Below, piece by piece: positions 1 to 64,000 of a stretch of 64,000 nucleotides of DNA; the stretch's first letter is position 1; each line of letters begins with the position of its first letter. Source of the stretch: Deltaproteobacteria bacterium HGW-Deltaproteobacteria-19 (GTDB taxonomy: Bacteria > Desulfobacterota > Syntrophia > Syntrophales > PHBD01); the NCBI GenBank assembly GCA_002841865.1, contig PHBD01000010.1, positions 1 to 64,000 of the forward strand, given 5' to 3'. The notes beneath the pieces were generated by a model that saw only the letters and a program-made list of their open reading frames with translations, searched no databases and was not told the DNA's origin. The position numbers and the translations under genes are program-made.

Positions 1-636
1 GGCCTCTACCTCGTCACCGACCGGGACCTCTGCGGGTCGAGGACCGTCGAGGAGGTCGTCCGTCTCGCCGCGGAAGGAGGGGCCGTCGCCGTCCAGCTCC
101 GGGAGAAGGACCTGCCGACCCGTCCCTTCATCGAGGAGGCCCTCCGGATCAGGAACCTCCTTTATTCCTTCGGGATTCCCCTCATCATCAACGACCGCCT
201 CGACGTGGCCCTCGCCGTGGGCGCCGCGGGGCTTCACGTCGGGCAGGACGACATGCCCTACGAAGTCGCCCGGCGGATCCTCGGGCCGAAGGCCGTCATC
301 GGCCTGTCCGTGGAGACCTGGGAGGACGTGGAGCGGGCGGAAAAGCTGGACGCCGACTACCTCGGCGTCAGTCCTGTCTTCGCAACGCCGACCAAGACGG
401 ACACAAAGGAACCCTGGGGTATCGAGGGGCTGGCGCGGATCCGGGCCTTCTCCCGCCATCCCCTCGTCGCCATCGGGGGACTGAACGCCGGCAACGCCGC
501 CGCCGTCGTCCGGGCTGGGGCCGATGCAGTGGCCGTGGTCTCCGCCGTCTGCGCCGCGGAGGACCCCCGGGAGGCTTCCCGGGATCTGGCCCGGATCATT
601 GCCGACGCTCTGGCGGAAAGAAAGGGTAAGCCTTGA
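1..636 (+). CDS. thiE: Thiamine-phosphate synthase, C-terminal part (5' end outside window)
   Basis: ThiE joins HMP-pyrophosphate to the thiazole phosphate to give thiamine monophosphate in the cytosol. The frame is open from base 1, so the N-terminus lies outside the window; 211 residues are visible, close to the whole TIM barrel. Visible family motifs are LYLVTDR at the start, VQLREKD, the NDR segment followed by GLHVGQDD, the phosphate-binding GVSPVFATPTK segment, and AIGGLNAGN near the C-terminus. The following gene begins inside the stop codon (TTGA overlap), so the two are probably co-transcribed. Confidence 0.93.
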   Translation, partial: GLYLVTDRDLCGSRTVEEVVRLAAEGGAVAVQLREKDLPTRPFIEEALRIRNLLYSFGIPLIINDRLDVALAVGAAGLHVGQDDMPYEVARRILGPKAVIGLSVETWEDVERAEKLDADYLGVSPVFATPTKTDTKEPWGIEGLARIRAFSRHPLVAIGGLNAGNAAAVVRAGADAVAVVSAVCAAEDPREASRDLARIIADALAERKGKP

Positions 637-1460
637 CGGAGAAGCTGGTCATCCTGGATTTCTCCGGAACGCTGTGCCTTGCGGCTCCCCGTTTCGCAGC
701 CCCATCGGCGCTCCGGGAGGAACTGGAGAAGAGCGGCCTGACCGCCCTGGGCGTGACTCCGGATGTGTTCTGGTCCGAGCTGGTCAATCCGACGTGGACG
801 GCGGGAAGCACCACCCGGACCGGCTACCGTCGGGTCCTTACGGATCGCCTGGCGGATCTGACCCCGCAGGCCTCAAGGGACGATGTTGCCCGGTCCATCT
901 CCCGGTTCAGCGACGCCTACTTCCAGGCCAACTCCGTCGATCCCCTCTGGTCCCCGTTCCTCGAGACCTGCATCCGGCAGGCCGGCCTGGCCGCCGTCAT
1001 CGCCTCGGACCACTACGCCGAGGCGACAGAAGCCATCGTCGGGTCCCTGGCCGGAATTGGAATTCCGGCACGCTCCCTGGCGGAGGCCCCCTCGTCATCA
1101 CCTGATGAAGCCGTCCTGGTGGCCACTTCGGCCGACCTCGGGGCACACAAATCCAGCTGCGAGTTCTGGGACTCCATCCGCCGGTCTCTGAACTGCCGGG
1201 AACTGAGAAGGGTTTTGCTGGTGGATGACTTCGGGATCAACGAACCGGAGGGCGACGCCTACGGGGCGTCGGAAAAGGTGCTCCAGCGAAAGGCGGAGAC
1301 GACGGCCCGCCTGGAGGAGGTCTTTCGGGCCCCCGTTTCCTGCTTTTTCTTCTCGCTCCGGCCCGCCGCCGGGGCCTCCTCTGCGGACTTCCGGGAAAAT
1401 CGTGTGATCACCCGGATCGCCGAGGCCGAAGAGGCGCTGAAGCAGTTCCTGGCCGCCTGA
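633..1460 (+). CDS. HAD-superfamily-like protein with altered catalytic motif
   Basis: A 275-residue protein starting at TTG (633), overlapping the thiE stop, with a purine-rich AAAGGGTAAG upstream. The N-terminus reads LDFSGTL, which resembles HAD motif I (DxDGTL) but has Ser where the general acid/base Asp should be. A later VLLVDDFG..EGDAYG segment resembles the acidic HAD motif IV, and VIASDHY could be motif II. A role as a phosphatase beside ThiE (for example on a thiamine phosphate) is only a guess; the missing Asp suggests another activity or a binding role. It ends 13 bases from the convergent next gene. Confidence 0.6.
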   Translation: MTEKLVILDFSGTLCLAAPRFAAPSALREELEKSGLTALGVTPDVFWSELVNPTWTAGSTTRTGYRRVLTDRLADLTPQASRDDVARSISRFSDAYFQANSVDPLWSPFLETCIRQAGLAAVIASDHYAEATEAIVGSLAGIGIPARSLAEAPSSSPDEAVLVATSADLGAHKSSCEFWDSIRRSLNCRELRRVLLVDDFGINEPEGDAYGASEKVLQRKAETTARLEEVFRAPVSCFFFSLRPAAGASSADFRENRVITRIAEAEEALKQFLAA

Positions 1461-1473
1461 TCGCGCCGCCTCG

Positions 1474-2523
1474 TCAGCCGTCCGTGTTTCCCACCGTTTC
1501 GTCGGCCGCCGGCTCCGGCGTCTTCTCCCCGCGAAACGCCGCCTCCGCCTCTGCGAGGATCTCGTCTTGCCGCTCCCGATACTTCGGAGAAAAATGGAAC
1601 AGGACCATCCGCCGGACCCCGGCCAGGCGCGCCAGCCAGCCGGCCTGGCAGGCCGTCAGGTGACGCTTCAGAAAGGCCTTGTCCCGTTCTTCGTGCAGGA
1701 AGGTGGCCTCGATGAAAAGAAGGTCCGACCCCGCTGCAAGGGCGCAGATGCGACGGACGTTTTCCTGCGTGAAGACGGCATCGGTAATGTAGGAAATGAC
1801 CATGCCGGAAGATATCTTGACGGCCCGTTCGCGGAAGAGGCCCAGAGGCAGGATCCGCTCCGTCGTCCCCCCCCGGCCGTCCTTCCACCAGGCGCGCACG
1901 GGCGTGTCGTCCGGATCCCCTTCCAGGATCATCTGCCTCAGATCCATCAGCCATGACCCCGTCGGCAGTTCCATCTCGTCCAGGACGTTACGCTTGAAGT
2001 TGATCCGGTTCTTCTCCTCGAAGCGGAACGCCAGGCAGGGAATGCCGTGGTCGATCAGATCCGCCCGCACCGAGAAAAGCCGCTCCTCCGCCAGGAGGCC
2101 GTCGAAGGGGGCCGTCTCCTCCTTCCCTTCGGGCAGGAAACCGGTGCGGCAGCGATAGCGGCGCGTGATCCGCCCGGACCGCCGGACCTCCGTGGCCACC
2201 AGGACAAAATCATCCGAATAGTTCTCCACCAGGTTCCATGTGTAGGCCCGGAGTTTGTTCTCCAGGCGGTCCAGGAACCCCGGGGGGCCGTACAGGAAGA
2301 GGGGCCGCTCCCGTCCCAGGCGGACCCGGAGCAGGTGGTCGAAGCCGATGAAATGGTCCATGTGGGCGTGGGAGACGAAGACATGCCGGACCTTCAGGAT
2401 ATTCCGGGGAACGAGGTTCCGGATCTCCCCCAGGTCGAAGAGGATCCCGTCACGGCGGTACTTGCTGTCCAGGTAGACGGCAGGGTCATCGAAGGGATCG
2501 TTGACGAGAACGGCTCGGAACAT
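1474..2523 (-). CDS. RNase Z-like metallo-beta-lactamase-fold hydrolase
   Basis: A 349-residue MBL-fold protein. The metal motif HAHMDH lies near residue 53, followed downstream by IEATFL, HLTACQAG and LFHFSPKY, the order and wording typical of the tRNase Z branch of the fold. The usual N-terminal GTG/GS strand is poorly conserved. An insertion between the HxHxDH motif and the C-terminal histidines includes a TGSWLMDL segment. tRNA 3'-end processing is possible, but long tRNase Z-like homologues of unknown substrate also exist, so only the fold is firm. It is transcribed divergently from the small gene at 2645. Confidence 0.75.
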   Translation of the reverse strand: MFRAVLVNDPFDDPAVYLDSKYRRDGILFDLGEIRNLVPRNILKVRHVFVSHAHMDHFIGFDHLLRVRLGRERPLFLYGPPGFLDRLENKLRAYTWNLVENYSDDFVLVATEVRRSGRITRRYRCRTGFLPEGKEETAPFDGLLAEERLFSVRADLIDHGIPCLAFRFEEKNRINFKRNVLDEMELPTGSWLMDLRQMILEGDPDDTPVRAWWKDGRGGTTERILPLGLFRERAVKISSGMVISYITDAVFTQENVRRICALAAGSDLLFIEATFLHEERDKAFLKRHLTACQAGWLARLAGVRRMVLFHFSPKYRERQDEILAEAEAAFRGEKTPEPAADETVGNTDG

Positions 2524-2644
2524 GGCGTGAAAGGTTCCTCCGGTTTCACGTCATTGTAGGCAATTTCTTGCCTTCCTGTAAAGCCTCCGGTAGATACGCC
2601 GGAAAGGATTGCTCCACCGCGGCGGTGGGAAAGGACGGGAAAAC

Positions 2645-2914
2645 ATGGATGAACGCTCACGGCAGGACCTGCTGGAATCGGCGGAGGACATCCGGCTCGC
2701 CGCCCTTTACCTGCAGGAGCGGCTCATGCAGGGCGGCGACGAGGGTTTTCTGGAGGCCCGGCAGAAATACCGGGGGCTGGTGGAGCGGTTCCATCGGGAT
2801 CATCCCGACGCCGTTACCGAGCGGCAGTACAAAAACGCCATGGAGGACCTCGAATATTTTCTCATCCTCGTCGAGGGAACCATCAATGGCTATCGGCGCG
2901 AGCCCGGGTCCTGA
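2645..2914 (+). CDS. Small hypothetical protein
   Basis: An 89-residue acidic, helical-looking protein without cysteine or membrane segments. The start at 2645 is chosen over an in-frame ATG 36 bases upstream because it has a purine-rich ribosome-binding site (GGACGGGAAA) just before it. Its last 25 bases overlap the convergent livF stop. I do not recognise the family. The charge pattern (DERSRQDLLESAEDI.. and YKNAMEDLEYFL) suggests a small helical bundle. Confidence 0.6.
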   Translation: MDERSRQDLLESAEDIRLAALYLQERLMQGGDEGFLEARQKYRGLVERFHRDHPDAVTERQYKNAMEDLEYFLILVEGTINGYRREPGS

Positions 2915-3678
2915 GGCTCTTGCTCCGGACCGTTCCCCTTCTCTCCCAAGTAAAGCATCCGGACCTCCTCGTTGTCCAGAAGATGCGCCCCCGTGTCTTC
3001 CAGGCGCGTGACCCCGAGGTCCAGCACATAGCCCCGATGGGCGACGGCGAGGGCTTTCCGGGCGTTCTGCTCGACGATGGCAAGGCTCACTCCCCTGCGG
3101 TTGATCTCCTGGAGCCGGTTGTAGATTTCTTCGATGATCCTGGGCGCCAGGCCGATGGACGGCTCGTCCAGCAGGATCAGCCGCGGCCGGGTCATGACCG
3201 CCCGGGCCAGGGCCAGGATCTGCTTCTCCCCGCCGGAAAGATTGCCTGCCTGCGCGCGCACCCGCCCCTTGAGCACGGGATACTCCTCCAGGACCTCCTC
3301 CACGGCCCGCCGGACGGCTCCCGCGTCGCCCAGGGAAACGCCTCCCATCTGGAGGTTCTCCAGGACCGTAAGAGACGGGAACACGTTCCGTCCCTGGGGG
3401 ATGTAAGCCATCCCGAGGCGGACCTTCTCCTGCGGATCGAGGCGTCCCACTTCCTTCCCGGAGAGGCGTACGGAGCCCCGGGTGGGCTTGAGAAGTCCGA
3501 CGATCGTCTTCAGGAGGGTCGATTTCCCGGAGCCGTTGGGGCCGATGATGCAGACGATCTCCCCTTCCCGTACGCGGATGGACGTCCCGTGCAGGACCTC
3601 GATCTTGCCGTAACCGGCGAAGACCTCCTCCACTTCCAGAAGCAACACCGGCCCGTTTTCCCCTTGCGGCACGTTCAT
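2890..3678 (-). CDS. livF: Branched-chain amino acid ABC transporter ATP-binding protein LivF
   Basis: The second ATPase subunit of a LivFGHMK importer, on the cytoplasmic face of the membrane; 262 residues. Walker A GPNGSGKST, signature LSGGEKQ and Walker B LILLDEPSIGL are all present; IVEQNARKAL is the H-loop-side segment typical of LivF. The start at 3678 overlaps the livG stop by four bases (ATGA), so translation is probably coupled; an upstream in-frame extension would lie entirely within livG. It is the last gene of the liv operon. Confidence 0.93.
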   Translation of the reverse strand: MNVPQGENGPVLLLEVEEVFAGYGKIEVLHGTSIRVREGEIVCIIGPNGSGKSTLLKTIVGLLKPTRGSVRLSGKEVGRLDPQEKVRLGMAYIPQGRNVFPSLTVLENLQMGGVSLGDAGAVRRAVEEVLEEYPVLKGRVRAQAGNLSGGEKQILALARAVMTRPRLILLDEPSIGLAPRIIEEIYNRLQEINRRGVSLAIVEQNARKALAVAHRGYVLDLGVTRLEDTGAHLLDNEEVRMLYLGEKGNGPEQEPQDPGSRR

Positions 3679-4424
3679 CCTCCGAGATAGGCCTCGAGCA
3701 CCTTCGGATCCTGCTGAATCTCTGCGGGCGTCCCTTCGGCGATCTTTTCCCCGTGGTCCAGGACGAAGATCTTTTCGCACAGCTCGACGATCACGTCCAT
3801 GTTATGCTCGATGATGAAGAACCGGCCGCCCGCCTCCTTCATCCGCACAATCGTGTCGATCATCGTCCGGATCATGGAGGGATTGATGCCAGCCGCCGGT
3901 TCGTCCAGCAGGATCAGCTTCGGCTCCGTCATGAAGGCCCGCCCCAGCTCCAGCAGTTTCTGCTGCCCGTAGGAGAGGTTTCCGGCGAACTCTTCCCGGA
4001 GTCGGGAGATCCCGAGGAGTTCCAGTATCTCCAAGGCCTTCTTGCGGTTCCGGACCTCCTGCAGCCGGATTACACCCCGTTTCCAGGCGAGGGACCGCAG
4101 GGACTCCCCTTGCTGCCCCCGGGGGGCCAGGAGCAGGTTGTCCAGGGCGGTCATGCCCGCGAAGACCCGGGAGAGCTGGAAAGTCCGGATCAGCCCCAGG
4201 CGGGCCATACGATGGGGCAGGCGGCCATCGATCCGGACACCGTCGAAGAAAATCTGCCCGGTATCGGGCTTGAGGAGACCGGAAATGATGTTGAAGAGGG
4301 TCGTCTTTCCGCTCCCGTTGGGACCGATCAGTCCGGAAATGGCCAGTCCTTCAAGGCTCAGTGTGCAGTCCGCCACCGCCCGGATGCCGCCGAAGGATTT
4401 GCTGACGCCGCGGACCTCCAGCAT
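3675..4424 (-). CDS. livG: Branched-chain amino acid ABC transporter ATP-binding protein LivG
   Basis: A 249-residue ATPase of the Liv importer. Walker A GPNGSGKTT, signature LSYGQQKLLELGRA and Walker B LILLDEPAAGINP are complete; FFIIEHNMDVI is the characteristic LivG H-loop. The LSYGQQ signature is the usual LivG variant of LSGGQ. The ATG at 4424 overlaps the livM stop by one base (TGATG), and the stop overlaps livF. A much longer open frame through this gene covers livM antisense-frame sequence and is not a real fusion. Confidence 0.93.
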   Translation of the reverse strand: MLEVRGVSKSFGGIRAVADCTLSLEGLAISGLIGPNGSGKTTLFNIISGLLKPDTGQIFFDGVRIDGRLPHRMARLGLIRTFQLSRVFAGMTALDNLLLAPRGQQGESLRSLAWKRGVIRLQEVRNRKKALEILELLGISRLREEFAGNLSYGQQKLLELGRAFMTEPKLILLDEPAAGINPSMIRTMIDTIVRMKEAGGRFFIIEHNMDVIVELCEKIFVLDHGEKIAEGTPAEIQQDPKVLEAYLGG

Positions 4425-5299
4425 CACTTCCTCCCCTTTTCCCGGATGAGGCCCTCGGGCCGAAAGACCATCAGAGCCACGAGCAGCGCCCCGAAGACCA
4501 TCTGCTGCAGGGGTCCCAGGTAACGCGTCCACTCCGGCGGAAGCCGGAGGAACCGCATGGATTCCTGAAGGAAGATGAGGGCAATGGCTCCCACCACGGG
4601 CCCCGGTCGAGTCCCCTTTCCGCCGAGGACCACGATCAGGAGCACCACGATCGTCTCGTTGAGCGTAAAATCCGATGGGCTGATAAACGTGGTGTAATGC
4701 GCCCAGAGCACCCCTGCCAGCCCCGCGAAGATGGAACCGATGACGAAGGAACGAGTCTTGAAGGCGAAGGCGTTTTTCCCGAGGACCTCCGCCGCCGTCT
4801 CGTCGTCCCGGACGGCTCGGAGGGCACGGCCGAAGGGGCTCTCCGTCACCGACCCCAGAATCAGGTAAGTCAGCAGTACCGCGATCACCGCCAGGCCCAG
4901 GTATTCCGGGAGGCTCTCGAAACGGACCCCCAGCATCTCCGGCTTCGGGATCCCCGGAAGCCCCATGGGACCCTTGGTCAGCCACACCTCGTTCTGGAAG
5001 ACCAGTCGGAGGATCTCCCCGAAACCCAGGGTGGCAATGCCGAAGTAGTCTCCCTGCAGCCGGAGGGCCGGGATGCTCAGGAGAAGACCCGTGAGCCCCG
5101 CCGCGACGAGGGCCGCCGTCAGGCACATGCCAAAGGGAAACCCGGCGAGACTGAGGATGGCCGACGTGTAGGCACCGATGCCGAGAAAGGCCACGTGGCC
5201 GAAGTTGAAGAGCCCCGTGTAGCCCACCTCGAGGTTGAGGCTCATGGCGAAGATCGAGTAGATGGCGATGACGACGCACAGGTGCAGGAGGAGGTCCAT
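4424..5299 (-). CDS. livM: Branched-chain amino acid ABC transporter permease LivM
   Basis: An inner-membrane permease of 291 residues with about eight to nine hydrophobic segments. Family features are LEVGYTGLFNFGHVAFLGIGAY near the N-terminus and GRALRAVRDDETAAEVLG, the cytoplasmic EAA-like loop that contacts the ATPase. The ATG at 5299 overlaps the livH stop (TGATG); a TTG one codon upstream is also possible. It pairs with LivH to form the transmembrane pore. Confidence 0.92.
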   Translation of the reverse strand: MDLLLHLCVVIAIYSIFAMSLNLEVGYTGLFNFGHVAFLGIGAYTSAILSLAGFPFGMCLTAALVAAGLTGLLLSIPALRLQGDYFGIATLGFGEILRLVFQNEVWLTKGPMGLPGIPKPEMLGVRFESLPEYLGLAVIAVLLTYLILGSVTESPFGRALRAVRDDETAAEVLGKNAFAFKTRSFVIGSIFAGLAGVLWAHYTTFISPSDFTLNETIVVLLIVVLGGKGTRPGPVVGAIALIFLQESMRFLRLPPEWTRYLGPLQQMVFGALLVALMVFRPEGLIREKGRK

Positions 5300-6165
5300 C
5301 AATCTGTCCTCTTACCCGTCACAAGGTAGGGCCGAGTGAGAAGAATCCCCACCATGATCGCAAACGCCACGGCGTCCTTGTACCCCGGAGAGATGACGAG
5401 CACGCTCAGGTTCTCCGCCAGGCCGATGATGAGCCCCCCCAGGAGCGCCCCCCAGAGGTTCCCGACACCGCCGATGAGCGTGGCGGCGAAGGCTTTGACG
5501 AGATTGATGACGCCCATCTCGGGGTTGAGGTTCGTGTCCAGGGCCAGCAGGATGCCTCCCGTGCCGGCGAGGGCCGCCGAGACGATCCAGGCCGCCCGGA
5601 TGGAGCGTCGGGCATTGATCCCGACCACCCGAGCCAGGTCCAGGTTGTCCGAGACGGCCCGCATGGATTTGCCCAGGCTGGTGCGGAAGAAGAGCAGATA
5701 AACCAGGATTACGCAGGCCACCGTGACCCCGATGATCAGGATCTGCTGTGCCGTCAGGCTCACTCCCAGGAACTGGAATCCCCGGCTGATCTCGAGGCCG
5801 TATGTCCGCACCTCGGCCCCCCAGAAGAACTGGGCGGCGTTCCGGAGGAGGAACGACAGGCCCATGGCGGCGATGAGCAGCGTCAGGCGGTCCGCTTTCC
5901 GGAGAGGCCGGAAGATGGCGAAGTCCATGACCATCCCCAGGCAGACGGTGCAGAGAATCGCCGGGGCGACCGCCACGCTGAGCGGCAGGGAAAAGGGTTC
6001 CGAGATGAATAGGTAGAGGAAATAGGCCCCCCACATGATCAGCTCGCCGTGGGCGAAGTTGACAAAGTTGAGGACCCCGTAGATGAGGGTCAGCCCCATG
6101 GCGAAGAGGGCATAGATGCATCCGGCGAGGATGCCGTTGACAACGGATTGGAGGAAAATGTCCAT
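5299..6165 (-). CDS. livH: Branched-chain amino acid ABC transporter permease LivH
   Basis: A 288-residue polytopic inner-membrane permease. It carries the typical MGLTLIYGVLNFVNFAHGE segment and the coupling loop GKSMRAVSDNLDLARVVGIN. It lies 134 bases downstream of livK, and that gap contains an intrinsic terminator, so expression relative to livK is probably reduced by partial termination. Length matches the family. Confidence 0.92.
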   Translation of the reverse strand: MDIFLQSVVNGILAGCIYALFAMGLTLIYGVLNFVNFAHGELIMWGAYFLYLFISEPFSLPLSVAVAPAILCTVCLGMVMDFAIFRPLRKADRLTLLIAAMGLSFLLRNAAQFFWGAEVRTYGLEISRGFQFLGVSLTAQQILIIGVTVACVILVYLLFFRTSLGKSMRAVSDNLDLARVVGINARRSIRAAWIVSAALAGTGGILLALDTNLNPEMGVINLVKAFAATLIGGVGNLWGALLGGLIIGLAENLSVLVISPGYKDAVAFAIMVGILLTRPYLVTGKRTD

Positions 6166-6174
6166 GGGGTGCTC

Positions 6175-6212
6175 AAAAAAGCAGGTTCCGGCGCCCCGTG
6201 GACGCCGGAACC
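6175..6212 (-). terminator. Intrinsic terminator between livK and livH
   Basis: Reading the minus strand, a perfect 10-bp stem (GGTTCCGGCG at one arm, 6184-6193 and 6203-6212) encloses a 9-base loop. TGC and six T residues (6175-6180) follow. It lies inside the transporter operon, after the binding-protein gene and before the permease genes. This is a common way to make more binding protein than membrane complex. Confidence 0.85.
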
Positions 6213-6299
6213 CGTGCTTCGCGGAACTTTGCAGCGCCTCCCCGCCGGTTCGTCCGGAGGATCACACATTACCGGAGAAGAGCTGGCGGCGGATTGCCT

Positions 6300-7418
6300 C
6301 TATTTCTTGTAGTCGACGATCTTGCCGTCCTTGACGGTCCAGAGTCCCATGTCGGCGTTCAGCATGCCCCGCTTCGCGTCGAAGGTCTTGTCTCCCGTGA
6401 CCCCCTTGTACCCCTTGGCCACGGCGGGCAGTGCCTTGCGGATGCCCTCGGCGGTGTATCCGCCCTTCTCGATGGCCTTCACGGCCAGGTACACCATGTC
6501 GTAGTTATAGTCGCCGAAAATGGGAATCTTGTCGTCGCCGTACTTCTTCTTGTAGGCCTCCTTGAAGGCCTTGTACTGCTTTGTGTCCTGGGGAATGGAG
6601 GGATAGGTCCCGATGACCCCCTCGGCGGCCTTGCCGGCCAGCTCCACCATCTTCGGGGCCCGGGCGGCGGATCCGCAGAGCCACTGGGTCTTGATGCTCA
6701 TTTCATAGGCCTGCTTGAACTGGATAGATCCCTCGTTGATGTAGGTCAGGTTGACGATGGCGGCGGGTTTTCCCTTGTTCGCCCGGAGCAGCTCCGTCCG
6801 GTAGTCCGTCTTCTTCTCGTCGAAGGGAATGACGTCCGTCACAACGCCGCCCATCTTCCGGAAACTATCCACGAACCCGTCCTTCAGGTCCAGGCCCCAG
6901 TCGTTGTTGACGTACATGACGGGCACTTTCTTGTAGCCCATGTCGAAGGCCAGCTTTGCCAGCCGCTGTCCCTGCTTCGCATTGGATGGGATGATACGGA
7001 AAATGTAGGGTCCGGCCTGGGTCAGTTTCTCCGCGGTCCCCTGGGCGGACATCATGACCACCTTGCTCTGCTGGGCCACCGGCGCCGCCGCCATGAAGTT
7101 GGAGCTCCCGGCGGGTCCGAAGAGAACGGGCACCTTGTCGACGGTGATGAGCTTCCGGACCGCCATCACACAGTCCTTGGGGGTGCTCTTGTTGTCTTCG
7201 TAGACGATCTGGATCTTTTTCCCCTTGATGCCGCCTTTGGCGTTGATCTCGTCCACCGCCAGGTCCACGCACTTCTTGAACCCCTCGCCGTAGACGGCGA
7301 TGCTGCCGGAAAGGGCGAAGGCAGCGCCGATCTTGATTGTGTCCTGGGCGGCCCGGACGGGCGAGGCAACAAACAGTACCAGGAGCACGATTGCAAAAAG
7401 CGCTTTGAATTTCGACAT
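6300..7418 (-). CDS. livK: Branched-chain amino acid-type periplasmic binding protein LivK
   Basis: A 372-residue periplasmic substrate-binding protein of the Leu/Ile/Val receptor family. It has an N-terminal signal peptide (basic MSKFK, hydrophobic core, cleavage after SPVRAA) and the opening IKIGAAFALSGSIAVYGE typical of Peripla_BP_6. The strong RBS GAGGAGG precedes ATG 7418. It is first in the livKHMGF operon. The ligand could be branched-chain amino acids, but family members in anaerobes also bind aromatic acids or amides, so the substrate is not certain. Confidence 0.9.
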   Translation of the reverse strand: MSKFKALFAIVLLVLFVASPVRAAQDTIKIGAAFALSGSIAVYGEGFKKCVDLAVDEINAKGGIKGKKIQIVYEDNKSTPKDCVMAVRKLITVDKVPVLFGPAGSSNFMAAAPVAQQSKVVMMSAQGTAEKLTQAGPYIFRIIPSNAKQGQRLAKLAFDMGYKKVPVMYVNNDWGLDLKDGFVDSFRKMGGVVTDVIPFDEKKTDYRTELLRANKGKPAAIVNLTYINEGSIQFKQAYEMSIKTQWLCGSAARAPKMVELAGKAAEGVIGTYPSIPQDTKQYKAFKEAYKKKYGDDKIPIFGDYNYDMVYLAVKAIEKGGYTAEGIRKALPAVAKGYKGVTGDKTFDAKRGMLNADMGLWTVKDGKIVDYKK

Positions 7419-7439
7419 GATTGCGTTCCTCCTCGGGAA

Positions 7440-7479
7440 AAGTACGTAGTACTTACCGGAGTATCGTAGAACCTGTCAA
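7440..7479 (-). promoter_or_regulatory. Candidate livK promoter with 15-bp inverted repeat
   Basis: On the minus strand a consensus -35 TTGACA lies at 7474-7479. About 17 bases further on there is no good TATAAT, but the expected -10/+1 zone falls on an inverted repeat AAGTAC-N3-GTACTT (7440-7454), which sits about 20 bases ahead of the livK start. The repeat could be a repressor site or a small mRNA hairpin near the ribosome-binding site. Only the repeat and the -35 are seen directly. Confidence 0.35.
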
Positions 7480-7568
7480 TGAAAAAGCCGGGTTCGGGAA
7501 CCGGATGGATCCTGGGCTGCAAGCCGGACAAACGCCGGACTGATGATCCGAAAACACCGGCCCCTGTG

Positions 7569-8618
7569 CTATCGCCCCGCATCCTCGTAAAGGACCCGGA
7601 CCTCCGCGGGCATCTCCGCCAGCCGCTCCCTGGCCCGCTCCGGCGCCAGGGCCTCCAGGGACCCGTTGCGATCCTGCACGACACAGCCGCTCTCCACGAC
7701 CATCCGGTGGCGGCGCTTCCGCACCTCCTTGTCGGGATGGCAGGCGATCTGGCAGTGGCCGCATGTCAGGTAGAGGGGATCGCGCATGAGAAGGTGATAG
7801 TGGCCGCCGGGCATCCGGGGCCAGCGCCCGTATTTCTTCATGGCGGTCACGATGGCGGGAAGATAGTCGTCGTCCTTCTCCGGGACGGGAAGCCGCCCGG
7901 GGGACCAGGTGGACCACTTTTCCGAGGGGTGGAGCCCCGTGAAGCCCCCACAGACATACTCGCAGCGCAGGTAGTTGCGGCGCTTCGCGTATGTGAAGGC
8001 ATGTCCGCCCAGGGTGACCGTCGTCTCCTCTTCCGGGTCCATCATGCCGGAGGCGCACAGGGCCTGGCAGAGGCGGCAGCGGTCGCAGTAGTTCTTCTCC
8101 GGCGGCAGGGGCTCCGTGGGCAGGAGTTCCAGCGCGGTCACGACGGCCCCCAGGATGACGGCGGCTCCGCGGTCGGGATGCAGCACGTTCCCGGAGAGGC
8201 CAAAGGCGCCGACGCCGGAGCGGACCGCGAGGTAGCGGAGCGAGACGTCGGGGTGCATGTCGATGGCGCCGCGCCCCGTATCGGCCCGGTAGACCTCGTT
8301 GGGAGCCACGGGAACCGAGGGGAATCCCTTCTGGGACAGGTTCTTCGCCAGTCCCAGGGCGATGCCGCCCGCTTGGTTGTTCGTTCGGAAATTATCCCGC
8401 TCGTGGGACAGGCGATCCTTTTTGCTCAGGAACGGCTCGATGAGGGACGCGTCCAGGGGAACGGCGAAGGACACGGCGGACTTCGCCTCCGGCAGCACGT
8501 AGGAGAGGTCCGTCGAGGGCGGGCCTCCACGGAGAGTTTCGACCGTCACGACACCGGCGGCGCAGGCCCCATCCTTCATCACGTAGTCCATCACGAAGCG
8601 GCTCATTTTCTCTTTCAT
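7569..8618 (-). CDS. QueG-like [4Fe-4S] ferredoxin-domain protein
   Basis: A 349-residue soluble iron-sulfur protein related to the epoxyqueuosine reductase/reductive-dehalogenase-like branch. A full cluster motif CDRCRLCQALC lies near residues 177-187, and CGHCQIACHP follows near residue 285; CEYVCGG in between may supply further ligands. The ATG at 8618 follows GGAGGAGGGGTG; a GTG one codon upstream is possible. It lies 31 bases after the next gene, a relative, so the two are probably an operon. It is longer than, and too divergent from, true QueG to assign tRNA modification. Confidence 0.7.
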   Translation of the reverse strand: MKEKMSRFVMDYVMKDGACAAGVVTVETLRGGPPSTDLSYVLPEAKSAVSFAVPLDASLIEPFLSKKDRLSHERDNFRTNNQAGGIALGLAKNLSQKGFPSVPVAPNEVYRADTGRGAIDMHPDVSLRYLAVRSGVGAFGLSGNVLHPDRGAAVILGAVVTALELLPTEPLPPEKNYCDRCRLCQALCASGMMDPEEETTVTLGGHAFTYAKRRNYLRCEYVCGGFTGLHPSEKWSTWSPGRLPVPEKDDDYLPAIVTAMKKYGRWPRMPGGHYHLLMRDPLYLTCGHCQIACHPDKEVRKRRHRMVVESGCVVQDRNGSLEALAPERARERLAEMPAEVRVLYEDAGR

Positions 8619-8648
8619 CACCCCTCCTCCTTTCTCTGGCTGCGGATG

Positions 8649-9416
8649 TCAGCGGCCGGCCGGGCAGACGGCCAGGCAGCGGAAGCACTCGTACTGGAAC
8701 CCGATGAAGGACGCCTGGTAGAGGCTGAGGAACCTGGGGTCCATGAACATGGCCTTCTGCTCCTCCGGCGCTGCCCCTGCCAGTTTCCGCAGGAAGCCGA
8801 TGGCGGAGCCGATGCCATAGGGCTGGGACACCCGCAGGCACTTCATGTTCTCCGTCCTTCCCTCCGTCTCGAGGGCCTTGGCCGGGCAGATGTCGACGCA
8901 GAGGCCGCAGTCGTTGCAGAGCTCCTCCGTCACGGGCGGATCGGAGGACAGGGGCAGGTCCGTCAGGATCGCCGTGAAGATGAGCCGGGTGCCGAATTTC
9001 GGGTGGATCACCAGGTTGTGGCGGCCGAAGACACCCAGTCCCGCGGCCACGGCGGCATGGCGGAGCGACACATCGGCCACGAGGCCGAAGTACGGCGCCC
9101 CCATGTTCAGGGGATAGGACAGGGCCACCGCCGCCGCCTTCGCCCGGAAGCGGTTCTCCAGCCATCGGGCCATCAGGTAGTTGTTCTTCTGGGCCACATC
9201 CATGATACCGAAGCGCTCCGTCATGCTGGTCCTGGGGTTCGGGCTGTCCAGGGATCCGTCCACTTCCCGGTAGCCCAGAACAACCACGGACTTCACCGAG
9301 GGTAAGACGGCGGTTAATTCCGGCGTCCGGGGCGACTTGTAATCCCCGGCGGCGGCGAAGCCGACCACATCCGCACCCAGTTCCAGACCGTACTTTCTGA
9401 TCTCTTCCTTGCTCAT
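8649..9416 (-). CDS. QueG-like [4Fe-4S] ferredoxin-domain protein
   Basis: A 255-residue iron-sulfur protein. SLRHAAVAAGLGVFGRHNL is the cobalamin/substrate-side segment shared with epoxyqueuosine reductase-like proteins. CNDCGLCVDICPAKAL is a complete ferredoxin motif and CFRCLAVCP lies at the extreme C-terminus. The start is set at 9416 because AAAGGAG precedes it; a 47-residue upstream extension is Arg/Lys-rich and not protein-like. Real QueG is longer and has two adjacent clusters, so this is a paralogue of unknown reaction. Confidence 0.7.
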   Translation of the reverse strand: MSKEEIRKYGLELGADVVGFAAAGDYKSPRTPELTAVLPSVKSVVVLGYREVDGSLDSPNPRTSMTERFGIMDVAQKNNYLMARWLENRFRAKAAAVALSYPLNMGAPYFGLVADVSLRHAAVAAGLGVFGRHNLVIHPKFGTRLIFTAILTDLPLSSDPPVTEELCNDCGLCVDICPAKALETEGRTENMKCLRVSQPYGIGSAIGFLRKLAGAAPEEQKAMFMDPRFLSLYQASFIGFQYECFRCLAVCPAGR

Positions 9417-9563
9417 CGCGTCTCCTTTCCCGGGACTGCCTGCCGGAAGTCCATCTCCCGTTTCCGTGAGGCGCCCTTTACGGTTTTTCTGCTGTCTGGC
9501 GGTCGTTCGCTTTCGGTACCGCCGGTCACGAATTTCGCGTACGAAATAAAAGGACAAAAATTT

Positions 9564-9980
9564 TTACGCCTGGAGATCCCGGAGCATCCGCTTCAGGAGC
9601 AGGCGCTCTTCCGGCCGCAGGCATTCCATGATCTCTTCGTTGGCGCCGTCCCTGGCCCGGATGAGATCCCCGGCGGCTTCCCTCGCCTTGTCCGTGAGGG
9701 AGATCCGGAGGGTCCGCCGGTCGTCGTCGGCGATCTCCTTCACGATCCAGCCTGCCTCCGCCAGGCGGTCCAGGAGCCCCGACAGCGTCGCGTAATCGAG
9801 AGTCAGGCGCCGGGCCAGCTCCCCCGCGGACACCCCCTCGCCCTCGTGCAGGGCCAGGATGACCAGGCTCTGCGGCGGTGTCAGGCCGTACGGCTGCAGC
9901 CTCTTTTTCAGCTTCCCATGGGCGCGCTGGTAGGCCTTGGACAGGAGGAATACGATGCAGTCTTCGTAAGGGGATGCCAT
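9564..9980 (-). CDS. MarR-family transcriptional regulator
   Basis: A 138-residue winged-helix repressor-type protein. The recognition helix region reads SAGELARRLTLDYATLSGLLDRLAEAGWI, followed by the wing DDDRRTLRISLTDKARE, the standard MarR pattern. The ATG at 9980 is preferred over one 12 codons upstream because of AAGAGGC before it. It is divergent from the fatty-acid oxidation gene at 10270 across 289 bases, so it may control that gene. The ligand is unknown. Confidence 0.85.
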   Translation of the reverse strand: MASPYEDCIVFLLSKAYQRAHGKLKKRLQPYGLTPPQSLVILALHEGEGVSAGELARRLTLDYATLSGLLDRLAEAGWIVKEIADDDRRTLRISLTDKAREAAGDLIRARDGANEEIMECLRPEERLLLKRMLRDLQA

Positions 9981-10269
9981 GGATTTGCCTCTTATGTTTC
10001 GTGTGCTAAATATCAAGCCGACAAGGTCGTGTCAACGGGATTTTCATTCCGTTCGCCGCCATCTCTCGCAAAGGCTGGCATCCGGCGCTTCGGACGGGGC
10101 GCTTTCTCAAGAGCGTCGCAGCGGCCCGAGCCCCGGGACGGTTTTTCATGGTCCCCCACGGGGATCTATGCTACACAAACACGTCTGCTCTCCCTCCGGG
10201 AGACGCAGGCTGGGAAAAGCGTCGCAGGGATCAGCCGGGTTGTTCCATTCATCTCAAAGGAGGTAGCGT

Positions 10270-12267
10270 ATGGGAAGCATTTTTCAACTGAAGGTGGAGG
10301 ACGGCATCGGAGTGGTCACTTTCGACGTGGCGGGCGATGCCATGAACACGTGGACGGAGCAGGCATTCAAGGACTATTTCGCCCTCATGGACGATCTGGC
10401 GAAGGAGAAGGGTCTCAAGGGGATCCTCTTTATCTCCGGAAAGCCCGAAAACTTTCTCGCCGGGGCCAATCTCAAGATGATCTCGGAACTGGAGAAACCG
10501 GAAGAGGTCCGGGAGGTGCTCGACACGTTCCACGGGGCTTTCGGGAAGATGAACGCCCTGGGAATCCCCATCGTGGCGGCCATTCACGGCCACTGCCTGG
10601 GAGGCGGTCTCGAGTTCGCCCTGGCCTGCACGGCCCGGATCGCCAAGGAAGGAAAGAATACCGTCATCGGCCTGCCCGAGTGCAACGTCGGCCTCTTCCC
10701 GGGAGGCGGCGGGACCCAGCGCCTGCCGAGGCTCATTGGCTACGGCGCCTTTGAGCTGATCCTGAAGGGGACCATGCTGCCGGCGGCCAAGGCCCTGGAG
10801 ATGGGCATCATCGACCGCCTGCTCCCGGCCACGGGTGACCTCCTGGCGGAGGCGAAGAAATTCCTGGCGGAGATCGTCGCAGGCAAGGCCGACCTCAAGC
10901 GGCCGACCCAGGACTTCTCCCAGGTCGACGCCGTGGCGGACATGGCGAAGCAGGGGGTTCTCAAGGCCACCAAGGGCCGCGAGATCCCGGGTCCCATGCT
11001 GGCCCTGGATTCCATGCACCGGGGACTCAAAGTCTCCCTCGACGAGGGTCTGAAAATTGAAAAAGACAACTTCGTCAAGGTGGTCATGGCTCCCCAGTCG
11101 AAGGGCAGCATCAACACCTTCTTCATCAAGGGCCTGACGGACAAGCCGAAGAACATGATGTCGAAGGGATTCCAGCCCAAGGCCCTCAAGAAGGCGGCCG
11201 TCCTGGGCTTCGGCACCATGGGCCGGGGAATCGTCATCGAGATCCTCCGGAACACCCAGATGCCCGTGGTCGTGAAGGACGTGGAAGCGGCCCTTCAGCC
11301 GGGGAAGGATTTCGTGCAGAAGATCCTCACCGGCATGGCGGAAAAGAAGCGCCTCAAGGAACCCGTGGACTCCATCATGAGCCGGATCATCGCGGTTTCC
11401 GACTACACGGCGGATTTCAAGGACGTAGACATCGTCGTCGAAGCGGTTTTCGAAGAAATCGGGGTCAAGGAGCAGGTCTACAAGGAGCTCTGTCCCGTCG
11501 TCCCGGCGGACTGCGTCATCGCGAGCAACACCTCCTCGCTGGCCCTCGACAAGATGGCCCCCTACGTGACCAACCCGGAGCGCTTCGGCGGCCTCCACTT
11601 CTTCTCCCCCGTCTGGATGATGCAGCTCGTCGAGGTCATCCAGGGCGCGAAGACAACCCGGGAGACCGTGGACAACCTGCTGAACTTCGTGGCCCTCATC
11701 CGCAAGCGCCCCATCACCTGCAAGGACAACCCCGGCTTCGTCGTGAACGCCCTGATCTTCCCGTACATCATCAATGCGTTCCAGTACGTGGAGGAAGGGA
11801 ACTCCATCGAGAAGGTGGACAAGGCCATGGTGAAGTTCGGCATGCCCGTGGGGCCCGTCCGGCTGACCGACGAGGTGGGGATCGACGTCCCCGCGAAGGT
11901 CCTCAAGGGCATGGGCATCAACCAGAAGACCCTGGAGGCTGTGGTGGCCGACGGCCGCTGGGGCCTGAAGAAAAACGGGAAGGGCTTCTTCGTGAAGGAC
12001 GGCTCCGTGGACCCGACGGTCCTGCCCCTCATCGCAAAGGCGGCCACTACGCGCGAGCGCAACGATGAGCAGATTCAGGAAGGCATCATGGAGGCCATGT
12101 TGAAGGTCGGCAAGGACCTCCTGGACCGCAAGATCGTCGACGACGTCCGGATGATCGACGTCGGCATGATCTGGGGCGTGGGATTCCCGCCGGACAAAGG
12201 CGGACCCATGAAGTGGGGTGACCTGACGGGCCTCAGCAAAAAGCTCTTCGGGAAGAACTTCTACTGA
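10270..12267 (+). CDS. Fused enoyl-CoA hydratase / 3-hydroxyacyl-CoA dehydrogenase (FadB-like)
   Basis: A 665-residue two-domain beta-oxidation enzyme, cytosolic. The N-terminal crotonase domain (about 1-190) has the oxyanion-hole segment GHCLGGGLEFALA and the acidic pair region LPECNVGLFPGGGGTQRLPRL. The NAD-binding domain begins near residue 305 with VLGFGTMGRGI, and HFFSPVWMMQLVEVI and CKDNPGFVVNAL hold the dehydrogenase catalytic residues. RBS AAAGGAGG precedes the ATG. It is somewhat shorter than E. coli FadB (729). No thiolase neighbours it, so it stands alone next to the MarR gene. Confidence 0.92.
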   Translation: MGSIFQLKVEDGIGVVTFDVAGDAMNTWTEQAFKDYFALMDDLAKEKGLKGILFISGKPENFLAGANLKMISELEKPEEVREVLDTFHGAFGKMNALGIPIVAAIHGHCLGGGLEFALACTARIAKEGKNTVIGLPECNVGLFPGGGGTQRLPRLIGYGAFELILKGTMLPAAKALEMGIIDRLLPATGDLLAEAKKFLAEIVAGKADLKRPTQDFSQVDAVADMAKQGVLKATKGREIPGPMLALDSMHRGLKVSLDEGLKIEKDNFVKVVMAPQSKGSINTFFIKGLTDKPKNMMSKGFQPKALKKAAVLGFGTMGRGIVIEILRNTQMPVVVKDVEAALQPGKDFVQKILTGMAEKKRLKEPVDSIMSRIIAVSDYTADFKDVDIVVEAVFEEIGVKEQVYKELCPVVPADCVIASNTSSLALDKMAPYVTNPERFGGLHFFSPVWMMQLVEVIQGAKTTRETVDNLLNFVALIRKRPITCKDNPGFVVNALIFPYIINAFQYVEEGNSIEKVDKAMVKFGMPVGPVRLTDEVGIDVPAKVLKGMGINQKTLEAVVADGRWGLKKNGKGFFVKDGSVDPTVLPLIAKAATTRERNDEQIQEGIMEAMLKVGKDLLDRKIVDDVRMIDVGMIWGVGFPPDKGGPMKWGDLTGLSKKLFGKNFY

Positions 12268-12300
12268 GATCGGGCATCATGATCCGCCCGTAACGAACGG

Positions 12301-12328
12301 GGCCGGCGGGAAACCGCCGGCCCTTTTT
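12301..12328 (+). terminator. Intrinsic terminator after the fadB-like gene
   Basis: A perfect 9-bp stem GGCCGGCGG / CCGCCGGCC closes a GAAA tetraloop and is followed by C and five T residues (12324-12328), 34 bases after the stop codon. This is a textbook rho-independent terminator for the plus-strand gene. Confidence 0.92.
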
Positions 12329-12418
12329 CGTTCCTGACCCGGACCTGGAAGGCGCCGGGCGGGGTCGGAGGGGACTCCCCTTCCCCTCCTCTTCAGGGAA
12401 GCGGCCGGGAAGAAAAGA

Positions 12419-12460
12419 GGCCGGATCGTTGGTGGCAACGCAAAACCATCCGACCTTTTT
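12419..12460 (-). terminator. Likely terminator after the cupin gene
   Basis: On the minus strand GGTCGGAT pairs with ATCCGGCC (one G-U pair), with an inner hairpin CGTTG-N4-CAACG. A pyrimidine stretch TCTTTTCTT follows. The plus strand has five T residues on the other side (12456-12460) but a C-A mismatch in the stem, so it may work weakly in both directions. Confidence 0.55.
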
Positions 12461-12469
12461 CTGTTTGTT

Positions 12470-12811
12470 TCACGACCGGATCATGACGAGCATCATCTTG
12501 AAGGCCTTGACGGCCTGGAGCGCATGGGGCTCGCCGGCCGGCATGATGATCATCTCCCCGGCCTTCAGCCGATGCGGTTTCCCCGATATGGAGACCTCCG
12601 ACTCCCCGTCCAGGATCAGGACCAGTGCGTCGAAGGGCGCCGTGTGCTCGCTGAGCCCCTGCCCCTCGTCGAAAGCGAACAGCGTGACCGTCCCTGTCTT
12701 ACGGCCCAGGATCTGCCGGCTCACCACGGAGCCCTCCTGGTAGGCCGCCAGGGCCGCTGTCTCGAGCACCCTGCCCCGGAGATCCGCCTCTTTTGCATCG
12801 ATTCGTTCCAT
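12470..12811 (-). CDS. Small cupin-domain protein
   Basis: A 113-residue single-domain cupin. The metal-type motif is visible as SEHTAPFDALVLILDGE and, 25 residues on, GEMIIMPAGEPHAL, giving the usual His..Glu and His ligands. RBS GGAGG precedes ATG 12811. It lies 50 bases downstream of hcp on the same strand, so it probably shares the hcp promoter and its FNR-like site. Such small cupins often bind metal or sense small molecules; no reaction can be assigned. Confidence 0.82.
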   Translation of the reverse strand: MERIDAKEADLRGRVLETAALAAYQEGSVVSRQILGRKTGTVTLFAFDEGQGLSEHTAPFDALVLILDGESEVSISGKPHRLKAGEMIIMPAGEPHALQAVKAFKMMLVMIRS

Positions 12812-12861
12812 GGTTCCACCTCCATCGGGAAACGGGATTGGATGTAATATCCGCCCCCTGT

Positions 12862-14487
12862 CTAATTGAGGATCGCCGCCAGATCCGCCTCCGCCGTTGT
12901 GATGGGCATGAGGCCGAAGTCCTTCACCAGGACGTCCAGGACGCCCGGCGACACGAAGGCCGGCAGGGACGGCCCCAGGCGGATGTTCCGGATCCCCAGG
13001 TGGAGCAGCGTCAGCAGGATCGCCACGGCCTTCTGCTCGTACCACGACAGGACCAGGGACAGGGGCAGTTCGTTCACCCCCACGCCGAAGGCCTCCGCCA
13101 GGGCCTGGGCGATCTTCACGGCCGAGTAGGCGTCGTTGCACTGGCCGACGTCGAGGAGCCGCGGGATCCCGCCGATGTCCCCCAGTTCGCGGTCGAAAAA
13201 CCGGAACTTCCCGCAGGCCAGGGTGAGAATGACCGTGTCGGCCGGCGCCTTCTCGACGAACTCGGTGTAGTAGCTCCGCCCGGGCCGGGCACCGTCGCAG
13301 CCTCCCACGAGGAAGAAGTGCCGGATCTTCCCGGCCTTCACCGCTTCCAACACCGCGCCCGCCACGGAGAGGACCGCGTTCCTCCCGAACCCGACGGTGA
13401 CGGACTTCTCCCCCGTCTCCTCCGTGAATCCCGGCAGGGACAGGGCCTTGTCGATCACCGCGGAAAAGGACTCCCGATCGAGATGCGGGATGCCGGGCCA
13501 ACCGACGGCGCCGGTGGTGAAGATCCGGTCCGCGTATTCCTCCCGGGGCTTCTGGATGCAGTTGGTCGTCATCAGGATCGCCCCGGGGAAGGCGGCGAAT
13601 TCCCGGTGCTGGTTCTGCCAGGCCGTCCCGTAGTGGCCGTACAGGTGCGGATATTTTTTCAGGCCCGGATAGCCGTGGGCCGGCAGCATCTCGCCGTGGG
13701 TGTACACGTCGATCCCCTTCCCCGCACTCAGGCGAAGGATCTCCTCGATGTCTTTCAGATCGTGGCCGGAGACAAGAATGGCCTTCCCCGGCCTCGTTCC
13801 CAGGGGCACCCTCGTCGGCACCGGATGGCCGTAAGTCTCCGTGTGGGCCGCATCCAGGATCTCCATGGCCCGGAGGTTGATTTCGCCGCACTTCAGGACA
13901 AGCCCCAGGAGGTCCGGCACGCCGAGGCTTTCGTCGAGCGTCGCCGCCAGCCCATCGTGGCAGAAGCCGTAGACGGCATCGTCCTCCCGGCCTAGGATCC
14001 GGGCGTTGTCCGCATAGGCGGCAACGCCCTTGAGCCCGTACGTCAGGAGTTCCCGAAGAGATCGGATGTTCAGATCGAGGCTCGCCGCCGTCGGGATGCC
14101 GACCTCCTCCCCCTGGCGGACGAGACCTTCCATGGTATCCGCCGGGGCGAACGAGAAGGCCTTTCCTTCCGGCGGCGTGCCGCCCGCTCCAAGAATCTTC
14201 TCCCGGAGCGCGTCCCGGCGGGCCGCGCATTCGCGAACCAGCGCGGCGATTCTTGCGGGATCGAAGTTGACGTTGGTCAGGGTCGCAAAGAGGGCCCGGA
14301 CGGTAAACGGGCCGGCCCCGGAATCGTCAAGGCCCATCCGGCGGGCCGCCAGTACGGTCCCGGAATATCCCTTCAGGGCATGAACCAGCAGGTCCTGCAG
14401 GACCGCCACCTCGGGAGGCTTTCCGCATACACCGCCCTTTTCACATCCCGTCCCCTTCGCCGTCTGCTCGCACTGAAAACAAAACAT
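12862..14487 (-). CDS. hcp: Hydroxylamine reductase (hybrid-cluster protein)
   Basis: The hybrid-cluster protein acts in nitrosative stress defence (hydroxylamine or NO reduction); cytosolic, 541 residues. The N-terminal cluster motif is CFQCEQT..GCEKGGVCG (C-x2-C-x8-C-x5-C), the pattern of the strict-anaerobe class. Downstream GHDLKDIEE, CNDAYSA and LACGKF supply hybrid-cluster ligands. ATG 14487 follows a near-perfect AGGAGGAA; an upstream extension of 16 residues is less likely. Divergent from the Fe-S gene at 14622, with an FNR/HcpR-like palindrome in between. Confidence 0.95.
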   Translation of the reverse strand: MFCFQCEQTAKGTGCEKGGVCGKPPEVAVLQDLLVHALKGYSGTVLAARRMGLDDSGAGPFTVRALFATLTNVNFDPARIAALVRECAARRDALREKILGAGGTPPEGKAFSFAPADTMEGLVRQGEEVGIPTAASLDLNIRSLRELLTYGLKGVAAYADNARILGREDDAVYGFCHDGLAATLDESLGVPDLLGLVLKCGEINLRAMEILDAAHTETYGHPVPTRVPLGTRPGKAILVSGHDLKDIEEILRLSAGKGIDVYTHGEMLPAHGYPGLKKYPHLYGHYGTAWQNQHREFAAFPGAILMTTNCIQKPREEYADRIFTTGAVGWPGIPHLDRESFSAVIDKALSLPGFTEETGEKSVTVGFGRNAVLSVAGAVLEAVKAGKIRHFFLVGGCDGARPGRSYYTEFVEKAPADTVILTLACGKFRFFDRELGDIGGIPRLLDVGQCNDAYSAVKIAQALAEAFGVGVNELPLSLVLSWYEQKAVAILLTLLHLGIRNIRLGPSLPAFVSPGVLDVLVKDFGLMPITTAEADLAAILN

Positions 14488-14562
14488 GGCTTCCTCCTGT
14501 CCCGGCGCATCGGGGGCGCCGTCCGTTTTGCTCATGCATAACCTGTCCCGCCGCGGCTGTCC

Positions 14563-14576
14563 TTGACTTAAATCAA
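14563..14576. promoter_or_regulatory. FNR/CRP-family palindrome (HcpR/FNR-like box)
   Basis: The sequence TTGACTTAAATCAA fits the FNR-type consensus TTGAT-N4-ATCAA with one mismatch. It lies 76 bases upstream of hcp on one side and 46 bases upstream of the Fe-S gene at 14622 on the other. HcpR, a CRP/FNR-family regulator of hcp in Desulfobacterota, and FNR itself both bind half-sites of the TTGA type. Control of both divergent transcripts is inferred. Confidence 0.65.
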
Positions 14577-14621
14577 GAGTTCTGCTCTTTTCCTCCCACG
14601 ATCCCCATGAAAGGAGGCTCC

Positions 14622-15473
14622 ATGGAAACCGCCCGCTGGCTGGCAGGGCAGATCCGCGAATTCGTCCGTACGAGCCCGGACAACTCCCTCCGGAAAGGGA
14701 CCGGCGAGAAGGCCTGGCAGGAGCCGCTGGTGGGCTTCGCCGGCGGGGCGGATCCCCTCTTTGCCCGGCTGAAGGAGGACATCGGTGATTTTTACTGGAC
14801 GCCCGGGGACATCTTCGCCCTGACCTTCCCGGACCGCCCCGCCCTGCCGGAGGACCTGACCGTCGTCAGCTGGGTCCTCCCCCAGACAAAGGCGACAAAG
14901 AAGGACAACCGGCACCTCAAGGAACGTCCTTCGGAGCGCTGGGCCCGGTCCCGCAAGTTCGGCGAGGAGTTCAACGTGCTGCTCGCCCGCCACGTCGTGG
15001 ACCGGCTCCGGGAGAAGGGGATCGCCGCCGTGGCCCCGTCTCTCGGCTCCCCCCTCTGGGGATGGCGGGAGTCGCCCCGGTACGGATTCGCCTCCACCTG
15101 GTCGGAACGGCACACCGCCCACGCTGCGGGCCTGGGCACCTTCGGCCTCTGCGACGGTCTCATCACGCCGGCGGGAAAGGCCATACGCTGCGGCTCCGTC
15201 GTTGCGGCATTTCCGTCTTCGCCTCCAGCGCGGCCCTACAGCGATCATCACGCCTGGTGCCTCTTTTTCACGGACGGGACCTGCGGCAAATGCATTCCCC
15301 GCTGCCCCGCCGGGGCCATCTCGGAGCAGGGGCACGACAAGGCGCGATGCCGGGCCTTCCTGTTCGAAACCGTGGCGCCCTTCACGAAGGAGCGTTTCGG
15401 TTTCGAGAGCCACGGCTGCGGCCTCTGCCAGACGGGCGTTCCGTGCGAGTCGCGCATCCCCCTGAAGGCATGA
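14622..15473 (+). CDS. QueG-like [4Fe-4S] protein, divergent from hcp
   Basis: A 283-residue iron-sulfur protein. CGKCIPRCPAGAI forms most of one cluster site and CGLCQTGVPCESR part of a second at the C-terminus. TAHAAGLGTFGLCDGLITP is the segment shared with epoxyqueuosine-reductase-like proteins. The ATG at 14622 follows AAAGGAGG; an ATG 15 bases upstream lies on the wrong side of that site. The stop overlaps the next gene (ATGA). Sharing a promoter with hcp suggests a redox or nitrosative-stress role. Confidence 0.7.
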   Translation: METARWLAGQIREFVRTSPDNSLRKGTGEKAWQEPLVGFAGGADPLFARLKEDIGDFYWTPGDIFALTFPDRPALPEDLTVVSWVLPQTKATKKDNRHLKERPSERWARSRKFGEEFNVLLARHVVDRLREKGIAAVAPSLGSPLWGWRESPRYGFASTWSERHTAHAAGLGTFGLCDGLITPAGKAIRCGSVVAAFPSSPPARPYSDHHAWCLFFTDGTCGKCIPRCPAGAISEQGHDKARCRAFLFETVAPFTKERFGFESHGCGLCQTGVPCESRIPLKA

Positions 15474-16111
15474 AGGCGCATCGAACCATCGGCCTGCTCC
15501 GGAGCGGGCGGCCCGTCACCCTTGCCGCCCTGGGCGATTCCCTGACCCGGGGCTGGATGGTCCGCAAGGGCTACCTCGACTACCTGGCGGAGATGCTCCG
15601 CCGGGATTACCCGGCCTGCGATCTCCGGATCGTCAACGAGGGCCTCCCCGGCGACACGGCGGACTGCGGTCTCTACCGGCTGGAGACGGACATTCTGGAC
15701 GCAAAGCCGGACTGCGTCCTCGTCCAGTATGCCATCAACGACGCCTCCCTGGGTTTCACGACGGGCCGGTTCAAGCGGACCATCCGGGGCATCGTCGAGA
15801 AGATCCGCCGCGCCGGAGAGGCGGAGATCGTTCTCGTCACCTCCAGCTTCATCGGCGACAACCGCGAGAATGCCATCGCCGAGGAGTACTACCAGGTGCT
15901 TGCGGATATCGGGGAGGAGGAGGGACTGCCCGTCGCCCTTGTCCACGAGCACTGGAAGAGGAAGGTTGCGGAGGGAGTGGACTGGCGGTCCCTCGTCCAG
16001 TTCGACTTCGTCCACCCCACCATGGAGGGCTATCGGCACATGGCCGAGGCCGTCATGGAGATGTTCCGGGAAGATCATGCGGAGGAGCTGCAGAAACTCC
16101 CGAAGCGCTGA
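15470..16111 (+). CDS. SGNH/GDSL-family hydrolase
   Basis: A 213-residue hydrolase of the GDSL lipase/esterase fold. Block I is ALGDSLTRGW (catalytic Ser), block II the Gly in GLPGDTADCG, block III AIND in place of the usual GxND, and block V FVHPTMEGY with the Asp/His pair. No signal peptide is visible. Translation is coupled to the preceding Fe-S gene by an ATGA overlap. Substrate unknown; members hydrolyse acyl esters, including acetyl groups on sugars. Confidence 0.85.
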   Translation: MKAHRTIGLLRSGRPVTLAALGDSLTRGWMVRKGYLDYLAEMLRRDYPACDLRIVNEGLPGDTADCGLYRLETDILDAKPDCVLVQYAINDASLGFTTGRFKRTIRGIVEKIRRAGEAEIVLVTSSFIGDNRENAIAEEYYQVLADIGEEEGLPVALVHEHWKRKVAEGVDWRSLVQFDFVHPTMEGYRHMAEAVMEMFREDHAEELQKLPKR

Positions 16112-16178
16112 TGGAATCATGACGGCGGCTCGGGCAGACAACTGTAACACCCGGCCAGTGAATTTAAAGGAGAAGCAG

Positions 16179-17006
16179 ATGCCCGGAACAGACTTGATCT
16201 TCACACCGGAGGACCGGCGGATCCTGCGGCGAATTCTTACGGCCGGCCGGCATGGCGCCGGGAGCGCCGATGGGGGGGAACTGACCGCCCGCCTGGGCCT
16301 CCTGTTCCTGGGCGCACCTTATGAAGCATCCACCCTTGAAGGAAGGAAGGGCTCCCGCGAACCGCTCGTGATCAGCCTGCAGGCCTTTGACTGCTTCACC
16401 TTCGTGGAGTCCGTGACGGCCCTGGCCCTGACAGTCCGGGCCGGGAAAACATCTCCGGAGGCCTTTGCCGGAATCCTGGAACGCCTCCGGTATCGCCGGG
16501 GGATCCGCGGAGACTACGCCTCCCGCCTCCACTACTTCACCGACTGGCTCGGAGACAACAAACGGCTGGGAATCCTCCGCGACGTGACCCGGGAACTGGG
16601 CGGAAGGGCCCTTCCGAAGCCGATCCGCTACATGTCGGACCATCCGGGATCCTATCCACCCCTGGCCGACGGGACCCAACGGGCGGAGGTGCGCCGCGCG
16701 GAGCGCAATCTCACCAGGCGCGTCCGGCATTTTCTTCCGACAGATTCCATCAGGGAAGCGGAGTTGTTGATCCGGGAGGGGGACATGATTGGTGTCACCG
16801 CCGCCGCGGAGGGCCTCGACGTCATCCACGCCGGTCTGGCGGTGCGAAGGGATGGCCGGATCCATCTCCTCCACGCCTCACGGCCGGCAGGCGGCGTTGT
16901 GGTCACGGAGGAACCCCTGCACCGCTATGTTGCCGGACGCAACGACGCCACCGGCATCGTCGCGGGACGGCTGAGATTGCCACAGAAGTCGCTCCCGGCA
17001 TCCTGA
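16179..17006 (+). CDS. DUF1460 (amidase-like) protein
   Basis: A 275-residue protein of the DUF1460 group, related to NlpC/P60 cysteine amidases. The hallmark LQAFDCFTFVES places the likely nucleophile at Cys72, and DVIHAGLAV supplies the His. RBS AAAGGAGAAG precedes ATG 16179. Crystallised family members act as N-acetylmuramoyl-L-alanine amidases, so a wall-fragment substrate is plausible. No signal peptide is evident, which is odd for an enzyme acting on intact wall. It follows the GDSL gene by 67 bases. Confidence 0.8.
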   Translation: MPGTDLIFTPEDRRILRRILTAGRHGAGSADGGELTARLGLLFLGAPYEASTLEGRKGSREPLVISLQAFDCFTFVESVTALALTVRAGKTSPEAFAGILERLRYRRGIRGDYASRLHYFTDWLGDNKRLGILRDVTRELGGRALPKPIRYMSDHPGSYPPLADGTQRAEVRRAERNLTRRVRHFLPTDSIREAELLIREGDMIGVTAAAEGLDVIHAGLAVRRDGRIHLLHASRPAGGVVVTEEPLHRYVAGRNDATGIVAGRLRLPQKSLPAS

Positions 17007-17118
17007 GTCATAACGCGATATACAGACCGTTGCGCCGAGGAGCGAAGGAAAACGGAGGAATCAGAAGCAGAACCCTTTTCAAGGGCTTGTTGACGATGGG
17101 GGATGGATGGAAACCGAA

Positions 17119-17167
17119 CTCCTTCAGACCTGAAACCCTGAGGAAACCGCTTTCGGATCTGAAGGAG
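17119..17167. repeat. 10-bp inverted repeat in convergent intergenic region
   Basis: CTCCTTCAGA at 17119-17128 is repeated in inverted orientation as TCTGAAGGAG at 17158-17167, with a 29-base spacer. It lies in the 199-base gap between the stops of the DUF1460 gene and the H1-like gene. There is no T run, so it is not a classical terminator; it may act as a transcript end structure. Confidence 0.5.
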
Positions 17168-17205
17168 CTGGATTGAATTGCAGGGAACGGACGCTTCCGG
17201 GACGA

Positions 17206-17691
17206 TCAGTCCGTCGATTCCGACTCCGGCGTGGAGGCGCCTGCGGCGTACATGCCCCGCTTCACTTTCCGGACTTTTCCCCGCTTCTCGGCGGCGTAAA
17301 TGACGCCCCAGATCTGCTGTTCCGAAAGGCCCGTATTGCTCTTCAAGTCCGACGTAGTGACCCCCGAGGGGTTTTTCCGGATCAGATCCAGAACCCTGTC
17401 CGTGTTGGAGGATCCACGGACTCTCCTGCCTCCGGCCCGCTTGTTCTGCATTGCCGGTTTGCGCACTTTCTTCTCTTTTCCGGCCTTCTTTGCCTTCATG
17501 CCCTTCCCGGCTTTCACGGCTTTCTTCGGTGATCGGCCTTTCTTTCTCCTGGGCTCTTCACGCACCTCCTGCGCCACCGAAAGGATGAGGCTCTGAATCT
17601 TGTCGAAGTACGTCTCAACAAACACCTGGCTCCCCTCTATTTCGATTTCCATGGAAGACGGATTGAACTTGATACGATAGTTTCCGCCCAT
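17206..17691 (-). CDS. Histone-H1-like basic protein with C-terminal winged-helix domain
   Basis: A 161-residue probable DNA-binding protein. Residues 1-45 form a small acidic domain (MEIEIEGSQVFVETYFDKI). About 46-95 is a Lys/Arg/Ala/Pro/Gly-rich linker resembling H1 or HU tails. Residues 95-150 look like a winged helix (DRVLDLIRKNPSGVTTSDLKS followed by LSEQQIWGVIYAAEKRGKV). RBS AAAGGAGG precedes ATG 17691, and a good sigma-70 promoter lies upstream. A nucleoid or regulatory role is inferred; the target is unknown. Confidence 0.7.
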   Translation of the reverse strand: MGGNYRIKFNPSSMEIEIEGSQVFVETYFDKIQSLILSVAQEVREEPRRKKGRSPKKAVKAGKGMKAKKAGKEKKVRKPAMQNKRAGGRRVRGSSNTDRVLDLIRKNPSGVTTSDLKSNTGLSEQQIWGVIYAAEKRGKVRKVKRGMYAAGASTPESESTD

Positions 17692-17735
17692 ACTTACGCC
17701 TCCTTTTGCAGGGAATTGATTGTGCGTTTTCGAGA

Positions 17736-17764
17736 AGATTAAAAGATGGATTGAGTTTTGTCAA
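17736..17764 (-). promoter_or_regulatory. Sigma-70 promoter of the H1-like gene
   Basis: On the minus strand a perfect -35 TTGACA (17759-17764), a 17-base spacer and -10 TAATCT (17736-17741) predict a start near 17729, about 38 bases ahead of the gene. The surrounding 150 bases are markedly AT-rich compared with the rest of this part of the window. Confidence 0.6.
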
Positions 17765-18124
17765 TACAATTATCGGCTGATATTGATTATTTATGAAACT
17801 CAACGGCAATATCTTGATTCCATCGGTAACTCGCAGGTATCGAATCAATCTCTCTCACCTCTAGTCGGATCAATGAAATGAATCCCCCAGTTACAGGAAC
17901 ATCGATCAATCGGGACGGGTTTGCATTCATATGCGGAACTGCATCATGGAATACCGCAAGCGGGAACGCCGGTCGGGCTTCGGCAGCTTTGAAAATGGCA
18001 CAGGGACACGGCAAAGGAACTTCTGAAGAAAAGATGCTCCTTGACAGGACACCTGCCGGAAAGACAAGAATGCCCCCTGTCTCCGGACGTCCAGCCGGAT
18101 GCTTTGATGGGAGGTAGGCAGGTC
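17765..18124. other. Divergent intergenic region, no gene supported
   Basis: About 360 bases lie between the H1-like promoter and the thioesterase start. The left half is AT-rich and promoter-like. The right half is GC-richer and open in several frames, but none has a ribosome-binding site or recognisable protein. I see no RNA gene here. Confidence 0.5.
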
Positions 18125-19090
18125 ATGAACCGAAAGGAATCCTTTCTCGAACAGTTTCTCCTCGACGGCCCCCCCCGGAAGGAGGGCTCCTCTCTGGCTG
18201 TGATCCTGCGGACGGACCGGCACGCGGAGGGCTGGAACGGGATCCCTCACGGCGGTTTTGCCATGGGCGTCTTTGTCGAACTGGCGCTCCGGGCCATGGG
18301 AGAATCATCGTCTTCTTTCCCGGACCCCTGGGCAGCCGAATTCCGCCTGGGCGGAGCGAGCCTGCGGCGTGGAGACCGGGCCGACGTGAACGTCGACGTC
18401 TCGGAAAGCGGTGCGGAGGGCGCCATCACCGTACCCTCGGCGGACGCACCCTACATGACAGCGATCCTGCGCCGCGGTGGGACCGACAAAGAGTCGCAGA
18501 CGGCTTTTCGTTCGCTTCTGCCATCCTCCGTACCGGACCTCGACCGGGAGGTCATCCCCCTTCCCTCTTACGGGAGATGTTTCGTCTGCGGTTCGGAACG
18601 GGAAATCCCCGGACTCGAGCGACGATTTTTCCTTCTCCATGCCAGCCCGGGAAAAACCGTATTCGCCCGGGCCGGATTTGACGACGGCGACGGGCGAAGC
18701 TTCCACCGCTTCCAGGAAAACGGGATCATCCATCCAGTCACAATCCTGGCCCTCCTGGACGAAACCCTGGGCTGGGGCGGGTTTATGCTGTCCGGCCAGG
18801 GAGGCGTCACGGTCCGCATCCGCTTCTCGTTCCTCCGCCGGATCCGAGCCGGTGAAAAACTCATTTTCCTGGCCCGGGGTGACCGCGTTCGAGGTACATC
18901 CCCATCACGCATGTTCTTTTGGGCGTCCGGCGGGGCTGCGGCCGTCCTGCCCGACGGCAGGCTGGAACCGGTGGTGACGGCGTCGGGCCAGTTCATGGTA
19001 ATACAGGAGTTGACGGAGCAGATGAAAACGACGCTCCTCCCCCGTGAATGGACGGAGCGGGCCTTCCGCCTGGCAGGCCCCGGGAAATAA
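18125..19090 (+). CDS. Double hot-dog thioesterase-like protein
   Basis: A 321-residue cytosolic protein that appears to hold two hot-dog folds. The first (about 1-125) carries GIPHGGFAMGV near residue 42, the HGG motif of acyl-CoA thioesterases. The second begins with YGRCFVCGSER (149-159), the usual opening of a PaaI-like domain, and continues to LLDETLGWGG near 211. RBS GGGAGG precedes ATG 18125; longer in-frame starts lack one. Acyl-CoA hydrolysis is the likely chemistry, but the substrate is unknown. Confidence 0.72.
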   Translation: MNRKESFLEQFLLDGPPRKEGSSLAVILRTDRHAEGWNGIPHGGFAMGVFVELALRAMGESSSSFPDPWAAEFRLGGASLRRGDRADVNVDVSESGAEGAITVPSADAPYMTAILRRGGTDKESQTAFRSLLPSSVPDLDREVIPLPSYGRCFVCGSEREIPGLERRFFLLHASPGKTVFARAGFDDGDGRSFHRFQENGIIHPVTILALLDETLGWGGFMLSGQGGVTVRIRFSFLRRIRAGEKLIFLARGDRVRGTSPSRMFFWASGGAAAVLPDGRLEPVVTASGQFMVIQELTEQMKTTLLPREWTERAFRLAGPGK

Positions 19091-19176
19091 AGCTGACCTA
19101 TTTCCCCATTTCGACTTTTCCCAAGGGCTGTTCAAAAATGGCTGGATGCAAGGCGCCCGAAATCTCGTATTGGAAT

Positions 19177-19302
19177 GCCGACCTCGATAAAAGCCCGCAG
19201 GCAAGGCGCGCAAATCCTGAGGAATGAGGCGTACTCTGTCCGTACGCCGCAACGACGAAGGATGCAGCGCAACGCAGCATCCGGGCGTTTACCGAGGTCG
19301 GC
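19177..19302. mobile_element. 126-bp MITE-like element with terminal inverted repeats
   Basis: The ends are imperfect inverted repeats of about 21 bp: GCCGACCTCG at 19177 onward matches the inverse of CGAGGTCGGC ending at 19302, about 18 of 21 positions overall. The interior holds a second palindrome GCGTAC-N7-GTACGC. No protein is encoded. The 3' end abuts the M15 peptidase stop codon. The sequence just before it (from about 19145) resembles the element's interior (GCAAGGCGC..GAAATC), suggesting a truncated second unit. The style is that of dispersed intergenic repeats in Desulfobacterota. Confidence 0.6.
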
Positions 19303-19304
19303 CC

Positions 19305-19868
19305 TCAGATTTTGTCGAAGTGATGCAGATCCGCATATGCGCTGAAATGGCCGCCCCAGCGCCAGCCCCGTTCCAGGAAGGCCCGGACGACGGGGTGGCC
19401 CTCTGAGAACGTGCCCGGCGCTTCCGGCTGCCAGGACGCACCGGGAGGGCTGATCCGGCCGTCCCGGTAGACCACAGGGTTCAGGAAGGGGTTGATGTCA
19501 ACGGCCCGGCCGAAGGCATGATTGGAGAGGCGGGCGGTCCCCTCGACGAAGCGGTAATTGAAGGCGGAGGAGTTGTTGTCCGCCATGGAGGCGTCGTCGG
19601 ACCAGCCGTAGCGGACGACTGGAACAGCCCGGCCGAGGGGGAAGCGGAGTGTCTCCATGAGCCGGAAGAGATCCCGCACCTCCGCCTCCAGGGCCTCTTG
19701 GACGACCATCTGGCCCCGATGATCCCGGCCGTCCAGGCCGAGGTATTCCAGCTCCAGCAGGCGAAGGCTCTGCAGCACTTCCTCCGGCGCTGCCGTTCCC
19801 GCCACGGCATCGCCAAACGTCATGGCGCTGTCCACGATCACGCCGGCCGGCCCGCTTTCTTCCCGCAT
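19305..19868 (-). CDS. M15-family D-alanyl-D-alanine peptidase-like protein
   Basis: A 187-residue protein with the VanY/M15 zinc-peptidase pattern. SNHAFGRAVDINPF supplies the His and Asp zinc ligands and GWRWGGHF..DLHHFD the last His. M15 enzymes cleave D-Ala-D-Ala or L-Ala-D-Glu bonds in wall peptides. No signal peptide is visible, so cytosolic trimming of imported muropeptides is plausible. ATG 19868 overlaps the upstream stop (TGATG) and follows GGAGGAAGG. It is the last gene of the salvage-like operon. Confidence 0.85.
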   Translation of the reverse strand: MREESGPAGVIVDSAMTFGDAVAGTAAPEEVLQSLRLLELEYLGLDGRDHRGQMVVQEALEAEVRDLFRLMETLRFPLGRAVPVVRYGWSDDASMADNNSSAFNYRFVEGTARLSNHAFGRAVDINPFLNPVVYRDGRISPPGASWQPEAPGTFSEGHPVVRAFLERGWRWGGHFSAYADLHHFDKI

Positions 19869-20914
19869 CAGCCTTCCTCCGGGCATTTCCCGGCGCAGGA
19901 AACCGACGACAGGTAATGCTCCCGGAAGGAATCCAGGACCTTCTCCACGGCCCCGGCATCGGCGGACACGTCGCGATAGATCTGCCGAATCAGGGCCTCG
20001 TTCATCCGTAGGAAGTCCGCCTCCCGGGGAGTGATGATGGTCCCCGCCATCTCCACGGTTCCGGGGCTCACGAGGATCTGCTCCTCTCCTTCCCGGAAAA
20101 AGACCTCCGGCCGGCCCTGCCGCCGGGGAAACAGGAACAGGGTCCAGCGGCCGTCGCGGAAGCGGCCGAGCAGGTTCATCATGGGCTTTCCCGGTGTCGG
20201 GGGGACGCGCTCCATGGCGTCGACGACCTCGATGAGGATCCGGGAAAGCGGCTCCTCACGGGCGCCCTCCATCGTCAGCAGTGTCCTGCCGGCGTGGGTC
20301 CCGAAAGACAGGACGACCCCCTCCCGCTCGTGTACCGTTTTCAGATTCCAGACGGACGGGGAGTCCGTTTCGACGGGCAGCGCCCCCGACGGAACGGCCT
20401 GGAGGTGCAAGTGGTCCGGAGCGGAGGCCCCCGACAGCGGTCCGTTGAAGAACACGGACCACACCGGGGAGAGCCTCCGGGCCAGGCCCGGCAGGACGCC
20501 GAGAATCCCCCGGATATCCTGGAGGCGGTGTTCCCGGTGCACCACGGTCAGGTGGCGGGGGAAAATCGGGTAGGGGTTGCAGAGGATCAACCATTCGCCC
20601 AGGTACAGGATGCTCTCCTGCTCCCGCGGCCGGTTCTCCGGACAGAGAAAGCAGGGCCGCCGGGCCACGGCGGCCGGATCCGTGTCCGCTTTGGTGCTGT
20701 TGATTCGGCCGGGATTGAAGACAACGTTCACCGTTCCGCCGTCCAGCCCGAACGCCCGTTCACAGACGCTCGCGAGGGCCACGCTGTTCTCCGCCAGAAG
20801 CGGCCAGGTCATCATCTGCCCGGCGTGGAGGCGGAGGCACAGGTCGGGAAGGGATTCCCCGCCTCCGTCCCCGGGGTAGGCCATCGTCTCGTTCGCATCG
20901 TCCATTCGTTCCAT
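19868..20914 (-). CDS. DUF4922 / HIT-fold nucleotidyltransferase-like protein
   Basis: A 348-residue protein. CFLCPENRP and PIFPRHLTVVHREH precede PDHLHLQAVPSG, an HxHxQ motif of the GalT/Ap4A-phosphorylase branch of the HIT fold. The domain matches what is called DUF4922 in other genomes. A nucleotidyl-transfer or phosphorolysis reaction on a sugar nucleotide is the reasonable guess; no substrate is known. The start overlaps the glycosyltransferase stop and the stop overlaps the M15 gene, so it is embedded in the operon. Confidence 0.75.
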   Translation of the reverse strand: MERMDDANETMAYPGDGGGESLPDLCLRLHAGQMMTWPLLAENSVALASVCERAFGLDGGTVNVVFNPGRINSTKADTDPAAVARRPCFLCPENRPREQESILYLGEWLILCNPYPIFPRHLTVVHREHRLQDIRGILGVLPGLARRLSPVWSVFFNGPLSGASAPDHLHLQAVPSGALPVETDSPSVWNLKTVHEREGVVLSFGTHAGRTLLTMEGAREEPLSRILIEVVDAMERVPPTPGKPMMNLLGRFRDGRWTLFLFPRRQGRPEVFFREGEEQILVSPGTVEMAGTIITPREADFLRMNEALIRQIYRDVSADAGAVEKVLDSFREHYLSSVSCAGKCPEEG

Positions 20915-22428
20915 CAACGCTGTTCCTTTCGCCTTTCCGCAGTCCGACGGTTCTTTCGCCGGCGGGCCGTGATTTCGAGGGTCCGGAGCCGGTCCTTGTA
21001 GGCGTCGTTCCGGTTCGCCGCCTCCACGGAAAGCGCGGCGTCGGTGTTGCCGCCCCACCGCCGGCACAGGTAGAGGGATTCGTAGATCCGCCCGATCCGG
21101 TAATCCCGGGAGATCCGGAGGGCCACGGCGTAGTCCTCCCCATAGCCCACGTCGGGAAAGCCGAAACGCCTCAGGATGGCCGTGTCGAAGGCCCGGGGAG
21201 CCCCCAGGCCGTTGATCCGGAGGGCGTTGTTCCGGCCGTTGCCGGGGGTCCACTCCCGGTGATCGATCAGCCCCGGAGGGATCTCCTCGAGCCGCTCGTT
21301 CACGAGCCGGTAGGAGCCGACGGCCATGGCGTACGGGCCCTCCCGGAGGAGGTCCACGATGCGCTGCAGCGCGTCCTTCCCCTCGTAGAGGTCGTCCGAG
21401 TCGAGCTGGACGGCATAGCGCCCGCAGAAGGAGGAGCGGACCGCTTCGTTCCAGCAGCCGCCGATGTTCAGATCGGTGCGTACCGGGACGATGTGGCAGA
21501 GCGCCGGGTTCCGCCGGGTCAGATCCGCCAGGATCTTCGTTGTGCCATCGGTGGAATGGTTGTCCACGACGAGTACGTTGAAGGGGAAATCCGCCTCCTG
21601 GCCCAGGGCGCTGGCGGCCGCCTCCCCCACGGTCCCCTTCCGGTTCCTCACCGGGATGATCACACTGGCCAAGACCGGAAAGTCCTCCCGGGACCGGGGA
21701 ACCGGGCGGAAAACCGGCGGCAGGTATGCCCCGAGCCGTTTCAGGTGGGCCGTCGCCGCCGTCTCGAACTCGACCTGGGCCTCCCGGTTCCGCGGATCGA
21801 CGTAATCGAAGTGCCGCTCCACCGCCGCTCCGGTCTCCGTTGCCGAAGTCACGGTCGGCGTCCGGAAAAAAAGAGCGCGGTCCAGGCGGCGGAGCCTGTG
21901 GTCCAGGGACAGCTTCAGCCGCAGGTCGCAGAAGCCGGCAACGCGGCAGTCCGGAACGGGACCGTATCTCCCGATGGCGTCCCGGCAGGCGGCCACGGAA
22001 AGGAGGACCGCCGGCCCGAAATCGAAGCCCTCCCGGATGCTCCCTTGCTGACAGGCATTCACCGGATGATCCGTCCATCCACCGGGGGTGGAATCCCGGT
22101 AGCCGCCGTAGGCCATCCCGGTCCCGTCCCGCCGCAGTGCCTTCCTGAGCGCCGTGAGGCTCCCGGGGAGCGGCAGGACCACCGCGTCCGGATCGAGGAC
22201 CGCCAGGGCCTCCTCCGTCCGGACCACCTCGATGATCCGGTTCCAGGTCCCGCCGGCATGGAGGGATTCGACTCGCAGGGAATCGACTCCCCGCTGCCTG
22301 AGCGGCGGCCGTTCTCCTCCATGGAGGATGAGGATCCGCGCCACCTCCGGCGCGGCGGAAAAAGCCTCGACCATCCGGCTGAAGGCGTCTCGGTTGCCCC
22401 GCGGCAGAATGACGGTCATTCCGGTCAT
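20914..22428 (-). CDS. Family 2 glycosyltransferase with N-terminal extension
   Basis: A 504-residue protein. The C-terminal GT2 domain starts near residue 250 (ASVIIPVRNRKGTVGEA, then VLVVDNHSTDGT) and has the metal/nucleotide DxD as VQLDSDD. GYGEDYAVALRI is the usual acceptor-side segment. The first 240 residues form a separate region with a FDFGPAVLLSV segment, possibly a degenerate transferase domain. No membrane segment is visible, so it works on a soluble or membrane-surface acceptor. Donor and acceptor are unknown. Confidence 0.8.
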   Translation of the reverse strand: MTGMTVILPRGNRDAFSRMVEAFSAAPEVARILILHGGERPPLRQRGVDSLRVESLHAGGTWNRIIEVVRTEEALAVLDPDAVVLPLPGSLTALRKALRRDGTGMAYGGYRDSTPGGWTDHPVNACQQGSIREGFDFGPAVLLSVAACRDAIGRYGPVPDCRVAGFCDLRLKLSLDHRLRRLDRALFFRTPTVTSATETGAAVERHFDYVDPRNREAQVEFETAATAHLKRLGAYLPPVFRPVPRSREDFPVLASVIIPVRNRKGTVGEAAASALGQEADFPFNVLVVDNHSTDGTTKILADLTRRNPALCHIVPVRTDLNIGGCWNEAVRSSFCGRYAVQLDSDDLYEGKDALQRIVDLLREGPYAMAVGSYRLVNERLEEIPPGLIDHREWTPGNGRNNALRINGLGAPRAFDTAILRRFGFPDVGYGEDYAVALRISRDYRIGRIYESLYLCRRWGGNTDAALSVEAANRNDAYKDRLRTLEITARRRKNRRTAERRKEQR

Positions 22429-22525
22429 GATTCCTGCTCTCCCGATCCGATTCCCTTGCTCCCGTTCCGCACCGAGCGACGCGCCGACTGCGCTAAAAGA
22501 AGATCCGAGGCCTCTCCGGCTGTCT

Positions 22526-23527
22526 TCAGCGGCCCCTAAAAATTGGATGACGGGCCGCGGCGAAGGACACGATGCGGCTCCCCAGGGCCCCGTATGAATA
22601 CCCGGCGGCCTCGGCAGAGCACGCCACGCTGGCGTCGGCGCTGATGTCGGCGTTGGGATTCACGTCCAGGACGTAAAAGACGCCGTCCCGGAGGCGCAGG
22701 TCGATCCGGGCGTAGTCCCGGCATCCCGTGGCCCGGTAGGCCTCCCGGGAAATCCCCTCCAGGGTCTCCAACTCCGCCGGATCGAGGGGCGCCGGGAGCA
22801 GGGTCCGGATGGCCGTGTAGTGAAAGGACCCGGGGACGAACTTGGCCTCGAAGGTGCAGAGGCGGTCCTGGAGGCGGCCGATGTCCGAGTAGTCCATCTC
22901 CACGGCGGGGAGCATCTCCACGGGGCCGTTGCCCCACAGGACGGCCCGGAACTCGCGGCCGTCGATGAACTCCTCCACCAGGGCCGGCTGCCGCCAGGTC
23001 GAGACGACGAAGTCCACCCTCTCCAGGAGCTCCTTCTCGTTCGTGACGACGGCCTCGGCGGTGATCCCGGCGCTGCAGTGCTCGCGAAGGGCCTTCACGA
23101 TGGCCGGGAACCGCCTCCAGCGTCCCCGCTCCGGCGCCTCGAACAGGGCGCCCTCGGGAACGGGGACGCCGCGCTCCCCCAAGAGGTCCCGGACGCGGCC
23201 CTTGTCCTCACAGAATACCAGGGCTTCCGGCGCCGCACCGGTATATACGAAGCCAGCCCCGCCGATCCGCCGGGCCGCCTCGGCCTCGCTCCGGGGCAGT
23301 CCGGGGATGGCCTCACACCAGTTGAAGACAATCCACTCGGAGGGATCCAGGACGGACAGGGCCTGCAGGTCCTCTTCCCCCCGGACGGGAACCTCCCGGA
23401 CCCGATGGCCTTCCAGTTCCAGGGCTGAACCGAGTCTCCGGGTCTCCCGGAGGACCTCCTCCCGGGCGGTCTCCTCCCAGGTGCCGTCGAGGTTATAGAC
23501 CAGAAGCACCGGCTCAGGCAGGCGCAT
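22526..23527 (-). CDS. ATP-grasp ligase related to D-Ala-D-Ala ligase
   Basis: A 333-residue ATP-grasp enzyme. VKALREHCSAGI corresponds to the ATP-binding loop of D-Ala-D-Ala ligases, ALVEEFIDGREF to the central strand, and YVLDVNPNADIS to the metal-binding C-terminal motif. RBS AAAGGGG precedes ATG 23527, 14 bases inside the upstream gene. Its location among wall-salvage genes suggests ligation of an amino acid or peptide, but it is unlikely to be the housekeeping Ddl. Confidence 0.78.
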   Translation of the reverse strand: MRLPEPVLLVYNLDGTWEETAREEVLRETRRLGSALELEGHRVREVPVRGEEDLQALSVLDPSEWIVFNWCEAIPGLPRSEAEAARRIGGAGFVYTGAAPEALVFCEDKGRVRDLLGERGVPVPEGALFEAPERGRWRRFPAIVKALREHCSAGITAEAVVTNEKELLERVDFVVSTWRQPALVEEFIDGREFRAVLWGNGPVEMLPAVEMDYSDIGRLQDRLCTFEAKFVPGSFHYTAIRTLLPAPLDPAELETLEGISREAYRATGCRDYARIDLRLRDGVFYVLDVNPNADISADASVACSAEAAGYSYGALGSRIVSFAAARHPIFRGR

Positions 23528-24539
23528 GGATTCCCCTTTCCGCCAGGGCTTCCCGGCACCGCGAGAGCAGGTCCTCCAGCCGGGGAAAGCCGCCGTGCCG
23601 CCGGGCTGCGTCGGCAAGGTTCAGGAAACCCCGGGGGATATGGTCCAGGAATTCCCGTTTCCCCTTCCGGAGCCCCAGGAATCCGTAGGCCCCCATGGCC
23701 TGGAGGAGCCGCTGGACCGAGGCCTCCCGGAAGCGGGACGCATCGTCTTCGGCAATCTCCGGCGACCCGCCGAGCCCGGCATACCAGAACAGCATCTCCA
23801 TTCTCTCATCCTCGTTCAGCGGCACATAGGGATCGTACAGGAGCGATCCCAGGTCGTAGAGGGGATTTCCGAGGCGCATCCCCTGGAAGTCGATCAGAAC
23901 CGGCTCTCCCCGAAGGATCATGACGTTCTTCGACTGGAAGTCCCGGTGGACGAGGCAGGGCGGGACCGCAAGCAGCCGCTCCGCCAGGGCCGACAACTCC
24001 TCCTCCAGGGCCTCCCGCTCCCTGCCTTCCGGCCGGATACCGCAGACGGCATAAACGAACGATTCGAGAAAATACTCCCGCTCCCAGCGGTACAGGTCCG
24101 GTCCGAAGGACGCCATCAGGCCGAGCCGTCCCGCGGCCTCCTCCGGCCGCGGATATTCGTGTAGATGGAACGCCGCCTCCAGGGCCTTCCCGTAGAGGGC
24201 GCGGCGGACCTCCCAGGGGGCGTCGCGGAACGACCAGAGATCGGCGTCGCCTGCATCCTCCAGCAGGACAAAGCCGCGACCTGGGTCCTCGGCAAGGATC
24301 CCCGGCACGGGGACGCCGATTCCCAGGAGGAACCGGGCTGTCGCCGTAAAGATCGTGTTTTCCCGGCCCTCCGGCCCGTACTGCATCAGGACCGTCGACG
24401 ATCCGCCGGGTCCCGCCACCCGGTGGAAGGACCGGTCCGATCCTCCGCCCGCCAAGAGCGTCAGCTCCACCGTCTCGTCCGCTTTCAGGGACAGGGCCTC
24501 TCTCAGCCAGGATTCGGCTTCCACGGAAATCGTCGTCAT
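23514..24539 (-). CDS. AmgK-like sugar kinase (aminoglycoside phosphotransferase fold)
   Basis: A 341-residue kinase. The catalytic loop VHRDFQSKNVM and the metal motif IDFQGMRLGNPLYDLGSLLYD match the cell-wall sugar kinase branch (AmgK, COG3178-like), which phosphorylates MurNAc or GlcNAc at C1. It is followed on the operon's upstream side by a MurU-like nucleotidyltransferase, the partner that converts the sugar phosphate to a UDP-sugar in Pseudomonas. The pair is thus a likely MurNAc salvage module. The ribosome-binding site is weak. Confidence 0.8.
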   Translation of the reverse strand: MTTISVEAESWLREALSLKADETVELTLLAGGGSDRSFHRVAGPGGSSTVLMQYGPEGRENTIFTATARFLLGIGVPVPGILAEDPGRGFVLLEDAGDADLWSFRDAPWEVRRALYGKALEAAFHLHEYPRPEEAAGRLGLMASFGPDLYRWEREYFLESFVYAVCGIRPEGREREALEEELSALAERLLAVPPCLVHRDFQSKNVMILRGEPVLIDFQGMRLGNPLYDLGSLLYDPYVPLNEDERMEMLFWYAGLGGSPEIAEDDASRFREASVQRLLQAMGAYGFLGLRKGKREFLDHIPRGFLNLADAARRHGGFPRLEDLLSRCREALAERGIHAPA

Positions 24540-24606
24540 CGTCTCAGGAAACCTTCCCTTCCCGGGCAAACGGAGCGAAGGGCCGTTCGCCTCGCCACAC
24601 TGTGCG

Positions 24607-25353
24607 CTACTTGCGGAACGCCCCGGCACCCCGGGAGGCAAACTCCGCGTCCAGCCGGCTGTACGACTCGATCGTGCCGATGTCGTACCACGACCCCTCG
24701 TCGATGACCACCGAGCCGACGGATCCCGGCCGACACCGGATCATTTCCACAAGCACGGGAACCACCGACTCGATCCGCCCTGCCTCCAGGCGGTCGAGGA
24801 AAGCCCGTTGCACCACGTAAATCCCGGTGAACAGGCATTGATGAGTCCCGGGATTTCCCAGGATTCCCCTCATGTCGCAGATCCGCCCCTCCCCGTCGAC
24901 GCTGACGTTCCGGAGGCCGCCGGAGCTGCGCAGCACCAGTGTCGCCTCCGGTCGGCTCCGGAAATGGGCATCCAGGAGCCTCTCCAGGGGGAGATCGCTC
25001 ACCACGTCCCCGTTGTACACCAGGATCGTCCCGTCGTCTTCGTCCAGGAGATCCTCGATGTTCTTCAGCCCACCGGCCGTATCCAGGAGCACCGGCTCGT
25101 GGCGGAATGCAATCGGGATGCCCCGCCAGGTCCCCTCCGGGAAGGCGCGGGCGTACGCCTCCGCCCTGTGATGGGTGTTGACGATGAACCGCTCGATGCC
25201 CACTGACCGGAGGTGATCCATGGCATACGTGATGATCGCCCTGCCTCCCAGGGGCAGGAGGGGCTTCGGGCAGTCCTCCGTAAGGGGGCGGAGGCGCGTC
25301 CCCAGCCCGGCGCCCAGGATGAACGCGGTCTTGACGGCGGGCCGCTCAGTCAT
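24607..25353 (-). CDS. MurU-like sugar-1-phosphate nucleotidyltransferase
   Basis: A 248-residue nucleotidyltransferase. It has GAGLGTRLRPLTEDCPKPLLPL, split here as GAGLGTRLRPLT with KPLLPL (the NTP and sugar-phosphate loop), VYNGDVVSDLP for metal binding and YDIGTIESY at the C-terminus. It is similar in size and order to MurU, which makes UDP-MurNAc from MurNAc-1-phosphate. It overlaps the upstream SpoIID-like gene by eight bases and lies 67 bases before the kinase. An alternative would be glucose- or mannose-1-phosphate as substrate. Confidence 0.8.
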   Translation of the reverse strand: MTERPAVKTAFILGAGLGTRLRPLTEDCPKPLLPLGGRAIITYAMDHLRSVGIERFIVNTHHRAEAYARAFPEGTWRGIPIAFRHEPVLLDTAGGLKNIEDLLDEDDGTILVYNGDVVSDLPLERLLDAHFRSRPEATLVLRSSGGLRNVSVDGEGRICDMRGILGNPGTHQCLFTGIYVVQRAFLDRLEAGRIESVVPVLVEMIRCRPGSVGSVVIDEGSWYDIGTIESYSRLDAEFASRGAGAFRK

Positions 25354-26710
25354 AGCGCCTCGTCAGGGATGTCCCCGGGAAATAGTGGGCCAGGATTTCC
25401 TCCGCCTTGAATCTCCGGCAGGCCATGGCGGCGGCACCGATCTGGCAGAGCCCTACCCCGTGACCCCAGCCTGCCCCGTGCAGGATGAACCGCTCGGGCG
25501 GACCGGACGGCGGGCCTTCCGTTTCCACGATAAAGGCGCTGCTGTAAAGGTGGCTCCGGGAGAGCCAGCGGCGGATCTCCAGTTCCTTCCCCACGACGGC
25601 GGTTCTCCGGGAACCCTCGACGCGCAGGCGGACGATCCGTCCCGACGGCCCCCGCTCAAGGGGAACGAGACCCCGGAGATCCCCGAAATCCAGACCCGAT
25701 TTCTCCTTCAGGATCTCCTGCAGTTCATCCCGGCCGTACTCGACCTTCCAGCGGAAGAAATCCGGCGTCTCGCGGTCGAAGTCGGGCAGCACGCTTTTCA
25801 GGACTTCGGTATCGCGGACCCGGCAGCAGGCCTCCGGCTCCGAACGGATCCAGCGCGTCGCTTCCTCCTCGTTCGAGATAACCGGGAAAGAAACCGGTCC
25901 GTCCGCCACCGAAACGAGATAGGGAACCGGGACGTCCTCCCAGGCGCTCTCGAAACGCTCCGTCCAACCGCCGCAGCACTTGGAGTACCGGGCGTCGCAG
26001 ACCTCGCCCCGCCAGGTGAGGACCCGGCCCCGGGTCGCTGCCACGGCCTCCCGGGCCTGCTCCGTCACGGCCCCGACGCCCTGGTAGCGCTGGCAGTGGT
26101 CATCGGCGCAGACGTCGAAATGCTCGTGGTCCTCCCGGCCGTACCAGCGCCGTATCTCGACGGTGCGACCTTCCGCTGCCGCACTATCCGGTCCGGCGAT
26201 GCTCACGGTTTCTTCCCGCGCGGCTGCGTCCACGGGGCTTGCCGCCTTCCGTTCCAACATGGCCAGGAGCCAGCTCCGGGAGAGGACCGCGTGGGCCTTG
26301 AGAAACTCCGGGGGGGCACCGGGGCTCATCTCCGAGGAGATAACGCTCTCCAGGTACGCCTCCAGGGGAATCTCGTTGACCGCGGTCAGGAGGCCCCGCC
26401 TGCACTCCAGGACGAGGTCGCCCCGGAATGCCTGTTCCCGCCTGCGCTCCCAGTGAAATGCAACACCGATCGTCACGTCCCGGAGAACGAAGGGGGCACT
26501 GCCGGAAATCCGGCAGCGGATGCAGCGAGCGACGATCCGGGCGCCGCTTCCTTCGCCGCTCAAGGCCACGTTCTCCCCGTCCGCAACCGCCTGGAACGGA
26601 CCGGCCGGAAAATCCAGTCCGTTCGCGGACACCGTTTCCCGAAAGGCTCCGGTTACGGCTTCTGCACGGTCGATGATGCCGACGGTTATGGTGGGTTCCA
26701 TCCGGATCAT
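25346..26710 (-). CDS. SpoIID/LytB-domain protein without signal peptide
   Basis: A 454-residue protein. EIPLEAYLESVISSEMSP (near 113-130) with AHAVLSRSW is the SpoIID core; the Glu in SEM corresponds to the catalytic acid of SpoIID transglycosylase. HGAGWGHGVGLCQIGA at the C-terminus is the other conserved block. SpoIID proteins cleave glycan strands of peptidoglycan. No signal peptide or membrane anchor is visible from the chosen ATG at 26710, which follows GGGGAG. It heads the salvage-like operon, so it may act on imported sugar fragments. Confidence 0.82.
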   Translation of the reverse strand: MIRMEPTITVGIIDRAEAVTGAFRETVSANGLDFPAGPFQAVADGENVALSGEGSGARIVARCIRCRISGSAPFVLRDVTIGVAFHWERRREQAFRGDLVLECRRGLLTAVNEIPLEAYLESVISSEMSPGAPPEFLKAHAVLSRSWLLAMLERKAASPVDAAAREETVSIAGPDSAAAEGRTVEIRRWYGREDHEHFDVCADDHCQRYQGVGAVTEQAREAVAATRGRVLTWRGEVCDARYSKCCGGWTERFESAWEDVPVPYLVSVADGPVSFPVISNEEEATRWIRSEPEACCRVRDTEVLKSVLPDFDRETPDFFRWKVEYGRDELQEILKEKSGLDFGDLRGLVPLERGPSGRIVRLRVEGSRRTAVVGKELEIRRWLSRSHLYSSAFIVETEGPPSGPPERFILHGAGWGHGVGLCQIGAAAMACRRFKAEEILAHYFPGTSLTRRYD

Positions 26711-26753
26711 GTTCGCTCCCCGTTCCGGCCGCAGGCGGGATGCGGCGTCAGGA

Positions 26754-26782
26754 AGACTAGGGTCTTTTTGCAGGTCCGTCAA
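26754..26782 (-). promoter_or_regulatory. Promoter of the SpoIID-led operon
   Basis: On the minus strand -35 TTGACG (26777-26782), a 17-base spacer and -10 TAGTCT (26754-26759) lie about 44 bases before the gene. The -35 matches five of six consensus positions; the -10 is weak. The palindrome on the plus-strand promoter lies about 45 bases further upstream. Confidence 0.5.
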
Positions 26783-26796
26783 GGCTGGAAATGGGC

Positions 26797-26837
26797 TGGA
26801 CGCATCGTTCCCGATAAACTATAAGAAACGCGTTTCT
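26797..26837 (+). promoter_or_regulatory. Promoter with 14-bp palindromic operator, upstream of C26 gene
   Basis: A -35-like TGGACG (26797-26802), a 17-base spacer and -10 TATAAG (26820-26825) predict a start near 26832. The perfect palindrome AGAAACGCGTTTCT (26824-26837) covers the end of the -10 and the start site. That is a typical position for a repressor of the TetR, LacI or GntR type. The binding protein is not identified in this window. Confidence 0.55.
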
Positions 26838-26982
26838 AATGGCCGGGGATAGATTCGGATCTGTCCCCAGATCCCGGGAACCCCTTCTCAACGCTGTTTG
26901 CGGGGGCGCGGCCGGGGGTTTCCAGAGGAGCATTCAGGAAGCTTTTCCATCCCTGCGGCATCGAAAATCCGGCAGGCTGTCC

Positions 26983-27010
26983 GCGGAAAAGCTTCCGCGA
27001 CGGCGGAAGC
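26983..27010 (+). promoter_or_regulatory. Leader hairpins with two alternative pairings
   Basis: GCTTCCGC (26991-26998) can pair with GCGGAAGC (27003-27010), giving an 8-bp stem with a 4-base loop. Its TTCCGC part can instead pair with the upstream GCGGAA (26983-26988). The two pairings exclude each other. They lie in the predicted 311-base leader of the C26 gene. Confidence 0.45.
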
Positions 27011-27089
27011 CCCCGTGACAGCCCCCGCGGCAAGGTGCGAACATCAGGCAGGGAAAGTAATTTTCTATCCTCCTTGATAGGCACGGAAC

Positions 27090-27116
27090 AAGGGCAACGC
27101 GGCAGACGCCCTTTTT
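27090..27116 (+). terminator. Terminator-like hairpin in the C26 leader
   Basis: AAGGGC (27090-27095) pairs with GCCCTT (27108-27113), and the T run continues to 27116. No plus-strand gene precedes it, and it ends 26 bases before the C26 start. This suggests attenuation rather than the end of a transcription unit. The stem is only six pairs, so the call is tentative. Confidence 0.45.
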
Positions 27117-27142
27117 CAACAGCCGCACACAGGGAATACCCC

Positions 27143-27949
27143 ATGGAGAACCACCCCCTCATCGGCCTCAACATGTCCGTCCTGGAGCAGGAAGGGGCGG
27201 ACGTCCTCCGGGTCCACCTGGACTATCCGGATGCCGTTGCGGCCGCCGGCGGTTGGCCCCTCTGCCTCCCGGCGCTGGATGATCCGGACTTCCTGCGGGA
27301 AGTCCTGCCGATGCTCGACGGCGTGCTCTTCGTCGGTGGTGCAGACTACGATCCCGGACATTACGGGGGACACCCCCAGCCGGTGGAAGAACTCGTTGCA
27401 CCCCGCCGCGACCGCTTCGACCTGGAGCTTGCCCGGCGCGTCCTGGAGGATACGGACCTCCCCGTCCTGGGGATCTGCGGCGGCTGCCAGCTCCTCTGGA
27501 TCGCCTGCGGGGGCGGCCTCGTCCAGGACATCCGGACCGAATGGGCGGTCTCCGGCGGCGGCCCGCCGCTTCCCCACGCAGGAAAAGACCGTACCGGAAT
27601 CGATCCGGGCCCGTATCGCCATGACGTTTTCCTCACTCCGGACAGCCTCGCCGCCACCGGTGTCGGGAATCCTCCCGGCAACAGGGTCGAGACCAACTCA
27701 TTCCACCACCAGGCGGCCGACCCGGCCCGCCCGGCCCGTCACCTCGTCGTCTCGGGACGCTCGGAGGACGGCGTCGTGGAGGCCGTCGAGCCCGCTCCCG
27801 ATACGGACTGGAAACGATCGGGACGGTTTGTCCTGGGTGTCCAGTGGCATCCGGAGCGGATGCGTCACGAGGAGTACCAGCGGCGGCTGTTCGAGGCCCT
27901 CGTTGCGGCGGCCCGGATCCGGAAGGCGCGGGCGCGGGGCGGGCGGTAG
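27143..27949 (+). CDS. Class I glutamine amidotransferase-like hydrolase (peptidase C26)
   Basis: A 268-residue cytosolic hydrolase of the gamma-glutamyl-gamma-aminobutyrate hydrolase (PuuD) type. The nucleophile elbow is LGICGGCQ (Cys112 by analogy), GGADYDPGHYG is the conserved upstream loop, and VQWHPE provides the His/Glu. PuuD enzymes cut gamma-glutamyl bonds. Since peptidoglycan has a gamma-D-Glu link, and AmpG follows, a muropeptide substrate is an attractive inference. ATG 27143 follows a weak AGGGAATA. No polyamine genes are nearby. Confidence 0.82.
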   Translation: MENHPLIGLNMSVLEQEGADVLRVHLDYPDAVAAAGGWPLCLPALDDPDFLREVLPMLDGVLFVGGADYDPGHYGGHPQPVEELVAPRRDRFDLELARRVLEDTDLPVLGICGGCQLLWIACGGGLVQDIRTEWAVSGGGPPLPHAGKDRTGIDPGPYRHDVFLTPDSLAATGVGNPPGNRVETNSFHHQAADPARPARHLVVSGRSEDGVVEAVEPAPDTDWKRSGRFVLGVQWHPERMRHEEYQRRLFEALVAAARIRKARARGGR

Positions 27950-28015
27950 CATGCCCGGATCCGTCCACGCAGGCAGGCAGCGGAACTTCACACGCCGGGA
28001 GACACGACTCGTCCC

Positions 28016-29296
28016 ATGATGAACCGCCTCCGCATCGCCCAGGTCTATTTCTCCCCCCGGATGCTCCTGATGCTCGTCCTGGGATTCGCGTCAGGGATGC
28101 CCCTGGCGCTCTCGGGAGGAACGCTCACGGCCTGGATGGTGGCGGAGGGCATCGACATCCGGACCATCGGCGTCTTTTCCCTGACGGGCCTGCCCTACGC
28201 CTTCAAGTTTCTCTGGTCTCCCCTGATGGACCGGTACGTCCCGCCTTTCCTGGGCCGCCGGCGGGGCTGGATGCTGGTCACCCAGATCCTCCTGGTCGTC
28301 ACCCTGGCCACCCTGGGCTTCTTCAATCCCTCGTCGAACCTGCCCCTGGTCGCCCTCCTGGCGGTGGCCGTCGCCTTCTTCAGCGCCAGCCAGGATATCG
28401 TCCTGGACGCCTACCGGACGGAGTACCTTTCTCCACAAGAGCGGGGCGCCGGCGCCGGCGTCTGGATCATGGGATACCGGATCGCCATCCTGGTCAGCGG
28501 GGCGGCAGCGCTGATCCTGTCGGACCACCTCCCCTGGCGGACAGTCTATGTCCTCATGGGCGGCCTGATGACGATTGGCTGCCTCGCCACGCTGATCGCC
28601 CCGGAGCCCCGGCCGGAAGACCGGGAAGGGCGGGCCGTCGTCCCGCCCGCAAGCCTGCGGGAAGCGGTGGTGAACCCCCTCGTGGAGTTTTTCCGCAGGC
28701 CCGGATCGCTGGAGGTCCTGCTCTTCGTCGTCCTCTACAAGATCGGCGACGTGGCGGCGGCCCAGATGACGACGCCCTTCATCCTGCAGCACATAGGCTT
28801 TTCACGGACCGAGTTGGGGGCCGTCTACAAGGGGCTCGGGATGGTGGCCACCATCGTCGGGACCCTTGCCGGGGGGGCCTTGATGATCCGCTGGAGCCTG
28901 AAGCGGTCCCTCTTCGTGTTCGGCGTCCTGCAGGGGGTCTCGACCATTTCTTTCATCCTGCTGGAGTTCACGGGCCGGCAGGTCTGGGCACTGGGAGTCG
29001 TGATCGGGATCGAGAACGTCACCAGCGGCATGGGCACGGCGGCCTACACGGCCCTCCTGATGGGACTGTGCAACACCCGCTTCACCGCCACCCAGTACGC
29101 CCTCCTGAGCAGCCTGATGGCCGTGAGCCGCTATGTAACCGGTGCCCCGACAGGATACCTGGCCGCGGCTGTCGGCTGGCCCGCCTTCTTCACCGTCTGC
29201 ACCCTCCTGGCCGCCCCCGGCCTTCTCCTGCTCCTGCGCTACCGGCGCTGGGGCGTCAACGCCGAGCCGGACGCAGGTCTTCCTCCCGGCAACTGA
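28016..29296 (+). CDS. AmpG-like muropeptide MFS transporter
   Basis: A 426-residue inner-membrane protein with about 12 hydrophobic segments. YFSPRMLLMLVLGFASGMPLAL, given here as SPRMLLM with GFASGMPLAL, and GLPYAFKFLWSPLMDR are the AmpG signature regions; SQDIVLDAYRTE is the conserved central loop. AmpG imports anhydro-muropeptides released during wall turnover. It follows the C26 gene by 66 bases and is probably co-transcribed. It supplies the transport step of the proposed salvage locus. Length is near that of E. coli AmpG's core. Confidence 0.88.
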   Translation: MMNRLRIAQVYFSPRMLLMLVLGFASGMPLALSGGTLTAWMVAEGIDIRTIGVFSLTGLPYAFKFLWSPLMDRYVPPFLGRRRGWMLVTQILLVVTLATLGFFNPSSNLPLVALLAVAVAFFSASQDIVLDAYRTEYLSPQERGAGAGVWIMGYRIAILVSGAAALILSDHLPWRTVYVLMGGLMTIGCLATLIAPEPRPEDREGRAVVPPASLREAVVNPLVEFFRRPGSLEVLLFVVLYKIGDVAAAQMTTPFILQHIGFSRTELGAVYKGLGMVATIVGTLAGGALMIRWSLKRSLFVFGVLQGVSTISFILLEFTGRQVWALGVVIGIENVTSGMGTAAYTALLMGLCNTRFTATQYALLSSLMAVSRYVTGAPTGYLAAAVGWPAFFTVCTLLAAPGLLLLLRYRRWGVNAEPDAGLPPGN

Positions 29297-29357
29297 TTGC
29301 CGGATTTCTTCCGCTGATTTCCTATGGGATAGAAAAAATGAAATGGGCGAAGCGTCC

Positions 29358-30140
29358 CTAGATTTTGGACAGGTCCTCCCGGGCGAGGAGGGCGGCCCCG
29401 AGGGCGCCGGTGAGCTGACAGGAGTGTGCGATCCGGATCTCCGTTTTGAGCTCCTTCTCCAGGGCCCGGACGACCCCGCGATTCTTCGCCACGCCGCCGG
29501 TGAGGACCACGGGCGGACGGACGCCGAGACGGGAAACGAGCCCGGCGACGCGCTTCGCCACGGACTGGTGGATTCCCGCCAGGACATCCGGCACGGCCTC
29601 CCCGCGGGAGAGGTGGGAGATCACCTCCGACTCGGCGAAGACCGTGCAGATGCTGCTGATGGAGACCGTGCGGGCGCTGGTTTCCGACACCTCCGCAAGT
29701 CCTTCGACCTCCAGTCCCAGGACCCGCGCCATCACCTCCAGGAAGCGCCCCGTCCCGGCGGCACACTTGTCGTTCATGACGAAGTTCCGGACAAAGCCCC
29801 GGTCGGGATCCACCTCGATGGCCTTCACGTCCTGGCCGCCGATGTCGATGATCGTCCGGGCCTCCGGCATCCGGTGGAGCACCCCCCGGGCGTGGCAGGT
29901 GATCTCGCTGACCTGCCGGTCGGCCCCCTGCCAGGTAACCCGCCCGTAGCCGGTGACGATTGTCCGCCCCACATCCTCCGGCGCGATTCCCGCCTGTGCG
30001 AAGGCCTCGCGGAGCGCCCGCTCGGGTCCCGTCGTGCCGGTTCCCACCGGGATAACCGCCTGCCCGGCCACCTCCCCGTCATCCCTCAGAATGACCGCCT
30101 TCGACGAGGCGGAGCCGATGTCGATGCCCAACGTATACAT
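29358..30140 (-). CDS. 2-Hydroxyacyl-CoA dehydratase activase (BadF/BadG/BcrA/BcrD ATPase)
   Basis: A 260-residue ATP-driven electron donor of the HgdC type. It has the actin-fold phosphate loops GIDIGSASSKAV and IDIGGQDVK, and the cluster cysteines at 126 (NDKCAAGTGRF) and 165 (SSICTVFAESEV). These bind one [4Fe-4S] at the homodimer interface in the family. It passes low-potential electrons to the dehydratase subunits encoded immediately upstream; its ATG directly follows their stop. It is last in the operon. Confidence 0.92.
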   Translation of the reverse strand: MYTLGIDIGSASSKAVILRDDGEVAGQAVIPVGTGTTGPERALREAFAQAGIAPEDVGRTIVTGYGRVTWQGADRQVSEITCHARGVLHRMPEARTIIDIGGQDVKAIEVDPDRGFVRNFVMNDKCAAGTGRFLEVMARVLGLEVEGLAEVSETSARTVSISSICTVFAESEVISHLSRGEAVPDVLAGIHQSVAKRVAGLVSRLGVRPPVVLTGGVAKNRGVVRALEKELKTEIRIAHSCQLTGALGAALLAREDLSKI

Positions 30141-31274
30141 TCAGATCATCTCCGCGAAGGACTGAAGACGGGTCCGGGCCTGCTCCAGGGACATCCGCGG
30201 CTCCACCTCCAGGTGGAGGACGGGGACGCCCGCGGCATCGAACTCCTTCCGATAGAGGGGATAGTCCATCTCCTCGGGATCGCAGAACTGCATCATCAGG
30301 ACGACGAGGCCCCGGGCCCCGGAATTCCGCACGAGGTCCAGGAGGATCCGGTTTCGCTCCTTTCCCGGATCGAAGGCCAGGGAGCAGCCCTCGACGAGGG
30401 ACCAGCGGCGGGCGAGGCGTTCCAGCGGATCGCCCCCGTCGGGCACGTCGGTCCGGAAGGCCCTGGATTCCTGGGCCAGGTCGTCCGCCGCGATCTCCAG
30501 GCCGACCTCTTCGAACAGATCGAGGAGGCCCTCCGGCTCCGCCATGATCCCTGTCACAACGACCCGCTTCCCGGCCCCGGACTCTTCCGGCAGCGACTTC
30601 AGGAGGCCCGTCAGCTCGCCGACGAGGGCGGCATGGTCCGCCTTGTCCATGTAATAGGCGCTTTTCGCCACGGCGTGCCGGACACGGGGAGAGACGAGGG
30701 ACGGATGCCGGGGCGCTTCCTCGAGGAAAGCCCGCATGGCCCGGCGATGATCGTTGAAGATCCCGATGGCCCGGTCGAGGTCCGCCGCCGTGACCTCCCG
30801 CCCGGCAATCTCCGCCAGCCGGTCCCGGACCTTTTCATACTCCGCCCGGAGATAGGCCACGCCCTCGGGAGTCCGGCGGTTCTGCGGGTGCACCACCGGC
30901 ACGAAGGGGATGTCCGGCCGGGCGGCCCGGAAATTCTGGCCAAAGAAGGTCAGGCTCTCGCAGAGGGCCGGAACGATCATGGCGGCAAGGCCGTCGTAGA
31001 CGCCCCGGAGCGCCAGGTCCAGGGCCGACTTCACCAGGGGACAGGCGAAGGGCGGAAAATAGTGGCCCGCCATGGACGCATCCGCCGTCCCGCCCCAGAC
31101 ACCCACGGGAAGCATCCCCGCGGCATGGGCGATCTCCTCGGGGGCGTAATAGGGCAGGACGCCGACCAGGGGCTTCCCCTTCTCCCGCGTCAATCTCTGT
31201 GCGGCCTCGCCGGGACGGGCGGCCACGACGGCCAGCCCGGCCAGGATGGCCCGGATCCGCTTCTCTCCGCTCAT
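30141..31274 (-). CDS. 2-Hydroxyacyl-CoA dehydratase-type subunit (HgdB/BcrB family)
   Basis: A 377-residue subunit of the HgdB/BcrBC family. PPFACPLVK, PALCESLTFF and MMQFCDPEEMDYP carry the three conserved cysteines that bind a [4Fe-4S] cluster. Together with the larger upstream subunit it forms either an (R)-2-hydroxyacyl-CoA dehydratase or a related double-cubane reductase. The start overlaps the upstream stop (ATGA). The acyl-CoA substrate cannot be read from the sequence. Confidence 0.88.
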   Translation of the reverse strand: MSGEKRIRAILAGLAVVAARPGEAAQRLTREKGKPLVGVLPYYAPEEIAHAAGMLPVGVWGGTADASMAGHYFPPFACPLVKSALDLALRGVYDGLAAMIVPALCESLTFFGQNFRAARPDIPFVPVVHPQNRRTPEGVAYLRAEYEKVRDRLAEIAGREVTAADLDRAIGIFNDHRRAMRAFLEEAPRHPSLVSPRVRHAVAKSAYYMDKADHAALVGELTGLLKSLPEESGAGKRVVVTGIMAEPEGLLDLFEEVGLEIAADDLAQESRAFRTDVPDGGDPLERLARRWSLVEGCSLAFDPGKERNRILLDLVRNSGARGLVVLMMQFCDPEEMDYPLYRKEFDAAGVPVLHLEVEPRMSLEQARTRLQSFAEMI

Positions 31275-32497
31275 CGCTCCGCCTCCTTCCGGGACTCCAT
31301 CATCTCGACAAGGGCCTGGACCCTCGTGTCGAACTGGGCGGCGACAAAGACCCGCGGGTCCGCCTGGTCCCCGTCGAAGGTGATGTAGGGCGCACCGGTC
31401 TCGGCGAAGACCCGGCGCTGCACCTCGTAGGTCGTGAAGTCCATGACCTTGCAGCTCCGGTTCATGTGATAGACCGCGCCGTCACAGCGGCCCTGCCGGA
31501 TGATCTCGACCCGTTTCTCCACCGCCCGCTCCAGGCTCATGTTGTTACAGACGGACGCGTAGGCCCGGGCCATGCCGTCCAGGTCGCCCGTCTCGTACTG
31601 AACGGCCCAGCCGTCTGGGTAGTTGGAGCCGGTGATGTTGATGCCGTAGGAGCGGAAGACCTTGGCCGTGTGGGCGAGCTGCGGCCAGCAGGCGATGCCG
31701 TCGAACATGATTCGGTATTTCTCCTCGGCGTCCCGGAACGGTCCCTCACCCCGGGCGATCTTCCCCTCCATCTCCCGGATCCACAGGCGGAGGACCTCCG
31801 TCGTCTCGGCACGCCCCCGCATGAAGACCATCAGGGTGAGGTAGTTGTAGAAGTCGAAGCCGTTCGCCGGCGACGGCACGTGGCCCACCAACGCGAAGGC
31901 CTGTTTCCACAGCCGGGCGTTCTCCCGCGAGATCTCCATCACCTCGCGGAACCGTTCCCGATCGAACGAGCGGCCCGTCAGGTCCTCCAGCTGCCCGACG
32001 AGGCGGTCGAACTGGGCCCGGATGTACCGCACCCGCGCCTCGTCCACGGCGCCCTCCGGGTTGTAGGGCATGTCGATCATGAACAGCGGCACCCCCAGCT
32101 CTTTTGCCAGGTTCTCGTACCACTTGACGATCATGGTGCAGTAGTTGTTGCAGCAGACGACGAAATCCGGGACCGGCGCCGGCGGCACGTCGTCGTCTCC
32201 CCGCGCCCCGTCCAGGAGGTAACCGAAGTTGACCCGCATGTACCCGCAGACGTCGGCGTGATAGCCGTATCCCTCGGCCCGCTCCAGGAACCCGAGGGCC
32301 CGTTTCCGGGCCGAGATGACCGCCGAGTGGTTCTCCGGGTAGACGAGGGGCAGGTCCATGGTCTCGAAGAACTCCTGGGGCACGATGGCCGTGGACCAGC
32401 CGACGGGCCTTCCGGCTGCCTTGGCCTCCGCGGCGTCGGCGTAGACCTTCCGTGCGTAGTGGTCCAGGAGCTGTTTGGAAGTAACGTTATCGCTCAT
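31271..32497 (-). CDS. 2-Hydroxyacyl-CoA dehydratase-type subunit (HgdA family)
   Basis: A 408-residue partner subunit. CCNNYCTMIVKWYENLA and MNRSCKVMDF carry the cluster cysteines, and GDQADPRVF ends the domain as in benzoyl-CoA reductase and dehydratase alpha subunits. It forms the heterodimer with the 377-residue subunit. Only two subunits are encoded, which argues against a four-subunit class I benzoyl-CoA reductase. ATG 32497 follows AAGGATG. A small unknown gene precedes it by 76 bases. Confidence 0.88.
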   Translation of the reverse strand: MSDNVTSKQLLDHYARKVYADAAEAKAAGRPVGWSTAIVPQEFFETMDLPLVYPENHSAVISARKRALGFLERAEGYGYHADVCGYMRVNFGYLLDGARGDDDVPPAPVPDFVVCCNNYCTMIVKWYENLAKELGVPLFMIDMPYNPEGAVDEARVRYIRAQFDRLVGQLEDLTGRSFDRERFREVMEISRENARLWKQAFALVGHVPSPANGFDFYNYLTLMVFMRGRAETTEVLRLWIREMEGKIARGEGPFRDAEEKYRIMFDGIACWPQLAHTAKVFRSYGINITGSNYPDGWAVQYETGDLDGMARAYASVCNNMSLERAVEKRVEIIRQGRCDGAVYHMNRSCKVMDFTTYEVQRRVFAETGAPYITFDGDQADPRVFVAAQFDTRVQALVEMMESRKEAER

Positions 32498-32573
32498 GCT
32501 GCATCCTTTTCTTTCAGGACGGCCCGATCCCTGAGCCGGACAGACCGTTTCCCCGCATATTCATTCGCACTCT

Positions 32574-32795
32574 TCACCGCCGCTCCGGCAGCGCAACATA
32601 CAGACGCGCCCCGTCGTGGAGGGCCCCTTCCAGGCCGATGACGAATCCGTTTTCATCCCGGACCGCAACGTCGCCGTCCAGAGCCGGCCCGTACAGGTCG
32701 CCCCCGGCGGCGATCAGGGCGTGCTTCACCGTCAAACCCCGAAAGACCATCACGGGCCGGTCGTTCACGAAGACCTCGATTCGCTCCTTTTCCAT
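32574..32795 (-). CDS. Small beta-grasp-like protein leading the dehydratase operon
   Basis: A 73-residue protein. The pattern IEVFVNDRPVMVF, LTVKHALIAAG and LHDGARLYVAL resembles the beta-grasp fold of ThiS/MoaD or small 2Fe-2S proteins, but it has no C-terminal Gly-Gly and no cysteine. It therefore is not a sulfur carrier or ferredoxin. RBS GGAGG (as AGGTGAACTC.. context on the minus strand) is weak. Position first in the dehydratase operon suggests an accessory role. Function unknown. Confidence 0.65.
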   Translation of the reverse strand: MEKERIEVFVNDRPVMVFRGLTVKHALIAAGGDLYGPALDGDVAVRDENGFVIGLEGALHDGARLYVALPERR

Positions 32796-32857
32796 GAGTT
32801 CACCTCCCCGCCGCCTGCGCCAGGCAGCGTATTACGATCAAGAACAGAGGAAGCCGT

Positions 32858-34426
32858 TCAGATCCCCCTGACCTCGATGCGCCCCTCGATCCGGGGCCGG
32901 ACGGGGGAATGCTTTTTCAGGTAAGCCGCCGCGACGTCCCGGATGTCGTCCCCGTACGCGACATTATTCCCCTCCCGGAACCCGGTGAACTCGTCTCCCC
33001 CCGCCGCCAGGAAGTCGTTCGTGACAACCCGGTACATCTTCTCCGCCGCGAGGGGCCTGCCGCCGATCTCGACGCCTACGATCCGCTGTCCGGTAGGCCG
33101 CGTCAGGTCCGCCGTCACCCGGAGTCCCGAGATCTGGAGGATCCCGTGGAGCCCCCGGGCGCTCTCCTCCAGGATCTGGAGAAGCTGCCGGCCAGTAAGG
33201 TCCATGGAGACCAGGACGTTGTCGAAGGGCAGGAGGGTGTAAAGCTGCTCCAGCGTGACGGCCCCCCGGGGGATGTCCGTCCGGATGCCGCCGCTGTTCA
33301 TCAGAGCGATGTCGGCCTTGGCGGTATCCCGCATGGCATCGGCGATCAGGTTGCCCAGGTTCGACTCGCCCCGTGAATACCGTTTCAGGTCGACCTCCGT
33401 CGAGCCGATGACGGCGGCGAAGCGGTCCCGAATCCGGTCGTCGTAGGACGCCACGATCCCGGCGATCGCCGGATCGAAGGAATCCTTCGGCCCGGAATAG
33501 ACGACCTTCAATTCCTTCCGATCCGTGAAGTGCTCGATCCTGCCGCTTTCCGGGTCCACCGACAGTTCCAGGACACCCAGGTACTGGCCGTAGCATCCCG
33601 CCTGGACGATCACCGTCTTCCCGACAACGACGGGGTCCACGACGGCCGTGTGGCTGTGGCCGCCGACGATGACGTCGATGCCCGCCACCTCCCCGGCCAT
33701 CTTCCGGTCGGCGTCGAGTCCGCAGTGGGAAAGGACGACGACGAGTTGCGCCCCCTGCGATCTCACTTCCCGGATGATTGCCGGCAGGACATCCCAGGGC
33801 TCCCGGAAGGCCAGGCCCGCCACGTTCCGGGGGTTCGTCGTCCAGACCGTCTCGGGGGTCGTGATCCCGATGACGGCGATCCGGATCCCCTTCCGCTCCG
33901 TGATGATCCATGGCTTCACACCCGGCAGCGCCTTTCCCTGCCCGTCGACGATGTTCGCCGCGAGCCAGGGGGTGCGGGCCGCCGTCCGGAGCCTCCACAG
34001 GGTATCCATTCCCCAGTCGAATTCATGATTGCCGATAGCCATGGCGTCGAAGGCCAGCGCGTTCATGATCTCCGTCACAGGGGCTCCCCGGAAGACGTTG
34101 GAGACCGGCGTCCCCTGGAACATGTCGCCCCCCGAGAGGAGCAGCGTTCCCTTCGGGTTCTTCGCCCGCTCATCCTCGATCATCTGCGCCAGCCAGGCGG
34201 CGCCGCCGACGGGCCACTCGGGGTCCACCGTTTTTACGATGCCGGGCAGGATATGGCCGTGGGTGTCGTTGACGTGAAGGATGGTGATGGCGACGCGCGG
34301 ACGGGCGTCCGCCATTGCAGGAGGCTGGAAGCCGGCGGTCAGGCAGAGAAGAAGGAACAGGAGCAGGGCCGTCCCGGGAAAAGAGCGGATCCCGCCGGTT
34401 CCCCGTGCCGATTTCTTCGAATTCAT
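32858..34426 (-). CDS. Secreted 5'-nucleotidase / UshA-family phosphohydrolase
   Basis: A 522-residue exported metallo-phosphatase. After a signal peptide (core TALLLFLLLCLTAGF, cleaved near AMADA) come ILHVNDTHGH, GGDMFQGTP, GNHEFDWG, SHCGLD and VGGHSHT, the metallophosphoesterase motifs. The C-terminal domain has SNLGNLIADAMR and NSGGIRTDI. It hydrolyses extracellular nucleotides in the periplasm. ATG 34426 follows GGGAGG; a 20-residue upstream extension is rejected for lack of such a site. Convergent context with the dehydratase operon is absent: both are minus strand. Confidence 0.88.
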   Translation of the reverse strand: MNSKKSARGTGGIRSFPGTALLLFLLLCLTAGFQPPAMADARPRVAITILHVNDTHGHILPGIVKTVDPEWPVGGAAWLAQMIEDERAKNPKGTLLLSGGDMFQGTPVSNVFRGAPVTEIMNALAFDAMAIGNHEFDWGMDTLWRLRTAARTPWLAANIVDGQGKALPGVKPWIITERKGIRIAVIGITTPETVWTTNPRNVAGLAFREPWDVLPAIIREVRSQGAQLVVVLSHCGLDADRKMAGEVAGIDVIVGGHSHTAVVDPVVVGKTVIVQAGCYGQYLGVLELSVDPESGRIEHFTDRKELKVVYSGPKDSFDPAIAGIVASYDDRIRDRFAAVIGSTEVDLKRYSRGESNLGNLIADAMRDTAKADIALMNSGGIRTDIPRGAVTLEQLYTLLPFDNVLVSMDLTGRQLLQILEESARGLHGILQISGLRVTADLTRPTGQRIVGVEIGGRPLAAEKMYRVVTNDFLAAGGDEFTGFREGNNVAYGDDIRDVAAAYLKKHSPVRPRIEGRIEVRGI

Positions 34427-34485
34427 GGCGCCTCCCTGGCGAATGGTCGTTGAAAGGTCCGTATTTCCAGCGTGCAGGACCCCCA

Positions 34486-34746
34486 TTACAGGACGATCCT
34501 GACGGCCGGGTGGTTTTTCAGCAACTCGTAGAGGCTTGTCCGGACCTCCTCGTCGACCACGGTCAGTTCGACGTTCAGGCAGCAGTACCGGCCGGTGGCG
34601 CTTGTGTTGGAGAGCGCCACGGTATGGGGTAGATCCTGGACCACCTGGGTCACCGCCTCCCGGAGGGCTGCCTCATCGGGGCCGATGACCTTGTAGACCC
34701 ATTGGCAGGGATATTCGATGACCGGCTTCCGGGGCTCTGCACTCAT
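34486..34746 (-). CDS. DUF493 (YbeD-like) protein
   Basis: An 86-residue protein of the DUF493/YbeD family, a small ferredoxin-like alpha/beta fold thought to be regulatory. PCQWVYKVIGPDE at the start and TSATGRYCCLNVELTVVDEEV in the middle (quoted in part) are typical. It lies 59 bases upstream of the nucleotidase on the same strand. Function unknown; family size matches. Confidence 0.82.
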   Translation of the reverse strand: MSAEPRKPVIEYPCQWVYKVIGPDEAALREAVTQVVQDLPHTVALSNTSATGRYCCLNVELTVVDEEVRTSLYELLKNHPAVRIVL

Positions 34747-35017
34747 ATCGAACCGTTCCTTTCTCCCGGACAGGCATGGCTCCTGTCCGCCGGCCCCTTA
34801 TCGCATGAACGGGCTTACACTGAAAAGCACTATGATGCGTCATGCCGATGACCCGGAGGGAAGGCCTCAACAGTTCTAGGAATATTACGCGGTAAGGTTT
34901 CATGGAGGACGCCGGCGGGATCAGTGCCGCCTGCAGGAGCCCGTTTCAACCGCCATTTGGTCATGCACGTCCTTCCATCCTGTGATAGAAGGCGGAGCAG
35001 GAAATGTTGGAGGACCA

Positions 35018-35746
35018 ATGGAGTCGAGGTTTCCCCAAACCCCCACCTGTCTGGAAATGGATCGTCTCGGGGACGCCTGGCCGTGGAAGTGCCGGCAGGC
35101 CCTGGTCGTGCGGGCCGATGGATGGAAGGCGACGGAAGGCATGATGCGGCTCTGCTCCCGGGAGGATTCGCGCTCGCCCTGGCGCTTCGAGCCCGGAAAC
35201 CTGCCGGTCATGCTGGGGAAGCACGGCCTTGCCTGGGGGTGGGGGATCCATCCCCTGATGGAGGAGGAAGAGCGACGGAAGCGGGAGGGTGACGGGAAGG
35301 CGCCGGCGGGGATTTTCAGGATCCGACGGGCCTTCGGGTACGCGGAGCCGGAGGAAGTCCCATGGATCCGGCTCCCCTACCGGCGGATCACGCCGGAGAC
35401 CCTCTGCATCGACGATCCGGCATCGGCTTGCTACAACCTCATCCTGGACGAAACAGACGCCATACCGGACTGGAAAAGCCGCGAGGCGATGCTCCGGGAG
35501 GACGGTCTATACCGCCTGGGAGCCGTCATCGAGCACAACGCCGGTCCCGCCCTGCCGGGGGCCGGCTCGTGCATCTTCCTGCACCGGCGGCGGGGACCCG
35601 CTTCGCCGACGGAGGGATGCACGGCCCTGGCAGAAAAGGACCTGGAGCGGGTCCTCCGCTGGCTCCTGCCGGAGGCCCGGCCGGTTCTGATCCAGATGCC
35701 GGACGGGGAATACGAAAGAAGGCGTGCCCCCTGGAGCCTGCCCTGA
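35018..35746 (+). CDS. L,D-transpeptidase (YkuD)-fold protein without signal peptide
   Basis: A 242-residue protein. SCIFLHRRRG followed by PTEGCTALAEKDL is the YkuD motif (catalytic His and Cys). ALVVRADGWKATEG resembles the first strand of such domains in the YafK/Csd6-like branch. RBS GGAGG sits before ATG 35018, making the upstream ATG at 34982 unlikely. No signal peptide or lipobox is visible, unlike most wall-acting YkuD enzymes. Cross-link formation or tetrapeptide trimming are both possible. Confidence 0.78.
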   Translation: MESRFPQTPTCLEMDRLGDAWPWKCRQALVVRADGWKATEGMMRLCSREDSRSPWRFEPGNLPVMLGKHGLAWGWGIHPLMEEEERRKREGDGKAPAGIFRIRRAFGYAEPEEVPWIRLPYRRITPETLCIDDPASACYNLILDETDAIPDWKSREAMLREDGLYRLGAVIEHNAGPALPGAGSCIFLHRRRGPASPTEGCTALAEKDLERVLRWLLPEARPVLIQMPDGEYERRRAPWSLP

Positions 35747-35809
35747 AAAACAGGGATCGGCCCCAGCGGTCGCTGCAGGCCGAATGCCCGATCCTGCTTC
35801 ACCGGCAAT

Positions 35810-35856
35810 AAAAAAGGGGCGCGAACGAACGACCTTCCGGCCTTCGCTCGCGCCCC
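35810..35856 (-). terminator. Intrinsic terminator of cysS
   Basis: On the minus strand a 9-bp stem GGGGCGCGA / TCGCGCCCC (arms at 35848-35856 and 35816-35824) is followed by six T residues (35810-35815). It lies 25 bases after the cysS stop. It is also downstream of the convergent YkuD gene but lacks a T run on that side. Confidence 0.9.
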
Positions 35857-35880
35857 TGTCCGTTTGCCGATCCGGCTTCC

Positions 35881-37362
35881 CTACTGAATGCTCCAGGTCG
35901 TTCCGGACGGACCGTCTTTCAGCACGACCTGCCGGGCCGCCAGCTCCTTCCGGATCTCGTCGGCCCTATGCCAGTCCTTGTTCTCCCTGGCCTCCCGGCG
36001 CCCGGCGATGAGCCGCTCGATCTCCGCCACGTCCAGTCCCCGCTTGGCGGCCTCTCGCTCCCGGTCCTCCAGAAGATAACGTTCCGGATCGACCAGGAAG
36101 AGGCCGAAGACCCGGCCGATCCCGTCGAGGGTCTCCCTTGCCTGGTGCAGGACGGCCATGGAGGCGGAATTGACGATGAAGGTCTTGTCCAGGAGAAAGC
36201 CGTTCAGGTGACGGATTGCGTCGAAGACGTAACCCAGCGCCCGTGCTGTGTTGAAGTCGTCGTTCATGGCCTCGGCGAACCGTTCCGGCAACCGGGAAAG
36301 GACCTCCGCCAGGTCTTTCTCCTTCCCGGTCAGCACCGCCGGGGCAGTTTCCGCCGTACCCTCGCCCGCCTTCAGGGCGTCCTGGAGCAGCTTCAGCGTG
36401 CTGTAGCACCGATCCATCCCCTGCCGGGCCTCGGCCAGTGACTCCTCGGAGAAGTCGACGGGGCTCCGGTAATGGCTCTGGAGCATGAAGAAGCGCAGGA
36501 CCTCCGGGGCATAGCGCCTGAGCATCTCCTCGATGGTGAAGAAGTTCCCGAGGGACTTGGACATCTTCTCGGAATTGATCCGGACGAAGCCGTTGTGGAG
36601 CCAGTAGTTGGCGAAGGGCTTTCCGTAGGCGCCCTCGGACTGGGCGATCTCGTTTTCGTGGTGGGGGAAGATCAGATCCTCGCCGCCGCCGTGGATGTCG
36701 AAGGTCTCGCCGAGATAGCGCTGGCTCATGACGGAACACTCGATATGCCATCCCGGCCGGCCGGGTCCCCAGGGGCTGTCCCACCAAGGCTCCCCTTCCT
36801 TGCTGCCCTTCCAGAGGGCGAAGTCGAGGGGGTTCCTTTTCCGTTCGTTCACGTCCACCCGGGCGCCGGCCAGCATGTCTTCCAGGTTCCGCCCCGAGAG
36901 TTTCCCGTAGCCGCGGAATCCCTCCACGGCATAGTACACGTCCCCGTCCATTGCATAGGCCAGCCCCTTTTCCTCCAGGGTCCGGATGAGGCGGATCATG
37001 CCGTCGATGTTCTCCGTTGCCTTCGGTGTCACTGTGGGCGGCTCGACGCCGATGGCGGCCATGTCCTCGTTGTGCCGGGTGATGAAGCGCTCCGAGACGT
37101 CGCCGATCGTCGTTTTCTCCCGATTGGCCCGTTCGATGATCTTGTCGTCCACGTCGGTGAAGTTCTTGACGTAGGTGACGTCGAAGCCGGCATAGCGGAA
37201 ATAGCGGGTGATAACATCGAAGACCACGGCGGAGCGGGCGTGGCCGATGTGGCAGACGTCGTAGGCGGTGATCCCGCAGACGTACATCCCCACCTTCCCG
37301 GGCGTGATGGGTTTGAATTCTTCTTTCCGTCTCGTCAGGGTATTGTAGAGTTTCAGGGACAT
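35881..37362 (-). CDS. cysS: Cysteinyl-tRNA synthetase
   Basis: A class I aminoacyl-tRNA synthetase charging tRNA-Cys; 493 residues. GMYVCGITAYDVCHIGHARS holds a zinc Cys and the HIGH motif, CSVMSQRYLG and GGGEDLIFPHHENE supply the other zinc ligands, and KMSKSLGNF is the KMSKS loop. ATG 37362 follows GGAGGATTT; an upstream extension is not supported. The terminator at 35810 ends the transcript. argC lies 133 bases upstream on the same strand. Confidence 0.96.
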   Translation of the reverse strand: MSLKLYNTLTRRKEEFKPITPGKVGMYVCGITAYDVCHIGHARSAVVFDVITRYFRYAGFDVTYVKNFTDVDDKIIERANREKTTIGDVSERFITRHNEDMAAIGVEPPTVTPKATENIDGMIRLIRTLEEKGLAYAMDGDVYYAVEGFRGYGKLSGRNLEDMLAGARVDVNERKRNPLDFALWKGSKEGEPWWDSPWGPGRPGWHIECSVMSQRYLGETFDIHGGGEDLIFPHHENEIAQSEGAYGKPFANYWLHNGFVRINSEKMSKSLGNFFTIEEMLRRYAPEVLRFFMLQSHYRSPVDFSEESLAEARQGMDRCYSTLKLLQDALKAGEGTAETAPAVLTGKEKDLAEVLSRLPERFAEAMNDDFNTARALGYVFDAIRHLNGFLLDKTFIVNSASMAVLHQARETLDGIGRVFGLFLVDPERYLLEDREREAAKRGLDVAEIERLIAGRREARENKDWHRADEIRKELAARQVVLKDGPSGTTWSIQ

Positions 37363-37495
37363 GAGAAATCCTCCGTGAGCAGGCGATCCGTCAGGAAAAT
37401 CTTTCAGCGTCCCGCCTGCAGGATTTTCAAAGCGGTTCATTCGTGCGGTCCGGTGAGCCGGGCATTGAAACGCCGGGCCACACTGTGGACGGGCT

Positions 37496-38530
37496 TCAGG
37501 GGAACACGGACAGCATCCCGAGTCCCGCGCCCTCCGGGAAGCCGCACATCAGGTTCATGTTCTGGACGGCCTGTCCCGAGGCCCCCTTCACGAGGTTGTC
37601 GATGGCAGAGAGAACGATGACCCGTCCCGTCCGTCCGTCGGCGACAACGCCGATGTCGCAGAAATTGGTTCCCTTGACCGACGAGATGTTGGGAATGCTG
37701 CCTTCCCGGTAGATCCGGACAAAGGGTTCCTTCTCGTAGAACCGGCGGAAAAGCTCCAGGAGCTCTGCCGTGGTGGTTTTTTGCGTCAGGCGGGCATAGA
37801 GGGTGCTCAAGATCCCCCGGTTCACAGGCAACAAATGAGGGGTGAAAGAGAGAAGAATCTCCCGGCCGGCAAGAACGCCGAGTTCCTGCTCGATCTCGGG
37901 CGTGTGCCGGTGCTGGCCTACCTTGTAGGCCTTGAATCCTTCATCGACCTCGCAGAAGAGCGAGCCGATCTGGGCCTCCCGTCCGGCGCCGCTCACGCCG
38001 GACTTGGAGTCGGCGATGAGCGTTTCCGTATCGATCAGGCTGTTTTTCAGGAGCGGCGCAAAACCGAGGATAATGCTTGTGGGATAGCAGCCGGGATTGG
38101 CGACGAACCGGGCCGCCCTGATCTCGTTCCTGTACAACTCCGGGATTCCATACACCGCCTCTTTGATCAGGCCGGGGGCTCCGTGCTTCTCATACCAGGC
38201 CTCGAAGGTCTCCACCTTCCGGAGGCGGAAGTCGGCACTCAGGTCGACGACCTTCTTCCCGGCATCAAGAAAAATTGAGGCCACTTTCATCGCCCCGCCG
38301 TGGGGGAGAGCCAGGAAGATAATGTCCGCCGCCGCGGCTACTTCTTCCGGCGAGGCATCGAGAAAGACGAGGTTCGTCCGGTTTGTAAAGACGGGATAAA
38401 GATCGGAAACCGCCATTCCCTTGTACTGGCGGGACGTGACGGCCGTTACTTCCACGTGGGGATGATTCAGGAGGATCCGCAGAAGCTCCTGGCCCGTGTA
38501 TCCGCTTGCTCCGTAGATTCCGACTTTCAT
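37496..38530 (-). CDS. argC: N-acetyl-gamma-glutamyl-phosphate reductase
   Basis: ArgC makes N-acetylglutamate semialdehyde in arginine synthesis; 344 residues, cytosolic. [17 protein letters not shown] is the NADP-binding loop, [11 protein letters not shown] holds the catalytic Cys, and [11 protein letters not shown] the substrate region. It starts just downstream of the rpsI terminator, so it has its own transcript. No other arg gene is adjacent. Confidence 0.96.
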
Positions 38531-38601
38531 ATTTCCGCCACCAGGATCTTCCGGCTTCGGAGGACGCCGGACAGAGGGAAAAGGATGCCCGGGAGGGGGC
38601 G

Positions 38602-38629
38602 AAAAAAAAGGGAGGCCCGAAAGCCTCCC
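38602..38629 (-). terminator. Intrinsic terminator of rplM-rpsI
   Basis: On the minus strand a 7-bp stem GGGAGGC / GCCTCCC with a 6-base loop is followed by eight T residues (38602-38609), eight bases after the rpsI stop codon. Confidence 0.93.
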
Positions 38630-38636
38630 TCTCCAT

Positions 38637-39026
38637 TTAACGCTTGGAGAACTGGAACCGTTTCCTGGCTCCCGGCTGACCGTACTTCTTTCGTTCCTTG
38701 ATGCGGGAGTCCCGGGTCAGGAAACCGGCCCGCTTCAGGACGGAACGCAGATCGGCGTCATAATCGAGGAGCGCTTTCGCGATTCCGTGTTTGACGGCCC
38801 CTGCCTGGCCGGCGCTGCCGCCGCCGTTCACATTTATGTAGAAATCGAAACGGTCCTTCTTTCCGGTGATCTCCAGGGGCTGCTGAATGAGCATCTTCAG
38901 GCTGTCCCGGGTGAAGTAATCGTCAAAGTTCCGCTTGTTGATGATCAACTGGCCGCTGCCTTCCTTCATGTAAACCCTGGCGATGGCCGTTTTCCGCTTG
39001 CCCGTTGCATAGAAGCGTTTTTCCAT
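38637..39026 (-). CDS. rpsI: 30S ribosomal protein S9
   Basis: A 129-residue S9. [13 protein letters not shown] opens the domain, [19 protein letters not shown] (partly quoted) is conserved, and the C-terminal tail ends KRFQFSKR, the tail that reaches the P site. ATG 39026 gives the standard length; longer frames run into rplM. Second gene of the rplM-rpsI operon, 34 bases after rplM. Confidence 0.97.
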
Positions 39027-39060
39027 GTTCCTCTCCAGATCGAATCTTCCTTGCGATAGC

Positions 39061-39489
39061 CTACAACTCGAGCGTCCTGGGGCTCTGGGCTTCGTGCCCA
39101 TGCGTGCTGCCCTTGTAGATCTTGAGCTTCCTGAGCATCTGCCTTCCCAGGGTGTTCTTCGGAAGCATACCCTGGACGGCAATGCGGAGCACCTCTTCCG
39201 GCCGGGTCTGCAGCAGTTTCTCCGCCGTGATGGATTTCAGTCCTCCCGGGTAGCCGGAGTGGGAGTAGTACATCTTGTCGGTGAGTTTTCGGCCCGTGAG
39301 GACCACCTTCTCTGCATTCACGACGATGATGAAATCCCCCGTATCCACATGGGGCGTATAGACGGGTTTGTGCTTGCCCCGCAGCCGCGAAGCGATTTCG
39401 CAGGCCAGCCGGCCCAGTACCTTTCCCTCGGCGTCCACAACGTACCAGTCCCGCTGTACGTCTTCCTTCCTGGCGCTGTATGTTTTCAT
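39061..39489 (-). CDS. rplM: 50S ribosomal protein L13
   Basis: A 142-residue L13, the usual length. [20 protein letters not shown] is split by family convention; visible blocks are [24 protein letters not shown] and [11 protein letters not shown]. The start at 39489 (MKTYSA) is chosen over one six codons upstream because it fits the family N-terminus. It is the first gene after a well-formed promoter. Confidence 0.97.
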
Positions 39490-39524
39490 TCGATGATCAC
39501 CAGCCATATAAAATTGAAAGGTGG

Positions 39525-39553
39525 AACCTACGCAATCCAGGCTGGTTTGTCAA
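39525..39553 (-). promoter_or_regulatory. Sigma-70 promoter of rplM-rpsI
   Basis: On the minus strand a perfect -35 TTGACA (39548-39553), a 17-base spacer and -10 TAGGTT (39525-39530) predict a start near 39517, a 28-base leader before rplM. This is the clearest promoter in the window. Confidence 0.72.
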
Positions 39554-39629
39554 GGAAAAAACCTTGCCTGGGACATTTCCGGCACAGTATACGGACCCGT
39601 CCGGAAGGGGCAGGCCCAACCACCGTCAA

Positions 39630-39647
39630 TACGGCCTAAAGGCCGTA
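39630..39647 (-). repeat. Hairpin enclosing the lptD stop codon
   Basis: TACGGCC and GGCCGTA pair perfectly over 7 bp with a TTTA/TAAA loop, and the TAG stop of lptD lies across loop and stem. No T run follows directly. It may end or protect the lptD transcript ahead of the rplM promoter. Confidence 0.5.
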
Positions 39648-42248
39648 GAGGGTGAGCTTGACGGCGTAGACCCGGTCCGGCTCCTCCACCCCGTTTGCCA
39701 GGTAAGTCACGTTGTCGGAAAAGCTGACCTTGATCTCCCAGCATTGCCGCCGGTATTGGACGCTGTATGTTCTCTCCACGTCCTTGTTGTCCAGGCGGTT
39801 CCGGCGTTGGATGTACATCACGTCCAGGGAAGGCGTGATCATCGCCTTGAGGGTCAGGTTCACCTCCTCCAGCGTATCCTTCGTGTACCGATACCCCACC
39901 GTCGCCGTATCTCCCCGCGCATCGTTCAATGACAGATCGTAATTGGTCTGCGTCCATCCTCCCGTGTTGACATCCAGTTTGTTTCGGGCGGCGAAGGTAA
40001 GGTAGGATATCGGCGTCAGGTCAAGTTCCATATCCACCACACTGAATGGCCGGTTTCCCTTTGTCCCCGTCTCCACCGTCCGCTTCGCCTCGATGATGTC
40101 GAACGTCTGCGCCAGTTTCAGACGGACCCATTCCTGGTAAGTTGTCTTGCCTGTTTTCAAATCCTTACGGCGGGCCGTAAGGGTGTTTGTCACGGCATAT
40201 TGAACGGAGTTCTGCTCGCTGATTGCAGTGGCAAAATCAGGGAGATTCGTTTGGGATGTATTCGGGATGAAAGTGTAGATGACCTCCGGCTTGATGGCAT
40301 GGCGAACCTTGTCAACACCAAGCAGATTGACGGCATAGATCTTCTGGACCTCCGTGGACACGGCGGCCCCCATCTGGAACAACTGCCTCTCGCCCTGACG
40401 GGTATCGGTGGTCAGGCTGACGTCGTCATCCCGGCTCCAGAACGTCCCCTGCCAGCTCATGTAGGGCGTAAACTGGAACCGGTTGAAGAGGGTCTTCGGC
40501 AGGGAGATGGTCGGCTTGATGTCCAGCAGGTGCCCCTTCTGCCCGGTGTTCCGGTAGAAGTAGTCGTAAACGCTGCCGAGTTCGAAATACAGCGGCGTTT
40601 GCAGAAGCTGCTGCTTCGTGGTTGTGAACGTGATTTCCGGGTAACGCTGCAGCGTTGCAGCGTTGGTGGACTTCGTGAAATCGTCGGTGTACCGGATGGC
40701 AGCCGTCAGATTGGCATTGGTCCAGTCCTTGACATAGCGGACAGTGGAATCCAACTGGGTAAGGGATTCCGTCGCCAGGAAGGAGACTCTCCGGAAGCGG
40801 TCCGACTGATCGCTGGAGTAGGAGCTGAGAAAATAATTATGGGACGAGAAGTCCCGAAAGTACCAGGAATCGGAGACTTTGGCGATGTCCGCCCGGATGT
40901 AGCTCTGGTTGCTGAAGCGGGTCTCGTGATTCCACCAGAGGGCCCACCGGCGCTGTCCCGATGTCCAGTTCCGGCTCATGAAGCCCAGACTCTCGGTGAC
41001 CTCTTTTCGGTCGCTGAGAACATCGCCGTAGATCGTGCCGAACGATCCGCCCGATGTAACATAGCGGGTTTCCAGCCCTTCCTGAACTCCCCGTTTGGAC
41101 ATGAAGCGCGTATAAAGAGTTGCATCGATGTTCTTCGTCGCAGCCCAGTAGAAGGGTACCTGCACGTCCACGCCCAGTTTGTCTCTTGAATAGGACATGT
41201 AGGGCAGGAGGAAACCGGTCTGTCGGGTGGTCTTTGCCGGGAAAAGCAGAAACGGGGTGTATATCACGGGCTTGTTCAATACCTCGAAACGCCCATGATA
41301 AATCTTGCCATACCCGTCGACGGTAACATCGAGTTCCCGACCGGTGAATCGCCAGTCAGGCTTTTCTCCATCGCAGGGCGTGGCCGACGCATTTTCCACC
41401 CAGTAGGTGGCTTCGGCCCGCTTTTCGATCCGGTCCCCCTGGATGTACATATGGTTCTTCGCCAGGAACAGGCGGCCTTTGTATATAACGCCCGTCTTGG
41501 CCTCGAGTTTGAGTTTCCCCCTGTCTCCCTCCAGGATGTCTCCGTCACCGAGGACCAGCACGTTCCCTTCCGCCGAAGCCTCGTCGGTGATCCGGTCGAT
41601 GCGGACCTTCTCCGCTACGAGGATCGTGCTGTCATAGGTGATGAAGACATTACCCGTTGCCAGATACGCTTCGGGATCCTGCTCGTAGCCGAACTGGTCC
41701 GCCTCAACCTCAACGGGACCGGCCTTACCGACGGGCGGGGCAGTGCTTGTTTCATCAGGGTACAGAACATGGCGCTGCGGTCCGCCCGCAACGGGACCGC
41801 TGTGCTCCGGCCGGGAAATGAAGAGGGGCAGATACCCCGTCCGGGTGACCATGAGTATAAACGGCTCGCCGTGGGGGCTGGAGATGGAGAAGCGGCCATC
41901 GCGGTCGGTCAGGACCCGGATTTCGGGTCTGTGAACCAGTTCCACCAGGGATTCCGCAAGGGGCTTTCCGAATGGATCCGTTACCGTTCCGGTGAAGGCT
42001 TCATGGGCTGCCGCCGTCGAGGATTCGCTTCCCGTGTCGGTCTTTTCCCGCTCCGTGGGCTGTCCTTCCGTCCGGTCACCCTTCGCTTCCGCCGCAGTTA
42101 CAGCTTGCAAGGATTCCGGTTGAGGCCCTTCCGGAACAACGGCCGCAGGCGCCGCGGAAGCGACGGCCTTCAGGGGACATAAAAGATAAAAAAAGAGGAA
42201 AAGAAATAAGAAAAGCGGGATGATGCGTCTGGATTTGCCTGCACCCAT
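39636..42248 (-). CDS. lptD: LPS-assembly protein LptD with N-terminal regulatory-like domain
   Basis: LptD places lipopolysaccharide in the outer membrane; 870 residues. A signal peptide (KSRRIIP then a Phe/Leu core, cleaved near VASA) is followed by a Thr/Glu-rich linker. Residues about 84-165 form a carboxypeptidase-regulatory-like beta sandwich (FTGTVTDPFGKPLAES, TDRDGRFSIS). The LptA-like domain spans about 178-290 (VEADQFGYEQ, ATGNVFI) and the rest is the beta-barrel. After the signal peptide only two Cys remain (TPCDGEK and RRQCWEI), matching one interdomain disulfide. It lies 48 bases after folC. Confidence 0.9.
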   Translation of the reverse strand: MGAGKSRRIIPLFLFLFLFFYLLCPLKAVASAAPAAVVPEGPQPESLQAVTAAEAKGDRTEGQPTEREKTDTGSESSTAAAHEAFTGTVTDPFGKPLAESLVELVHRPEIRVLTDRDGRFSISSPHGEPFILMVTRTGYLPLFISRPEHSGPVAGGPQRHVLYPDETSTAPPVGKAGPVEVEADQFGYEQDPEAYLATGNVFITYDSTILVAEKVRIDRITDEASAEGNVLVLGDGDILEGDRGKLKLEAKTGVIYKGRLFLAKNHMYIQGDRIEKRAEATYWVENASATPCDGEKPDWRFTGRELDVTVDGYGKIYHGRFEVLNKPVIYTPFLLFPAKTTRQTGFLLPYMSYSRDKLGVDVQVPFYWAATKNIDATLYTRFMSKRGVQEGLETRYVTSGGSFGTIYGDVLSDRKEVTESLGFMSRNWTSGQRRWALWWNHETRFSNQSYIRADIAKVSDSWYFRDFSSHNYFLSSYSSDQSDRFRRVSFLATESLTQLDSTVRYVKDWTNANLTAAIRYTDDFTKSTNAATLQRYPEITFTTTKQQLLQTPLYFELGSVYDYFYRNTGQKGHLLDIKPTISLPKTLFNRFQFTPYMSWQGTFWSRDDDVSLTTDTRQGERQLFQMGAAVSTEVQKIYAVNLLGVDKVRHAIKPEVIYTFIPNTSQTNLPDFATAISEQNSVQYAVTNTLTARRKDLKTGKTTYQEWVRLKLAQTFDIIEAKRTVETGTKGNRPFSVVDMELDLTPISYLTFAARNKLDVNTGGWTQTNYDLSLNDARGDTATVGYRYTKDTLEEVNLTLKAMITPSLDVMYIQRRNRLDNKDVERTYSVQYRRQCWEIKVSFSDNVTYLANGVEEPDRVYAVKLTLYGL

Positions 42249-42296
42249 GGGACCCTGTTCCTGGTTGTAAGGGGATATCCTTGTACAATCCTGCAT

Positions 42297-43592
42297 TTAC
42301 GGAGGGCTATCCGTATCATATTCTGCTGCAGGAGGGAACAGCTTTTTCATGGCGCCAACCAGATAGAGTGAGCCGGTCACACAGACCAGACCTTGATTCC
42401 CTGCTTTCTTCCGAGCCTTCTGCAAGCCCGCCTGCGGATCCGGGCAGACCTCAACGGGAACCGATAACAGACGGGACGCGAGTTTCTGAAGCTCTTCCAG
42501 AGAGAGGCCGCGTTCCGACAGGGTTTCCGTGAGAATCACCCCCGAAGCCACGTTGCGCATTTTCTTCAGCATGGATGCAGCGTCCTTGTCCCCCAGCACC
42601 CCGAAAAGAAAGACAATGGGCCTGGCGGCCGCCTCCTCTTTCAAGGCCCGGCAGAGAACGGACATCGCTGCGGGATTGTGGGCCCCGTCGAGAATGACGG
42701 GCGGACTTCCTGGAATCGTTTCCATCCGTCCTTCCCAGCGGGTCATCGCCAGGCCGGATCGAATCGCCGCCCCGTCCACAGGAAAACCCCGATCGGCCAT
42801 GACCTCCAGGGCTGCGAGGGCCAAAGCGGCATTATCGATCTGATGCCTGCCCCGGAGTGGACACGGCAGGAAGTGCTCCTGCCAAAGCCGGCCCTGGTAG
42901 GAGAATTTTCCCCGCCCCAGGGAACGGGCTTTGAACTCCTGACCCAGCCTGAGGATCGTCGCTTTTTTCTTCTGGCATGTCTCCTCCAGCACGCGCCGGA
43001 CCGAAGCCTGGCGGACGCCTGTAATGCAGGTTCCTCCTTCACGGATTACTCCTGCTTTTTCCCCGGCAATATCACGGAGTGTCCTGCCCAGGTAGGCCGT
43101 GTGCTCCAGCCCGATGGTCGTAATCACGGACACGACCGGATTCGCGACCAGATTGGTGGCGTCGAGCCTGCCGCCCATGCCCACCTCCAGAATGGCGACA
43201 TCAGCGCCGGCCCGGCGGAATTCGAGAAACGCAACCGCAGTGACAAATTCAAAATAGGTAAGGGTATCCTCTGCGAGCACCCTCCGGATCTCAAGGACAT
43301 GGCGGCAGAAATTCTCCTCCTCAATCCAGTTGCCCGCAACCCGGATTCTCTCCCGCAGGTCCACCAGGTGAGGGGACGTGTAGAGACCAACGCGGAGCCC
43401 TGCGGCATGAAGAACGGATGCCATAACGGCGGCGACGGACCCCTTGCCGTTTGTACCCGCAATGATCACCGCAGGGCAGGCGTCCTGGGGACGGCCCAGG
43501 TGCTCCAGAACTCGGCACAGGCGACCGAGGCCCAGCCTGATACCCATTCCGCTGAGATATGCAAGATACCGGACGGCTTCCTGATAGGACAT
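42297..43592 (-). CDS. folC: Bifunctional folylpolyglutamate/dihydrofolate synthase
   Basis: A 431-residue Mur-ligase-fold enzyme that adds glutamates to folates. IAGTNGKGSVAAVMASV is the P-loop and LYTSPHLVDLRERI the metal region; ILEVGMGGRLDATN and LDGAHNPAAM are further family blocks. ATG 43592 is used because the longer frame would run through the terminator at 43622-43665. It probably forms an operon with lptD. No accD precedes it, unlike in many proteobacteria. Confidence 0.93.
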   Translation of the reverse strand: MSYQEAVRYLAYLSGMGIRLGLGRLCRVLEHLGRPQDACPAVIIAGTNGKGSVAAVMASVLHAAGLRVGLYTSPHLVDLRERIRVAGNWIEEENFCRHVLEIRRVLAEDTLTYFEFVTAVAFLEFRRAGADVAILEVGMGGRLDATNLVANPVVSVITTIGLEHTAYLGRTLRDIAGEKAGVIREGGTCITGVRQASVRRVLEETCQKKKATILRLGQEFKARSLGRGKFSYQGRLWQEHFLPCPLRGRHQIDNAALALAALEVMADRGFPVDGAAIRSGLAMTRWEGRMETIPGSPPVILDGAHNPAAMSVLCRALKEEAAARPIVFLFGVLGDKDAASMLKKMRNVASGVILTETLSERGLSLEELQKLASRLLSVPVEVCPDPQAGLQKARKKAGNQGLVCVTGSLYLVGAMKKLFPPAAEYDTDSPP

Positions 43593-43621
43593 GATCACAA
43601 AGGACCGCTGGGAATGATAAG

Positions 43622-43665
43622 AAAAAAGCCATGAACCCGGCGGATAAAACACGCCAGCCCATGGC
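43622..43665 (-). terminator. Terminator after the EF-Tu-domain-like gene
   Basis: On the minus strand GCCATG (43660-43665) pairs with CATGGC (43628-43633), with an inner GGCG/CGCC pair, and six T residues follow (43622-43627). It is 30 bases after the small gene's stop and just upstream of folC. Confidence 0.75.
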
Positions 43666-43694
43666 CTTCCTGAACCTGGTGATGATCTGCCCGG

Positions 43695-43949
43695 CTATTC
43701 GACCTTGAAGACCTCGTCGCCGGGTCGGACCCGATCGGCCACCTTGATGCCGATGTAATCACCCGCTACGGCCTTTTCCACCTTCTGGTTGTTTACCTCC
43801 ATGGAATCGATCGCCATCGTCAAATCGGTTGTGTGGCCAAAAAACTTGATGGATTCCCCGACCTTGAGTTCCCCGTCCGTGATCTTGACGGCGGCGACGC
43901 TTGGCTTCGCAAAAAACTTCACAACTTCTCCAATCTTGATATCCGCCAT
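43695..43949 (-). CDS. Small translation-factor domain II-like protein
   Basis: An 84-residue protein that looks like an isolated beta-barrel of EF-Tu/IF2 domain II. Visible blocks are GEVVKFFAKPSVAAVKI, LKVGESIKFFGHTTDL and VEKAVAGDYIGIKV, ending RVRPGDEVF. There is no GTPase domain. RBS AAAGGAGG precedes the ATG. Similar stand-alone proteins are annotated as elongation-factor-like; function unknown. It lies between the end of the ribosomal cluster and folC and has its own terminator. Confidence 0.8.
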   Translation of the reverse strand: MADIKIGEVVKFFAKPSVAAVKITDGELKVGESIKFFGHTTDLTMAIDSMEVNNQKVEKAVAGDYIGIKVADRVRPGDEVFKVE

Positions 43950-44037
43950 GGTACCTCCTTTCGTCGGCTATCCTTTTCGGGATCAACCCGGTTTTTCCTG
44001 CGTTGGATAAGTATCTCCGAACCCGGAAAAAGACAAG

Positions 44038-44069
44038 AAAAAAAGAGGCAGGCTTGATCGGCCTGCCTC
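44038..44069 (-). terminator. Intrinsic terminator of the ribosomal operon (after rplQ)
   Basis: On the minus strand a perfect 9-bp stem GAGGCAGGC / GCCTGCCTC with a 7-base loop is followed by seven T residues (44038-44044). It lies 52 bases after the rplQ stop and probably ends the long ribosomal transcript. Confidence 0.93.
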
Positions 44070-44120
44070 TCGTCAGTTCTCAGGGCAACCATCCGACCGG
44101 AACTGTCCGGCCGCGTTTCA

Positions 44121-44534
44121 TCAGGCGGTTTTCTGCTTGCCCTTCTGGGTCTTCTTGGCCTTCTGGGCCTTTTCCTTCTCTCCCCCGACGAATTCGATGA
44201 GGGCCATGGGGGCATTGTCGCCGGTCCTGTAACCGGTCTTCACGATTCTTGTGTAGCCGCCCTTGCGCTCCTTGAATCTTGACGAGATCTGCTCGAATAA
44301 CTTCTCCACGACATCCCGGTCCCGCACATAGGCCAGAGCTTGCCGCCGGGCATGGAGATCACCCCGTTTTCCCAGGGTGACCATCTTCTCCGCGACACGC
44401 CGCAGTTCCTTCGCCTTGATGTCCGTTGTCTCGATCTTCTCGTATTTCAAGAAGGACGTAACCATGTTGCGGAACATGGCTTTCCGGTGGCTGGATGTTC
44501 TTCCAAGTTTCGTTGTCAGTTTCCGGTGACGCAT
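44121..44534 (-). CDS. rplQ: 50S ribosomal protein L17
   Basis: A 137-residue L17. [21 protein letters not shown] is the conserved opening (quoted in part) and [20 protein letters not shown] closes the domain. A Lys/Ala/Gln-rich C-terminal tail (about 20 residues) is longer than in E. coli. Last gene of the cluster, 27 bases after rpoA. Confidence 0.96.
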
Positions 44535-44561
44535 GAGTCCGGTCCTTTCCTCGACGGATGG

Positions 44562-45578
44562 TTAACTGTCCCGGCCCCCGCCTAGCTCATCCGCTTCGGC
44601 GGCCCGGTTCCAGGGTGGGAATTCGAGTTTCATCCCGAAATTGAGGCCCATTTCGTCCAGAATCGTCTTGATTTCGTTGAGCGATTTCCTTCCGAAATTC
44701 TTAGTCTTGAGCATCTCCGCTTCCGACTTCTGGACAAGCTCCCCGATGAGTTTGATGCCTGCGTTCTTCAGGCAGTTGGCAGAACGCACGGAGAGTTCCA
44801 TGTCGTCAACGCTGCGGAGCAGCATTTCGTTGACATCCCGCTCCGGTTCCTGCGCGGGCGCCTCCTCTTCCTCCACCTCGTCGAAATTGATGAAGGTGTC
44901 CAGCTGATCCTTGAGGATCTTTGCGGCATACGCCACGGCGTCCTCAGGCAGGACACTCCCGTCGGTCCATACTTCCAGGATCAGTTTGTCGTAATCCGCT
45001 ACCTGGCCCACACGGGCGTAAGTTACGGTATAATTGATCTTCTTCATCGGCGAGAAGATGGCGTCAATGTTGATCGTCCCTTCCGGCTGATCGACATCCC
45101 GCTCCCGCTTCGCCGGGACATATCCCTTCCCCATCTTCACGACCATGGAGGCCTTAAACGGCGCCTCCCCCGACAGGGTGGCGATATAATGCTCCGGATT
45201 GAGCACCTCTACCGTTCCGTCCGTTGTGAGGTCCGCCGCCGTGACGGTTCCACCCTTCGAGCGGTCAATGGTTACTGTTCGGGGACCATCCCCGTGCATC
45301 TTGAAACGGACACCTTTAATGTTGAGGATGATGTCCGTTACATCCTCTTTTACACCCGGAATTGTGTCAAATTCATGAAGGACACCGTCGAACTTTACGG
45401 AAACAACCGCCGCTCCCTGAATGGATGACAGGAGCACCCTTCGCAGGGCGTTGCCCAGCGTGATGCCGAATCCTCTCTCCAAGGGCTGGCAGGTGAACTC
45501 TCCATAGGAACGGGTATGCGTGCCCTCATCGCACTCGATACGCTTGGGCCGTATCAGACTGCGCCAATTGCTTTGCAT
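44562..45578 (-). CDS. rpoA: RNA polymerase alpha subunit
   Basis: A 338-residue alpha subunit. The N-terminal dimerisation domain has [19 protein letters not shown], and the C-terminal domain, which binds UP elements and activators, has [15 protein letters not shown] and [10 protein letters not shown] short acidic linker ([13 protein letters not shown]) joins them. ATG 45578 gives standard length with AAAGGAA upstream. It is between rpsD and rplQ as in the alpha operon. Confidence 0.97.
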
Positions 45579-45623
45579 AGACGTGATTTCCTTTCCGCCA
45601 TTTTCAAGCCAAGTCATCAGCTG

Positions 45624-46250
45624 TTATTTCGAATACAACTCGACGACCAGCTGCTCCTGTACGGGCATGGTGAGTTCTTCTCGGCTGGGAAGAGCTTTGA
45701 CGCCCCCCCGGAAGTTCTCCTTATCCAGTTCCAACCAGGTAGGAACTCCCCGCCTGGCTACCGTCTCCATGGCCTCTACAATCCTTTCAACTTTTCGGCT
45801 TCCCTCTCGAACTTCGATCGAGTCGCCTGCTTTGACAAGGTATGAAGGAATATTGACCGGCTTGGAGTTCACCAGGAAATGGTTGTGCCGGACCATCTGG
45901 CGAGCCTCTGTTCGTGAAGTGGCAAATCCCATCCTGAAAGCCATATTATCCAATCGGCGCTCCAGAAGAACCAGAAGGTTGGTTCCGGTAATTCCTTTCT
46001 GTCGATCTGCCATCTCGAAATAGCCGCGGAACTGCTTCTCCAACACCCCATACATCCTCTTGAGCTTCTGCTTCTCCCTCAACTGGACGCCGTAATCGGA
46101 GAATTTTTTCCGAATCTGACCGTGCTCGCCCGGTGCATAGCCACGCCTTTCATAGGCGCACTTTTCGCTGTAACAACGGTCTCCCTTGAGGTAAAGCTTC
46201 AGTCCCTCTCTCCGGCACCGCCTGCATGCGGATTCCGTATATCTCGCCAA
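45624..46250 (-). CDS. rpsD: 30S ribosomal protein S4 (zinc-binding form)
   Basis: A 208-residue S4 that nucleates 30S assembly and in many bacteria represses its own operon. Cysteines at 9, 12, 26 and 31 form the zinc site of the C+ type. The S4 RNA-binding domain is [17 protein letters not shown]. It sits 66 bases downstream of rpsK. Confidence 0.97.
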
Positions 46251-46316
46251 CGGTTCCTCCCTCAGCTCATCTGCTAATGTTAATGGAAATCTGCCTGGAC
46301 GAATCTCACCCAGGTC

Positions 46317-46709
46317 TTACACACGCCGCCTCTTGGGCGGACGGCATCCGTTATGTGGGATCGGGGTGACATCCCTGATCAGGCTGATGTTCAAACCTGC
46401 AACCTGGAGAGCCCTGAGTGCCGACTCCCGACCAGCACCGGGACCACGTACATACACCTGAACGGTTCTCATCCCGTGTTCCTTAGCCTTTTTAACTGCG
46501 TCTTCCGCCGCCATCTGCGCCGCGAAGGGCGTGCTCTTCCGGGAACCCTTGAAACCCTGAACTCCCGCAGAGGACCAGGCGATCACGTTCCCGCTGAGGT
46601 CAGTAATGGTGATGATGGTGTTATTGAACGTCGACTGGATATGGGCCACCCCTTCCGCAATGTTCTTTTTTTCCTTCTTCTTGCCCGTCTTTCGCGCTGG
46701 CCTAGCCAT
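46317..46709 (-). CDS. rpsK: 30S ribosomal protein S11
   Basis: A 130-residue S11. [15 protein letters not shown] and the C-terminal [11 protein letters not shown] are diagnostic; the basic N-terminus (KKEKKN) is usual. Standard position between rpsM and rpsD. Confidence 0.97.
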
Positions 46710-46733
46710 GATTCCTCCGTGAGCGCTTTGTCG

Positions 46734-47102
46734 CTACTTTTTCTTGGCCCCGACGCCTCGCCTGGGACCTTTCCGGCTCCTTGCGTTTGTTCGGGTACGC
46801 TGTCCCCGTACGGGCAGTCCCTTCCTGTGCCTCAAACCGCGGTAGGAACCCAAATCCATCAGCCTCTTGATGGCCATGGATATATCCCTGCGAAGATCGC
46901 CCTCTACCTTGTGTTCCCGGTCGATAATATTCCGGATGGCGGTAATCTCCGCGTCCGCGAGTACATCCGTCTTGGTCTCGGGAGCTATCCCCGCTTCCTT
47001 GAGGATCTGCAGGGACTTCGTCCGACCGATGCCATAGATGTAGGTCAGGGCAATCTCCATCCGCTTGTTTTTCGGCAAATCCACTCCGGCAATGCGCGCC
47101 AC
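46734..47102 (-). CDS. rpsM: 30S ribosomal protein S13
   Basis: A 122-residue S13 contacting the 50S subunit and P-site t[17 protein letters not shown] opens it, the helix-two-turn-helix IYGIGRTKS follows, and [20 protein letters not shown] (20 residues) is the conserved C-terminal block. It starts 20 bases after rpmJ. Confidence 0.97.
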
Positions 47103-47122
47103 TGAAAACCTCCTGGTACGAA

Positions 47123-47236
47123 TTATCCCTGACGCTGCTTATGCTTCGGATTCTCACAGATGACCCTGAGCACGCCACGCCTCTTGACGATCTTGCATTT
47201 ATCACAGATTTTCTTCACGGAAGACCGTACTTTCAC
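47123..47236 (-). CDS. rpmJ: 50S ribosomal protein L36 (GTG start)
   Basis: A 37-residue L36. Translation from GTG at 47236 gives [17 protein letters not shown] at the start and ends KQRQG. Zinc ligands are C11, C14, C27 and H32, the zinc-binding form. RBS GGAGGGAG precedes the GTG. It fills the gap between infA and rpsM in the expected order. Confidence 0.95.
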
Positions 47237-47299
47237 GACACTCCCTCCCTGCTGTCAGATTCCCTGTCGTTTTTCGATCCGGGGCGATCCGCCAGCCTT

Positions 47300-47518
47300 T
47301 CATTTTGCCCGGTATATGATCCTTCCCCTGGTCAGGTCATATGGTGAAAGCTCCACGGTGACCCGGTCCCCCGGTAGAATCTTGATAAAATGCATCCGCA
47401 TCTTTCCGGAAATGTGGGCCAGAACGCGATGACCGTTCTCCAGCTCCACCCGGAACATGGCGTTTGGCAAGGGTTCAACGACCCGGCCTTCCACCTCTAT
47501 GGATTCTTCCTTTGCCAT
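47300..47518 (-). CDS. infA: Translation initiation factor IF-1
   Basis: A 72-residue OB-fold protein that blocks the A site during initiation. [12 protein letters not shown] and [17 protein letters not shown] are invariant blocks. Exact family length. It lies 45 bases after map and 63 before rpmJ. Confidence 0.97.
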
Positions 47519-47563
47519 GTCTCCGTACCGGCTCCTTCAAATCCTCTGCTGAAGAGTCCGCTC

Positions 47564-48313
47564 TCAATGAATGCGGCTCAAGATCACGGGACCGTTTTTC
47601 GTAATGGCGATAGAATGTTCGAAGTGAGCGGACAGCCTTCCGTCCGCTGTTACAACCGTCCATCCATCGTTCATCACCCGAACCCGCCATCCCCCCTGAT
47701 TAACCATGGGTTCGATGGCAAGCACCATTCCCGCCTTTAACTCAATCCCGCGCTTCTCTATTCCGTAGTTCGGAATCTGAGGTTCCTCGTGAAGTGTCTT
47801 GCCGATTCCATGACCGACAAAGTCTCTCACGACAGAAAAGCCTGCGTTCTCCACATGTTTCTGAATGGCCGCGGAAATATCACCCAGTCGCTGACCACTT
47901 CTTGCTTGTTCAATCCCCTTATAAAGGCACTCTTCTGTTACACGAATAAGTTTTTTTGCCTCTTCGGAAACCTCACCCACGGGAACCGTAATGGCAGCAT
48001 CGCCGTAGTAACCCTTGTACAGGGCTCCGAAGTCCAGTCCGACAATGTCACCCTCCCGGAGAATCCGGTCCGACGGCATCCCGTGGACTACCTCTGCGTT
48101 TACGGAGGCACAGAGAGAGAAAGGGTAGCCCCTGTATCCCTTGAAGGCCGGCTTCGCACCCCTTTTCCTTGTAAGCATTTCCGAGTGACGGTCCAACTCC
48201 CGGGTCGTGATCCCCGGTTTTATCATTTTCTCCAGTTCGCTGAGTATCTCCGCCACAATCTGATTGGCGCCTCGGATAGTCTCGATTTCTTCCGGCGATT
48301 TCAGGATAACCAT
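47564..48313 (-). CDS. map: Methionine aminopeptidase, type I
   Basis: A 249-residue enzyme that removes N-terminal Met from new proteins. Metal ligands are visible in GLDFGALYKGYYGDAA, HGIGKTLHEEP, AIEPMV and FEHSIAI. It follows secY directly; the adk gene that often lies between them is absent. Confidence 0.96.
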   Translation of the reverse strand: MVILKSPEEIETIRGANQIVAEILSELEKMIKPGITTRELDRHSEMLTRKRGAKPAFKGYRGYPFSLCASVNAEVVHGMPSDRILREGDIVGLDFGALYKGYYGDAAITVPVGEVSEEAKKLIRVTEECLYKGIEQARSGQRLGDISAAIQKHVENAGFSVVRDFVGHGIGKTLHEEPQIPNYGIEKRGIELKAGMVLAIEPMVNQGGWRVRVMNDGWTVVTADGRLSAHFEHSIAITKNGPVILSRIH

Positions 48314-48337
48314 AACAGCCGTCGAAACTTTCTGGTC

Positions 48338-49645
48338 TCAACGCCGCTTGGCCAGACGGCCTTTTTTCAGGAATCCTTCGTACTGCCGTGTCAGAAGGTG
48401 CGTCTCGATCTGACCGGCCGTATCCAGGGCTACACCAACCACAATCAACAAAGCCGTCCCACCAAAATAGAAAGGAACGTTGAAGTTACTAATCAGAATG
48501 CTCGGCAGCACGCAAACCGCAGAAACATAAATCGCGCCTCCGAAGGTCAGCCTCGACAGTACGGCATCGATATATTCGGCCGTTTTCTTTCCCGGTCGGA
48601 TTCCGGGAATGTACCCGCCGTATTTCTTTATGTTATCCGCAACATCAACGGGATTGAAGACAACCGCCGTATAAAAATAACAGAAGAAAACGATGAAACC
48701 TATATACAGAAGTTCGTAAGCCATCCTACCCGGAACAAGAGCATCTGAAACGACTTTCATCCAGGGATGGGCGATGAAGTTGGCCAGTGTCGCCGGAAAC
48801 ATGATGATGGAGGACGCAAAAATCGGCGGGATAACGCCGGCCGTATTTACTTTGAGCGGGAGGTGCGTTGTCTGCCCACCGTAAACCTTTCTCCCCACAA
48901 CCCGTTTCGCGTACTGGATTGGAATTCTCCTTTGCGCACTCTCCACAAACACGATTACGCCAACCACACCGACCATCAAAATGATTAGCAGGAGAATGAA
49001 GAAAACTCCCATTTCACCGCTGGAGAGCAGGCGGAATGTGTTGAAGATCGCTGCCGGAGCCCGGCAAACGATCCCGGCAAAAATGATCAGCGAGATCCCG
49101 TTACCGATTCCCCGTTCCGTAATCTGTTCCCCCAGCCACATGATAAATGCAGTGCCTGCCGTGAGGGTGATCATGGTCATGAGGCGGAATCCCCACCCAG
49201 GATCGAGGACGATAGAGGCACCATTGGGGCCGGCCATGCTCTCGAGTCCCACCGCGATTCCGAAGCCCTGAATTATGCTCAGCAGTACTGTCCCGTAACG
49301 GGTATACTGGGTGATTTTTCTTCTTCCCGCCTCCCCCTCCTTGGAAAGCCTCTCCAGATGAGGAATGGCAATGGTCAGAAGCTGCAATATGATGGAGGAA
49401 CTGATATAGGGCATGATGCCCAGCGAGAACACGGAGAAATTGCTCAGTGCTCCTCCGGCAAACATGTCAAAGAGCCCCAGGAGTGAACCCCTGGCTTGTT
49501 CGAAAAACGCAGCCAGCGCTACAGAATCAATTCCGGGGGTTGGGACATGAGCCCCGATCCGGTAAACCGACAACAGCAAAAAGCTGATGAGGATCCTTTT
49601 CTGGAGTTCCGGGATCTTCGGGATATTTGAGAACCCGCCTAACAA
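48338..49645 (-). CDS. secY: Protein translocase subunit SecY
   Basis: The 435-residue channel of the Sec translocon with ten membrane spans. FSVFSLGIMPYISSSIILQLL and FFVESAQRRIPIQYAKR-type segments (quoted in part) are conserved, the latter being the cytoplasmic loop that contacts SecA and ribosomes. It starts two bases after rplO, so is translationally linked to it. Confidence 0.97.
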   Translation of the reverse strand: MLGGFSNIPKIPELQKRILISFLLLSVYRIGAHVPTPGIDSVALAAFFEQARGSLLGLFDMFAGGALSNFSVFSLGIMPYISSSIILQLLTIAIPHLERLSKEGEAGRRKITQYTRYGTVLLSIIQGFGIAVGLESMAGPNGASIVLDPGWGFRLMTMITLTAGTAFIMWLGEQITERGIGNGISLIIFAGIVCRAPAAIFNTFRLLSSGEMGVFFILLLIILMVGVVGVIVFVESAQRRIPIQYAKRVVGRKVYGGQTTHLPLKVNTAGVIPPIFASSIIMFPATLANFIAHPWMKVVSDALVPGRMAYELLYIGFIVFFCYFYTAVVFNPVDVADNIKKYGGYIPGIRPGKKTAEYIDAVLSRLTFGGAIYVSAVCVLPSILISNFNVPFYFGGTALLIVVGVALDTAGQIETHLLTRQYEGFLKKGRLAKRR

Positions 49646-49647
49646 GA

Positions 49648-50091
49648 TCAGGCCCCCTCGACGACGGAGCCGCCGGCGGCAAGAATCTTCTCCTTGGCCC
49701 CCCGACTGACCATTTCAAGTTTTACCGACAGAGGCCTGTCGACCAATCCTTTCCCGAGAACCTTGATTCCGTCACCAACGTTACGGACGAGGCCGCTCTG
49801 GATCAGTAGCGATTCGTCAATGATTGTTCCTTCGGGGAAGCGGTTCAACTGGCTGACGTTGATAATGGCTATATCCTTGCGAAACGGATTCCGAAATCCT
49901 CTCTTGGGAATTCTGCGATACAAAGGCATCTGTCCGCCTTCAAACCCCGGATTCCTGCTGCTTCCGGAGCGTGCGTTCTGCCCCTTGTGACCACGACAGG
50001 ATGTCCCGCCATGACCGGATCCTTCTCCGCGGCCAACTCGCTTCCTTTTCTTTCGCGAACCCTCAGAGGGTTTTAATGATCCAAGATTCAT
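49648..50091 (-). CDS. rplO: 50S ribosomal protein L15
   Basis: A 147-residue L15. The Gly/Arg-rich N-terminal half has [21 protein letters not shown], given here as [11 protein letters not shown], and [18 protein letters not shown] is the diagnostic centre. Its start overlaps the rpmD stop by four bases. Confidence 0.97.
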
Positions 50092-50285
50092 GATTTGTGG
50101 ACCTCGATCTCTTCCACCGCGACCAAGTGGATCACCTTTTGCACCATTCCACGAATGGCAGGCGTGTCCTCCAGAACGACGGCCTTGTTGATCCTCCCCA
50201 GCCCGATCCCCTTGAGAACCTTGCGATGGGCCTCCGGCCGCCCTATATAGCTCTTTACCTGCGTGATTTTCAGTTTCTTATCCAC
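50088..50285 (-). CDS. rpmD: 50S ribosomal protein L30 (GTG start)
   Basis: A 65-residue L30. The GTG at 50285 follows GGGAG and yields the family N-terminus [17 protein letters not shown] longer ATG-started frame would overlap rpsE and adds 15 unrelated residues. [20 protein letters not shown] is the conserved core. Confidence 0.93.
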
Positions 50286-50304
50286 GGCTGTATCTCCCGG
50301 CTCC

Positions 50305-50820
50305 TCAGGATTTTCCCCGCAGGGCCGCAATGTCCTCCGGCCGCCTCAACTGGGAAAGTCCCTCCAGCGTGGCCTTCACCAGATTATGCGGGTTGTGGGA
50401 CCCCAGGCATTTCGTCAGAATGTTGTGGACCCCTGCGCATTCAAGGACGGCCCTTACGGCGCCGCCTGCGATCAAGCCGGTCCCTGCAGAGGCGGGCTTC
50501 AGCAGAACCCTGCCCGCTCCGAACTGACCAACGACCTCGTAGGGAATGGTCCCCTGGATGACTGCAACGGGAATCATATTCTTCTTTGCCTGCTCCATGC
50601 CCTTGCGAATCGCTTCCGGCACTTCGTGCGCTTTCCCGAGGCCGGCCCCAACCGAACCCTTTCCGTCACCCACAACGACGATGGCACTGAAACGGAACCG
50701 CCTTCCGCCCTTGACAACCTTTGCCGTACGGTTGATGGTGATGACGCGGTCGAGGAGATCCGACTCCTCCATGCCTCTCTTTTCCAAGGATCCCTTCCTT
50801 CCTTCAAACTCTCGGCTCAT
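50305..50820 (-). CDS. rpsE: 30S ribosomal protein S5
   Basis: A 171-residue S5, important for decoding fidelity. It has the dsRNA-binding-like N-terminal domain ([20 protein letters not shown]) and the C-terminal [23 protein letters not shown] 50820 is one base after the rplR stop codon; an upstream start inside rplR is rejected. Confidence 0.96.
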
Positions 50821-50821
50821 A

Positions 50822-51187
50822 TTAGAAATCCAGACCGGCCTCCCGCGCCGCATCGGCCAAGGCTTTCACCCGGCCATGAAAGAGATAAGCCCCTCTATCG
50901 AATATAACCTGCCTGACTCCCAGATCCATCAGACGGCTTGCCACAAGCTTGCCAACCTCCCGGGCTGCGTCCTGCTTTTTCAGGTCCGTTACGCGGCCGC
51001 GAAGATCCGCATGCAGCGTGGATGCCTCCACCAGCGTTCTACTTTCCTGATCATTGATGGCCTGCACGTAAATGTGCTTCGAACTGCGGAATACAGAAAG
51101 CCGGGGCCTGGCACCTGTACCAAAGATCTTGCCCCGAACCCTCTTCTTCCGCTTATCCTTGACCTGCTGAATCCTCTTGGACGACAA
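50822..51187 (-). CDS. rplR: 50S ribosomal protein L18
   Basis: A 121-residue L18 that binds 5S r[21 protein letters not shown] and the C-terminal [20 protein letters not shown] (20 residues) are diagnostic. Standard position between rplF and rpsE. Confidence 0.97.
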
Positions 51188-51220
51188 TGGTTCACCTCTC
51201 TGCCGCGACGCCTCGGCGTT

Positions 51221-51766
51221 TTACTTGGAGCCGATGGATTTCCCAACCTTCCTTCGTACTGTCTCGCCCGTATACCGGATCCCTTTTCCCTTATAAGGCT
51301 CCGGCTTTCGGAGCGCTCGGATCTCGGCGGCTACGCGGCCTACCAACTGCTTGTCAATACCCGTGACAAGCAGGTTCACCTGCTTGTCGATTTTTACGCT
51401 GATTCCTTCCGGAATCACGTATTCCAAAGGGCTGGAGTAACCGACAATGAGTTTCAACCGGTTGTTTTCAACCAGTTCGGCCCGGTATCCAACGCCCGCG
51501 ATCTCCAGTTTTTTCTCAAAACCTGCGCTGACACCCGTCACCATGTTAGCGACAAGTGTTCTCGTCAACCCGTGAAAGGATCGATCATAGCGGTTGTCGG
51601 TATTTCTCTGGATCGTGATCTGCTTGTTTTCCACGATCATCTGAATTCCCTTTGGAATCGATGCTGAAAGAACTCCCTTCGGGCCATCCACCCGAACGGC
51701 GTCTCCCTCCTGATGCACCTTCACCCCGTCGGGAAGCGCTATCTGTTTCTTACCAATCCTGGACAT
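51221..51766 (-). CDS. rplF: 50S ribosomal protein L6
   Basis: A 181-residue L6 near the GTPase centre. MSRIGKKQIALPDGVKV is the family start and PEPYKGKGIRY the C-terminal rRNA-binding block. The 21-residue upstream extension in the same frame is rejected because it overlaps rpsH and is not conserved-looking. Confidence 0.97.
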   Translation of the reverse strand: MSRIGKKQIALPDGVKVHQEGDAVRVDGPKGVLSASIPKGIQMIVENKQITIQRNTDNRYDRSFHGLTRTLVANMVTGVSAGFEKKLEIAGVGYRAELVENNRLKLIVGYSSPLEYVIPEGISVKIDKQVNLLVTGIDKQLVGRVAAEIRALRKPEPYKGKGIRYTGETVRRKVGKSIGSK

Positions 51767-51800
51767 GGAATGCGTTCTCCTGCACCTTGCTTTCTGCCGC

Positions 51801-52202
51801 TTACCAAACGCTGCAGATGACCTCACCACCTACGTTCTGTTCCCTCGCCTCCCGGTCTGTCATGACGCCCTTTGACGTAGACAGAATTGCGATGCCATAG
51901 CCGTTCAGAACCTTCGGGATCTTTTCACAACCTACGTAAACCCTTCTTCCGGGTTTGCTTACTCTCTGAATGCCGGTGATGACCGTCTTTCTGGGATCAG
52001 GATATCTGAGATACACCCGAAGGAATTCCATCCCGTCGCTGTCTTTCTTCACGTCGAATCCACCAATGAATCCAGACCGCTTCAACACCTTTGCAATATC
52101 CAGGTTGATCCGGCTAAGCCGCACATCAACACTCTTAAAATGAACCCGGTTGGCATTTCTGATCCGGGTCAGCATATCCGCAATCGGATCCGTCATCCCC
52201 AT
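51801..52202 (-). CDS. rpsH: 30S ribosomal protein S8
   Basis: A 133-residue S8, an early 16S rRNA binder and the translational repressor of the spc operon in E. coli. [16 protein letters not shown] is the family start and [14 protein letters not shown] the C-terminal RNA site. ATG 52202 or the ATG two codons later could be used; GAGGAG favours the first. Confidence 0.96.
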
Positions 52203-52226
52203 CGTGAAGACTCCTCGAATATTGGG

Positions 52227-52412
52227 TTACCAGCTGGATTTGATAACGCCTGGAACATCCCCTTTCAGGGAAAGGTTCCGCAGACAAATCCTGCACATGT
52301 CGAATTTGCGGTAGTACGCCCGTGGTCTTCCGCAAATCGGACAACGGTTATACTGCCTAACCGAAAACTTCGGTTTCCGTTTTGCTTTGGCAAGCAGGGA
52401 CTTCTTCGCCAC
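52227..52412 (-). CDS. rpsN: 30S ribosomal protein S14, type Z
   Basis: A 61-residue zinc-binding S14. Cysteines at 24, 27, 40 and 43 (RCPICG and MCRICLR) form the zinc ribbon; the longer zinc-free form of E. coli lacks them. It lies between rplE and rpsH as usual. Confidence 0.97.
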
Positions 52413-52446
52413 GCCCGATCCTCCCGAACTCCTCTTTTGGTTTCTC

Positions 52447-52986
52447 TCAGTTTCTGAAGGGCATCCCCATGAGCTTCAACAGGTATCTTGCTTCATCATC
52501 CGACCTGGCGCTCGTCACGATCACAACGTTCATCCCTTTGATCTTGTCGATCTTGTCGTAATCGATTTCCGGAAAAATGATCTGCTCTTTCAGCCCCATT
52601 GCAAAGTTCCCTCTCCCGTCGAAGGACTTCTGAGAAATCCCGCGGAAGTCACGAACCCTGGGAAGCGCCACATTGACAAGCCGGTCGAAGAACTCATACA
52701 TCCGCTCGCTTCGGAGGGTTACACAACAGCCAATGGACATCCCCTGCCGCAATTTAAAGGTGGCGATGGATTTCTTGGCCTTCGTGATAATGGGCTTCTG
52801 ACCGGTGATCAGGGCAATCTCCGCGGCTGCACTTTCCAAGATCTTCACGTTCTGGATTGCTTCTCCCAGTCCCATGTTTACAACGATCTTTTCAATCCGC
52901 GGAACCTGCATCTTGTTCCGGTACCCGAACTCCTTCATCAGAGCCGGGATAACTTCCTTGTTGTAATGTGTTTTCAGTCTTGCCAT
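52447..52986 (-). CDS. rplE: 50S ribosomal protein L5
   Basis: A 179-residue L5 that binds 5S rRNA and the P-site t[18 protein letters not shown] and [20 protein letters not shown] (20 residues) are conserved. ATG 52986 gives family length; a 31-residue upstream extension lies in rplX and is rejected. Confidence 0.97.
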
Positions 52987-52996
52987 CACCATGACC

Positions 52997-53317
52997 CTAT
53001 GCATCCAATATCTCTTGGCATTTTCGGCAGATGCGGACTTTCTTCCCATCCTCCAGGACCTGATGTCCGATTCGAACACCCGTGTTGCATTTGCTGCAGA
53101 GAAGCATCACGTTGGAGGCATCAATGGAACTCTCCTTCTCCAGAATCCCGCCCTTGCCCTTCGCATCCGGTCTTTTGTGCCTTTTTACGACATTGACTTT
53201 CTCAACGACGATCCGATTTTTTTCACCGATCGTTTTGAGGATTTTGCCGGTTTTCCCTTTTTCCTTTCCGGCAATAACCTTTACCATGTCGCCCTTCTTC
53301 AACAACATATCATGCAT
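52997..53317 (-). CDS. rplX: 50S ribosomal protein L24
   Basis: A 106-residue L24 that starts 50S assembly. The KOW motif is [19 protein letters not shown]. The C-terminal half has CSKC and CRKC, a zinc-ribbon-like pair absent from the E. coli protein. It begins 33 bases after rplN. Confidence 0.96.
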
Positions 53318-53350
53318 TGATCGTTCCCCAGAATTTCATACGGAGCCGGT

Positions 53351-53719
53351 TCAGAGAACTTCCGGAGCCAGCGAGATTATCTTCATGAACTGCTTGGCCC
53401 TGAGCTCCCGCGCCACAGGTCCGAAAATACGGGTGCCGATGGGCTCCATCTGGTTCGAAATCAGAACGGCGGAATTATCATCAAATTTCAAGTATGAACC
53501 GTCCTGCCGCCGAACCTCTTTCACGGTCCTCACTACCACCGCCTTCATTACGTCGCCCTTCTTCACCTTGGAGTTTGGAAGAGCCTCCTTCACGGAGACG
53601 ACGATAACATCCCCTACACGGGCATATCTTCTCCGCGAGCCTCCAAGCACCTTAATACAGGCAACCTTTTTGGCTCCCGAATTATCGGCTACATTGAGGA
53701 CTGTCTGCATCTGAATCAT
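53351..53719 (-). CDS. rplN: 50S ribosomal protein L14
   Basis: A 122-residue L14 at the subunit interface. [19 protein letters not shown] is the invariant start and [13 protein letters not shown] the C-terminal signature. Exact family length. Confidence 0.97.
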
Positions 53720-53763
53720 GACTTCACCCCGCTGGACTTCTTTCCGCTTCCTGCCGGTCGCAA

Positions 53764-54021
53764 CTACTTGGCTTTCTCAAGAACTTCCCGCATGCGCCAC
53801 CGCTTCCTCCGGCTCAACGGCCTGGATTCCACGATCAGTACCCGGTCTCCGATTCCGCATTCATTCTTTTCGTCTTGGGCCATGTACTGGGCATACTTCC
53901 GAACGTACTTTTGAAAGACAGGATGCTTGACCAGCCTTTCGGAACGGACGACGATCGTCTTGTCCATCTTGTTGCTGACGACGACCCCTTGAATGGTCCT
54001 CTTGTTATCCCGCTCCCCCAT
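53764..54021 (-). CDS. rpsQ: 30S ribosomal protein S17
   Basis: An 85-residue OB-fold protein that binds 16S rRNA helix 11. [19 protein letters not shown] and the C-terminal [19 protein letters not shown] are diagnostic. It begins one base after the rpmC stop. Confidence 0.97.
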
Positions 54022-54022
54022 G

Positions 54023-54217
54023 CTATCCGATCGCCTCCTTCTCCCTCAACACCGTCTTGACCCGGGCGATATTTTTCCTGACATGGACCAGCGAGGCAGG
54101 CGACTCGAGCTGTCCAGCCGCATGACGCATCCGAAGACGGAATTGTTCCTCCCGGAGGTCCTTCTCCTTCTGCTTCAACTCATCAAGCGACAAGTCCTTG
54201 ATATCTTTATTCTTCAC
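54023..54217 (-). CDS. rpmC: 50S ribosomal protein L29
   Basis: A 64-residue helical-hairpin protein near the peptide exit tunnel. [20 protein letters not shown] (20 residues) and [16 protein letters not shown] are typical. Its start overlaps the end of rplP by 11 bases. Confidence 0.96.
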
Positions 54218-54629
54218 TGGACAACTCCCTTGTCAGGAACCGCGTGCTTATAGGCAGTTTGTGGGCCGCCAGCCGGAATGCCTCCTTGGCCACATCGCCG
54301 TCAACGCCTTCCATTTCATAGAGCACCGTTCCGGGCTTGACCACCGCCACCCAATCTTCGGGAGCTCCCTTCCCTTTTCCCATACGGGTTTCTGCAGGCT
54401 TCTTGGTAATGGACTTGTGAGGAAATATCCGAATCCAGATCTTGCCCCCTCTTTTCACGTGACGCGTCATGGCAATACGTGCCGACTCGATCTGGCGGGC
54501 TGTAATCCATCCGCATTCTGTAGCCTGAAGGCCAAATTCTCCAAATGCCACGGAATTTCCACGGGTCGCCTTTCCCGACATACGGCCTCGCTGAAGCTTC
54601 CTGTATTTTACCCGTCTCGGCATTAACAT
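54207..54629 (-). CDS. rplP: 50S ribosomal protein L16
   Basis: A 140-residue L16 at the A-site side of the 50S subunit. [17 protein letters not shown] is the family start and [17 protein letters not shown] the conserved centre. RBS GGGAGATAAG supports ATG 54629. It overlaps rpmC by 11 bases. Confidence 0.97.
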
Positions 54630-54707
54630 CGTTCTTATCTCCCTGTCTTGCCCTGTCTCCCATCACTTCGGGTTACCTCACCACTCTTTCCCGAAGCAAC
54701 GGAGCCC

Positions 54708-55358
54708 CTATCCCTTCGGCTGTTCTTTCTTTCCCGGCAACACCTCGCCGTTAAATATAAGGACCTTTACACCGATCGCACCATATGCCGTGCGGGCTTC
54801 GGCAAAGCCCCAATCGATATCGGCCCGCAGCGTGTGCAGGGGCACTCTTCCTTCCCGATACCATTCGGAACGGGCCATTTCCGCTCCTCCCAGCCGACCG
54901 GCGCACATGACGCGGATCCCTTTCGCCCCGAATTTGAGAGCCCCGGTCACACACTTTTTCATGGCCCGCCGGAACGCTACGCGACGCTCCAGTTGAAGGG
55001 CGATATTCTCTGCGACGAGCTGCGCATCCACTTCCGGTTTTCGTACCTCAAGTATGTTTACAATGACCTCGCTCTTGGAAAGTTGCTGCAGATCCTTTTT
55101 GAGCTTCTCAACCTCAGAACCTTTTTTGCCGATGATTATGCCTGGGCGGGCCGCAAAAATATTAACCTTCGCTTTGCTTGCAGCGCGCTCGATCTCGATC
55201 CTCGACACACCAGCCTGATAGAGTTTCTTCTTCAGGAAGGTCCGTATCCGGATGTCTTCGTGAAGGAGATCATGATAATTTTTATCGGCATACCACTGCG
55301 AACGCCACGTCTTGATTCCCCCCAGCCTGAAGCCGATCGGGTTTACCTTCTGCCCCAA
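54708..55358 (-). CDS. rpsC: 30S ribosomal protein S3 (TTG start)
   Basis: A 216-residue S3. The start is TTG at 55358, preceded by a full AAGGAGGTGA ribosome-binding site, and gives the family N-terminus [12 protein letters not shown]. An in-frame ATG 13 codons upstream would put that site inside the coding sequence. The KH domain [18 protein letters not shown] is intact. It binds mRNA at the 30S entry site. Confidence 0.95.
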
Positions 55359-55377
55359 CGGGTCACCTCCTTGTTCT

Positions 55378-55710
55378 TCATCGCTCGTCCAGGACAACGG
55401 TAATATGGCTCATCCGCTTTTTGATCCCGGCCGCCCTTCCCTGGGCTCTCGCCCGCCATCGTTTCAGGGAAGGTCCCTGATCCACGAAAATCTTCTTCAC
55501 ATACAGGACGTTCTCGTCGACATTCGGGTTCTGCTTTGCATTAGCAAAAGCGGACTTGAGAACCTTCTCGACCATTCCGGCTGCCTTTTTCCGTGCAAAC
55601 TTCAGTATGTTCTGTGCTTCTTCCACGCTCTTGCCACGGACCAGATCAACTACCAGTCGCGCCTTTTGCGGTGATATTCGAACGTATTTCGCAGATGCCT
55701 TCGCTTCCAT
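55378..55710 (-). CDS. rplV: 50S ribosomal protein L22
   Basis: A 110-residue L22 lining the exit tunnel, where macrolides act. [20 protein letters not shown] is typical at the start, and the tunnel loop [20 protein letters not shown] (20 residues) is intact. Confidence 0.97.
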
Positions 55711-55750
55711 ATATTGATTACTCCCGACAACCGGCCTCGACCGGCAACGT

Positions 55751-56032
55751 TCACTTCTTCACTTTTGATTTCCGGTCCCCGGCATGGTTGAAGAATGTCC
55801 GGCTCGGTGCGAACTCACCTAGTTTATGCCCCACCATGTTTTCCGTCACAAAGACAGGAATAAACTTCTTCCCGTTGTGGACGGCAAACGTCTGGCCGAT
55901 AAATTCGGGCGTTATCGTGGACCGGCGCGACCATGTCTTGATGACCGCCTTGCTTGCCGAAGCTTCAACTTGCCGAACCTTCCGGATCAGGCTCTCTTCG
56001 ACGTAGGGACCTTTCTTGATTGAACGTGCCAC
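55751..56032 (-). CDS. rpsS: 30S ribosomal protein S19
   Basis: A 93-residue S19 of the 30S head. [15 protein letters not shown] opens it and [20 protein letters not shown] (20 residues) is the signature. It begins six bases after rplB. Confidence 0.97.
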
Positions 56033-56038
56033 CGCTCG

Positions 56039-56860
56039 CTAACCCCTTTTCTTGACAATGTACTTATCGGATCGCTTGTTTTTTCTCGTCTTGTGCCCCT
56101 TCGTCGGAATTCCCCAAGGGGTACAGGGATGCCGACCGCCGGAAGACTTTCCTTCGCCGCCACCCATGGGATGATCAATTGGATTCATCACCACTCCACG
56201 CGTGTGCGGGCGCCGGCCAGCCCAACGGGAACGGCCCGCCTTGCCGATGCTGATGTTTTCGTGATCCGTGTTGCCCACCTGTCCGATGGTTGCCCTGCAC
56301 TCCAGCCTGATTTTCCTGACTTCTCCGGAGGGTAGACGCACCTGCGCATATCCTCCTTCTTTTGCCATCAACTGACCGTATGTTCCGGCGGAGCGGATGA
56401 GTTGTCCTCCTCGCCCAATCTTCAACTCGATGTTATGAATCAGGGATCCCAGGGGAATGTTTTTCAGGATAACAGAGTTTCCCGGCTTGACATCCGCCTT
56501 CTCGCTGCTGACTACCGTGTCTCCCACCTGGAGTTTGTCGGGAGCGAGAATGTATCGTTTCTCGCCATCAACATACTTCAGAAGGGCAATTCGCGAAGAG
56601 CGGTTCGGATCATATTCGATGGTTGCCACTTTCGCGGGAATGTCCGTTTTATCCCTTCGGAAATCGATCAGGCGATAACGCCTCTTGTGTCGACCACCGA
56701 CGTTCCTGCTCGTCATCCGCCCCTTGTTATTCCGTCCCCCTGTCCTCGGAAGCGACTTGAGGAGAGACTTATCCGGATCCGAAGAAGTGATTTCCCGAAA
56801 ATCCGAGCAGGTCTGGAACCTCCTCCCGGGCGACGTGGGTTTGTACTTGACGATTCCCAT
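56039..56860 (-). CDS. rplB: 50S ribosomal protein L2
   Basis: A 273-residue L2, needed for subunit joining and peptidyl transfer. [20 protein letters not shown] and the signature [20 protein letters not shown] with its invariant His are present. Standard length. Confidence 0.97.
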
Positions 56861-56878
56861 GCTTCAGTTCCTCTCCCC

Positions 56879-57166
56879 CTACACCCCTTCGTACAGTTCA
56901 ATGCGACTGCCCGGGGCCAGAGTAACAACTGCCTTCTTCCAGGATTTCCGCCGGCCCAGAATTTTTCCTGTGCGCTTGCTTTTTCCCTCGATATTCATGA
57001 CATTGACTTCCAGAACCTTCACCTTGAACAGCCTCTCGACAGCCTGGGTGATCTCGATTTTGTTTGCCCTCGGATCCACTTCAAAAACATACTTGTTGGC
57101 CTCGTCCTTTGCGACAGTGCTCTTCTCCGTCAGGATGGCCTTCTTGACGATTTCATAGTGTTCCAT
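56879..57166 (-). CDS. rplW: 50S ribosomal protein L23
   Basis: A 95-residue L23 at the tunnel exit, the docking site for SRP and trigger factor. AILTEKSTVAKDEANKYVFE (20 residues) and the C-terminal KSWKKAVVTLAPG are diagnostic. Its ATG overlaps the rplD stop by one base (TAATG). Confidence 0.97.
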   Translation of the reverse strand: MEHYEIVKKAILTEKSTVAKDEANKYVFEVDPRANKIEITQAVERLFKVKVLEVNVMNIEGKSKRTGKILGRRKSWKKAVVTLAPGSRIELYEGV

Positions 57167-57789
57167 TATGAAAGCAGTGCCCCCTCTATCTTCTTCACGG
57201 AAGGCTCCAGCAGAACCAGGTGCTGGTATTTCAGGATATCGTACACATTCAGGCCTTCCGAACGGATCATCTTGATCTCCGGGATGTTCCGGGATGACTT
57301 TTCAAGGACCACATTGGCCTGGTCCAAGACAAACAGAGCCGTTTTCAGACCGAGACGTTCTACGACTGCCTGAAACTTTTTTGTCTTGATCTCATCCAGG
57401 GGAAAGTCATTCAGTACGAGAACCTTTTCTTCCCGGATCTTCAGACTCAATGCGGATCGTAGAGCCGAGCGGCGCATCTTCTTTGGCATCTTGAAAGAAT
57501 AATCACGCGGGTGGGGACCGAAAACGACGCCTCCCTTCCGCCAAATGGGAGAGCGAACATTCCCGACACGGGCGCGCCCTGTACCTTTCTGGCGCCAGAG
57601 TTTGCGACTGCTACCCTGGACATCGCTCCGTTCCTTGGTCGACGCCGTGCCGCTTCTTCGGGAAGCCATCTGCATCCTCACCACTTCATGAAGAAGAGCT
57701 TCGTTGACATCCGCCCCGAAAACAGCTTCATCCAACTCGATCTCCGAGACCTTCTTAAATTCAATATCGTAAACATTCACCAGCGGCAT
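57166..57789 (-). CDS. rplD: 50S ribosomal protein L4
   Basis: A 207-residue L4 that lines the tunnel and in E. coli represses the S10 operon. The loop [20 protein letters not shown] and [20 protein letters not shown] (20 residues each) are conserved. It lies between rplC and rplW. Confidence 0.97.
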
Positions 57790-57808
57790 GCTTTCACCCC
57801 GGACCTAT

Positions 57809-58447
57809 CTAACTCGCCATTCTATTCGATTTTTTAATGAGAATATAACCCTTCCGGCTTCCAGGAACCGGCCCCTTCACAAGCAGAAGATTCTTGTCCG
57901 TTCGAACCGCAACAACCGTGAGGTTCTGGACTGTCTTCTGAATTCCACCCATCTGGCCCGGAAGACGCGTCCCTTTGAATACACGGGATGGATACGCACT
58001 TGCACCGATTGATCCAGGAGCCCTGTGAAACATGGATCCGTGGGTCGCTCTCCCTCCACCGAATCCGTGGCGCTTGATGACACCGGCGAATCCTTTGCCC
58101 TTCGTCGTTCCAATTATATCGACATGATCGCCGGCGGAAAAAAGATCCACCTTCAGTTCCTGGCCGATCTCGCAGGGCTCTGGGAATGCCTTTACCTCCC
58201 TGAGAACTCTGAAGTATCCACGGTCAGCCGCCCGGAAGTGACCCTGCAACGGTTTCGTAAGACGCCCCTGTTTCACCCGATCAAAACCCAGTTGAACCGC
58301 CTCATAACCGTCTTTTTCCAGGGTCTTTTTCTGTATCACCACAGACGGCGTTACCTCGATGACCGTTACCGGAACGGCAACGCCATCCTCCGAGAAAATC
58401 TGGGTCATCCCCAGCTTTTTACCAATCAGTCCTGTACTCATGTCCAT
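57809..58447 (-). CDS. rplC: 50S ribosomal protein L3
   Basis: A 212-residue L3. [20 protein letters not shown] (20 residues) opens it and the long finger toward the peptidyl-transferase centre reads [23 protein letters not shown] 58447 or the ATG two codons later may be used. Confidence 0.96.
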
Positions 58448-58500
58448 CCCAGTCTTCCGTTGCCGAAACGAAGCGCAATTCCTCTCGCTGTTCCGGACGG

Positions 58501-58809
58501 TTACAGTTTGATCTCCACGTCCACACCGGCGGATAGATCCAGCTTCATAAGGGCATCCACCGTGGACTGGGTCGGCTCGATGATGTCGATGAGCCGTTTA
58601 TGCGTTCGGATCTCAAACTGCTCCCGTGATTTCTTGTCCACATGAGGGGACCGGTTGACGCAGAATTTGTGTATGTCCGTTGGAAGGGGAATCGGACCGG
58701 CCACCCGGGCGCCCGTCCTCTTCGCGGTCTCCACAATATCTCCGACAGATCGGTCAAGCAGCTTGTAATCGTACGCCTTCAATCGAATGCGAATTTTCTG
58801 ATCTTTCAT
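58501..58809 (-). CDS. rpsJ: 30S ribosomal protein S10
   Basis: A 102-residue S10, also NusE in antitermination. [15 protein letters not shown] opens it, and [20 protein letters not shown] (20 residues) is the signature loop. First gene of the S10 group, 22 bases after tuf, so probably read through from the str genes. Confidence 0.97.
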
Positions 58810-58831
58810 GTGCAGCTCAATGACCCTTCAT

Positions 58832-60025
58832 CTACTCGATGATCTTGCTCACCACACCAGCCCCGACAGTCCTTCCGCCTTCCCTGATGGCAAAGCGAAG
58901 CTGTTCTTCCATGGCGATGGGGGTGATAAGTTGAACTTCGATGTTGACATTGTCGCCAGGCATGACCATCTCCACGCCTTCCGGAAGAGTGGCGACGCCG
59001 GTCACGTCGGTTGTACGGAAATAGAACTGAGGACGATACCCGCTGAAGAATGGCGTGTGCCTTCCACCCTCTTCCTTCGTCAGGACGTACACAGCCGCGT
59101 TGAATTTCGTATGCGGCGTGATGGAATTCGGCTTGGCGACAACCTGCCCTCTCTCCACGTCCTCGCGCTTGGTACCCCGGAGGAGAACGCCGATGTCGTC
59201 TCCCGCACGCCCTTCGTCGAGGGTCTTGCGGAACATTTCGACGCCCGTGCAGACGGTCTTGAAGGTCGGACGGATTCCGACGATTTCGACTTCGTCGCCT
59301 GTATGAATAATCCCGCGGTCAACCCGGCCCGTCACGACCGTACCACGCCCGGAGATGGAGAAAACGTCACCGATGGGCATCAGGAAGGGCTTTTCAATAT
59401 CCCGTGCCGGCTCCGGAATGTAGTTGTCTACCGCTTCCATGAGCTCCCAGATCGACTTCACGTCTTCGGATTCGCTGTCATCCGACTCGAGGGCTTTGAG
59501 GGCCGAGCCACGGATGATGGGAATCTCGTCTCCCGGGAACTCGTAATTGGAGAGGAGCTCTCTCAGTTCCAACTCGACGAGATCCAGAAGCTCCGGGTCG
59601 TCCACCAGGTCGACCTTGTTCAGATACACGACGATGCAGGGAACCCGCACCTGCCGGGCAAGGAGGATGTGCTCCCGGGTCTGGGGCATCGGACCGTCGG
59701 AGGCGGCAACGACGAGAATGGCTCCGTCCATGTGGGCGGCGCCTGAAATCATGTTCTTGATGTAGTCAGCGTGGCCCGGGCAGTCGACGTGCGCATAGTG
59801 CCGCTTCGCTGTTTCGTACTCCACGTGGGCGACGTTGATGGTGACTCCCCGCTCCTTTTCTTCAGGGGCATTGTCGATGGAATCAAAGGGCCGAAATTCA
59901 GCAAAACCCTTCCGCGCGAGGTGCTTCGTCATCGCCGCGGTGAGGGTCGTCTTGCCGTGGTCAACGTGCCCGATGGTGCCGACATTGACGTGCGGTTTGG
60001 TCCTTTCGAATTTCTTCTTTCCCAT
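58832..60025 (-). CDS. tuf: Elongation factor Tu
   Basis: A 397-residue EF-Tu delivering aminoacyl-tRNA. GTPase motifs are [21 protein letters not shown] and GSALKA; domains II and III are complete ([13 protein letters not shown] and [11 protein letters not shown]). RBS AAGGAGGT precedes the ATG. It directly follows rpsG, where fusA would be expected. A second tuf copy elsewhere cannot be judged from this window. Confidence 0.97.
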
Positions 60026-60137
60026 CTCACTGTACCTCCTTATGCTCTGAATGGTTCGATTTGTTTTCCCGGATGCCCCTTATGGTCTTTCTTATCCGTC
60101 ACGCCTCGTTGCCCGAACCCGCTCTCACGGCGTTCCG

Positions 60138-60611
60138 TTAGAACCGGTAGTGGGCAAAGGCCTTGTTGGCTTCGGCCATCTTATGGACCGCTTCGCGCTT
60201 CTTGATGGCGGCCCCGCGGTTGTTTGCCGCGTCGATCAACTCCGCCGCCAGTTTCTCGTGCATGGTTTTCTCGGCACGGTCCCTGGCATTGGCAATCAGC
60301 CAACGAATTCCCAGCGCGAGACGCCGATTCGACGGCACTTCCGTCGGCACCTGATACGTGGAGCCACCCACTCTTCTCGACTTCACTTCGATCATGGGCT
60401 TCACGTTGTTGACGGCCTTCTCGAAAACGTCAACCGGTGGGGCATCTTTGACACGCTTTTCAATAATATCAAATGCTCCGTAGAGAATGGATTCCGCCGT
60501 ACTTTTCTTGCCCCGTTTCATCAGGCTGTTGACAAACTTTGCCACCAGCCGGTTGTGAAATTTCGGGTCTGGCAGGATCTCCCTCTTGGTTACTTCTCTT
60601 CTTCTCGGCAT
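60138..60611 (-). CDS. rpsG: 30S ribosomal protein S7
   Basis: A 157-residue S7 that nucleates the 30S head. [18 protein letters not shown] opens it and [20 protein letters not shown] (20 residues) is the signature. It starts 15 bases after rpsL; 112 non-coding bases separate it from tuf. Confidence 0.97.
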
Positions 60612-60626
60612 GGAACGGTCCCCGTG

Positions 60627-60998
60627 TTAGCTGGGTTTCTTGGATCCGTACTTCGATCTCCCCTGCCTGCGGTCCTGTACACCCACCGCATCAAGGGTAC
60701 CCCGGACAATGTGATAGCGGACGCCAGGAAGATCCTTGACCCTCCCCCCTCGGACCAGAACCACCGAATGCTCCTGGAGGTTATGGCCAACGCCGGGGAT
60801 ATAGGATGTCACTTCATAACCGCCCGTCAAGCGAACCCTTGCCACTTTGCGAAGCGCTGAATTCGGCTTCTTCGGCGTCGTGGTGTACACCCGGACACAC
60901 ACTCCCCGCCTCTGGGGGGAGCCGGCAAGAGCGGGTGAATTCGATTTTCTTTTCAGCTCGGTCCTTCCCTTCCGGATCAGCTGGTTGATCGTCGGCAT
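60627..60998 (-). CDS. rpsL: 30S ribosomal protein S12
   Basis: A 123-residue S12 at the decoding centre. [15 protein letters not shown] holds Lys43 and [13 protein letters not shown] holds Lys88, so the two sites where streptomycin-resistance changes occur have the wild-type residues. It follows rpoC by 63 bases. Confidence 0.97.
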
Positions 60999-61061
60999 GC
61001 TTCCCTCTCGAATAGTTGATGACCCTTGTTTTTCGGGCCGTTCAAAAAGATCGCCTCAATA

Positions 61062-64000
61062 TCAATTGACGACCTCTATGTCAAGCACTTTCTCACTTTC
61101 CGCGGCTTCTCCCTCATGACTTTCGACCCCGGGAAGTTCTTCGGCTGTCCTGATCCCAAGCTTCCGGTAAATTCCAAGCCCTGTTCCCGCCGGGATCAGC
61201 CTTCCCATGATCACGTTTTCCTTGAGTCCTCTCAAGTAATCGACTTTCCCAGCCAGGGCCGCCTCGGTGAGTACTCGCGTCGTTTCCTGGAAGGATGCCG
61301 CCGAAATAAAGCTCTGGGTGGACAGCGAGGCTTTGGTGATCCCCAGGAGCAAGGCTTCTCCCGTGGCCGGCCGGCCACCGTCCGCCATCACCCTGGCGTT
61401 CTCCTCCTGGAACCGGAATCGTTCCACCTGCTCGTCTGCAATGAAGGTCGTGTCTCCCGGATCATTGATCCGGACCCGCCGGAGCATCTGACGGACAATG
61501 ATCTCCATGTGCTTGTCGTTGATCTTGACTCCCTGGAGGCGATACACTTCCTGCACTTCGTCCACGAGATAGCGGGCAAGTTCCTTCTCTCCCTTGATGG
61601 TCAGGAGATCGTGAGGGTTCTGGACCCCGTCCATGAGGGCTTCCCCGGCTTTGATCCGGTCTCCTTCCTGAACGCTGACGTGCTTGCCTTTCGGGATCAG
61701 GTATTCCTTCTCCTCCCCGATGTCGGGAGTAATGACCACCTTCCGCTTGCCCTTGGCATCCTTTCCATAGAGCACAACTCCGTCGATTTCACTGATGACG
61801 GCATATTCTTTCGGTTTGCGTGCCTCGAAGAGCTCCGCAACCCGGGGAAGACCGCCCGTGATGTCCTTCGTCTTCGTGGTCTCACGGGGAATCTTCGCGA
61901 GAATATCACCGGCCCGTACCACATCTCCTTCGGTTACAACGATGTTCACCCCGACCGAGAGAAGGTGGCGCGCAACTGCGCTACTGCCGGGCACCTTAGC
62001 GGTTTTGCCTTTCTTGTCCTTTATGGAGATACGTGGTCTCAGGTCCATGCCCTTGAATTCGACGATCACCTTCCGGGACAGGCCTGTTACCTCGTCGACC
62101 TGTTCCTGCATGGTTTTCCCTTCGATAATGTCGCCGAACTTGACGATCCCCTCCATTTCGGAAAGAATCGGAATCGAGAACGGATCCCACTCGGCAATCA
62201 GGGTTGGCTGCTTCTCCACCCCCGTCTTCGGATCCTTGCCGGGCCCGAAGACCTTCTGGCCCTCCCGGATCTTGAGGTGTGCTCCATAGGGCACGGGATA
62301 ACGGCCACGGGCCCTTCCCTGGTCATCCACCACATGGATTTCCCCGTTCCGGTTCATGACCACAAGGTCCGCACGCCGGGCTTTCCCGTCGGTTTCACCC
62401 TGATCCGGATCCACCACGTGGAGGCCTTCGAACTTGATGGTTCCGTCATGCCGGGCCTCCAGCGTGGAATGTTCCTCGAACTTGGCCGTTCCGCCGATAT
62501 GGAAGGTCCGCATGGTCAGCTGTGTTCCCGGTTCGCCGATGGATTGCGCAGCGATGATACCCACCGCTTCTCCGATGTTTGCCAGATGACCGTGGGCAAG
62601 ATCCCGGCCATAACACATGGCGCAAACCCCGTAGGTGGATTTGCAGGTCAGAACGGAACGGATCTTGACTTTCTCAATCCCCGCATTGTCGATCTTCTCG
62701 GCCAGAGCCTCATCGATCGCTTGATTGGCCGGGATGAGAACTTCACCCGTAAAGGGATCCGTCACCTCTTCCAGGGTTACACGGCCAAGGACGCGTTCTC
62801 CTGCGGTCTCGATGATTTCGCCTCCTTCCATCAGGGCGGAGACAAAGATGCCGTCGATGGTTCCACAGTCGGTTTCTGTAATGATGCAATCCTGAGCAAC
62901 GTCCACGAGTCTCCGGGTGAGATAACCCGAGTTGGCTGTCTTGAGGGCCGTGTCGGCGAGCCCCTTCCGGGCGCCGTGGGTGGAAATAAAGTACTGGAGG
63001 ACCGTCAGCCCCTCCCGGAAGTTGGCCGTGATCGGAGTCTCGAGGATCTCCCCGGAGGGTTTGGCCATCAGGCCACGCATTCCGGCCAACTGCCGGATCT
63101 GGACGGCGCTTCCCCGGGCGCCGGAATCGGCCATCATGTAAATCGGATTGAAACTCTCCGACTTTTTCCTGGCTCCTTCCTTGCCGTCCAGAATCTCATT
63201 TTCGATCCCTCCCATCATCTCCAGGGCAACCCGCTCCGTCGCCTGCGCCCAGATGTCGATGACCTTGTTGTAGCGCTCTCCGTCCGTGATCAAGCCATCC
63301 ATATACTGCTTCTGGATCTTGAGGACTTCCTTGTCCGCCTTTGCCACGATGTCCCGCTTGTTGGCCGGAATTACCATGTTATGGATGGCAATGGAACATC
63401 CCGAACTGGTGGCGTATTTGAATCCCAGGTCCTTCAGGCGGTCCGCCAGCAGAACCGTCGTTTTGTCGCCCAGATTGCGGTAGCAATGGTCGATCAGGTT
63501 CGCCAGTTCCTTCTTGTTCATGACCTTGTTGACAAGATCGAAGGGAATTTCCTTGGGAATGATCTCGAAAAGGAGCATGCGCCCCGCCGTCGTTTCCTTC
63601 AGCACGCCTTCCAGGCGCACCCGGATCTTTGCCTGAAGGTCCACTTCACCGGCATCGAGTGCGCAACGCACTTCCTCCGGTCCGGAGAAGGTCATACCCT
63701 CCCCCTTGATTCCGGACCTGTCCCTGGTCAGGTAATAGATCCCCAGGACGATGTCCTGACTGGGAATGATGATGGGCTTGCCATTGGCCGGAGAGAGGAT
63801 GTTGTTCGTCGACATCATGAGGACGCGGGCTTCCGTCTGGGCCTCGATGGAGAGGGGAACGTGGACCGCCATCTGGTCCCCGTCAAAGTCGGCGTTGAAC
63901 GCGGTGCAGACGAGCGGGTGCAGCTGAATGGCTTTGCCCTCAATAAGAACGGGCTCGAAGGCCTGGATGCCAAGCCGGTGAAGGGTGGGAGCCCGGTTCA
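61062..64000 (-). CDS. rpoC: RNA polymerase beta' subunit, C-terminal part (5' end outside window)
   Basis: The visible part (about 979 residues) runs from just before the catalytic centre to the C-terminus. [12 protein letters not shown] at about 63873-63900 holds the Mg-binding aspartates. [20 protein letters not shown] (20 residues) is the bridge-helix/trigger-loop side, and [13 protein letters not shown] with an upstream Cys forms the second zinc site. It ends with an acidic tail. rpoB and the N-terminus lie beyond base 64000. It precedes rpsL as in many Desulfobacterota. Confidence 0.97.

Follow-up and report, generated by a model that had tools for sequence, protein, structure and literature searches.

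The hybrid cluster protein, the product of hcp, removes nitric oxide (NO) or hydroxylamine. Its gene belongs to the published regulon of HcpR, together with frdX and often with ferredoxin- and hemerythrin-like genes (Rodionov et al. 2005, PMC1274295). For the delta-proteobacteria other than Desulfovibrio, the same study gives the HcpR motif as wyTTGACnnnnGTCAArw and the residue at position 180 of the regulator as Ser or Pro (PMC1274295). The HcpR of Porphyromonas gingivalis is reported to be a heme-dependent protein that responds to NO (PMC12750200).

The locus described here lies in a window of 64,000 nucleotides, which is the whole stretch of DNA that was analysed. In this window, hcp and a gene for a QueG-like Fe-S protein are divergently oriented, and a sequence-only reading had noticed a palindrome of the FNR/HcpR type in the promoter between them. 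This observation was correct: TTGACTTAAATCAA was confirmed at 14563-14576, within the 134-bp intergenic stretch that extends from the hcp start (14487, reverse strand) to the QueG-like start (14622, forward strand). The features of the locus, in window coordinates, are the following:

14563 to 14576, no strand assigned: predicted HcpR operator, TTGACTTAAATCAA, which reads TTGATTTAAGTCAA towards hcp; centre at 14569.5
14540 to 14535, reverse strand: predicted -10 hexamer of the hcp promoter, TATGCA, which begins 23 nt past the site
12862 to 14487, reverse strand: hcp, hybrid cluster protein, 541 aa from MFCFQCEQT (Pfam Prismane, E 4.9e-166)
12470 to 12811, reverse strand: small cupin protein, directly 3' of hcp (Pfam Cupin_2)
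14622 to 15473, forward strand: Fe-S protein of the QueG/RdhA fold, 283 aa (TIGR00276, 20.1 bits with a cut-off of 200; pLDDT 93.8)
15470 to 16111, forward strand: GDSL hydrolase (Pfam Lipase_GDSL_2, E 8.2e-25), with a 4-bp overlap with the preceding QueG-like gene
16179 to 17006, forward strand: AmiA-like protein (Pfam PF07313, E 2.1e-48), of the family for which DUF1460 is the older name

The hcp product also scored above the cut-offs of NCBIfam TIGR01703 and NF003658, and its start at 14487 is preferred to the less likely in-frame upstream start at 14535. The cupin gene is possibly co-transcribed with hcp; a cupin relative was present in 3 of the 30 hcp loci searched, two of the three being those of this genus. 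In G072, another genome of the order (locus L053), a cupin relative (62% identity, L053:1148-1417) lies behind hcp, and so does an AmiA-like relative (44% identity, L053:294-1070), which is on the strand opposite to hcp.

With the base composition of the window, about 0.0002 matches to the pattern TTGAY-N4-RTCAA are expected between the two genes, within 134 bp, and about 5 in the genome as a whole. Genome-wide, the pattern had 11 matches as compared with 8 for the reversed control pattern, and thus taken alone it is weak evidence. The perfect palindrome TTGACTTAAGTCAA, with up to 2 mismatches allowed, was found at 4 places in the window genome (G000; control, 4) and at 4 in a sister species of the same genus (G020; control, 2). 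With 0-1 mismatch, the only places in either genome were the promoter of hcpR, the regulator gene described below, and the hcp/QueG promoter, whereas about 0.14 such places per genome are expected from base composition. The window site departs from the perfect palindrome once, having ATCAA for GTCAA, and from wyTTGACnnnnGTCAArw twice, at this core base and at the outermost left flank base. The places with two mismatches are:

G000 C8:41906: TTGACTTATATCAA, within an open reading frame (L007), read as chance
G000 C31:86406, G020 C1:1064980 and G020 C6:176255: other places with two mismatches to TTGACTTAAGTCAA

A wider HcpR regulon with weaker sites may exist elsewhere in the genome. The decisive evidence against chance comes from other hcp promoters, in which the window site is conserved.

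We surveyed 155 genomes of the order and found an hcp match in 97 of them. The upstream regions compared were those of 30 hcp loci and of 52 additional matches of full or almost full length, 82 altogether, fragment matches being excluded even where they held the N-terminus. Of the 82 regions, 50 (28/30 and 22/52) had the exact TTGAY-N4-RTCAA no more than 350 bp upstream of hcp; in 200 first-order Markov controls, the corresponding count averaged 0.27 and never exceeded 2. The relaxed form TTRAY-N4-RTCAA occurred within 200 bp in 69/82 (Markov control mean 0.32, maximum 2), so that the comparison across hcp promoters proposed in the sequence-only reading came out in favor of the site. Two classes of hcp proteins can be told apart by the N-terminus: MFCxQCEQ, to which that of the window belongs, and MFCxQCQET. 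Among the upstream regions of the first class, 45 of 48 carried TTRAY-N4-RTCAA within 200 bp (the three without a site were L057, L071 and L117), and eleven, those of the genus included, carried the exact window word TTGATTTAAGTCAA. In the second class, the exact TTGAY pattern was present in 5/34 regions and the TTRAY form in 24/34 within 200 bp, mostly as TTAACATAAGTCAA, while 10/34 were without it.

The aligned hcp promoters were scanned for a TATAAT-like hexamer at offsets 13-32 from the site. The resemblance peaked at offset +23 in both classes, with a mean of 3.71/6 for the 45 promoters of the first class (at least 4/6 in 29/45; other offsets at most 2.49) and of 3.83/6 for the 24 promoters of the second class (at least 4/6 in 16/24; other offsets at most 3.08). 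A -10-like peak at this offset places the center of the site at -41.5, the position of a class II activator; the aligned promoters thus combine, relative to their predicted starts, the location and the fixed distance to the -10 element that characterize class II activation by CRP/FNR proteins. Moreover, the occurrence of one site-to--10 spacing in 69 aligned hcp promoters argues for activation, and not repression, of hcp. In the window, this alignment would put the hcp transcription start near 14528, with the site center at -41.5. The window hexamer TATGCA matches the consensus in 3/6 positions, and its counterpart in G020 is TATGTA. Since a simple consensus promoter scan of 14440-14660 gave no promoter on either strand, the predicted hcp -10 rests on the comparison of aligned promoters.

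The search for an hcpR/fnr homologue, also proposed in the sequence-only reading, yielded a regulator of the HcpR type in the window genome:

C48:14463-15158 (= L014:779-1477, reverse strand): hcpR, CRP/FNR-family regulator, 232 aa (PF00027, E 4.7e-25; PF13545, E 2.8e-17)

The protein is composed of a cNMP-binding domain and an HTH_Crp_2 domain, and it is one of two proteins of the window genome above the PF13545 cut-off, the other being encoded on L002. In this genome, hcpR is not adjacent to hcp. Immediately upstream of its start lies the perfect palindrome TTGACTTAAGTCAA; the ferredoxin gene, whose product has 4Fe-4S domains, is divergent from hcpR, and a hemerythrin-domain gene lies behind hcpR. 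The recognition helix of the regulator is LGTIPETLSRIL; when it is aligned by eye with the CRP helix, from which the numbering was derived, positions 180 and 181 are Pro and Glu. This helix conforms to the rule for the motif wyTTGACnnnnGTCAArw, by which the first of these positions is Ser or Pro and the second Glu (PMC1274295). A site was present in 24 of 30 hcpR upstream regions, of which 300 bp were read. A hexamer with at least 4/6 matches at offset 23 accompanied 14/24 of these sites on the side away from hcpR, as compared with 1/24 on the side towards hcpR; in this genus, the hexamers on the ferredoxin side are TAAGAT and TAAAAT. The placement of the hexamers at the hcp and hcpR sites indicates that hcp and the ferredoxin gene are the likely activated genes.

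At least 150 of the 155 genomes contained a match to the regulator (E <=0.001, other CRP/FNR proteins included). Within the stretches read, a match accompanied hcp at no fewer than 19/48 loci of the first class and at least 26/34 of the second; these are lower bounds, as the flanks extended over 1.5 and 0.9 kb, and one of the 26 second-class matches was only 25% identical. A tree was calculated for 72 regulators, namely those beside hcp, with 3 short second-class matches omitted, and those of 30 further loci, without any published HcpR sequence and with one outgroup, whose very long branch groups with L131, a case flagged as long-branch. In this tree, the regulator of the window genome grouped with 17 of the 19 regulators beside first-class hcp (support 94/91), and 23 regulators beside second-class hcp formed one separate group (100/100). 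Its closest kin were a clade of 28 rows from several families, many of them adjoining a ferredoxin gene and none taken from the hcp loci. Among the matches listed, its nearest relatives, beside a ferredoxin gene or alone, were about 55-66% identical to it, and the regulators beside hcp of its own class 45-58%. As this clade from outside the hcp loci read spans several families, the separation of hcp from hcpR appears to be common, and the idea that the two genes were parted in this genus alone was dropped. In G009 and G019, hcp and the regulator gene are a few kb apart.

The recognition helices of these regulators vary together with the sites. The helix LGTIPETLSRIL is paired mostly with the site TTGACTTAAGTCAA, and the helix LGTGPESLSRAL mostly with TTAACATAAGTCAA. 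The hcp genes of the MFCxQCQET class (L133-L166) mostly have the asymmetric HcpR site TTAACATAAGTCAA and a neighboring regulator that has the changed helix LGTGPESLSRAL and belongs to a clade of its own; a natural shift of specificity is a possible explanation of this combination. Four of the 19 regulators beside first-class hcp carry Gly at position 180, where the published rule calls for Ser or Pro; they have LGTTGES-type helices and TTGAC or TTGAT sites.

On the other side of the palindrome, 14622 is the likely start of the QueG-like gene, since in G020 one extra base between the candidate starts 14607 and 14622 puts the ATG at 14607 out of frame. The product is not a true QueG according to the curated model, its TIGR00276 score being far below the cut-off. 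Its predicted structure could be superimposed on QueG (5t8y_A; Z 15.7, rmsd 3.1, 206 residues) and on the reductive dehalogenase PceA (5m8w_A; Z 14.6, rmsd 3.0, 208 residues), and it has two conserved Fe-S cysteine clusters; judged from this model, it probably carries a corrinoid and two [4Fe-4S] clusters. A literature search gave no paper joining epoxyqueuosine reductase with the hybrid cluster protein.

The sequence-only reading had extended HcpR control to the QueG-like, GDSL and DUF1460 genes. This extension found no support outside the genus. We read 110 QueG-like loci with 84 distinct protein segments (30 strong matches with flanks and the best 80 of 265 relatives), plus 20 upstream stretches. 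Matches to hcp, GDSL or AmiA-like genes occurred in the flanks read of 2/110 loci, both of this genus, and these are also the only ones in which the site lies close to the QueG-like gene. The loose motif lay within 350 bp of the QueG-like gene in 4/110 loci: the two of the genus, and L028 and L192, which encode the same protein and share one motif match at -318. The 20 further upstream stretches had the motif in none.

Of 80 loci with the QueG-like gene, at most 11 shared any one neighbor family, and the only specific lead was hgcAB. An hgcA-type gene lies upstream on the same strand in 8/80 loci (L188-L267; e.g., L244:2273-3460), and an hgcB-type ferredoxin gene in 6/80 (e.g., L223:3369-3695); one representative of each type scored 465.7 bits with NF040863 (hgcA) and 127.4 bits with NF040864 (hgcB). 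A link of the QueG/RdhA-fold protein with the mercury-methylation corrinoid system is possible. A search of the window genome and G020 gave no hgcA. Elsewhere in the window, a second Fe-S protein with partial likeness to QueG is encoded at 8649-9557 on the reverse strand (TIGR00276 63 bits, cut-off 200), adjoining a gene for a MarR-family regulator (9564-10016, reverse strand). Two full-length QueG-like proteins of the same genome, at G000:C31:176159-177181 and G000:C2:62571-63569, scored 170.3 and 141.9 bits with TIGR00276, below the cut-off of 200. The gene at 17206-17691 of the window (reverse strand) encodes a protein with an AbiEi-antitoxin-type winged helix in its C-terminal part (PF13338, E 2.7e-7).

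The palindrome at 14563-14576 is very probably the HcpR operator of hcp and acts by class II activation, an interpretation drawn from sequence comparison that takes in the ferredoxin gene and hcpR as well. Two other explanations of the site were rejected. That it is a chance palindrome without function would agree with the small excess of the loose pattern over its control (11 as against 8) and with the two-mismatch palindrome being no commoner than the control in G000, but it is scarcely conceivable in view of the conservation at hcp promoters, the -10-like peak at a single spacing, and the almost identical palindrome in the hcpR promoter. A classical, oxygen-sensing FNR might also own the site. 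The consensus of FNR is TTGAT-N4-ATCAA, and TTGAC-N4-ATCAA is equally close to it and to TTGAC-N4-GTCAA. However, the GTCAA form occupies both halves at the hcpR promoter and at many hcp promoters, and neither of the two proteins above the PF13545 cut-off fits: the regulator, with a single cysteine among its 232 aa, lacks the cysteine ligands of a [4Fe-4S] cluster and scores 57.5 bits with the Fnr-subfamily model, whose cut-off is 228, while the L002 protein has a CRP-like helix, SRETVSR, and scores 77 bits for Fnr. With the cysteines lacking and the scores this low, ownership by FNR is very improbable.

A further alternative is that in this genus the same HcpR site serves both directions, controlling also the QueG-like, GDSL and AmiA-like genes by activation or, in another variant, by repression, with HcpR covering a -35-like TTGACT on the QueG side. 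One operator would then bring a corrinoid/Fe-S oxidoreductase, a GDSL hydrolase and an AmiA-like protein under nitrosative-stress control. The site does end 45 nt before the QueG-like start, and a 58-bp run (14559-14616), which takes in the site and the first 40 of these 45 nt, is identical in G020, while the QueG-like gene differs at 20% of its four-fold sites (31/152). Yet hcp differs at only 11% (34/316) in the same two-species comparison, in which the QueG-like gene also contains an identical run of 49 bp and hcp one of 304 bp, and therefore the 58-bp run is only suggestive. Towards the QueG-like gene, offset +23 is occupied by CGATCC, 0/6 as counted by eye, which leaves this side with no -10 at the class II distance; CACGAT at offset +21, two bases short of the usual spacing, has 3/6 by the same count, equal to the hcp hexamer. 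The simple scan gave no sigma-70-like promoter in this direction, but it missed the hcp promoter too. As the QueG-like relatives outside the genus have neither an adjoining hcp nor a near site in the loci read, we consider bidirectional control unlikely. If it were true, induction of the QueG-like gene would offer a first functional hint for its family of corrinoid-fold Fe-S proteins, which is widespread.

In the preferred interpretation, HcpR, encoded elsewhere in the genome, would bind TTGATTTAAGTCAA in the hcp promoter, with the center of the site at -41.5, and would switch on hcp by class II activation; it would probably sense nitric oxide through heme, by analogy with its studied relatives. 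It would also bind the perfect palindrome between hcpR and the divergent ferredoxin gene, where it probably activates the latter and acts on its own gene. The HcpR control of hcp put forward in the sequence-only reading is thus backed by an HcpR-type regulator in the genome and by a site conserved upstream of hcp relatives, both pointing to such control. It is slightly less firm because the nearest kin of the regulator are not beside hcp and the window -10 is weak. An HcpR operator at hcp is an already known, ordinary and widely conserved arrangement, and the switch for defence against nitrogen oxides, which was predicted for other delta-proteobacteria in 2005, would extend to this order, probably Syntrophales.

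Among proteins of solved structure, the closest to the regulator by sequence is DNR of Pseudomonas aeruginosa (PDB 3dkw, E 5.7e-28). DNR is a heme-based NO sensor with FNR-like sites that governs denitrification genes, and it represents another group of the regulator's family. The divergent protein shares with QueG and the reductive dehalogenases a predicted fold over about 205 residues and two Fe-S cysteine clusters, but differs from QueG in being shorter and in its score with the QueG model, 20.1 versus 200 bits. In common with the system of HcpR1 and HcpR2 in Desulfovibrio desulfuricans 27774, hcp would be under CRP/FNR-family control that responds to NO (PMC5701242). HcpR1 of this strain is reported to bind TGTGA-N6-TCACA, unlike the window site, and HcpR2 controls hcp and was modelled as a repressor, whereas the spacing found here points to activation (PMC5701242). 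The closest match is the regulon of the HcpR1 branch, which has the same Pro/Glu specificity residues, the same TTGAC-N4-GTCAA and the same hcp and ferredoxin-like targets, the ferredoxin gene of this genome being likened to frdX by description (PMC1274295). Compared with that regulon, this locus differs in having a QueG-like gene on the other side of its hcp promoter and in the change of one GTCAA half to ATCAA (PMC1274295).
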